A DNA stretch of 34,398 nt from Verrucomicrobiales bacterium (GCA_003140095.1 PLIU01000227.1:4393-38790), one strand, 5' to 3'; counted from the stretch's first letter, positions 1 to 34,398 are shown. The notes: generated from the letters alone by a model not told the origin. Numbers and translations: made by a program.

Positions 1-178
1 CTGCCCCGCCGGGGGCCCCTCCTCGTTTCACACCGCGTCCAGACATGCAAGCTGGCCGTGCCAGCGCCGTCGGCTCTCGCTCCGCAGCTTTCTCGGGAAG
101 ACCCTTCCCATCTATGCGCCCAGGACGCCCCGGGCCTTGGCTGCTTCGCATTCGTGCCGTTTTGTCAGTGTGTCAGTT
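1..178. other. Window edge, no gene assigned
   Basis: GC-rich stretch downstream of the Rep-like gene. A minus-strand frame is open from an ATG at 151 to the edge (about 50 codons) but shows no recognisable motif, so no gene is called. If the neighbouring pair is an integrated ssDNA element, its remaining genes would lie beyond this edge. Confidence 0.4.
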
Positions 179-694
179 TCAACAGCGTCTTAGCGCAATG
201 ATGCGCCTGCCCCCTACCGAACGAGCAAGCGCATTACTAAGCGTCACCTCGGCCCCTCGTAGAGCGAATTTGGAGCCTTCGTAGAAGTCTCCCCCCAGGC
301 CATCACGAAGCGCCGATCCTGACAGGCACTTGGTGACATATTCAACCCCGTTCAATCGCTGGTCGAATTGATGATTCCTGGAAAAACCGCACTTCGGCAG
401 ACTGTCCCAAAGAGCATTGAGCCGGAACATGTCCGCCAGAGTCGGTTTCCACTCTGCCGCGCCGATTAACCAATGGTAGTGCTCACGTCCGAACTTTTCG
501 CCCAACTCGTGCCGCGTAGCCCACACAAGCCGACGGAATGGCATACCTGCCATTATTGCTGTCTCATACAAAAACGCCAACAGCAGCTTTCGCTGTACAT
601 TCGGGCCAAGCACAACGGGAGAACTCCAGGTTCCGCCCCCAAACACACGCCAGCACCGATAACGGCTCAGAATTATAGATTCAGGTAATGCCAT
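179..694 (-). CDS. HUH-type rolling-circle replication initiator (Rep-like)
   Basis: Predicted 171-residue protein likely to nick and rejoin DNA at a replication origin of an ssDNA phage or rolling-circle plasmid. The key evidence is the metal-binding HUH motif EHYHWLIG (His72 and His74), preceded by FRRLVWATRHELGEKFGR as in motif-2 contexts of Rep proteins. About 45 residues later comes GVEYVTK, which matches motif 3 with a candidate nucleophile Tyr119 and Lys122. No helicase domain is present, and the length suits small phage or plasmid Reps. The start is uncertain: ATG at 694 has an AGGGG-like sequence upstream, while an in-frame TTG at 754 would overlap the stop of the preceding gene. It follows a small ssDNA-binding-like gene on the same strand. 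The HUH assignment rests on motifs only; the exact family was not identified. Confidence 0.6.
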   Translation of the reverse strand: MALPESIILSRYRCWRVFGGGTWSSPVVLGPNVQRKLLLAFLYETAIMAGMPFRRLVWATRHELGEKFGREHYHWLIGAAEWKPTLADMFRLNALWDSLPKCGFSRNHQFDQRLNGVEYVTKCLSGSALRDGLGGDFYEGSKFALRGAEVTLSNALARSVGGRRIIALRRC

Positions 695-750
695 CCGTGC
701 GCCCCTTGGGGTTCGTGGCTTGGCGCAAGGGGCGACCGGGTGCCATTTCC

Positions 751-1095
751 TCAATGCGCTGCCGGTGTTTTGGCGGACACGCTGGCCGCGCCGTTGTTTC
801 GCAACGCCTGTTTTGGAACGCTGGCCCGGTCAATCTTTCCCCGGAATTTGAGTCTGCCGCCGTTCGCGGCTTTGATTTCTTCGGTGGCCAGGACAAGGTT
901 TGCTCCTTCCAGTTTGTCCAGGTCGATTGCTTCTTCCTCTTCTTTGCTGGGGGTGTAATCGAAGGTTTGTTTGAGTTTCAACCCCTCGTGGGCCGTTCGG
1001 TCGAGACAGTTGAGAACCGAGACTTGCCGCTCATCCCGCGTCCCGCGAAACCAGACCTCGCGGGCAACGCCCGCAACATAGACTTCAACTTTCAT
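751..1095 (-). CDS. Small ssDNA-binding-like protein (OB-fold candidate)
   Basis: Predicted 114-residue soluble protein. The ATG at 1095 is chosen because AAAAGGAAAACAA, a good ribosome binding site, lies directly upstream; the frame stays open further upstream but without a comparable signal. The body alternates beta-strand-like stretches (MKVEVYVAG, REVWFRG, RQVSVLNCLD, LKLKQTFDY, NLVLATEEIKA, RLKFRGKI) with a short acidic patch (KEEEEAIDLD). That pattern resembles helix-destabilising or OB-fold proteins encoded beside Rep in filamentous phages. It is immediately upstream of the HUH Rep-like gene on the same strand, and this pairing is the main functional argument. The basic, Ala-rich C-terminal tail is probably disordered. 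No family was recognised directly, so function is inferred from context. Confidence 0.55.
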   Translation of the reverse strand: MKVEVYVAGVAREVWFRGTRDERQVSVLNCLDRTAHEGLKLKQTFDYTPSKEEEEAIDLDKLEGANLVLATEEIKAANGGRLKFRGKIDRASVPKQALRNNGAASVSAKTPAAH

Positions 1096-1310
1096 TTGTT
1101 TTCCTTTTGTTTTTGGCCTGATGATTGCCCCCGTTGCCGACCACGCGCCGGGGAAAGAATTTGAGATACCCTTAACCCTGGCTTGGTTTGTTATCTGGAC
1201 CGGATCGGCCGCTGAGTGGTCTTCGCCGCATATCATGCCTGCTGTAAGTTTTCCTCGGGCGCGGACATTTTCTTGAAAGAGTCCGCGTGGATTTGGCTTA
1301 CTTATGGTGA
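1096..1310. other. Divergent intergenic region (Rep module / sigma factor)
   Basis: Holds the upstream regions of two divergent units: the ssDNA-binding/Rep pair leftward and the ECF sigma gene rightward. No strong consensus promoter, terminator or inverted repeat was identified by eye. Confidence 0.4.
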
Positions 1311-1961
1311 ATGGACGACCATATTGCGGACTGCGATCCGGACTCGCTGTTGCCGACGCGGCACACACTGCTCACCCGGCTGCGTGACTGCCAGGATCAG
1401 GCCGGTTGGCGCGAGTTTTTCGACACTTACTGGCGGCTCATCTACAAAGTTGCGCGCAATTCCGGCCTGGCCGACGCGGAGGCGCAGGACGTCGTCCAAA
1501 CCACTTTCATTTATCTGGTCCGACGGATGCCGAATTTTCATTACGACCGCGCGCGAGGTTCCTTCAAGTCGTGGCTGCGTGTGGTGACGCGGTCACGCAT
1601 CCATGTTTATTGGCGGAGAGAAAAAGCGAACGCGACATTGCGGCGTGAACCGCTCGATGGCCAGACGGACGACGGCGCCGACTTGGCGGAACTGCAAGCC
1701 GATCCGGCGGCCGATGCGCTGGATGAGATTTGGCAGCGAGAATGGGAGGCAAACTTGTTGAGCCAGGCTTTCAGCCGGTTGCGCTCGAAGGTGTCCTCCC
1801 AACAATTGCTCATTTTCCGTATGTCAACGACGGGAGAGTTGCCTTTGAACCAAGTCGCCAAAAAGCTGGGGGTCAACCTCGCGCAAGTCTATTTGGCGCG
1901 TCATCGGGTTGGCAAACTATTCAAGGCGGAGGTCTTGCGGCTGCGGCGCGAAACGGAGTGA
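1311..1961 (+). CDS. ECF-type RNA polymerase sigma factor
   Basis: 216-residue sigma-70 family factor with only regions 2 and 4, so of the extracytoplasmic-function type. Region 2 spans about residues 33-105, with the core-binding and -10 recognition stretch DAEAQDVVQTTFIYLVRR followed by FHYDRARGSFKSWLRVV and a WRRE end. Region 4 spans about 145-210, with the helix-turn-helix LPLNQVAKKLGVNLAQVYLA and a basic C-terminus. Related factors in Planctomycetes and Verrucomicrobia are commonly encoded beside transmembrane Ser/Thr kinases that control them. Here the kinase is 2.3 kb away, beyond a rearranged stretch. No anti-sigma gene is visible. The gene end (1902-1961) recurs in diverged form at 4146-4205, just before the kinase, so this complete gene may be a paralogue of the kinase's original partner. 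Confidence 0.9.
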   Translation: MDDHIADCDPDSLLPTRHTLLTRLRDCQDQAGWREFFDTYWRLIYKVARNSGLADAEAQDVVQTTFIYLVRRMPNFHYDRARGSFKSWLRVVTRSRIHVYWRREKANATLRREPLDGQTDDGADLAELQADPAADALDEIWQREWEANLLSQAFSRLRSKVSSQQLLIFRMSTTGELPLNQVAKKLGVNLAQVYLARHRVGKLFKAEVLRLRRETE

Positions 1962-2030
1962 TTCTGTTCGATGGTGGGCCGCGCCATAACCGGACGGTTG
2001 ATTTGGTGGTTCTTTTCAATTCTTTGAAAA
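1902..2030 (+). repeat. Copy A of sigma-tail / kinase-leader direct repeat
   Basis: From the HRVGKLFKA codons of the sigma gene through its TGA and about 70 bases beyond, the sequence matches 4146-4270. The shared text includes the run ATCGGGTTGGCAAACTATTC, the TGCGGCTGCG-CGCGAAACGG segment and GGTTGATTTGGTG after the stop. Identity is high but clearly imperfect, so the copies are diverged paralogues and not a recent duplication. After about 2030 similarity stops: here the kinase gene is missing. Confidence 0.8.
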
Positions 2031-2038
2031 CGAAGCGG

Positions 2039-2760
2039 TTAAGGTGTGGGAATGTGTTCAGTAAACCATTGCTTGGCCGGTTGGGCGATTTCATCGATCC
2101 AGTACCAGTCATTCTCGTGAGTGGAATCTGAAACCACCAGCGCTTTTGAGCCGGGCCGAACCGCGCCTTGAAGAAGCTCGATGTCTTGGGGCGGACTTAC
2201 GCTATCTCGGCCGCCGCTGATCAATAGAACCGGCTTGTTGAGCCTCTGAATGGCCTCACTGTCAGACCAATCAGACCAACGAATGTCAATTTTTGCCGCC
2301 ACGATTTGAAGAGATTCGCTCAGACGCCGTCCGAAATCTTGATATCTTCGTTGTTGGCCATTCGTTGAAAGGCCGTTTCCAGTTTGTCGTAGGGGGCAAT
2401 TGCGACGATTGCTTCCACGCGCTCGTCGCGAGCGGCCCAGTTCGGGGCCAAATACGCTCCATGGCCCACGCCAAATACGCCCACTTTCCGGTCATGATTT
2501 GCCGGACACGACCAGCAACCGGCCTTTGGAGGAATGGGGCAAACTTCTGGGCGACGTGCCTGCGGCTGGCGCGATCTTGGACCGCTTCCTGCACCATGCC
2601 CAGACCATTGCCATTACCGGGCGCAGTTAGCGGCTTAAAGACCACGCCGCCGTTGCCGGAAAAGAGGACAAAAACAGGAAAGGCAAATCCAAGTCCAACG
2701 AACCTTCGACCGCAGAACCGGCGAGCTGAATGGCTCGCTATCCGGTTCTGCTCGTTTAAC
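2039..2760 (-). pseudogene. Broken alpha/beta hydrolase
   Basis: Minus-strand remnant in pieces. The C-terminal piece (about 2302-2039) reads KPVLLISGGRDSVSPPQD and ends with an STHENDWYWIDEIA segment, matching the acid (Asp) and His positions of alpha/beta hydrolases. The middle piece (about 2500-2330), in another frame, reads KVGVFGVGHGAYLAPNWAA then ERVEAIVAIAPYDKLETAF, matching the nucleophile-elbow strand and following helix, although the nucleophile Ser itself is replaced (GVGHGA). That piece stops at a TGA near 2321; one frameshift there joins it to the C-terminal piece. Upstream, a third piece (about 2640-2500, containing GLGMVQEAVQD) is in yet another frame. The N-terminal limit is unclear. 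A non-functional gene is the simplest reading. Confidence 0.65.
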
Positions 2761-2772
2761 TTTGCTATTGCC

Positions 2773-3489
2773 ATGACCCGCAATCGCATTTGCAATGAAT
2801 TAACAGGCCGGAGCGTCGATGATCTTTGGATGCTTTTCCTTCGTAACGTCCGCACTCTGCTGCCATTTTGGGAGCAGACCACGCGCGTCTTTGCGAAACG
2901 CCTCGCAGTGCCCGAGAAGGGGGAATTTCATTTGAAGGTGATTGCGGACGCGTTTGGGAAAATGGATGACTGGCGGTTCCGCCGCATTCCCTACGTTAAA
3001 GCCCGTCGCAATGAGATCGATAGCGCGATTAGTTTCATGCGTAACAAAGCCATCGTGAAGCCCATATACGGACTTCGGATCGCGCCAGTGGCTCGAAATG
3101 CGGCTGGAGCTTTACGGGTGCTCCTGACGACATCGTGCCGTGGTTACAGCGATGAACAGCTTCCCCAGGTCATCGCAGGCGCACTGTACGACATCGCTGC
3201 GGTCAGGGTCTTGTTTCCCTTCGGTTTCGACACCTTGATGTGTTTCCATCCTAAGCCTCCGTTCCCAGCCGATGTGGATCCTTTCGTCGTGACGCTGGAA
3301 CGCGCCGGCCAAGTAATTGGCATTGCGCCGTTGGTTCAGGCGCTCCTTAGCGAAGCCGCCTCAGTTTGGAACTCCGTGGACGACCCCAAGCCTTTTGATT
3401 TTCCCGCTGCTATTTGGAGTGAGGAGACAGACGCATCCAACGCGCTGCTTCACTATGCCGCCAACGCTGCATTTCATAGGAAGAGGTAG
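2773..3489 (+). CDS. Hypothetical protein, 238 residues
   Basis: Not recognised. The frame is open from 2293, but the part before 2773 lies antisense to the broken hydrolase and does not look coding, so the ATG at 2773 (MTRNRICNEL) is chosen. No clear ribosome binding site precedes it. The protein is predicted soluble, with helical stretches (SVDDLWMLFLRNVRTLL, GEFHLKVIADAF) and a beta-rich middle (KPIYGLRIAPVARNAAGALRV, DIAAVRVLFPFGFDTLMCF). The phrase GYSDEQLPQVIAGALYDIAA and the final DASNALLHYAANAAFHRK are regular enough to suggest a real protein. It lies inside the rearranged stretch between the two sigma-tail copies, so it was probably brought in with that DNA. Confidence 0.5.
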   Translation: MTRNRICNELTGRSVDDLWMLFLRNVRTLLPFWEQTTRVFAKRLAVPEKGEFHLKVIADAFGKMDDWRFRRIPYVKARRNEIDSAISFMRNKAIVKPIYGLRIAPVARNAAGALRVLLTTSCRGYSDEQLPQVIAGALYDIAAVRVLFPFGFDTLMCFHPKPPFPADVDPFVVTLERAGQVIGIAPLVQALLSEAASVWNSVDDPKPFDFPAAIWSEETDASNALLHYAANAAFHRKR

Positions 3490-3595
3490 CGATTTAAGAC
3501 GAAGTTGTCTAAAGCCCGCAGGGCGAACGGGTGCCAGCAGAAATGAACAAAATGAAAAGACTCTTGATTGCATCAAGAAACTTGATTAAGCACCT

Positions 3596-3652
3596 CGGAG
3601 TGGCTGGTTTCAATTCGACCCTTCGTGGCTGGTTTTGAAGTGACCGGTGACA
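3596..3652 (-). repeat. Candidate IS21-family terminus remnant
   Basis: Two near-identical segments GTGGCTGGTTTCAATTCGACC and GTGGCTGGTTTTGAAGTGACC lie 25 bases apart and are followed by GGTGACA. Read on the minus strand this begins TGTCACCGGTCACTTC, with repeated internal transposase-site-like motifs as seen at IS21 ends. No istA or istB genes are nearby, so at most a solo end remains. The assignment is from memory of the general layout and unverified. Confidence 0.35.
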
Positions 3653-3842
3653 AAATCGTGCGGCAGGGCCTCTGGTCAACAGCAATGAGGTTGTCTGAAA
3701 AAAGGTTGTCCAGGCGTTTTTTTTAAACGGTCTTTCCTGCGCTGTTCAAAAAGTCATCGCGGTCCGAGGATCTGTTTGCGGGTCAAAATACTTTGAGAAA
3801 TATGTTGCTATCTCTGAATATGTGAGCCATACTACATACATA

Positions 3843-3857
3843 ATGTTTAATAAACAT
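3843..3857. promoter_or_regulatory. Perfect 15-bp palindrome, operator candidate
   Basis: ATGTTTA-A-TAAACAT is a perfect inverted repeat in an AT-rich patch. It is about 420 bases before the kinase start and is the only obvious regulatory-looking site in the leader. Its relation to the kinase is inference. Confidence 0.35.
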
Positions 3858-4145
3858 ACAAAATGAGTGGTGAAAGGGGCGATGAAAAGGGGAAAAGAGC
3901 CACGGCGCGCCATGTCTCAGAAAGACCGCCGCGTGAGGGCACGCGGCTTACAGGATGCCGCCACGAGCCAGAAGCAGCCGGAGGCATCCGCCGGGGGGGC
4001 AAGGATAACACGCGGCATACTACAACTTGCTCCAGAAAATTCGACATGAAAAATACGAGCCCAAGCATAAGAGAATCTTCTTTCACCCTTCCGGCCGAAG
4101 GCGGTGAAGGCCGTGAGGGTCCTCGGAATTTGGCATTTCCAGCAG

Positions 4146-4205
4146 CATCGGGTTGGCAAACTATTCAAGGCCGACGACTTGCGGCTGCGACGCGAAACGG
4201 CGTGA
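4146..4205 (+). pseudogene. Sigma-factor 3' remnant (copy B)
   Basis: Nineteen codons and a TGA encoding HRVGKLFKADDLRLRRETA, nearly the same as the C-terminus of the complete ECF sigma factor at 1311-1961 (HRVGKLFKAEVLRLRRETE). The similarity continues past the stop to about 4270. Upstream of the His codon the sequence is unrelated, so the rest of this sigma gene has been lost. It marks the kinase below as formerly part of a sigma-kinase operon. Confidence 0.85.
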
Positions 4206-4276
4206 TTCTTCCGGTGGTTGGCGGCTTAATCACCGGCGGGTTGATTTGGTGTTCGTATTTGGCTTCCAAACCCGGT

Positions 4277-7200
4277 ATGCATGGAGCAATGAATCTGGCG
4301 CCCGATATTCCAGACCATTCGTTGCTGCGGCTCATTGGACGCGGGGCCTATGGCGAAGTTTGGCTGGCCCGCAACATCATGGGCACGGTGCGCGCCGTAA
4401 AAGTAATCTGGCGCAAGCAGTTTGAGAGTGATCGGCCCTACGAGCGTGAGTTTGCCGGCATTCGGCGATTCGAACCCATCTCGCGCAGTTCCGGCGGTTT
4501 GGTTCATGTCCTTCACGTCGGACGCAACGACGCAGTGGGTTACTTCTTCTACGTGATGGAGTTAGCCGATCCGGAAGGTTCGGCACTTGACCCATCTCCC
4601 ACAATTAAAGACAAAGAAGGATCTTTGGTTTCGTCCCTGGATACGACGCAGTCGGAGCTTTATCGCCCGCGCACGTTGCGCTCGGATTTGAAGCGCTTGG
4701 GACGCCTGCAATACGCGGCCTGCGTTCGGCTTGCACTCGATGTGGCCAGCGGGCTGGCGCAATTACATCGGCATGGGCTGGTTCATCGGGACGTCAAACC
4801 GGGAAATATTATTTACGTCAATGCCCGCGCCAAGCTTGCCGACGTCGGGTTGGTTAGCGCAGGAGGAGAAGGCCTGACGTTTGTCGGCACGGAGGGTTAC
4901 ATTCCGCCGGAAGGACCTGGGACGCCATCAGCGGACATTTATGCGTTGGGCATCGCTCTTTATGAAGCCAGCACTGGATTCTCGCTGGATCGCTTTCCGG
5001 ACGCGCCGCCAGAATGGTTTACCGACGCGGCTGGAGATCCGTCGCTTGAACTCCATGAAGTCATTCTCAAAGCCTGCGAGGGACGCCGAGAGAATCGTTA
5101 TCCCAGCGTCGAGGCGATGCAGGCGGACCTGGCGCTGTTGCAGAGCGGCCAAAGCGTCCGGCGCGTGCGCGCATTGGAGCGGCGTTACGCGCGGCTGCGA
5201 GCCTGCGGCATTGCCGGATCGATTTTGCTGATGGGCGCGTTGCTGGCCGCCTTTCTGGCACACTACAGGGAGCGTGTGGCGGCTGAAAGCCGAGCCAGGG
5301 AAGCGGCGTTGCGCGAGCGTGTGGAGGAATCCCTGGCTCGCGCCTCATCGGCGGAACGCCAGTCGCGCCAGCAGCTTTACACGGCGCTGCTGGAGCAGGC
5401 CAAAGCCACGGTGCATAGCGGCGAATTGGGGCAACGCGTCCGCGCGCTGGACGCCATTCGTCGCGCGGGAGCGATCTCCAACACCGCCGAATTGCGCGGC
5501 GCGGCCATTGCGGCGCTGGCGTTGCCAGACTTGCGGTTGGAGCGAACACTATCCACTGAAGCGCCGCTTGTCCGGTTGGACCCAACATTCGAGCGCATGG
5601 CCATTTGCCGCGAGCGCAACCCGGTGGAAATCCGGACGGTCGCCGATGAACGGTTGGTTGCGAATCTGCTGCCAGCTTCCCTCCTGCCCGCGCGGAATGT
5701 GAAGTGGAGTGATGACGGCCGGTTCCTGGCGGTCACTCGAGCCGAACCTTTCGCGGATTCCCACCTTAACATGGAGATTTGGGACACCACACGGTCGCGG
5801 CGCATCCTTTCGCTTGCGGACTTGGAATTCGGCGAACCGGGGTTCCATCCGCGCTTGCCACGGGTCATGACGGGCGCGCGCAATGGAACCGCGATTGTGT
5901 GGGACCTTGCGAGCGAGCAGGAATGCGCGCGCTTCCATTTTGCGGCCACGCCGGAAGTGTTGCGTTATTCAGCGGACGGGAAGCAATTCGCCGCCAGCTA
6001 CCAGAAGGGCAATGGCTGGGCCGTGTCCGTTCACAATAGCGACGACGGCGCCTTGGTCTGGTCGCAACCGCTTGAGGCCCCGGCCAGCATGGATTGGGAA
6101 CGAAACGGACAATGGCTCGCCGTGGCAGATTACGACGGCGTCGTGCGACTGATGGATTCGAAAACCGGCGCACCGAGGACATTGGGCAGTCACAAAGCTC
6201 AGGCCAGCACAGTCACCTTTAGCCCCGACGGCGCGTTCTTACTCACCGGCGGCTGGGAGAAGGAACTGATTTGCTGGGACTTGGCGCGCATGGAAAGGGC
6301 CTTCAATATTCCGCTCAATAGCTTCCGCGCGCAGTTTGGCCAGGATGGACGACAGTGCGCCATTTTCGACGGCTCACGGGTTCACCTGTACGCCTTCGAA
6401 CGGCCCGGCAATCGTATGGAGCTCGCTGACGATCTGGGGCCGCGCAGTCACTATGCGGCATTTTCTCCTGACAGCCGCTGGCTCGCCATCTCGGCCAGTC
6501 GGGGGATCGGCGTCTGGGACTTGACCCACTGCGGACCGGCAGGCCTCACGGAAAACATCTCTGACCCACGGGTTTTCTTCTCGCCCGACGGGGAATTGTT
6601 CGCCAGCACGGATGAAGAATGTTTCCATTGGCGGGTCACGCCATCCAGCAATGGAATTGGCCGGCCGCAACTCGAGGCGCTTGCCTTGACTAAACCGGAA
6701 GGTTTTTCGTCACTTTGTGTGGCTTCCAATGACCTTGTGGTGACGGCCTCGCGAGGTTCTTACTCAATCGGCAAGGACTCGACAGGCGCGGCGCCAAGCC
6801 CGTGCCTTCCGACTTCGCCCGGCGTCAGCAAGGCTTCCGCGGATGGACAGTTGGTCGGGATTTTTCGCCCATTTACTCCTTGCTTGCACATTTACCGAAT
6901 GCCCGGCCTGTCTGAGGTGGCGTCTTTGACCAATCACGCCAACGTAGCCCGATTCGATTTGTCGCCGGGAGGCAATGAGTTGGCGGTTTCCACGCCCAAG
7001 GGTGTGGAATTCTGGAGCACCGCGACATGGCAGCGCACCGGGGTTCTGACCAACTTCGTCTCCCTGCTCTACGCGCCGGACGGAACGACTTTGTGGCTTA
7101 CTCACGATTTTCGCACGGCCGGCCTCTACGACGCGCAAACCTTGCAACTGCTTCTGCCGCTGCCTTCCGGCACGCTTCCGCTGGCCGTCAGTCCCGATGG

Positions 7201-7297
7201 CCGTTATTTGGCCGCCAGCGTGGATTTGCGCCGGTTGCAGGTTTGGGACTTGTTCGAAGTGCAAGGGCATCTGAAGGATTTGGGATTGAACTGGTAG
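4277..7297 (+). CDS. Transmembrane Ser/Thr protein kinase with WD40-like repeats
   Basis: About 1006 residues. The kinase domain (about 14-285) has a glycine loop IGRGAYGEVWLA, catalytic Lys42 in RAVKVIW, HRDVKPGN with Asp172 and Lys174, DVG instead of DFG (Asp189), and a GTEGYIPPEG activation-segment end. A single membrane span (about 311-332, GIAGSILLMGALLAAFLA) is followed by a coiled coil rich in Arg, Glu and Ala. The remaining 600 residues show repeated WD40/PQQ-like blades (VKWSDDGRFLAV, VTFSPDGAFLLTGGWE, AAFSPDSRWLAISAS, LAVSPDGRYLAASVDL), probably a beta-propeller sensor. ATG 4277 is used because the frame upstream runs through the sigma remnant; ATG 4289 is an alternative. In relatives, such kinases regulate the adjacent ECF factor. 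The giant repeat protein gene follows 51 bases later. Confidence 0.92.
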   Translation: MHGAMNLAPDIPDHSLLRLIGRGAYGEVWLARNIMGTVRAVKVIWRKQFESDRPYEREFAGIRRFEPISRSSGGLVHVLHVGRNDAVGYFFYVMELADPEGSALDPSPTIKDKEGSLVSSLDTTQSELYRPRTLRSDLKRLGRLQYAACVRLALDVASGLAQLHRHGLVHRDVKPGNIIYVNARAKLADVGLVSAGGEGLTFVGTEGYIPPEGPGTPSADIYALGIALYEASTGFSLDRFPDAPPEWFTDAAGDPSLELHEVILKACEGRRENRYPSVEAMQADLALLQSGQSVRRVRALERRYARLRACGIAGSILLMGALLAAFLAHYRERVAAESRAREAALRERVEESLARASSAERQSRQQLYTALLEQAKATVHSGELGQRVRALDAIRRAGAISNTAELRGAAIAALALPDLRLERTLSTEAPLVRLDPTFERMAICRERNPVEIRTVADERLVANLLPASLLPARNVKWSDDGRFLAVTRAEPFADSHLNMEIWDTTRSRRILSLADLEFGEPGFHPRLPRVMTGARNGTAIVWDLASEQECARFHFAATPEVLRYSADGKQFAASYQKGNGWAVSVHNSDDGALVWSQPLEAPASMDWERNGQWLAVADYDGVVRLMDSKTGAPRTLGSHKAQASTVTFSPDGAFLLTGGWEKELICWDLARMERAFNIPLNSFRAQFGQDGRQCAIFDGSRVHLYAFERPGNRMELADDLGPRSHYAAFSPDSRWLAISASRGIGVWDLTHCGPAGLTENISDPRVFFSPDGELFASTDEECFHWRVTPSSNGIGRPQLEALALTKPEGFSSLCVASNDLVVTASRGSYSIGKDSTGAAPSPCLPTSPGVSKASADGQLVGIFRPFTPCLHIYRMPGLSEVASLTNHANVARFDLSPGGNELAVSTPKGVEFWSTATWQRTGVLTNFVSLLYAPDGTTLWLTHDFRTAGLYDAQTLQLLLPLPSGTLPLAVSPDGRYLAASVDLRRLQVWDLFEVQGHLKDLGLNW

Positions 7298-7348
7298 ATT
7301 TCCGTCGATTTGTTGAAAGATTTGGTCCCGGACGGGCTTACCCAATGC

Positions 7349-10300
7349 ATGAGTGACGCGCCAGATCAAGTCTCACGGTTGTTCGTTTCGCAGAACTTCA
7401 CTGCTGCCGACCAAGGCACTCGCCGAAGACTCATTTCATCGTTCCTGGCCAGTTGCCTGGTTTTGCTCTGCAGTCCTCAGAGGGCTTGGTGTGACTTTTG
7501 CTACTGGACAGACGCTGCGGGCGACAACCTGTGGAGCAACCCAGGCAACTGGTCGGCACTGGTTGCGCCCGTTGGGGGCGATATCCTGGTCTTTGGAGAT
7601 CCGAACCACGACTTCGGCGCAAGCGGCGGTTTTACGATCGATGATATTCCAAATCTAATGCTGGACGGCGTGGAACTGGGGGACGATACGGACGGTTTCA
7701 CCATAGAATCAACAGCCGGGACACTCTACACGAGGTATGTGGTAGTAAACCATGCCAACGACGGAATCGGTTTGGTTGTGGATTGCCCGGTGGCCAACCT
7801 TGATTTGATCCAAAACTTAGACGAGGGTTCGACTCGCATCGAGTTCAACGGTCCCGTCCAATTCCCTGCCGGGGGACAAATTGAAGCTAATTTGGACGAA
7901 TCAGGGTATTTTTCGGCAAACGTCCTTCAGATTGACTTTAACGACGGCTTGACATGCACCAACGACCTCACGGTTATCGCCGGAGGCGGCAATGGTTATT
8001 CCGGGTGGTTCTCGCAAATAGTATTCAACGGTCTTGCTGTGTATGGCAACATGAACTGCATAACGGACGGCAACGCTGATTGTTCGATTGGCTTCACGGG
8101 CTCTCGGGATAACCTTATTCAAGGCTATCTTAATCTGGATTGTAACCAGGGACAAATTCTCTTTTCCATGGCTTCCAATACGGTAGCCGCCTCCAACATT
8201 ATTGTGATCGACGGCGATACCGCCAACATCGTATTGGACGCGCCCGGCAATATGGGAACTGGTTCGACCCTTACTATCGCGGGAAACTGTCAAGTCAATT
8301 TGAGCGGATACGATCCACTGATGGGCACGCTGGTTCTCGAACACCTGGCGGGAGACTCCGGCGTGCCCTACTTTAATACCGGAGACACCGTGCCCGAATT
8401 TGGCGCGGGCTCGCAGATTATTGTGACTGACGACAATTCAGCGGGGAACCCTCAAATCTTTGGCAGCGTTCGTCTGGATGGGACCCAGATTGATGTTAGT
8501 GGCACAGGCGCAAGCATTTTGGACATGGTAGCCATTCCGGGCCTCGGTCAATCCATGCAAGGATCAGGATTCAACAAAACCGGCACCGGCACTCTCTTTC
8601 TCAACGGTTCCGCCAATTTCATCGGAGCAGTGACCGTATCTGGCGGCACCCTCGAACCAAACGGGGCGGCAGCGTTGAACATTACTAGCCCGGGAGGATC
8701 CCTCCATCTCAACGGCGGCACCCTCTGGGCGCAATACCTCGATATTGCCAAAGTGCCGCTCTATGTCGATGGTCCCTTCTCGGAAGTGATGGCTTTTACT
8801 CCCTGCACGTGGGGAGGTTCCGTAACTCTCTTTTCCACGCTGGTTATTGCGCCAATTGATTTGAATGGGACCAATGCGGCCATCAATTTTTCCGGCCCCA
8901 TCTCAGGGACGGGCGGCCTTTACTTGCAGAACGAACTCTTTGGGGCCGGAGCCGTTGAGCTTTCCGGCCCGGACGCCAACACCTTCACCGGTCCGATCAC
9001 AGACAACTGTCAATTATTGGAACTCAACAAGCGGGCAAACGTTCCCGCCTTCAGCGGCCCGCTCATTGCCGGTGGCCCAGGCGGCGTTGAGCTGGGCGAG
9101 GTGCGCTGGCTCAACCCCGGACAAGGCGTCCTCCCGGATCTTACCGTTTACAGCAATTGCGTCGTCAATTTGAATAACTTTAACCAGGATTTTGGACTAA
9201 TCACATTTAACGGCGGCGAGATCGAAACCGGCAATGGCCAGCTTACTTTCTACCAGCAGGTGGTCGTCAATCCGACCGGCGTCACGGCGACTATCAATGG
9301 CTCGGTGAACATAACGGAATTCGGCGCGGCGCTTTTTAACGTCGGCGCCGGCGGCGTTGACCCCGATTTGCTGATTCAGGCTTCCATCACCGGCACTTCG
9401 ACAGTAGTGGCCAAAATCGGCTCGGGCATCCTGCGGCTGAGCGGCGCCAATGATTTTGCCGCTCAAACCGAGGTTTTACAAGGAGTCCTGGAACTTGGCA
9501 ATAACAGCGCGCTGGGGAATTTCACCGCGACCGTGGACGTGGAACCCGGAGCGACGCTCCAACCCGAGCCGGGGATTTCCGTTGCGAACCCGATCAATAT
9601 TTGGGGCGATTTTGCCGTTCCAGCCGGACAATCCGTAATCTTGACCGGCAACATCTCATTGGAAAATTCCACGACCATAAATGTCGAGGGGAACTTGCTC
9701 ATCGACGCCTCCATTACCGGCGACGGCGGATTAACCAAGACCGGCGCGGGCAATCTTAGCCTCAGTGGCAACGCTGCCAATACTTACACCGGGGGCACCC
9801 AGGTCAGCGGCGGTACGCTCACGCTAGCCAAGCCAAACGACATCTATGCCGTGCCCGGCAACCTGACTATCGGCACTTGGGGTTTTTTTGGCAGACCCGC
9901 CGAGGTGTTGGAAGAAGGCAGTTCGAGCATCGGCGGCAGCGTGACGGTCAATCCCGGCAGCCTTTGGCAACTGGACGATGGGGTCCTACACTTTTTCAAC
10001 AGTTCCAATCTCGATGGAAACCTGCCGCTCACACTGCGCGGCAGCGGGAGCGTCCAAACTGGAACGGGCGCGATTTGGTTTCCCGGAGGCGACGATATCG
10101 AGGTTATTCCGGAAAATTTCGGCACTTCGACCATAGGCGGGACATTGATGCTTTATCCCGGACCGAATAATATTATTGTTGGTGGTCGAATTGAGACGAG
10201 CGCCGGTCCGGAGTGCCTCATCACCGCCAACATCGGGGAGGCCGCCGACTTCGGAGCAGGCATTCCCGGGCAATTGGTCAAGAGTTCGTCCGGAACTCTC

Positions 10301-13300
10301 GTATTGACTGGCTTGAACAATTACGACGGCAACACCATCGTCACAAACGGGACCCTTGAAATTGACGGCTCCCAGCCGCAGAGTCTTGTGCAAGTTTTTG
10401 CCGCCACGTTGCAGGGGAACGGGACGCTTGGCCCTCTGGAACTGGATGATCCCAACGCCGTCGTGGCCCCGATAGGCATTCCTTCGACGCTGGCTTGCAG
10501 TAACTTCGATGAAGGCGCGACTCCCGGCGGAACGCTGCAAATCTATCTGGCGGGCAATCAGCCAGGGACCGGTTACAGCCAGGTCGTGGCCAGTGGCGGC
10601 GTATCGCTTGACAATCTCAACCTGAACGCCTCCCTGGACTTTTACTCCTCCTACGGCGATCAGTTTACCATTGTCCAGAACAACGGGCCGGCGAAAGCAA
10701 ATGGGACGTTCAACGGACTGCCGGAAGGTTTCATTTTTCCCATTTCAGGCGAGCCGTTTCGTATTACTTACGCTGGCGGCTCGGGCCAGGACGTTGTTCT
10801 CACCCACATTTCCCCTGCCAACGTCGTCGGCACGTATCAATGGACGAATGTGCTGGGAGGCAATTGGAACGTCGGCGCCAATTGGGACGCCCAGTCGGTT
10901 CCCAATGGAAACAATGCTTCCGTGACGCTCGCTGCGGCGTGCGTCATTACCAACAACTCGGCCTCAACTTTGGCCGAATTATTTTATAGCAGTCCGCTGT
11001 GCGTCATTGGCGGCAGAGGCAGTTTTAGCATGAGCGGGCTCTTTGACTGGCAAGGCGGCTCTTTCAACGGTTCGGGCGGCCTCGTCGCAAACGGTGGAAT
11101 GCACCTGGCGTCCTCAGGGGCGGGCCTGAATTTGCAGGGCATGTCGCTCATCAACTCCGCCGGCGCGACCTGGAGCGCCAACACGGCTTTGACTTTAAGC
11201 GGCGGCGCGATTCTTTCCAACACGGCCACCGGGACGTTTGATTGCGCAGCGGACGGAGCCATCCAAAACGGACCGGGTACCAATTTGGTCGCCAACTCCG
11301 GACTGTTTCGCAAAACCGGCGGGACGGGTGTGAGCACTATTTCAATCCCGTTTCAAAATTCGGGCACGGTCGATGTTCAAACCGGCTCGCTCAATTTGGC
11401 GAATGGTGGAGATTCAACCGGCAATTACAATATTGCCGCGAGCGCGGTGCTCGCCCTCAGCGGCGGGACTCACACGATGGAGCCGGAGGCCACGATTGTC
11501 GGCGCCGGCGAATTTCAAGTCACCGGCGGCACGGCCAATTTGTTTGGCGCCGTAACGACCCTTGGGACGCACACCTTTACCGGCGGCACTGTCAACATTG
11601 GCGATAATTATAATTCTGCCAGCAATGACATCAGCATTGGAGCATGCACTGTCAACTTTGACGGCACCAACCCGGCGACCGCCGCCTCACTGACGGTGAG
11701 CGGTTACGGCTTTCTGGGCGGATCGAACCTCCTCACGGTCAGCGGCCCTCTCAATTGGAGCAACAGCTTCACCATGACTGGCAGCAACAGCGTCATCGCC
11801 AGCGGCGGATTAACGATAGGAGCCGGGGGCAGCTTGATGGGCCGCACCTTGTTGAATATGGCCTCGGGAGTATGGAGCAATAACGGTATCGGCACCCTTG
11901 AGTTTGGGAGCGGCGCCTTATTAACTAACGCGCCGGGCGCCACGTTCGATTGCGTGGGCAACAACCTTATCGAACAAACCGTCGGCAGCGGAACGGTGGC
12001 CAATGCCGGACTTTTCCGCACGCTTGGCCCGCCGGCGACCAACATCATCGGAGTCCCGTTCAACAACAGCGGCATGGTGGAAGTTCAGTCCGGAATGCTG
12101 ATTCTCTCCGACGGTGGAATGAACTCCGGCGTCATCGACGTCTTTGCAAACGCGACCCTCTCCCTCGGCAGCGGCTTCAGCCTCGCGCCCGGCGGGAGCA
12201 TCACCGGTCCTGGCCAACTCTTGGTCACATCCCCGACGGCAGCCGCGAATCTTGGCGGCACGGTCAGTCTCAGCGGCGGCAGCACCTTCAGTGGCGGCGT
12301 CGCCAATCTCACGGGCAACTATGTCTGCTCCAACATGCCCCTTTCGATTGTTGCCGGCACGGCCAACTTCAACAGCAGCAATGTCATTTCCCCCTCCACA
12401 CTGACGGTGGGCGGTTACGGCTTTTTGGGCGGATCGAACCTTGTCACGGTCAGCGGCCCTCTGACTTGGAATAGCGGCTTCACCATAACCGGCAGCAACA
12501 GTGTGATTGCCAACGGGGGATTAACGATCGGTCCGGGCTCCGTCATCCTCGATGGCCGCACCTTGATAAATATGGAGTTGGGAGTATGGACCAATAGTGA
12601 CGCCGGCACGCTCCTGCTGATCGATGGCGCTGTGCTCTCCAACGCGCCGGGCGCGACGTTTGATTGCGTCGGCAATGGCACGATCGAAATCTCTACCGGC
12701 GGCGGCTTGGTGGCCAACGCCGGATTGTTCCAAACGATCGGCGACCCGGCCACGAACGTTATTCAGGCCCCGTTTTCCAACTACGCCGTGGTGGAGGTGC
12801 AATCAGGCACGCTCAGTTTGGGTGACGGCGGAACTTCGATGGCCCCGAGCAACTCGGTGGCGGAAATCGACGTGTTCTCCAATGCCACGATTGACTTCCA
12901 TGGCGGCACGTTCCTGCTGGATCCCTCGGCGGTTATGGACGGCCCGGGGAACTTGAGCGTCAGCGGCGCCGCCACCGCCAACCTTGCGGGAACGGTCATC
13001 CTTGGCGGCGCGCATACCTTCAGCGGCGGCGTCGCCAACCTCACCGGGTTCTATAATTGCGTCAGCAACGCCCTGCTCATCGCCGGCGGAACCGCCAACT
13101 TCAACGGCTCCGGTGTCATTGCTCCGTCATCCTTGGTTCTGGGCATCTACGGAACCCTTGGCGGATCCAATTTGGTCACGGTCAATGGGCCGATGATTTG
13201 GGGCGGCGCCAGCACGATGACGGGCGCCAACAGTGTGACGGCTAACGGAGGACTCACCATTGGTCCGGGCAACGTTTCGCTATCGGGAAGGGAGTTGGTC

Positions 13301-14233
13301 AATACTGGTGCGGCGCTTTGGACCAACAACGGCCCGGGCGACATTTTGCTCTACGACGGCGCTTTGCTCTCCAATGCCCCCAGCGGGACATTCGAGTGTA
13401 TGGGCACTGGTGTCATCGATTTCAGCAGCGGCGGCGGCGTTCTGGCCAACGAGGGATTGTTCCGCATCCTCGGCGCTGGAGCGTCCACGACAATCGAGCT
13501 TCCCTTTACCAACAACGGCACCGTCGAGGTGGACTCCGGCGCTCTTAGCTTTTCCGGAGCGCCCTACACCCAGATGGGTGGTCTGACTTTCCTCAATGGC
13601 GGCGACATCTCCAATTCAACGCCTCTGCAAATCCTGGGCGGGGTGTTAACCGGTGGCGGCTTGATCTCCGGCTCCCTGACCAACGCCGCCTTCCTGCACC
13701 CGGGCGCGCCGTTTGGCCAGTTGACTGTTGGCGGCGCTTACACTCAAACACCCGCCGGCGCTCTGGACATCACTCTGGCTGGGCCAAATCCTGGCACTGG
13801 ATTCAACAGCCTCATGGTCGGCAATACGGCTAATCTGGGCGGCGCGCTGGCGGTCAGCGTCACCAATAATTTCGAGCCTCCCATTGGCAGCCGGTTTCAA
13901 ATTCTCTCTTGTGCCAGTTGCGGCGGCGCTTTCAGCGCGCTCCACGTTCCGCCGGGGATTTCCGTCGATTATAGCAGTAACGCTGTCTTCCTGGTGGTCA
14001 CCGGGGCGGTGATCACGCCGGCATTTCTCCAATCCCCGCAGCTTTCCGGCGGGAAACTCAGTTTCAACTTCCAGACCGCCTCCAACCAAAGCTACACCAT
14101 TCAACAAAAGACCAATCTTGCGATGACGAATTGGTTTTCCCTCACCAACTTCACCGGCGACGGTTCGCTCTACCAGTTCCTTGCCCCGCTCACCAGCGGC
14201 CCGCCAAACTTTTTCCGCGTCCGCCAGCCCTGA
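7349..14233 (+). CDS. Giant secreted autotransporter-type beta-repeat protein
   Basis: About 2294 residues, predicted exported: the N-terminus has RRRLISSFLASCLVLLCS as a signal peptide, after a longer than usual leader. ATG 7349 is chosen; ATG 7345 is out of frame and an in-frame TTG lies at 7310. The mature protein is rich in Gly, Asn, Ser and Thr, with autotransporter-associated beta-strand units such as KTGAGNLSLSGNAANTYTGG and SSSGTLVLTGLNNYDGNT, which build beta-helices. The second half contains four tandem repeats of about 236-244 residues. The C-terminus (SYTIQQKTNLAMTNWFSLTN then FFRVRQP) is a tail module frequent on verrucomicrobial secreted proteins. No beta-barrel autotransporter domain is visible, so export is probably Sec-dependent with another outer-membrane step. 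It likely acts as a surface or matrix protein; co-expression with the kinase is possible. Confidence 0.85.
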   Translation: MSDAPDQVSRLFVSQNFTAADQGTRRRLISSFLASCLVLLCSPQRAWCDFCYWTDAAGDNLWSNPGNWSALVAPVGGDILVFGDPNHDFGASGGFTIDDIPNLMLDGVELGDDTDGFTIESTAGTLYTRYVVVNHANDGIGLVVDCPVANLDLIQNLDEGSTRIEFNGPVQFPAGGQIEANLDESGYFSANVLQIDFNDGLTCTNDLTVIAGGGNGYSGWFSQIVFNGLAVYGNMNCITDGNADCSIGFTGSRDNLIQGYLNLDCNQGQILFSMASNTVAASNIIVIDGDTANIVLDAPGNMGTGSTLTIAGNCQVNLSGYDPLMGTLVLEHLAGDSGVPYFNTGDTVPEFGAGSQIIVTDDNSAGNPQIFGSVRLDGTQIDVSGTGASILDMVAIPGLGQSMQGSGFNKTGTGTLFLNGSANFIGAVTVSGGTLEPNGAAALNITSPGGSLHLNGGTLWAQYLDIAKVPLYVDGPFSEVMAFTPCTWGGSVTLFSTLVIAPIDLNGTNAAINFSGPISGTGGLYLQNELFGAGAVELSGPDANTFTGPITDNCQLLELNKRANVPAFSGPLIAGGPGGVELGEVRWLNPGQGVLPDLTVYSNCVVNLNNFNQDFGLITFNGGEIETGNGQLTFYQQVVVNPTGVTATINGSVNITEFGAALFNVGAGGVDPDLLIQASITGTSTVVAKIGSGILRLSGANDFAAQTEVLQGVLELGNNSALGNFTATVDVEPGATLQPEPGISVANPINIWGDFAVPAGQSVILTGNISLENSTTINVEGNLLIDASITGDGGLTKTGAGNLSLSGNAANTYTGGTQVSGGTLTLAKPNDIYAVPGNLTIGTWGFFGRPAEVLEEGSSSIGGSVTVNPGSLWQLDDGVLHFFNSSNLDGNLPLTLRGSGSVQTGTGAIWFPGGDDIEVIPENFGTSTIGGTLMLYPGPNNIIVGGRIETSAGPECLITANIGEAADFGAGIPGQLVKSSSGTLVLTGLNNYDGNTIVTNGTLEIDGSQPQSLVQVFAATLQGNGTLGPLELDDPNAVVAPIGIPSTLACSNFDEGATPGGTLQIYLAGNQPGTGYSQVVASGGVSLDNLNLNASLDFYSSYGDQFTIVQNNGPAKANGTFNGLPEGFIFPISGEPFRITYAGGSGQDVVLTHISPANVVGTYQWTNVLGGNWNVGANWDAQSVPNGNNASVTLAAACVITNNSASTLAELFYSSPLCVIGGRGSFSMSGLFDWQGGSFNGSGGLVANGGMHLASSGAGLNLQGMSLINSAGATWSANTALTLSGGAILSNTATGTFDCAADGAIQNGPGTNLVANSGLFRKTGGTGVSTISIPFQNSGTVDVQTGSLNLANGGDSTGNYNIAASAVLALSGGTHTMEPEATIVGAGEFQVTGGTANLFGAVTTLGTHTFTGGTVNIGDNYNSASNDISIGACTVNFDGTNPATAASLTVSGYGFLGGSNLLTVSGPLNWSNSFTMTGSNSVIASGGLTIGAGGSLMGRTLLNMASGVWSNNGIGTLEFGSGALLTNAPGATFDCVGNNLIEQTVGSGTVANAGLFRTLGPPATNIIGVPFNNSGMVEVQSGMLILSDGGMNSGVIDVFANATLSLGSGFSLAPGGSITGPGQLLVTSPTAAANLGGTVSLSGGSTFSGGVANLTGNYVCSNMPLSIVAGTANFNSSNVISPSTLTVGGYGFLGGSNLVTVSGPLTWNSGFTITGSNSVIANGGLTIGPGSVILDGRTLINMELGVWTNSDAGTLLLIDGAVLSNAPGATFDCVGNGTIEISTGGGLVANAGLFQTIGDPATNVIQAPFSNYAVVEVQSGTLSLGDGGTSMAPSNSVAEIDVFSNATIDFHGGTFLLDPSAVMDGPGNLSVSGAATANLAGTVILGGAHTFSGGVANLTGFYNCVSNALLIAGGTANFNGSGVIAPSSLVLGIYGTLGGSNLVTVNGPMIWGGASTMTGANSVTANGGLTIGPGNVSLSGRELVNTGAALWTNNGPGDILLYDGALLSNAPSGTFECMGTGVIDFSSGGGVLANEGLFRILGAGASTTIELPFTNNGTVEVDSGALSFSGAPYTQMGGLTFLNGGDISNSTPLQILGGVLTGGGLISGSLTNAAFLHPGAPFGQLTVGGAYTQTPAGALDITLAGPNPGTGFNSLMVGNTANLGGALAVSVTNNFEPPIGSRFQILSCASCGGAFSALHVPPGISVDYSSNAVFLVVTGAVITPAFLQSPQLSGGKLSFNFQTASNQSYTIQQKTNLAMTNWFSLTNFTGDGSLYQFLAPLTSGPPNFFRVRQP
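10975..13560 (+). repeat. Four tandem ~710-730 bp intragenic repeats
   Basis: Landmarks FDCAADG, FDCVGNN, FDCVGNG and FECMGTG start at 11237, 11945, 12659 and 13391, giving periods of 708, 714 and 732 bases (236, 238 and 244 codons). A second landmark, GGSNL(L/V)TVSGP or NGP, occurs near 11719, 12430 and 13161. Copies two and three are closest at DNA level; the first is most diverged and the fourth is cut short. This indicates growth by in-frame duplication. Confidence 0.85.
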
Positions 14234-14259
14234 CAAGCAGGCCGTTCCTCAGATGCGAT

Positions 14260-14285
14260 GGGTTCGATTCCCTCCACCCGCTCCA
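14260..14285 (+). repeat. tRNA-Gly 3'-end fragment (attachment-site scar)
   Basis: The 26 bases have exact tRNA 3' geometry: the T-loop TTCGATTC (14263-14270), four T-stem bases, a seven-base acceptor strand CACCCGC, discriminator T and an encoded CCA (14283-14285). CACCCGC-T-CCA is what tRNA-Gly genes beginning GCGGGTG would need. The outer T-stem pairs and everything 5' are missing, so this is not a functional tRNA. Such 3' fragments are left as attR when an integrase inserts DNA into a tRNA gene. Confidence 0.75.
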
Positions 14286-14397
14286 TCATTTTGGCTCAAC
14301 GACTCACGCAAAAACCTCGAAAAAGCGAGAACAACAGTCACAACCATTCGGTTTTTGTGAAGGTCGTTCGTCGAGGTGAAAAACGTCACTCTGTGTT

Positions 14398-14799
14398 TCA
14401 CAGTTTGCGATTAACAGAGCAAGTCCCCGAAGCGCACGATCTCCCGAAAAGCCGCCCTAATGGCACTCGGAATCGTGCAAATAACCTGTAGAGTCCGTCG
14501 AAAATCAATCGCAGCACCGGCCAGCCAGTCGGGGCCAATAGCCATCCCAAACCGACGGCGCGGTAAGCTTGCCGGAAAACCTCAACCTTGCGCACCATCC
14601 GCCCATCGGGAAAGATCCCGTGAATGACGCCCAAGAGCTCTTCACGAGTGGCGCGATAAAGTGTTGGGTCAAAATCGTTTGAAGAAACATCCTCGAAGGC
14701 GAGATGACCGTGGCGATTCCAACGCTGTAACCATCGCACTTCCCGCAGACAGAACGGACATTTCCCGTCATAAAGCATTTTGAAGTGCCACTTGTTCAT
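14398..14799 (-). CDS. DCC-family thiol-disulfide oxidoreductase (DUF393)
   Basis: 133 residues. The N-terminal motif YDGKCPFC (Cys14 and Cys17) is the DxxCxxC signature of the DCC family, related to thioredoxin-fold proteins. It is followed by FEDVSSNDFDP and GVIHGIFPDGRMVRKVEVFRQAYRAVG, matching the family pattern in which the substrate pocket is reported back through a D-G loop. The C-terminal hydrophobic stretch (LGWLLAPTGWPVLRLIFDGLYRLFARFR) is typical of the family. The biochemical role of DCC proteins is poorly known. The ATG overlaps the stop of the epimerase-like gene by four bases (ATGA), so the two are translationally coupled and probably part of one operon with the upstream regulator. 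Confidence 0.85.
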   Translation of the reverse strand: MNKWHFKMLYDGKCPFCLREVRWLQRWNRHGHLAFEDVSSNDFDPTLYRATREELLGVIHGIFPDGRMVRKVEVFRQAYRAVGLGWLLAPTGWPVLRLIFDGLYRLFARFRVPLGRLFGRSCASGTCSVNRKL

Positions 14800-15746
14800 A
14801 GTGCATTATTCACGAAATACGGCCTCTGCCGGTCGCGACGACGATCCAGTTCGCTGGCATATCGCAGCCCCAATGTGGCGGCGTTCTCCTTCATCCACGC
14901 CGTCAATAGTGTTTTCCCAGCGGGCGGGGTGTTCACACGGAGCAGTTCGGACATCAACCCGCGAATTTCCTCGCGCGTGATGAATACATCGTGCTTGAAC
15001 CATCCCACCAGTTTTCCGAGCAAACACCCCACTCCCGGCGACACATTGACCAAGGTGCGTGGCCGGCCAATCGCCTCACCGACGGCTTTCACCAACTCCC
15101 GGTAAGTGAAGGTTTCCGGCCCGACGGCGTTGACGATGACATTTTCCGACCGCATCCCGTAAGTGACAGCCAACTCCGCCAGATCATCCACATGAACCGG
15201 TTGAAGCCGATAGGAACCGTCGCCGAAAACCGCAAAAAATGGAAACCGCCGGAGCGCCCAAGCAATATTGTTGACTAGAATGTCCTCGCGCCCGAACAAA
15301 ACGGTTGGTCGCAGGATGGCATAAGAAAGTCCGCTTTCCCGTAACGCCCGTTCCAGCCGTGCTTTGCCGGCAAAATATTCCAGCGGCGAGTCTTCCGACG
15401 GATTGGTGATGCTGACATGGACCACACGCCTGACACCCGCGCGTCGCGCAGCCTCAAACAACACCAGCGTGTTTTCCACCGCCTCCCCATGAGTGAACGT
15501 GCCGTGGTTGAAACGAACCCAGTAGGTATTATACAAGACGTCCACGCCAGCCAGTGCCGCAGCCAATTTGTCCGGCTCGCCAAAAGACAGCGGAACCGCA
15601 TGGACCCGCCCGCCAAATGGATTCGCGCGGTCCACGGAGTTGGTCAGCGTAACCACCGTCCGTCCCTGTTCCAGCAATCGAGTGGCGATGTAACGGCCGG
15701 AATAACCAAAGGCCCCGGTGACCGCGTGGATTTCGTTCTTATCCAT
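14796..15746 (-). CDS. NAD(P)-binding epimerase/NmrA-like oxidoreductase
   Basis: 316 residues of the atypical or extended short-chain dehydrogenase fold. The nucleotide-binding motif TGAFGYSG (residues 10-17) follows the first beta strand, then the strand VVTLTNS, the DVLYNTYWVRF strand after an acidic Asp, and RRVVHVSITNPSEDSPLEYFAGKARLERAL with the Y-F-x-x-K region where these enzymes keep their catalytic Lys. SYAILRPTVLFG and RLQPVHVDDLAELAV are diagnostic of the NDUFA9/NmrA-like subgroup. The substrate cannot be told from sequence. It lies 42 bases after a GbsR/MarR-type regulator, with a palindrome-like site between them, and overlaps the DCC gene by four bases. Confidence 0.88.
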   Translation of the reverse strand: MDKNEIHAVTGAFGYSGRYIATRLLEQGRTVVTLTNSVDRANPFGGRVHAVPLSFGEPDKLAAALAGVDVLYNTYWVRFNHGTFTHGEAVENTLVLFEAARRAGVRRVVHVSITNPSEDSPLEYFAGKARLERALRESGLSYAILRPTVLFGREDILVNNIAWALRRFPFFAVFGDGSYRLQPVHVDDLAELAVTYGMRSENVIVNAVGPETFTYRELVKAVGEAIGRPRTLVNVSPGVGCLLGKLVGWFKHDVFITREEIRGLMSELLRVNTPPAGKTLLTAWMKENAATLGLRYASELDRRRDRQRPYFVNNAL

Positions 15747-15755
15747 ATTTCTGTG

Positions 15756-15775
15756 TTTCCTGTATTTTACGAAAC
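15756..15775. promoter_or_regulatory. Operator candidate before the epimerase gene
   Basis: TTTCCTGTATTTTACGAAA is an imperfect inverted repeat resembling the perfect repeat at 16310-16327 before the regulator gene. It lies in the 42-base gap upstream of the epimerase-like gene. Shared recognition by the regulator is inference. Confidence 0.45.
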
Positions 15776-15788
15776 ATTCAGCTAAAAA

Positions 15789-16310
15789 TTATTTTAGCCA
15801 CCTTCGGATTCGCGTTCCCCATTTGACGAGCTTGACTCGCGAGGACAGAGGCAACCGCCGGACTTCGCCAAACCACCCATCCATCAACTCGAAAAACTCC
15901 AGCATCTCCTTCACCCTCCCTTTGGTGTGGGCGTCCACCGTGATGCCATCATTGAGCAACGCCTGCGTTTCGCGCAGCATCTTAAGCGTCGGGTCCATCT
16001 CCCGACGCTTGCGTTCGTCCAACAGGATCTCAAACAATTGCCAAACGTCCTTGATGGATTGAAAATATTCACGCCGGTCTCCCGGGACACGAACCACTTT
16101 GACAACCCCCCATGCCTGAAGATCCTTGAGGCTGTTACTCACATGAGAGCGCGCAACGCCCAGAGCCTTCACAATTTCGTCCGCCGACATTGGCTTGGGC
16201 GAAAAATACAGCAAGGCATGGATTTGCGCGACCATACGGCTGATGCCCCAGCGCGCCCCCATTTCGCCCCAATGCAAAACCAGTTTCTCAATGACGGGAT
16301 CCGGGTTCAT
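15789..16310 (-). CDS. GbsR/MarR-type transcriptional regulator
   Basis: 173 residues from ATG 16310 (an in-frame ATG at 16352 would add 14). The segment LHWGEMGARWGISRMVAQIHALLYFSPKPMSADEIVKALGVARSHVSNSLKDLQAWGVVKVVRVPGDRREYF is the winged helix-turn-helix of the GbsR branch of MarR proteins; the start WGxxxxRWGISRMxAQIxALLY is characteristic. The rest is a helical dimerisation region (VWQLFEILLDERKRREMDP). It probably represses itself and the downstream epimerase and DCC genes, because related inverted repeats lie at 16310-16327, overlapping its start codon, and at 15756-15775. The ligand is unknown. Confidence 0.85.
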   Translation of the reverse strand: MNPDPVIEKLVLHWGEMGARWGISRMVAQIHALLYFSPKPMSADEIVKALGVARSHVSNSLKDLQAWGVVKVVRVPGDRREYFQSIKDVWQLFEILLDERKRREMDPTLKMLRETQALLNDGITVDAHTKGRVKEMLEFFELMDGWFGEVRRLPLSSRVKLVKWGTRIRRWLK

Positions 16311-16327
16311 TTCTGTATTTACAGAAA
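16310..16327. promoter_or_regulatory. Perfect inverted repeat at regulator start, operator candidate
   Basis: TTTCTGT-ATTT-ACAGAAA is a perfect 7-bp inverted repeat overlapping the regulator's start region, in a position suited to autorepression. A related site lies at 15756-15775. Confidence 0.6.
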
Positions 16328-16376
16328 TTATAAGAAACTGATCCAAAGTCAATGAATTATCTTTCGGAACCGCATT

Positions 16377-16844
16377 TTACGGTTGGTGACCCGGGTCTTG
16401 CCGTTTCGATTTATTTCCTTTTCCCTTTGGGCGGAGTGGGATTCGCCGAACGTTCAAATCCGTGGCGAGGTGATAGCAAAAGGTCACGCCCAGAGTTGCG
16501 CCCAAATTCGACATGCGTTTGAGAGTGTCGGTACGCAGGGAGAATTGTGAGGCAAGTTGGGACCGGACGGCGTCAAATCCAACATCAAACTCCTTTTTAT
16601 GGGCGGAACGCCAGGCCCGCCTTCCCTTGGCCGACAATCGTTCCAGGAATGAACACAAGGCGCAGATTGTATCGTCGGGATTGTCCTGTTCCGGGACGAT
16701 TTCCAAGCGCAACAAGAAACACCCGGGGCTTACCGGACCACCGGTGAGAACGACCACCCTCTTACCGAGCTCAGCCTCCAGCGCAGCGAGGTCATATTTC
16801 GACTCGATATCCAAGTCCACGTTGTTGAAATGAGGTGCCACCAT
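16377..16844 (-). CDS. Hypothetical protein, 155 residues
   Basis: Not recognised. Predicted soluble. The N-terminal half is DLDIESKYDLAALEAELGKRVVVLTGG followed by GCFLLRLEIV, a strand-helix-strand pattern. The central part has Cys residues in TICALCSFLERLSAKGRRAWRSAHKKEFDVGFDAV, followed by helices and a basic tail (RPKGKGNKSKRQ). The D-A-x-R-S-Q and FSLRTDTLKRMSNLGATLGVTFCY phrases look like a genuine conserved protein. No operon link: it starts about 200 bases from the membrane protein gene and ends before the regulator. It may bind nucleic acid given the basic tail, but no function can be assigned. Confidence 0.6.
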   Translation of the reverse strand: MVAPHFNNVDLDIESKYDLAALEAELGKRVVVLTGGPVSPGCFLLRLEIVPEQDNPDDTICALCSFLERLSAKGRRAWRSAHKKEFDVGFDAVRSQLASQFSLRTDTLKRMSNLGATLGVTFCYHLATDLNVRRIPLRPKGKGNKSKRQDPGHQP

Positions 16845-16952
16845 AGCTATTCAGGCTTGTCTGATTCGCACCAGCGCCTTGTTGGGCCGCTACATCGTCC
16901 GGGGTGTTCTTACGCTCTCTTGACGGTTGGCGGTTCGTCACACCAGTCGGTT

Positions 16953-17080
16953 TCAACGGTGTGGAATAAAACCTCCTCGTTGGATGCAGGTCCGGCAAAT
17001 ACTGTAATGCGGCTGGTAGTCCACACTTGATTTTCCAAGCGTTTTTTTTACGTCAACGGTGTCCAATCAAAACTTCCTCG
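16953..17080. repeat. Short diverged direct repeat at gene tail
   Basis: TCAACGGTGTGGAATAAAA-CCTCCTCG (16953-16979) resembles TCAACGGTGTCCAATCAAAA-CTTCCTCG (17053-17080). The second copy encodes the last residues (EEVLIGHR) of the membrane protein gene; the first, read on the same minus strand, gives EEVLFHTVE. It looks like the tail of a second, lost paralogue. The rest of 16845-17052 shows no gene. Confidence 0.45.
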
Positions 17081-18138
17081 CCAATCCCCATCTGGCGATA
17101 CGTCTCGAAGTCAATTGACTGGAGCAGTTCCCCGGTCTTGGCGAAAATCCAAATGCTGTCATCAGTGATTACTACCAAAGCGTCCTTCTTCTCAGGGATT
17201 GTCGCATAATAGAGGAACGTGCTGGGTTCCCCTCGGAAACAAGCGACGTTGCCGTATCCATTGACGTTGTATCCTTTGAGAGAAATCTCGGCAGTCCCTT
17301 GTTTCAAGGGGAATGAATGGGCCCGCTGAAACCGACCTGACTTAATCCACGCATTGAGGTCAGCTTTCGTGCCTAAATCCTTGATTTTGTCTGCCGGCCC
17401 AAACTCCGAAAGCTTTCGCGTCACCACTTCCCGGTAAACATCACAGTAAATGGCAGCGGTTACTCCAGGTTTCACCGCCTCCGTCTTTAGGCCATTGTCC
17501 ACACTGTAGCACTCTTCTGAAGAACCAAATGCTTCTGGGTCTCCGCGTCGCACATACCAAATCGCTCGGCCATTTGCCCAATCGCGCTCTGCATCCGCCC
17601 TTGCACTTGAGCGAGCCGCCTGAAACGCAGCGGCCCGACATGCAAACGGAAAGCTCGCCGCGACTGCCAGGATGACGACAATCAGGGCTCCCGCTCGAAA
17701 GGGACGAATCACAGTCGAGTCATTGGTAAGGGTTTTCTCCCGGATATGAAGCAGCCGGAATAAGTGTTGGCTTATCGTCTCAACAGCGAACGCGATCAGG
17801 AGATTTAATGGCCCCCAAGGGAAAACTGTGGCCAACAGCATATCCGCGATGTTCACATGATGGGGAACGACCGAGATAAAAGTCCCAGCAAAGAAAAAGG
17901 CAGAAAGAAGCGTATAAATGCCAACGCTCCATTTCCGCGCCTGTTTAGCGCTGTCGAACAAGCCTGAGAGAACGATTGGCACAATCCAAAGCCAGGGCAT
18001 CGCAAGCCAAAACGGGTCTATCTCGGGAAATCCGCGCCTCACGATTGCGGGCCAGCACAGATAAGCGTAAACCGGAATGGAGCCGGCCAATATAACAATG
18101 GATATCCAGCGTTGGTTATCTGATGTGTTCGATCGCAT
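17053..18138 (-). CDS. Hypothetical membrane protein, 361 residues
   Basis: Family not recognised. The N-terminal half has about five membrane segments (ISIVILAGSIPVYAYLCW, LAMPWLWIVPIVLSGLF, IYTLLSAFFFAGTFISVV, LLATVFPWGPLNLLIAFAV and, after a loop, ALIVVILAVAASFPFAC). The C-terminal half, from about residue 170, is soluble and beta-rich (TAAIYCDVYREVV, TAEISLKGYNVNG, STFLYYATIPEKKDALVVITDDSIWIFAKTGELLQSIDF), resembling a small sensor or lipid-binding domain on one side of the membrane. A small two-span membrane ORF lies upstream on the same strand. A partial copy of its tail sits just downstream, suggesting that an adjacent paralogue was deleted. Confidence 0.7.
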   Translation of the reverse strand: MRSNTSDNQRWISIVILAGSIPVYAYLCWPAIVRRGFPEIDPFWLAMPWLWIVPIVLSGLFDSAKQARKWSVGIYTLLSAFFFAGTFISVVPHHVNIADMLLATVFPWGPLNLLIAFAVETISQHLFRLLHIREKTLTNDSTVIRPFRAGALIVVILAVAASFPFACRAAAFQAARSSARADAERDWANGRAIWYVRRGDPEAFGSSEECYSVDNGLKTEAVKPGVTAAIYCDVYREVVTRKLSEFGPADKIKDLGTKADLNAWIKSGRFQRAHSFPLKQGTAEISLKGYNVNGYGNVACFRGEPSTFLYYATIPEKKDALVVITDDSIWIFAKTGELLQSIDFETYRQMGIGEEVLIGHR

Positions 18139-18227
18139 ATCCGGCTAGCGCCAGGGTTGAGCCACACTGGGGCAACGACTTAGGAAAACCCCCAACGGTG
18201 GCTCCGGTGACTTGTTGGAAGTGCCTC

Positions 18228-18497
18228 TCATATAAAGATCATGCCAAAACAGCCGAGAATAAATAATAGTGTTCCAATGGCTCCAAGACCAGTCCGCGAA
18301 ATGAAACTGCATAGCTTTAGTCGGGAACTCAATCCAGCACATGCGAGGCCAAAAAGGAAAACGAACCCACCGATAAAACTGAAAGCCGCAGCCCGATCAG
18401 GGCGCAAGCTCCGCACTTGCACTCCCGCCAGCGGAATGCCATTCTCCACAGCCTTGAATCGTTGCCAACACGCTTTTCTCCTTGGGATAAGAGGCAC
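18228..18497 (-). CDS. Small membrane protein, possible
   Basis: 89 residues with two confident membrane spans (AAFSFIGGFVFLFGLACAGL and GLGAIGTLLFILGCFGMIFI) separated by a short basic loop. The N-terminal stretch includes ENGIPLAGVQVRSLRPDRA. It is in the same orientation as the larger membrane gene downstream and could be its partner. The upstream flank is non-coding. No family was recognised, and hydrophobic frames this short can arise by chance. Confidence 0.4.
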   Translation of the reverse strand: MPLIPRRKACWQRFKAVENGIPLAGVQVRSLRPDRAAAFSFIGGFVFLFGLACAGLSSRLKLCSFISRTGLGAIGTLLFILGCFGMIFI

Positions 18498-18637
18498 TCA
18501 AGCATTATAAAGTCAACGTTCGATTCCCTCAATCCCTGCCGTTTTTCTTGGTCCAACATTCTGAGCGTGGAACTAACGCAGATGGATAGATGGAAAGCGC
18601 TTCTTGTTTCTCCCAAGGCCGCCATAATGGGCGGGAC

Positions 18638-19972
18638 ATGAAACTGCATCGGCTGGCATGGGTGGCGGGGGTGGCCGGTTTGCCCATCTCGCACTACTGG
18701 CTGTGGGCGCAAATCGAGCCGTTTTATTCGTCCATTTATTGTTTTCTTTGGTGGTCCTACATTTTTGCGGTGGATTTTGCGGTGTATGGTCTGCGCGGCC
18801 ATTCTCTTTTGCGCGATCAGCCGCGGGAGTTTTTGTGTCTCGCCGTGTGGTCCGTGCCGGTGTGGCTGGTGTTTGAATTGGCCAACCTGCGCCTCCAGAA
18901 TTGGTATTATGTGATGTCGCCCTACGGCTTTTCGTGGGGGACGCTTTATATCGTTCTAGCCTTCGCCACGGTGCTGCCCGGGATCTTTGAAACGACGTCG
19001 TTGGTGCTTGCAGTGATGGAGAAATGGCTGCGTGGCGGATGCATTCGGGGACGGCCCTTTGCCGTAAGCCAGTTGAACGTGGGTCTGCAACTGGCGTTGG
19101 GTGGGGCGATGCTGGTGTTGATGCTGGTGTTTCCCAAAAATTGTTTTTGCCTGGTGTGGGGCTTCGTCTATTTGCTGGCGGACCCGATATGTTACTGGGT
19201 TTGGCGAGAGGAAAAGAATCACAGGGGCCGCAGCCTGCTGGGCCAGTTGGCGGCGGGGGACAACACCCGGCTGGTGGCGCTGCTGGCGGCGGGATTCATT
19301 TGCGGCGGCCTTTGGGAGGCCTGGAACCTGGGCGCGCGCACGAAGTGGATTTATTCGGTCCCTTTCTTTGATGAACTCAAATTGGGCGAAATGCCCGTGC
19401 TGGGCTTTTTGGGTTTCCCGCCGTTCGTGTTGGAATGTTACGCCATGGTGAACACTCTTAGCCTGCTTCGGGCAGGGCGAAATTGGGAATTCAGCGAGCA
19501 AGAAAACAGGGCACAGCGCGGCATGCCCGCCTGGGGAGTGGCCTTGAGCGCGGTGTTGTTGCCGTTGGGCATCCTGTGCGCTTGCGCTGCCATCATCAGT
19601 GGCGGGACCGTCGCTTCTTACACCACACCATTGGACTGGCATTTTTCCCAGGAATTGGGGAAACAAGGCGTGAAGGCATTACAGGAAAGACGGGCTTTGC
19701 AAGGGAATCAGTTTTTGAGATTGAAGGCACGGCCGCCTGAAATCGATCCGGCGTTGTTTGCCCGGATGCGGCGCGTCGCGGGCATGGGAGAGATCAAGGG
19801 GATGGGGCTTAAAAACGCGCTGGCGCTGGAAAGGTTGGGAATCAAGAGCGTGGACGATCTGGTTCGGCAAAATCCGGTGGAACTGATGCACGAACTCAGA
19901 GCCATGGACCAGAATGTGCGGCTGGAGGAGGTCAAGATTTGGATACGCGAAGCGAAGCGGAAGCGAGGATGA
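18638..19972 (+). CDS. Multi-pass membrane protein with C-terminal helix-hairpin-helix
   Basis: 444 residues from ATG 18638 (the frame extends to 18590, but MKLHRLAWVAGVAGLP is a natural membrane-protein start). About nine or ten spans fill residues 8-340, including FYSSIYCFLWWSYIFAVDFAVYGLRG and REFLCLAVWSVPVWLVFELANLRLQNWYYVMS. The motif D-x-x-x-Y-x-x-x-G-x-S-L-L followed by WLxFExxNLRxxNWxY recurs in uncharacterised membrane proteins of many phyla. After a soluble linker, the last 70 residues contain MGEIKGMGLKNALALERLGIKSVDDLVRQNPVELM, a helix-hairpin-helix/DUF4332-like fold usually linked to DNA or protein binding. This fusion is unusual. Function unknown; no operon partner. Confidence 0.75.
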   Translation: MKLHRLAWVAGVAGLPISHYWLWAQIEPFYSSIYCFLWWSYIFAVDFAVYGLRGHSLLRDQPREFLCLAVWSVPVWLVFELANLRLQNWYYVMSPYGFSWGTLYIVLAFATVLPGIFETTSLVLAVMEKWLRGGCIRGRPFAVSQLNVGLQLALGGAMLVLMLVFPKNCFCLVWGFVYLLADPICYWVWREEKNHRGRSLLGQLAAGDNTRLVALLAAGFICGGLWEAWNLGARTKWIYSVPFFDELKLGEMPVLGFLGFPPFVLECYAMVNTLSLLRAGRNWEFSEQENRAQRGMPAWGVALSAVLLPLGILCACAAIISGGTVASYTTPLDWHFSQELGKQGVKALQERRALQGNQFLRLKARPPEIDPALFARMRRVAGMGEIKGMGLKNALALERLGIKSVDDLVRQNPVELMHELRAMDQNVRLEEVKIWIREAKRKRG

Positions 19973-20119
19973 AACGAACGAGACGGGGCTTTCAGCCAGA
20001 ACCCGTTTGCGCATCATCTCCCTTGGGCTGACTACGCGGAAAACGGCGTCCGACATGCCGGTCAACTCATTGATGCTGTCGTAAGAAAACTTCAATACTT
20101 GGCCGAACTGGTATGTCAC

Positions 20120-20320
20120 TTACTTTGCATTGGTGTGACGATACTGATCCCAGCACTTCTGGCAGGTCGGATCGTCCTCGCTCCACTCCGGATGGCTCTC
20201 TTTGATGAGGCCAATCGTGTATGCGACGATTTCCTTGTTCTCCCGCTCTTGATGCACGCGCAGATACGCTGCGGGAATCTCATGCTGGCAGATGCTGCAT
20301 ATTATTTTGTCCGATGGCAT
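20120..20320 (-). CDS. Small zinc-finger-like protein
   Basis: 66 residues with IICSICQHEIP near the N-terminus and PTCQKCWDQYRH at the C-terminus. The two CxxC pairs plus flanking His residues could hold one zinc ion in a treble-clef or rubredoxin-like knuckle. The acidic, helical middle (RVHQERENKEIVAYTIGLIKESHPEWSEDD) is well formed. It lies 18 bases after the MsrB-MsrA gene on the same strand, so co-transcription is likely. The role is unknown; a redox link to the methionine sulfoxide reductase is only suggested by position. Confidence 0.65.
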   Translation of the reverse strand: MPSDKIICSICQHEIPAAYLRVHQERENKEIVAYTIGLIKESHPEWSEDDPTCQKCWDQYRHTNAK

Positions 20321-20338
20321 AGTATTAACAGGTTGAGT

Positions 20339-21400
20339 TCAGTCTCGCAACACGTGGCATGTGTAGCCTCCAGGATGTTTGACGAGATACTTTTGATGAT
20401 ATTCCTCGGCCGAGTAGAATGCCGTTGCGGCCGTAATCTCCGTCGTGATCGGCCGCTTGAACTTGCCTGATTTGTCCCAGCGCGTTTTCGCGCGTTCGGC
20501 GCCTTGTTTCTGTTCATCGCTCGTGTAGAAAATGGCCGAGCGATATTGCGTGCCCACATCGTTGTGCTGTTGGTTGAGCGTCGTCGGGTCGTGCATGCGG
20601 AAGAAATAATCCAGCAAAGACTCGTAACTCAGGCGGGCGGGATCGAACACCACCTGAATCGACTCCGCATGGCCCGTTGTCCCGGAGCAAACGTCTTCGT
20701 AGGACGGGTCCGGGGTAGCGCCGCCGGAGTAACCGACCGTCGTCTTGATGACGCCGGGAATCTTGCGAATGATTTCCTCCATGCCCCAGAAGCAACCGCC
20801 CGCCAGGATGGCCGTTTCATGGACCGGGGTCTTGATGACACCCGCCTTGACGAACGAGTCGAGATATTGGCCGTAGCCAGCCTGGTCCATGTCTTCCACC
20901 GGGATAAATTTCAGCGCGGCGGAATTGATGCAGTAACGCAAACCGCCGGCTCCCGGTCCGTCGTTGAACACATGGCCGAGATGGGAATCCGCCAGGCTCG
21001 ATCGCACCTCGTTTCGCTCCATGCCTAAGGTGGAGTCTTTCTTTTCGACGACGTCCTCGTTTTTAAGCGGCTGAGTGAAACTCGGCCAGCCTGTGCCAGA
21101 ATCAAATTTATCCAGCGAGCTGAACAGCGGCTGGCCCGACACCACATCCACGTAGATGCCGGGCTTATGATTGTCCCAATACGCATTATGGAACGGCGGT
21201 TCGGTGCCGCATTGTTGGGTCACTTCGAATTGCTCGGAGGACAGTTTCTCTTTCAACTGCGCCGGGGCAGGTTTCTTGAAATCCTTCATGCGTTCTGGTT
21301 CAAAGGTTGAAATGTTTGCCGGCTGCGTGCCCCTCTGGCGCACCACCACGAGAAGACCGGCGGCCAATAAGACCGCGGCCGTCAATATCGCCTTTTTCAT
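20339..21400 (-). CDS. msrAB: Exported MsrB-MsrA fusion, peptide methionine sulfoxide reductase
   Basis: 353 residues; repairs oxidised methionine in proteins, both R and S sulfoxides. ATG 21400 gives a classic signal sequence or membrane anchor ([20 protein letters not shown]); ATG 21409 is an alternative. The MsrB domain comes first, about 44-170, with [25 protein letters not shown] and catalytic Cys157 in [13 protein letters not shown] Cys at 64, just before GTEPPF, is a candidate resolving residue. The usual zinc CxxC pairs are absent. The MsrA domain, about 190-353, has GGCFWG with catalytic Cys203, [11 protein letters not shown] and [10 protein letters not shown]; Cys348 near the end may recycle it. 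The B-then-A order is less common than A-then-B. The signal places repair in the periplasm. Confidence 0.93.
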
Positions 21401-21906
21401 TGTGATCATATGCTTTGGCCTTGTTCAACTTAAATCACTTTCAAGATTATTCACGCCAGAATACGCTGCCGCGCCATATATGCTTCGGATCACCCGCCGA
21501 AACCTTACAGGGAAAAATGAAGTCTTTCGGCGTGTGGCGGCCTTAGAGCGTGTCTTAACCGATTCGGTCTGGGCCGGCAGTTGTAAGGTTCTTCCCACAA
21601 ATCCGACATAATGAGAGGCCGAAATTGGGGAAGTCGATGCAACCATACGTTTTGCATTTCCGCCATAAATATGATAGTGTGCCATGTCTGTGGCGCTCAT
21701 GCGCCTGATCTTTGACATTTTGCGGTCGGGAATCCGGCCTGGCAAGGGTGCCCGGAAAAGCGGCTCCCCGATTACGGCGATGGGGCTGATTGGGTTGAAT
21801 ATGAGTTGCCGAAGTATGTTCATTAAGGCACACAAGCCTTGACCAGAGTCGCGGAGCGTCTGCGAACTGCGTGGTTTTCACGCATAACAGGCCCGTACGA
21901 CCAGGT
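21401..21906. other. Intergenic region between msrAB and the element
   Basis: No gene assigned. Two overlapping minus-strand frames of 97-136 codons exist but neither resembles a family, and their overlap suggests decayed coding or chance. The msrAB promoter must lie at its left edge. Confidence 0.4.
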
Positions 21907-21956
21907 GAGTCAAACCGAATCAAACCGAATCAAACCAAATCAAACCGAATCAAACC
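21907..21956. repeat. Five tandem 10-bp repeats at left edge of the element
   Basis: Five uninterrupted copies of the decamer NNNTCAAACC (21907-21916, 21917-21926, 21927-21936, 21937-21946, 21947-21956), mostly GAATCAAACC. The last copy is followed by TGCGG. The same unit recurs at 30011-30020, 30091-30120 and 30188-30207. One unit per helical turn would present binding sites on one DNA face. Confidence 0.85.
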
Positions 21957-22154
21957 TGCGGAGGTGGGGAAGGAACGTCCCGACCTGGCTGTGAAAGGTT
22001 GGAAAAGGTGGGGAAAGGCTTCAAACACAGGGATTTAAAGGGTGATAACACCTCAAGTTCACCCCCTCGATAACGAAATGGGTCTGATTTAAGGCAATCC
22101 CCATAATTGACAAGCCCCGTTTTTTGGAAAATTATCACCATCCGGTTTTTGGAG

Positions 22155-22190
22155 AGAAAAAGGGGGCACTAGTAAATTCACAGTGCCCCC
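22155..22190 (-). terminator. Rho-independent terminator for the transposase gene
   Basis: GGGGGCACT (22162-22170) pairs perfectly with AGTGCCCCC (22182-22190) over an 11-base loop. Read on the minus strand, the stem is followed by CCTTTTTCTC, a T-run. It lies 70 bases past the transposase stop. Confidence 0.85.
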
Positions 22191-22259
22191 AAAGTTGCAT
22201 GAAATCACCGCCAACCAATCAAGATCGCAATAATGCCCCATCCCGCGTGCTATTGAGGC

Positions 22260-24374
22260 TCAGGCAAGCGTTTGAAGTGCGGTTGGATGGATAGTGGCGC
22301 GGCGTCCCCCAGGCTTGTCCTGCTGCTCAGACGCTGTCTGAACTTGCAGCCAGTGCCGATACGCCCCGTTTTTCCAATTACTGACATTCTGGGCGCTGAG
22401 GGGGGAAGATTTAAACTCCCGCCGCAATATCTCCTTCACAGCGGCCAATCCGTTAAGCCATAAAAGGAGGCTATTTGCCACTTCGCCATCCCTGAGCCTG
22501 GAATTTAGCTCTTCACGGACGGCCAGCGGCAACCTGGCCACTTTTCCAAGACGGGTCGTGAAATCGACAGGCACAGGCGGGGCAGGCACGGCCTCCGCGC
22601 TGGCGTCGGTCGATTCTGTTCCTTGCACCACCTTTGACAAACCCCCTACCCCATCTCTCAATTCCCATTCCTGATACTTCATCTCCACTGATGCTTTCGC
22701 GACAGGACCGCCCAGGACGCCCCGCACAACACGGCGTAGCGCGGTGGCAGCCTGGCGCAGTTCCTGGATTCCACGTCCCCGGCCATCTGCGCCATGCCCC
22801 AGGACGGACTGAACGTAGGCCGTGGTTTCATTCGCTAGCGCGGCCACTCCCAGCACCTCGCCAGGCCTCCGCGTGCCCGCCGCCTGGTCAAGGACAACCG
22901 TGGCGCTGCACTGGGGTATATTGGGGTCGAAGTAACATTTGACCCGCGCGCCATGCAAGGGAAGCAGCCATGGGGCGCTAAACATAAACGGAACTCCAAG
23001 AGAATCGAATATCGGCACCCGGCCACCGACTGAATTTCCCCTGACTGTCCATGTTCTCACGAATGGCGAGAACAAAAAATCCGTCTCCGGCTCCAGGCGA
23101 CGGAGCGGCCGGGCCTGGACATCGGCCGCCCAGCGTTCATCTGGCACCCACCTGCCGTAGTTTTCGGAATCGACGATGTGATTATTGTGATCGGCGCAAA
23201 CCTCCTCAAAAGCCGCAACCGCATCCGTTAAGATGGGAAAGTGCGGCCGTGGGTCTCGCTCGCCGGCAATGCACGCCGCCAATACCCGGCTGGCGTCCCC
23301 GCCTTCGCCACGGAACCGGCCAACGCTTGCATCCGGGAAATGGCACGAAAGCCGGGTCCATAACGTGTTGAAAAGCCCTTCAATGAAGGGCTTCGAATGT
23401 GGAGAGTGAACCGCGATTCTACGCGCCCCCATAAGGTCAACCGCATTTGTGACCAGATTGGAGGCCCACACGCCTTTTTCCAACCGCCAGGCGCGCGGCA
23501 CTCCATGTTGCCTCACCACGCAGCGCAAAAGCGCCAGGACATCTTCCCCCCTGTAAGCCGACTTGGGCCGGGCGGTATAGGTAAAGCCCAAAATTTTGCG
23601 GCTGCCTACATCGATTGCAACAAGCCATTGCCATCGCCCAACCTTGACGCCATACTTTTCGCTGCACGGGCAACCGCGAATCTGCCAGGGAACCACGACT
23701 GGGAAGTTCACGGTTGAATCGTCACATTCGACCAAATCCCCGCCCTGAATAAAGTGCTTTTCCCCGGCCTCATCCTCCTGCCACATTTGCGAGCCCCACG
23801 CCGAAATATAATCCAGCGTTGCATCCCGCTTATTGCGGTGAAACCTGACGAATGGCGCGGCCACGGCGATATGCTTGGTGATGGAATCCGGCATGATCCG
23901 TTTGCGCGTTTGCGCGCGCGCCAGAATGCTCTCCGCCAGATCGGGCGGGCACGTTGGCAGCTTTTCCCCGTTCCCCGGCTGCCAGCCGGACTCAATGCAG
24001 ATGCTCGACAGCCGGCCCATCACCGCGTTGGGGCACTTCGGTAGAGCGACCGTCCGCCGAATCGCCTCCTGGATGCTTCCTCGGGTCCGGCTCAGGTTGG
24101 TGTTGAGGTAAAAAAACTTGCAAGATGGCAAAAACCACTGCGGCAAATCTTTGAAAAGCCGCCTGGCCGCGCCCATCTCGCGCCGTTCACGCATGAAAGC
24201 GGCGATACCATCGCGAGTAAAACGCGGATAGTTCCGGCAAAACCAAGACGGCGCGCGCCCCAGCACCTTCGCAGCCTGATTGCCCGATAAAAACCGTTCT
24301 TCTTTGAGCGCCTGCCACTGGCGGCACAGCGCGGCCGCCTTCGTGGCTGACTGGATATTGGATTTATTTTTCAT
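22260..24374 (-). CDS. MuA-like DDE transposase
   Basis: 704 residues, close to Mu A (663). An N-terminal HTH (GNQAAKVLGRAPSWFCR, about 31-47) precedes helical site-binding regions. The RNase H-like core carries VECDDSTVNF (Asp218 or Asp219, first catalytic position), followed by WQWLVAIDVGSRKILGF, which matches the equivalent DVRTRKILGW text of MuA. The second position reads WRLEKGVWAS, so Glu299 stands where MuA has Asp336. The third is SKPFIEGLFNTLW with Glu332. A beta-barrel-like and basic C-terminal region follows. The triad therefore reads D-E-E. It overlaps the RHH gene by four bases (ATGA) and ends at a strong terminator. It would cut and join the element ends; no MuB partner is visible. 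Confidence 0.85.
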   Translation of the reverse strand: MKNKSNIQSATKAAALCRQWQALKEERFLSGNQAAKVLGRAPSWFCRNYPRFTRDGIAAFMRERREMGAARRLFKDLPQWFLPSCKFFYLNTNLSRTRGSIQEAIRRTVALPKCPNAVMGRLSSICIESGWQPGNGEKLPTCPPDLAESILARAQTRKRIMPDSITKHIAVAAPFVRFHRNKRDATLDYISAWGSQMWQEDEAGEKHFIQGGDLVECDDSTVNFPVVVPWQIRGCPCSEKYGVKVGRWQWLVAIDVGSRKILGFTYTARPKSAYRGEDVLALLRCVVRQHGVPRAWRLEKGVWASNLVTNAVDLMGARRIAVHSPHSKPFIEGLFNTLWTRLSCHFPDASVGRFRGEGGDASRVLAACIAGERDPRPHFPILTDAVAAFEEVCADHNNHIVDSENYGRWVPDERWAADVQARPLRRLEPETDFLFSPFVRTWTVRGNSVGGRVPIFDSLGVPFMFSAPWLLPLHGARVKCYFDPNIPQCSATVVLDQAAGTRRPGEVLGVAALANETTAYVQSVLGHGADGRGRGIQELRQAATALRRVVRGVLGGPVAKASVEMKYQEWELRDGVGGLSKVVQGTESTDASAEAVPAPPVPVDFTTRLGKVARLPLAVREELNSRLRDGEVANSLLLWLNGLAAVKEILRREFKSSPLSAQNVSNWKNGAYRHWLQVQTASEQQDKPGGRRATIHPTALQTLA

Positions 24375-24601
24375 AGGCGGGAAATCCTCCTTGTGAAGTC
24401 TTTCGCGGCCTTCAGCAAACCCTCCGCGATTTCCGGGTCGTTTTCTTCAAAATACGAGACCATGCATGCGAGAAGGATTTTACGGATCATGGCGCTGAGG
24501 CTGATGCCTTCGTTTTTAGCGGCTTCAACCAAGCGCCGTTTTAGCGGAAGTGGAAGGTGCACCGAAACCCTAACCTTTGGGGTGGAACTGACTTGTTTCA
24601 T
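24371..24601 (-). CDS. Ribbon-helix-helix regulator upstream of transposase
   Basis: 76 residues. KVRVSVHLPLPLKRRLVEAAKNEGISLSAMIRKILLACMVSYF fits the CopG/Arc ribbon-helix-helix fold: a short beta strand for DNA contact, then two amphipathic helices. The C-terminal part is acidic and helical (EENDPEIAEGLLKAAKDF). It is coupled to the transposase by an ATGA overlap and so probably controls its own operon, perhaps the element's lysogeny-type switch. It faces a second, unrelated RHH gene across a shared 289-base promoter region. Confidence 0.75.
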   Translation of the reverse strand: MKQVSSTPKVRVSVHLPLPLKRRLVEAAKNEGISLSAMIRKILLACMVSYFEENDPEIAEGLLKAAKDFTRRISRL

Positions 24602-24890
24602 TTTGCTTCTCTTTCAAAAAGAACAATCCGAGCCAAAAGCGGCAAAGCTTGTCGCCCTCATGGGTATCCCCATTTCGGGCTATTTGACTCGGAAAGTTCG
24701 TTTTCTGCGTTGAGGCCAGCCCGCATATTACGGGTCCGAGAATTGGCCATCAGGCTTTTGCCAGCCTGACGTTGTGAATTTCACAGATAAGGGTCTGGAA
24801 GTCAAGCGTCATGAATATCTCACTCAAACACGCAAAACACGCAAAACACGAAAGACGCGGCGGCCTTGATGTGTCATAAAAGAGCATAAT
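24602..24890. promoter_or_regulatory. Divergent control region of the Mu-like element
   Basis: 289 bases between the two RHH genes. It carries four 9-bp tandem units at 24822-24857 (ACTCAAACA, CGCAAAACA twice, CGAAAGACG), close to the rightward gene. RHH proteins bind short direct repeats as tetramers, so this is a natural operator. A phrase CCCATTTCGGGC near 24668 recurs near 29849 at the other side of the element. Confidence 0.6.
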
Positions 24891-25079
24891 ATGAGTCGTG
24901 AGACGGCAATCGAAGAAGGCGAGTATTGGCGAATTGTGGTCCGGGTTGACCGCCGCCTGCTGAAGGCATTGGATGAAGAGGTTGTCCGGCTGGACTCTGA
25001 CCGCTCCAAAGTTCTCAGGGATTGCCTTCGCAAATTCCTTGGAACCAACGCGGCCACACAGGAAGTTTTATCAACATGA
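24891..25079 (+). CDS. Ribbon-helix-helix regulator, first gene of rightward operon
   Basis: 62 residues. The pattern EYWRIVVRVDRRLLKALDEEVVRLDSDRSKVLRDCLRKFL is a CopG-type ribbon-helix-helix: the strand WRIVVRVD, helix RRLLKALDEEVVRL, turn, and second helix SDRSKVLRDCLRKFL. It is preceded by the four 9-bp direct repeats at 24822-24857. Its stop overlaps the start of the next gene (ATGA), so it leads a run of coupled genes. It likely represses this operon, in opposition to or together with the RHH protein on the other strand. Confidence 0.7.
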   Translation: MSRETAIEEGEYWRIVVRVDRRLLKALDEEVVRLDSDRSKVLRDCLRKFLGTNAATQEVLST

Positions 25080-26089
25080 CACCAACTTTGACCCATCAAA
25101 AGGCCGCCCGCAGCACAGCCATCGAGACACGAGAATCTGGCGGGATGGTGGAAACTTTGACAGTTGAGCAATGGGCAGAAAGAGAGGCACCGGCGATCGC
25201 CAGACTGTCAGATCGATCCAACAACGCCAAAAACCATATTAGCCTCAGCCAGCGCCGGGAGGGCGACTATGTGCGCCAATGTATTCTCGCCGGCCAATCC
25301 TTGAGGGAATTATGTCAAGAATTATCTTCCGGCCACCGTGGCCGGAAGTTTAGTGTTGACGAAGAATCCGACCCTCTGCTTGGCGAATGGCTCCAAAGAG
25401 AGTGCCCAAAGATAACGGAAAGAACCGCTCGCAGATGGCGTGCCTGCGCGAGGCGCGTGGTGGCGCATTTAGCGGACTGCCACCCACTGCTTGCTCCCGT
25501 GAAGATCGAACTTGGCGATCGTGAACTTTATATAAGCGACGCCCTTCAGATGCCGCCGGATCAAAGCGGGGCAGCCGTCAAAGTAAAATACTATAGCAGA
25601 ATCGAAACCATCGCTCCGAACCTGCAAGATTTCATTGACAAGTTTCATGGATGGATCGCTGATAAAAAACTTTGCGAGCTTGCCGCCTCCGTCCTGGACG
25701 GTGAAAGAGACGCCAGCTCAATTACTCTGGTCACCAATGGAAAACTAAAAGGGGGTCATGGCGGCGAGGATAGGCGCGCCTACGCTCTCTTTGCAGCGCG
25801 ACACATGGAGAAAATGTGCCAGCATCTGAACGAATGGGCAAAGCTGCTCGATGATCCTGAACAGGAAACCGCAATGGTGGGCGTAATCCGCGCCATCCTT
25901 TTAGGTGATTTCTGTTCGCTCAGCCATAAAACAGGGACCTCGCGTGACTATTTTAAAAAGCACCCACAGGAGGCTCGCGCCCGTGTCTTTAGTCAGAAAT
26001 TTGGAGGTAAAGTATGGCCACAAAGGTTTTGTGACCTGCTCTTTGGGGTGCTCAAAGAGAGAGCGAAACAAAAAAAGGAGCTTAAATGA
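25076..26089 (+). CDS. Element-encoded protein with RTAxRW helix, 337 residues
   Basis: Family not recognised. It starts at ATG 25076 by ATGA overlap with the RHH gene. The N-terminal half contains GDYVRQCILAGQSLRELCQEL, later GEWLQRECPKITERTARRWRACARRVV, which resembles the pattern seen in phage DUF3102-like proteins (G-x-x-L-x-E-x-K ... WL ... S-x-RTA-x-x-Y). The RTARRW helix may contact DNA. The C-terminal half is helical and ends in a basic segment (LKERAKQKKELK). No Walker motif is present, so it is not a MuB-type ATPase even though it sits at the early-gene position. It could be a replication or transposition accessory factor; this is inference from position. Confidence 0.65.
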   Translation: MTPTLTHQKAARSTAIETRESGGMVETLTVEQWAEREAPAIARLSDRSNNAKNHISLSQRREGDYVRQCILAGQSLRELCQELSSGHRGRKFSVDEESDPLLGEWLQRECPKITERTARRWRACARRVVAHLADCHPLLAPVKIELGDRELYISDALQMPPDQSGAAVKVKYYSRIETIAPNLQDFIDKFHGWIADKKLCELAASVLDGERDASSITLVTNGKLKGGHGGEDRRAYALFAARHMEKMCQHLNEWAKLLDDPEQETAMVGVIRAILLGDFCSLSHKTGTSRDYFKKHPQEARARVFSQKFGGKVWPQRFCDLLFGVLKERAKQKKELK

Positions 26090-26493
26090 CGGCCATTCAA
26101 TGCCCCCGGAAATCCAATCGGCCTTCGACGGCTGAGGTCCGCGATGGCGTCATGTCCGCCCTGATTGAGTGGAAGATAGCCTTCCAGCCTTCCGAGGAGA
26201 ATTGGACCGCTTTATTCGAGGCGCAAGAAGCCTACTGCAAAATGCTGGTCAATTATCGGAACGGCCTTTTCAACCGCGATTTGGCCTTTCGCCGCTTTTG
26301 CTGGAAACTGGAATTGTCCTTCATTTTCGGAGGTGAATCTCCGCTTTTGCCCGGCGAACCACCGCTGGTGTTTCCAGCCTGGCCGGCCTTTATGCGCAAT
26401 TGCGTGCAGGCCACGCTCAAGAAGCACGGTTTCCAGCTTCGGTTCCAATCGCGCCTATCTGAACGGAACCGGGAATACTCACTCGCCACATGA
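26086..26493 (+). CDS. Hypothetical element protein, 135 residues
   Basis: Not recognised. It overlaps the preceding gene by four bases (ATGA). The helical, Trp- and Phe-rich sequence includes SALIEWKIAFQPSEENWTALFEAQEAYCKML and FRRFCWKLELSFIF, then a proline-rich turn (GGESPLLPGEPPLVFPAWPAFMRN) and a basic tail. It is probably a soluble DNA- or protein-binding factor of the early operon, but no motif supports a specific role. A four-base overlap with another short frame (26490) continues the coupled chain. Confidence 0.6.
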   Translation: MTAIQCPRKSNRPSTAEVRDGVMSALIEWKIAFQPSEENWTALFEAQEAYCKMLVNYRNGLFNRDLAFRRFCWKLELSFIFGGESPLLPGEPPLVFPAWPAFMRNCVQATLKKHGFQLRFQSRLSERNREYSLAT

Positions 26494-26624
26494 TCGGCAT
26501 GAACAAAATCAACTTGCCATTTTGCCTCTTCCCGCGCGAAACCGCGAAGCGCGGGTGTTGCTGCGGCGGCTGGAAAGCAAGGTCCGGCCGCCGCTTTAAT
26601 CACACAATCAAACTAAAATTATGA
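26490..26624 (+). CDS. Possible 44-residue protein in the coupled chain
   Basis: A short frame whose ATG overlaps the stop of the previous gene and whose TGA overlaps the next ATG, both as ATGA. This placement is the only support. The sequence has a CCCGG cluster and a basic tail, without a recognisable domain. It may simply be spacer DNA. Confidence 0.3.
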   Translation: MIGMNKINLPFCLFPRETAKRGCCCGGWKARSGRRFNHTIKLKL

Positions 26625-26878
26625 ATCAGAAACCTTGGACCCAGGAAGTCTGCGACTCACCCACAACTTTGAGACCCTACTCCGCGCCGGTCGCGGATTC
26701 CGATGCGCTTGGATTGCCGGGCAGGTTCGGCGGTTTGGGAAGCGGGCACGGCAATCCGGAACCCGCCATCGTCAGCGGCAGTCTGCCTTACATTCCGGAT
26801 GGCGGCCTTACTCCGCTTTCACCCAGTCAATCAGCCGCTGGACCGCGCACAGATGGGCAAGCTATCGATGATTATTAA
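26621..26878 (+). CDS. Hypothetical element protein, 85 residues
   Basis: Not recognised. It is rich in Gly, Pro and Ser (LGLPGRFGGLGSGHGNPEP, SLPYIPDGGLTPLSPSQSAAGP) and predicted disordered, with no hydrophobic core. Its ATG overlaps the TGA of the preceding short frame. A longer frame in another register (from 26703) overlaps it, but that one's natural start is at 26883 or 26868, so the two genes probably follow each other. It might be a linker-like or scaffold-like phage protein. Confidence 0.45.
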   Translation: MNQKPWTQEVCDSPTTLRPYSAPVADSDALGLPGRFGGLGSGHGNPEPAIVSGSLPYIPDGGLTPLSPSQSAAGPRTDGQAIDDY

Positions 26879-26882
26879 GCCT

Positions 26883-27743
26883 ATGCAAACCACCATATCA
26901 ATCCCAATGCCCGTCGCCGCCAGGGGCGGGGAACCGCTCTATATAGATCCGCCGGTCAGGGACGCGGCGCCCCGCATCGTGTTCGCCGGTCACGGCCAGG
27001 CGGTGGAGTTCCTCGATGGCGATGCCTATCTCGATTACCGTTTGACCACTCCAGGCAGCGCCACCCGCTTTGCCGACGAAGCCACCGCCGAAGCCGCCGC
27101 CGAATCGTTGCGCGGACTAGGTTTGACCGCCTTCGTCGGCACAATTAAGACTGACGGTCCAAAAGCGTTCCGCGAACTGCAAGAGGCCAATGGGAAGGGC
27201 GTCGATCCGTTGCAGGCCAAGGGATACATCGTCTTGGCCGGCCGGTCCGCAGTCCAATTCATTGACCAACCCGGCGCGGGACCGGGTTTCAGAATTGGCG
27301 GCGTGGAGCAAGCCACCAAATTCACCACGGAAGCCGACGCTTTTGGCCGGACCGCCGCCTTGCAAATCATGGGGTGCGATGTCTCCGTAGTCGGACTCGA
27401 TCAATCGGGCCGCCCGCTACCTGGAAAAAAGGTCTGGCTCCTTTTCGTCGATGGCCGGCCGGCGGAACTATTGCCCACGGGGCGTTTTAACCTGCTGACG
27501 CTATTCCGAGTGACCGATCAGGAGAACGCTTCAAGGTTCCCAACGCGAGACGCCGCGTATGCCAGCGGGAATCTTTTGCGCAACAAGGGCCACATTTGCA
27601 TCGCCGGGCGCATGGGAGACGATGGGGAACATCTCTATTCCAAGGAGATTGAGCGAAGGCGCGAGGCTCAAATACCAAAAACTTACGTTGGCGTAATACA
27701 AATCGGAGGATCAAATCCACATAGGAGGGCAATTTCCAGATGA
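26883..27743 (+). CDS. Protein with three tandem copies of a novel ~60-residue domain
   Basis: 286 residues from ATG 26883 (ATG 26868 is an alternative, overlapping the previous gene). No known family recognised. Three internal units share a pattern: a strand with (V/L)(F/L)xxG(R/H)xxxxF, a loop, then (R/K)F-x-(D/T)-x-x-x-A-x-x-(A/T)-A-x-x-L-x-x-x-G, and a closing beta strand. They lie at about residues 30-88, 114-172 and 184-243, with cores TRFADEATAEAAAESLRGLG, TKFTTEADAFGRTAALQIMG and SRFPTRDAAYASGNLLRNKG. A fourth copy is the body of the next gene, whose start overlaps this stop (ATGA). The fold is probably a small alpha/beta sandwich; the role is unknown. Confidence 0.65.
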   Translation: MQTTISIPMPVAARGGEPLYIDPPVRDAAPRIVFAGHGQAVEFLDGDAYLDYRLTTPGSATRFADEATAEAAAESLRGLGLTAFVGTIKTDGPKAFRELQEANGKGVDPLQAKGYIVLAGRSAVQFIDQPGAGPGFRIGGVEQATKFTTEADAFGRTAALQIMGCDVSVVGLDQSGRPLPGKKVWLLFVDGRPAELLPTGRFNLLTLFRVTDQENASRFPTRDAAYASGNLLRNKGHICIAGRMGDDGEHLYSKEIERRREAQIPKTYVGVIQIGGSNPHRRAISR

Positions 27744-28024
27744 ACACGGAATTTCAGGCTAAGACACCCACTCGAAAGTTCATCCTGCTCTTGAATGGCC
27801 AGCCCCTGTCGTTTGGCAGCCACCCATTCAAGCTTTCCTGGGAAGCGGTGGAAGTCTGCGAGGCAGATACTTATCCCGAACGCGCGACCGCGTTGCGAGT
27901 GGCAGAAAATATGTTTCATCGTGGAACGGCAGTTACCATTAAAGAGCTTTCTCCAGACGAAGCCGCCGCATCGAAGCCAAGATCAAAAAAAATCTACACC
28001 CTGCGGGAGGCCATGGCTGAATGA
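27740..28024 (+). CDS. Single-copy version of the novel domain, 94 residues
   Basis: The body (about 13-70) reads KFILLLNGQPLSFGSHPFKL, then DTYPERATALRVAENMFHRG and AVTIKEL. This matches the repeat unit of the preceding protein in length and in the order strand, helix with spaced alanines, glycine, strand. The C-terminal tail is Ala-, Ser- and Lys-rich. It is coupled to both neighbours by ATGA overlaps. A solitary domain beside a three-domain protein suggests gene duplication within the element, with the two proteins perhaps assembling together. Confidence 0.6.
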   Translation: MNTEFQAKTPTRKFILLLNGQPLSFGSHPFKLSWEAVEVCEADTYPERATALRVAENMFHRGTAVTIKELSPDEAAASKPRSKKIYTLREAMAE

Positions 28025-28251
28025 GCTTCACCCCTCCAAAACCCATCTGGATCACCGTCCAAGGAGGCGTAACCTATACAAGTCCAGGTGGGCCGTCTGG
28101 CTACGTGCTCCCCAGTGGTTTCGGGTGGCTTCGCTTAGCTGATAATGCTGTCCAAGCCAACTACAGCCCTCTTGGTGGAATCGTCAAATTGACCCGCACT
28201 TTCATTGGCTGCTCCGGTGGTTGGGACCCGGACCTTTACCCGCCCGCATAA
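28021..28251 (+). CDS. Hypothetical small beta-rich protein, 76 residues
   Basis: Not recognised. Glycine-, proline- and aromatic-rich (KPIWITVQGGVTYTSPGGPSGY, LPSGFGWLRLADNAVQ, FIGCSGGWDPDLYPP), predicted all-beta and soluble. It overlaps the previous gene by four bases and ends 5 bases before the gpI-like start. The position just before a prohead-protease-like gene fits a minor structural or regulatory phage protein, but no motif supports this. Confidence 0.5.
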   Translation: MSFTPPKPIWITVQGGVTYTSPGGPSGYVLPSGFGWLRLADNAVQANYSPLGGIVKLTRTFIGCSGGWDPDLYPPA

Positions 28252-28255
28252 AGAA

Positions 28256-28948
28256 ATGAATATTCAAACTCTTGCCGCATCCCGCCAGCCAGGCGATCCA
28301 CTGCCAGTCAGGCTTCAACTGTTCAAGCTTGGAGAAAACCTCTCCAACCAAGGCCCGTTCATCGTCGATGACCAATCCATTGCCGAACTCGCCGCCAATC
28401 AGCGTTTGATTGGTCGCGAGCGCGTCCCCATTGGTTTCGAGCACAATATCGACGAAGGCTCAGCGGAATACCTCAATACCAAGGAGCCTCGCCCGATTGC
28501 CGGCATGGGGACGGTTGAGGCGGTGCCCGGCAAGGGCATTTTTCTCACTGCAATAGGATGGAACAAAGTTGGTGCCGATACCATCGATCATTATGAAGAC
28601 CTTTCACCCACGCCCATCTTCGACAAGAAGACGCGCCGAGTGCTAGGCATAGCGAGTGCCAGTTTGACCCGCACCGGCTCCGTCTATGGATTGACGCTTG
28701 AAAATGCGGAGGCCGCCGCACTTACCTCAATAATGCCTTGGCCTTTCCCAGCGCGCCCGCGCGCGGATTCCCTGACTGGCATTTCGAGAACGGTAGCCGC
28801 CTTTGAGCGCCAGAACGCGCGCAACAAAATAGTCGCCTCCAGGCTCGCGGCAAAGGCCGTGCGCAATCCAATTGACCCGACGTTGCAAGGCATGGCGCGC
28901 GTATTGGCCGTTTTTGAACAGGCAAATGCTGGCGGGGAGGAGGTTTAA
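28256..28948 (+). CDS. Mu gpI-like prohead protease/scaffold protein
   Basis: 230 residues from ATG 28256. The core VPIGFEHNIDEGSAEYLNTKEPRPIAGMGTVEAVPGKGIFLTAIGWNKVGADTI followed by YEDLSPTPIFDKKTRRVLGIASASLTRTG matches the family pattern of phage Mu I proteins: (F/Y)-x-H-N near the start, P-x-x-G-x-G, W-x-x-x-G, Y-x-x-L-S-P-x-F, L-x-x-A-x-L-T. These serve as head maturation protease and, through the C-terminal part, as internal scaffold. Mu gpI is about 360 residues, so this copy is shorter, mainly at the C-terminus. It is the only head-morphogenesis-type gene in the element; the major capsid gene that normally follows is absent. Confidence 0.65.
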   Translation: MNIQTLAASRQPGDPLPVRLQLFKLGENLSNQGPFIVDDQSIAELAANQRLIGRERVPIGFEHNIDEGSAEYLNTKEPRPIAGMGTVEAVPGKGIFLTAIGWNKVGADTIDHYEDLSPTPIFDKKTRRVLGIASASLTRTGSVYGLTLENAEAAALTSIMPWPFPARPRADSLTGISRTVAAFERQNARNKIVASRLAAKAVRNPIDPTLQGMARVLAVFEQANAGGEEV

Positions 28949-28951
28949 AAT

Positions 28952-29218
28952 ATGTCCATCCCTCCAAAGAGCGAATCAAAATCCTTGGGAGTATTTGTGC
29001 CCGTCCCACCCATGACCCCACAGCAAGCTCTGGAGTCCTGGCAGACTTCCAGGGAGACGATCAGTGCTGCCTTGGACACCATCCGCGCCAGCAAGACACA
29101 AATTCAGGCGGGATTCTATGCGATAAAACATGCTGGCGAAAAATTCCTGTCCCCGGATGATCTGCGCGCCCGTGCAAAGAGCTCTGGTCAATATCGGTAT
29201 GGCTACCGCTGCGCTTGA
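28952..29218 (+). CDS. Hypothetical element protein, 88 residues
   Basis: Not recognised. It has the best ribosome binding site in the region, GGGGAGGAGG at 28933-28942, and starts 3 bases after the gpI-like stop. The sequence PMTPQQALESWQTSRETISAALDTIRASKTQIQAGFYAIKHAGEKFLSPDDLRARA is largely helical and probably forms a short coiled coil. It overlaps the next short frame by 20 bases. It could be the remnant of a longer scaffold-associated gene, or a genuine small protein. Confidence 0.45.
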   Translation: MSIPPKSESKSLGVFVPVPPMTPQQALESWQTSRETISAALDTIRASKTQIQAGFYAIKHAGEKFLSPDDLRARAKSSGQYRYGYRCA

Positions 29219-29414
29219 TCACAGCATTGGATCAATGGGCCTCCTTGTTGATGTCATACAAGCGGCGTTGGTGGCGTTGGCAACGCCTGCCGATGCCGAT
29301 ATGTTATTGGATGTGCTGCGGGCCTCACTGTCGATGCCTGCCGATGCGCCTTCAAACCAAGGCAGCCAAGCGGCGTCGGCTGGAGAAACCAACCTCCAAA
29401 ACGAACCTTTATAA
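29199..29414 (+). CDS. Hypothetical small protein, 71 residues
   Basis: Starts at ATG 29199 inside the end of the previous frame. It is helical and Ala/Leu-rich (MATAALDHSIGSMGLLVDVIQAALVALATPADADMLLDVLRASLS) with a Gln/Ser/Ala-rich tail. No family was recognised. It may instead be the continuation of the preceding gene after a frameshift, since the helical character continues across the switch near 29200. It ends just before the IS21-like text. Confidence 0.35.
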   Translation: MATAALDHSIGSMGLLVDVIQAALVALATPADADMLLDVLRASLSMPADAPSNQGSQAASAGETNLQNEPL

Positions 29415-29520
29415 TTTCTCATTTGACCGATTTTTTGGTGCTATTTGTGGCTTCGTTTGATGCTTTGCCGGGTTTTTCGCCCGGCTGGCGACACAGGCTG
29501 AGAATTTCACACTTGACCAA
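29415..29520. repeat. Repeat-bearing segment, possible IS21-type scar
   Basis: Contains ATTTCTCATTTGACC (about 29415-29430) and a related AATTTCACACTTGACC (about 29504-29519), separated by a hairpin GCCGGG-TTTTTC-GCCCGGC. Repeated TTGACC-ended motifs are typical of IS21-type ends, but no transposase is present. The element's gene run stops exactly here. Confidence 0.35.
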
Positions 29521-29550
29521 GTGCCCGCCGCAGTGATACAAATATCAGCG

Positions 29551-29748
29551 ATGCCAGACCGAATACAGCCCGATCCGGACGCACTGCAGGACCTCTTGAG
29601 TCAGCCAGCCGTGACGCGGTTAGAGGTTCTGAGGCAAGTCCGGGAGTCGGTGCCACTTCATCCGAATGCGCAACGCGAATTGGAGCAACTCGAATTGGAA
29701 CAAAAGAACCTCGTTTCTCCGCGCCAGTGCCGCGAGCCATCGGCGTAG
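29551..29748 (+). CDS. Possible short helical protein
   Basis: 65 codons from ATG 29551 (an upstream GTG at 29521 would add ten). The sequence PDRIQPDPDALQDLLSQPAVTRLEVLRQVRESVPLHPNAQRELEQLELEQK is helical and charged and could be a coiled coil. No family was recognised and no strong ribosome binding site is present. Codon use is not distinctive. It lies between the IS21-like scar and the repeat-rich right edge, so it may be a leftover gene end. Confidence 0.3.
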   Translation: MPDRIQPDPDALQDLLSQPAVTRLEVLRQVRESVPLHPNAQRELEQLELEQKNLVSPRQCREPSA

Positions 29749-30090
29749 CGCCTGCGACGGCTGGAAAATGTCGGTTGTTTCGTCATTTCCAACCTTGAAA
29801 ATGGGCCGATTTGCTACTTTTATCACCTTACCATTTTCTCGCCGCTACCCATTTTCAATACCCATTTCGGGCCATGCGCAGACCCATTGCGCTTGGATGC
29901 GGGTTTGCCCGGAATGGGCGCATTCTTGAACGACAAAATGGGACGCATAGGACCAAGGGGACGAATGGGACAGTTGCGGCCGGGTCAAGCCCAACAAGCC
30001 TAATCAAGGTAAATCAAACCTGCGCGGGGGCAAGACAAGCTGAAAGCTGAAGGCTCAAAGATGAAGCTACCAGGCAACGTCACAGTCGCA

Positions 30091-30120
30091 CAGTCAAACC
30101 CAGTCAAACCTGGTCAAACA
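30091..30120. repeat. Decamer array, right edge (first block)
   Basis: CAGTCAAACC, CAGTCAAACC, TGGTCAAACA in direct tandem, the same NNNTCAAACC unit and orientation as the left array at 21907-21956. Confidence 0.8.
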
Positions 30121-30187
30121 CAGGCGCTCGCAGGAGTCAGAACAAATTAAAAGCGGCCCGCTTTGCGATCTGCTCATCCCTCCCGAA

Positions 30188-30207
30188 AGGTCAAGCCTGG
30201 TCAAACC
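30188..30207. repeat. Decamer array, right edge (second block)
   Basis: AGGTCAAGCC followed by TGGTCAAACC, two tandem copies of the NNNTCAAACC unit, the last before chromosomal sequence. Confidence 0.75.
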
Positions 30208-30285
30208 ATAAAAATTGAACATGAGGTTTTGGTTAGGTCGTGACTTCGATTTCAGGAGGGGGTACGCTGTGCTGTTCGCATTGCT

Positions 30286-31158
30286 ATGGGCTACCGCATC
30301 GAAATTGGCGAGAGCTTGGCGGCGGCCTTCGGGCGGATCGCCGCGGAGGAGATTGACCTTGCGGCGGCGGAGTTGCGCCGCCCCAATCGAGGCGAGGCGG
30401 TGCATAACGCCCGCAAAGCCCTCAAACGGCTGCGCGCTTTGTTGCGCTCGTTGCGAGTGGCGTTTCCCAAAAGGTTTTTCCGCGCGGAAAACCGCCGCAT
30501 CGCCGCCGCCGGACGGACTATTTCGCCGCTGCGCGACGTGCATGTGCAATTGCGCACGCTGGGCAAACTCAAGGCCGCAGCCAGCCTCGCCGGCGATCAC
30601 GTCCGGCGCCAATTGTTGCGCCGGCAGTCTTCCTTCATCCGCCGCATCCCGGCCCTGCGCCAGACGGTGCGAGCGATGCTGGACGTTTCCCGGCAGAGCC
30701 TTGCCTCCTGGTCTTTGCGCAAAGCCACCGCAGAAGACCTGGTCGCCGGCCTTAAACGCATTTACAAACAGGGGCGCGTCACCTTCAAAACCGCCCGCGC
30801 GTCGCCCACGCCCGCCCATTTGCACGAATGGCGCAAGAAGTCCAAATTGCTCGGCCACGGCCTGGAGTTGATCAAGGGCCTTGGGCCGGCCAAACTTTCC
30901 AGGACGATCCGCCGCAGCAACGCCCTGACCGAAGCGTTGGGAGACGACCACGATCTGTTTATGGTGTTGAGCGCGTTGAACCAGGAAAACAAGGCCAATC
31001 AGGCCAGCGATTTCCGCCCGCTGGCCCGCCGCATTTCCCTCAAACGGGTTAAGCTGCAAAGGCGCGCCTTCAGGCTTGGCGAAAAGCTTTATGGCGAAAA
31101 ACCCGTCTGCTTTGAACAGCGCCTGGACCGTTATCTGCGCGGCAGAAAACATACTTGA
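30286..31158 (+). CDS. CHAD-domain protein
   Basis: 290 residues, essentially one CHAD (conserved histidine alpha-helical) domain, known to bind polyphosphate through a pocket of basic residues. The first helical repeat carries [19 protein letters not shown] (His40 with alternating Arg and Lys); the second carries [18 protein letters not shown]. Other hallmarks are [22 protein letters not shown] and a later [12 protein letters not shown], the acidic D-D-H motif of the family. The protein is very basic and soluble, without the CYTH triphosphatase domain often fused to CHAD. Phosphofructokinase starts 5 bases after its stop, so the two form an operon. Confidence 0.9.
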
Positions 31159-31163
31159 CAGAC

Positions 31164-32285
31164 ATGAATAAACACATCGGCATCCTCACTTCGGGCGGAG
31201 ATTGTCCCGGCCTCAACGCGGCCATCCGCGGCGTGGGCAAGGCGGCCCAAGGCGCCTTCGGCATGCACGTCGTCGGCTTCCGCGACGGCTTTCGCGGCCT
31301 GATGGAAAACCGCACGGTGGCGCTGGACCAAGCCGCCCTTTCCGGCATCCTCACCATCGGCGGCACCATTCTCGGCACCAGCCGCGACAAACCGCGCCGC
31401 ATGTTAGTGGGCGGGGAGGAAATCGACGCGACCGAGGCCATCCTCGCCAACTACGAGAAGAACCAGTTGGACGCCTTGATCTGCCTGGGCGGAGGCGGCA
31501 CGCAAAAGAACGCGCTTTATCTAAAGGAGAAAGGCCTCAACGTCATCACCTTGCCCAAAACCATCGATAACGACGTGGCCATGACCGATGTCACCTTCGG
31601 CTTTCACACCGCGCTAGGCATCGTCACCGAGGCGATTGACCGTTTGCACAGCACCGCGCACAGCCATTATCGGATTGTTGTCGTTGAGATTATGGGGCAT
31701 CGCGCAGGATGGCTGGCTTTGGGCGCGGGCGTTGCGGGCGGGGCGGATGTCATATTGCTGCCGGAGATCGCCTACGACATCGATAAAGTCGCCGAAGCCA
31801 TCCGCAAACGTGGGCGTAGCGGCAAGCACTTCAGCATCGTCGCGGTGGCCGAAGGGGCGATGTCCAAGCGCGACGCCGCCAACTTGCGCGAGGCGGATGA
31901 GAGGAAGCAAAAAGCCAAGTCGAAAGGGGAAAGAAAGAAAGCCAAGGTCGCGCTGGCTGAATGGCAAAAGCGGCACAGCGGAAACACCATGCGGCTGGCC
32001 GCGCAACTGGAGGAATTAACGGGCCTGGAGTCGCGCGTCACCATCCTCGGCTACGTGCAACGCGGCGGCGCTCCTTCGGCGGAGGACCGGCTGCTAGCCA
32101 CAGGTTTGGGCACCGCTTGCGTGGAGCTGATCAACGACGGCGAATTCGGCGTCATGGTCGCGGCTCGGGGCGACGGCACCGAGCCGATACCGTTGGAAAA
32201 AGTCGCCGGCAAACGCAAGACCGTGCCGCTGGACCACCCGTGGATCACCAGCGCGCGACTGGTCGGGACAAGCCTGGGCGATTAG
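31164..32285 (+). CDS. pfkA: 6-phosphofructokinase
   Basis: 373 residues; phosphorylates fructose 6-phosphate at C1 in glycolysis. ATG 31164 gives [20 protein letters not shown], the standard phosphate-binding start (GGDxPGxNA). The catalytic motif PKTIDND is at 131-137 with the base at Asp135, and [10 protein letters not shown] provides substrate contacts. The phosphoryl-donor loop reads LGGGGTQKN (108-116), where E. coli PFK-1 has GGDGS. The Mg-binding Asp103 is therefore replaced by Gly111, while the glycine favouring ATP over pyrophosphate (Gly104 in E. coli) is kept as Gly112. A charged insertion ([20 protein letters not shown], near 240-260) is typical of longer relatives. It belongs to the mixed or group III type by look; the donor should be treated as unproven. 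Second gene of the CHAD operon. Confidence 0.92.
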
Positions 32286-32573
32286 AAGCCGAAACACACT
32301 CGCCAATCTCTGAGTTGCCAGATCGCCCTCCTATGGCCTGGCTCCGTTTGCTGGAAGAGGTCCAAGTTCGGCAAACGTTCTGCTTGACCATTGCGTCGCG
32401 CGGTGTTTCGGTCGGTGGCTTACGGGATACCCATTTCCCACCGCGTTTTTAAGTCGATCAAGTCGATCAAACAAGTTCTTGTGTAAGTTTGCCGTTTGGC
32501 TTGAGCCTTGTGGTCATTCGAACGCGGGACATCGATCGGCGGGCCAGTTTCTGCGCAGCCTTGGGATTCCGAT
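32286..32573. other. Convergent intergenic region between pfkA and gltX
   Basis: 288 bases with no gene. It contains two tandem 9-bp units AAGTCGATC at 32451-32468. No strong terminator hairpin was seen for either gene. Confidence 0.5.
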
Positions 32574-33893
32574 TCACCCAGCAACAATTTGCGCGTCCAG
32601 TCGCTTGAGGATAGCTTCCTTGCCGACGATTTCCATCAGGTGATACAAACTCGGCCCGACCGCGGCGCCCGTGCAGGCCAGCCGCGTGGGATGCACCAAC
32701 ACGCCGGCTTTGACCCCCAATTCCTCCGCCGCGGCCTTCAACGTCCTTTCGATTCCCGCCGCCGTGAAGTCTTCCAGTTGCGCCAACGCCTCGCGCAGTT
32801 TTTGCAGACGTGCTTTGGCCTCCGGCGTAAATTCCTTTTCGGCGGCGGCGGGATCGATTTTCACCTCGTCCTGGAAATAAAACCCGGCATAAGCAGCCAG
32901 GTCGCTAAAGCGTTTGATCTTGCCCTGGCAGGTGGCCAGCGCGGCGGTGATGTAGTTGTCAGGGTAAGCATCCATCTTGCAGCCAGCCCGCCGGAGCGCG
33001 GCGGCGCCCAGCTCGCGAAAGCGCGCGGCGCTCAATTCGCGCAGGTATTCGCCGTTGAGCCACTCCAGTTTGGCCAGATCGAAACGCGCGTTGTGGCGCA
33101 GGATTTGCGGCAGGTCGAAAAGCGGGATGACCTCAGGCAACGAAATCTTTTCCCGGTTTTCCTTCGGCGACCACCCCAGCAAGCAAAGATAATTGACCAC
33201 CGCTTCCGGCACGTAGCCCTCATCGACGTAGTTCTGCAGCGATGCGCCACGGTCGCGCTTGCTCATTTTGGCGCCGTCCGGATTGAGGATCAACGGAATG
33301 TGCGCGTATTGCGGCGGCTCGACGCCAAAGGCACGGAACAGGGCGATGTGCTTGGCCGTGTTGGAAAGATGGTCCTCGCCGCGGATGACGTGCGTGATGT
33401 TCATCTCCAAGTCGTCCACCACGTTGACGAAGTGGAACACCGGTTGGCCGTCGGACCGGACGATGACGAAATCGGGGTCGGCCGCCTCGCGATCGGTCAA
33501 TTCGCGCGTGACGCGGCCGACCACCAGATCCGGAATGACGATGGGGTGCCGTTCCATTTTGAATTTGACCGCGCCCTCGCAATCGTAGGCCAAGCCCTTG
33601 GCTTTGAGTTCCTGGACGCGGCGCTGGTAAATCTTGCCCCGTTGCGACTGGAAGTAGGGGCCAAAATCTCCTCGCCCCGGTCCTTCATCCCAATCCAGCC
33701 CAAGCCACCGCAGGCCGCTCAGGATGACATCGGTGGCTTCCTGGGTATTGCGGGCCGTGTCGGTGTCCTCGACGCGCAAGATAAAGGCGCCGCCGGTATG
33801 GCGGGCGTAAAGCCAGTTGAACAAAGCCGTGCGAGCGCCGCCGATGTGCAGCAAACCCGTCGGACTGGGTGCAAAACGAACTCGAACTTTCAT
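32574..33893 (-). CDS. gltX: Glutamyl-tRNA synthetase
   Basis: 439 residues; charges tRNA-Glu with glutamate in the cytoplasm. ATG 33893 gives MKVRVRFAPSPTGLLHIGGA with the class I HIGH-type motif HIGG at 16-19; ATG 33902 is possible. The second signature is AKMSKRDRG (209-213 KMSKR). HVIRGEDHLSNTAKHIALFRA and VNYLCLLGWSP are family hallmarks. The insert that usually follows KGxAYxC, with its CFCT...CR text and about 45-50 residues, is missing here: GLAYDCEG runs straight into AVKFKM. This explains the short length. The C-terminal helical anticodon-binding domain is present. The promoter region is shared with the divergent gene at 34033. Confidence 0.95.
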   Translation of the reverse strand: MKVRVRFAPSPTGLLHIGGARTALFNWLYARHTGGAFILRVEDTDTARNTQEATDVILSGLRWLGLDWDEGPGRGDFGPYFQSQRGKIYQRRVQELKAKGLAYDCEGAVKFKMERHPIVIPDLVVGRVTRELTDREAADPDFVIVRSDGQPVFHFVNVVDDLEMNITHVIRGEDHLSNTAKHIALFRAFGVEPPQYAHIPLILNPDGAKMSKRDRGASLQNYVDEGYVPEAVVNYLCLLGWSPKENREKISLPEVIPLFDLPQILRHNARFDLAKLEWLNGEYLRELSAARFRELGAAALRRAGCKMDAYPDNYITAALATCQGKIKRFSDLAAYAGFYFQDEVKIDPAAAEKEFTPEAKARLQKLREALAQLEDFTAAGIERTLKAAAEELGVKAGVLVHPTRLACTGAAVGPSLYHLMEIVGKEAILKRLDAQIVAG

Positions 33894-34032
33894 GCGATCC
33901 ATTTTCCAAGAACTGCGAACAACATAGTCCCACGTGGGCCAACTTGGCAATAACACCGCGAACGACGAGCGGAACGGAAGAAAAACGCGATCCCATATTG
34001 AACGTGGACCCAAATCTGCTACATTATAAGTA

Positions 34033-34398
34033 ATGAAAGTGATTCAGGCCAATTGCCGTGTCCAATTCACTGCCAACGACGTGGATTTCATCCTGTCAGT
34101 GCTGGGGAAAAAGAAGGGCGCGGCCGAATTACTGGTGATACTTTTGGCGGATCCCGAGACGCGAGATCTCATTCTGGATGATGATCTATTATTTCGCGCT
34201 TTGCTGGAGCAAGGCGGTTGTCTCCGGGTCTCCCCGCATCTGTATTTTTATGTGCTGGTGCGGCAAGTCTTGCGCCGGGCGGGCCTCGAGGACCGGCGCG
34301 TGGCTGACTACGTGGCGGAGTTGCTGACGGAGTTCTCGAGCGAAGAGCGCACTCGCTGCGTGGCGCCGGACGGCGCGGGCCGCCTGGATTATTTTTTT
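34033..34398 (+). CDS. Conserved hypothetical protein, N-terminal part
   Basis: Open from ATG 34033 to the window end (122 codons, no stop), so incomplete. The sequence begins MKVIQANCRVQFTANDVDF, then GKKKGAAELLVILLADPETRDLILDDDLLFRALLEQGG, a helical region, and SPHLYFYVLVRQVLRRAGLEDRRVADYVAELLTEFSSEERTR, which has the feel of a well-conserved verrucomicrobial protein. No function known. It is transcribed divergently from gltX with a 139-base gap. Confidence 0.75.
   Translation, partial: MKVIQANCRVQFTANDVDFILSVLGKKKGAAELLVILLADPETRDLILDDDLLFRALLEQGGCLRVSPHLYFYVLVRQVLRRAGLEDRRVADYVAELLTEFSSEERTRCVAPDGAGRLDYFF

Follow-up and report, generated by a model that had tools for sequence, protein, structure and literature searches.

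How might a transposase of the Mu family choose its insertion site when its usual partner is missing? The question is raised by a compact element in a window of 34,398 nucleotides (PLIU01000227.1:4393-38790), which belongs to the 7.8 Mb draft genome of a Verrucomicrobiales bacterium (GCA_003140095.1; 515 contigs, 89% complete). Relatives bearing a name in the public collection are Verrucomicrobiota, mostly of Limisphaerales/Pedosphaera type together with other metagenome assemblies. In phage Mu, the target is captured by MuB, and the C-terminal region of MuA contacts MuB. The answer that we favor, at a probability of roughly 0.45, is that the element is a Mu-derived transposon in which MuB-dependent target choice was replaced by a captured, array-binding domain.

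The leftward gene (22260..24374, minus strand) encodes a 704 aa MuA-type DDE transposase, as the original prediction had held, with a match to PHROG 310 (E 5.6e-21) and with the acidic catalytic residues D218/D219, D255, and E332 conserved in an alignment with five relatives. An RHH regulator (24371..24601, minus strand; Pfam RHH_1, 2e-5) overlaps the transposase start, and a second one (24891..25079, plus strand; Pfam RHH_1, 2.3e-4) opens the rightward operon; both exceed the Pfam cut-off, which bears out the two RHH proteins predicted. The plus-strand genes continue with a 337 aa protein (25076..26089) that has homologues at six loci in phage relatives (E 1.4e-5 to 7e-16), an intact 135 aa reading frame that overlaps its neighbor and is without a notable family match (26086..26493), an intact 85 aa frame overlapping the next start (26621..26878), an intact 291 aa frame that may begin further upstream, at 26703 (26868..27743), an intact 94 aa frame with a ribosome-binding site (27740..28024), and a 76 aa protein (28021..28251) similar to the C-terminal part of a G180 prophage protein whose gene lies close to the prophage end (L043, 4274-5008; E 7.4e-8). 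Internal repeats shared by the 94 and 291 aa proteins were considered and found to be unsupported. The next gene on the same strand encodes a gpI-like prohead protease of 230 aa (28256..28948). This protein passed the profile comparison with 30.5 bits against Pfam Mu-like_Pro (cut-off 25.2) and matched the PHROG head maturation protease family at 9.9e-7, upholding the assignment made earlier. Its phage homologues match at 1.1e-34 (L272) and 1.2e-20 (L042), and the His and Ser positions conserved in the homologues are kept in the alignment; the protein consists of the protease part alone, without the C-terminal 100-130 aa of the phage homologues.

Beyond the protease lie an intact 88 aa frame with a ribosome-binding site (28952..29218, plus strand) and an 80 aa frame that overlaps it (29172..29414, plus strand), and past this last gene the sequence forms a hairpin, GCCGGG...CCCGGC, at about 29468..29486 on the plus strand. 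Throughout the element the genes are intact, overlapping or almost touching, with good ribosome-binding sites in most, and no match to MuB, terminase, portal, capsid, tail, or lysis families was found among them in Pfam or PHROG, in agreement with the lack of MuB, capsid, portal, tail, and lysis genes claimed at the outset. An IS21-like scar had been proposed at 29415-29520 and did not hold up: the genome contains this stretch once, nothing in it pointed to an insertion sequence, and it forms the operon's tail, which is non-coding and includes the hairpin. The associated proposal of a truncation just after gpI does not agree with the two further intact small genes and the hairpin that come after it. 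Close copies of the transposase, the protease, and the 291 aa protein were absent from the viral contigs searched, as were close copies of the transposase and protease from phage records.

Close relatives of the transposase are carried by Mu-like phages (G180, locus L045; G319, locus L160; and the IMG/VR contigs L241-L247, at 36-44% identity). In seven of these (L045, L160, L241, L242, L243, L245, and L247), the gene immediately after the transposase encodes a MuB-like ATPase; in L246, MuB is found about 250 bp further past the transposase, and in L244 the MuB match overlaps the transposase frame. A single MuB query gave no match in the element's own genome, at 89% completeness. The close relatives carry full phage gene sets, with a capsid gene after the protease and terminase and portal genes beside it in the G180 prophage, and the element therefore derives from such phages. 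It departs from the phage plan in that its structural-type parts are the gpI-like protease and the 76 aa piece alone, and in that its 337 aa gene, whose homologue stands just upstream of the transposase in six phage relatives, is on the opposite strand to that in the phages. The placement of transposase and small genes on opposite strands had been taken for an oddity, but a small terminase or portal gene is on the strand opposite the transposase in L245, L246, L248, and L250, so a two-operon layout is normal in this phage group. The description as a compact Mu-like element without structural genes thus stands, whereas neither of the origins offered for it, a stripped satellite or a truncated prophage, was established. 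Comparison with relatives, proposed as a check, did recover full gene sets, but a cut directly behind gpI does not fit the locus: its gene order is unlike that of the related phages, and the position behind the transposase, where MuB is usual, lacks it and bears a fused extra domain.

This domain occupies residues 606-681 of the transposase (22332..22559, minus strand) and matches a family of about 240 aa proteins, one of which, in G180, directly precedes a large terminase. The small-terminase PHROG is matched by 17 of 20 family members (best 5.1e-6) and Pfam Phage_Mu_Gp27 by 8 of 20 (best 2.3e-4), identifying a Gp27/small-terminase family, while the window's domain by itself matches the PHROG weakly (E 0.09) and has no Pfam match. 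AlphaFold2 modeled the domain as confidently helical (mean pLDDT 82.5, above 90 across most of the domain); its best viral fold match was a DUF3486 protein, weak and with a non-significant E-value, and a PDB fold search returned no significant match. The domain is absent from every other transposase aligned, and no second fused gene was found among 320 genomes of the order. Two candidates for further fused transposases, L016 and L017, were rejected, the upstream match in each being a weak alignment that precedes the gene's own start. Neither the added domain nor the array halves that flank the element had been noticed originally.

The fusion bears directly on a different explanation, according to which the element is a decayed Mu-like prophage that lost MuB and its structural genes through deletions and rearrangement, leaving the fusion as a scar between transposase and small terminase. 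A deletion could produce such a fusion, since one phage (L242 with L272) has its transposase and small terminase on the same strand, separated by about 9 kb, and decay would also fit the phage homologues of the gpI-like, 337 aa, and 76 aa proteins, the single copy, and the absence of a terminase match in the genome. However, the junction coincides with the start of the domain and preserves the reading frame, and in a tree built from 73 columns the fused domain sits beside an orphan gene (97/89) within a mainly orphan group, clustering with the orphans and not with phage terminases. The intact and overlapping or near-touching state of all the genes and the reversed strand of the 337 aa gene also speak against decay, which furthermore gives no reason to expect the element within an array associated with the same family. 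On balance, a decayed prophage appears rather unlikely.

The nearest relatives of the domain are orphan genes in Verrucomicrobiota. A large terminase is within reach of 8 of the 73 genomic family members, as against 26 of the 27 viral members, and none neighbors the fused domain in the element. Around the 3′ ends of 24 genes of this family, TCAAACC was the most enriched 7-mer, present at 14 of the 24 (p about 1e-12) and occurring 25 times in sense and once in antisense. Close pairs of this motif were present in 23 of 75 loci. Their 33 spacings were without exception 10, 20, or 40 bp, the smallest of which corresponds to about one turn of the helix, and every pair was in sense orientation, 663-982 bp beyond where the domain begins. 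No antisense pairs were found in these 75 loci and no close pairs in 37 viral loci (508 kb). Because the sites are found in each of the three frames, and before as well as after the stop codon, the constraint on their spacing appears to act on DNA rather than on protein. TCAAACC doublets were found in 20 of 40 genomes with the domain and in 18 of 253 other genomes (Fisher p 2.6e-10), an approximate count among the matches listed and among genomes that are mutually related. The element's own genome contains 686 TCAAACC doublets compared with none in a reversed control, and about 180 TCAAACC clusters, which make up 0.8-1.7% of the genome and, by estimate, perhaps 5-12% of its intergenic DNA. Rfam searches revealed no known RNA in the leader or the arrays. 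Phased arrays also accompany the orphan genes in many genomes without a detected fused transposase. TCAAACC as a phage packaging site was considered and rejected, with none found near any of the 27 viral small-terminase genes.

Packaging enters again through the suggestion that the element is a phage satellite, whose small-terminase-like domain and gpI protease would disturb the packaging and head maturation of a helper. Satellites that redirect packaging by means of their own small terminase are established, and it is consistent with such a role that two head- or packaging-related parts are retained here without capsid genes and that the protease part lacks its C-terminal extension. The domain, however, is fused to the transposase without the remainder of a small terminase, a single terminase query found no large terminase of the matching type in the genome (a weak negative), and the family's phage copies have no TCAAACC array and so offer no evidence that the repeats serve in packaging. 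The satellite role put forward originally is thus unsupported, and we consider it very improbable.

Halves of a host interspersed repeat flank the element on both sides, placing the insert between about 21984 and 29910. Matches elsewhere in the genome and the coverage profile defined a left half (21616..21983, plus strand), consisting of the leader and the first part of the array with five TCAAACC sites (21910, 21920, 21930, 21940, and 21950), and a right half (29911..30214, plus strand), consisting of a later part of the array with sites at 30014, 30094, 30104, and 30201. The left half has 85 matches in the genome, none of which, besides its own locus, extends beyond 21983, and the right half has 66. 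Both array parts are joined without interruption in L136, and the element is most simply read, from these alignments, as an insertion within a TCAAACC array. The limits first given for it, 21907-30207, do contain the element but take in host repeat DNA at both ends. The arrays could instead be the element's own ends, with solo arrays as internally deleted derivatives, given that the two halves beside the element share one orientation and that both occur within solo arrays such as that of L136. This is scarcely credible, as many genomes have orphan genes with phased arrays yet gave no fused transposase, as about 180 clusters stand against one fused transposase in the element's own genome, and as the two halves correspond to separate portions of the repeat rather than to inverted copies.

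The exact edges were sought through target duplication. A search for 5-bp matches returned GGCTG at 21987..21991, followed by TG, and again at 29496..29500, after CA, as the candidate left and right duplications; these would bound a candidate element TGAAAGG...GACACA at 21992..29495, with a right edge that is uncertain between 29495 and about 29902 and a total size of about 7.5-7.9 kb. GGCTG was the sole TG..CA-bounded 5-bp match within the area searched, where by our own arithmetic about 1 such match is expected by chance over the whole area and about 0.1 with the left edge fixed by the repeat. This reading does not account for 29501-29901, a stretch that is single copy in the genome, lacks array sequence, and contains one 75-codon reading frame. 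For terminal inverted repeats or end-to-end similarity, the best match between the candidate ends was no better than shuffles. Of the checks proposed originally, the 5-bp duplication accordingly has a candidate pair with TG..CA and no significant end similarity, and the copies at different sites came to one, no second copy having been found in the element's own genome.

In the reading that we favor, of a Mu-derived transposon with a captured targeting domain, the transposase keeps its DDE core with no MuB partner gene adjacent, and its C-terminus would have gained a DNA-binding domain from the orphan Gp27/small-terminase-like gene family. The domain is predicted to bind the TCAAACC repeats and to steer insertion, in that the bound domain would tether the transpososome at the array and so choose the target in place of MuB; the element is also predicted to be still mobile. 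If the domain does choose the array as target, the element should lie inside an array, as is seen. Array targeting is here something that we infer from one insertion. That there is one insertion and no second copy counts against this reading, as do end similarity no better than shuffles and a stretch, 29501-29901, left unaccounted for. The array position alone is weak evidence because arrays occupy 0.8-1.7% of the genome and perhaps 5-12% of its intergenic DNA, and arrays may simply tolerate insertions, because a group II intron (Rfam match) is present in another array of the same genome. Both points would suit a fusion with a different role (for instance in autoregulation, in assembly of the transpososome, or in binding the ends), followed by a neutral landing in tolerant intergenic repeats, and the lack of an end-to-end match above shuffles could be accommodated there as well. 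Such a history requires a coincidence between the family of the captured domain and the repeat that was struck, and the missing MuB also argues against it, making it an improbable account.

If targeting by the captured domain is true, the element would show that a Mu-type transposase can be retargeted in nature through a fused DNA-binding domain, and it would offer a short, testable target sequence. The open-licence papers searched yielded nothing that describes orphan genes of small-terminase type accompanied by phased arrays, nor a Mu transposase fused in this way. The element would in that case also point to an apparently undescribed module, spread across Verrucomicrobiota, of an orphan small-terminase-like gene with a 3′ TCAAACC array, which would derive from a family of phage packaging proteins and have grown to about 180 clusters in one genome; this module may be the more general finding. 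The broader proposition, that a Mu-family transposase swapped MuB for a captured, sequence-specific domain and targets a helically phased array with this undescribed orphan-gene module behind it, is offered tentatively, as a possibility of somewhat less than even odds.

The element resembles Mu and the Mu-like phages in its MuA-type DDE transposase, its regulators between divergent operons, and its gpI-like protease, but differs from them in lacking MuB, terminase, and the structural set, in its extra C-terminal DNA-binding domain, and in its total length of about 7.5-7.9 kb. Known pairings of a gene with a repeat include the REP-associated transposase (RAYT)/REP systems, which are similar in that a widespread gene goes together with a repeat flanking it, of which hundreds of further copies are scattered through a genome; RAYT is a tyrosine transposase, whereas the gene here encodes a Gp27/small-terminase-like DNA-binding protein. 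The insertion sequences ISPpu9 and ISPpu10, which target REP/BIME repeats (PMC1525189), are alike in being mobile elements within a high-copy intergenic repeat. Several independent insertions in the repeat are a trait of such REP-targeting elements, compared with the one copy found here, and the transposase class also differs. The repeat that holds the present element is a direct, 10-bp phased array tied to a DNA-binding gene family, a domain of which is fused to the transposase itself.

Across Verrucomicrobiota, 75 loci (L166-L240) carry genes of the orphan Gp27/small-terminase-like type, and at 23 of these the 3′ ends of the genes bear TCAAACC repeats at a spacing of 10, 20 or 40 bp, the two together making up a gene-and-repeat module. 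In the genome from which the window derives, copies of the orphan-family gene on contigs C45, C507, C107 and C289 lose their 3′ side at contig ends, as would be expected if the assembly is broken by arrays. At two further loci, L097 and L104, the orphan small-terminase-like genes are present as truncated starts directly upstream of arrays, as if the arrays outlive the genes.

The array leader in the window (21616-21908) had no match in Rfam and contains a conserved hairpin, GCGTG-gtttt-CACGC, that is common to many arrays. A 75-codon open reading frame (29521-29748) occupies part of the unassigned sequence that separates the Mu-like element's candidate right end from the point where the array resumes. 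A different TCAAACC array of the same genome, on contig C49, contains a group II intron identified by an Rfam match (L121, 2037-2687).
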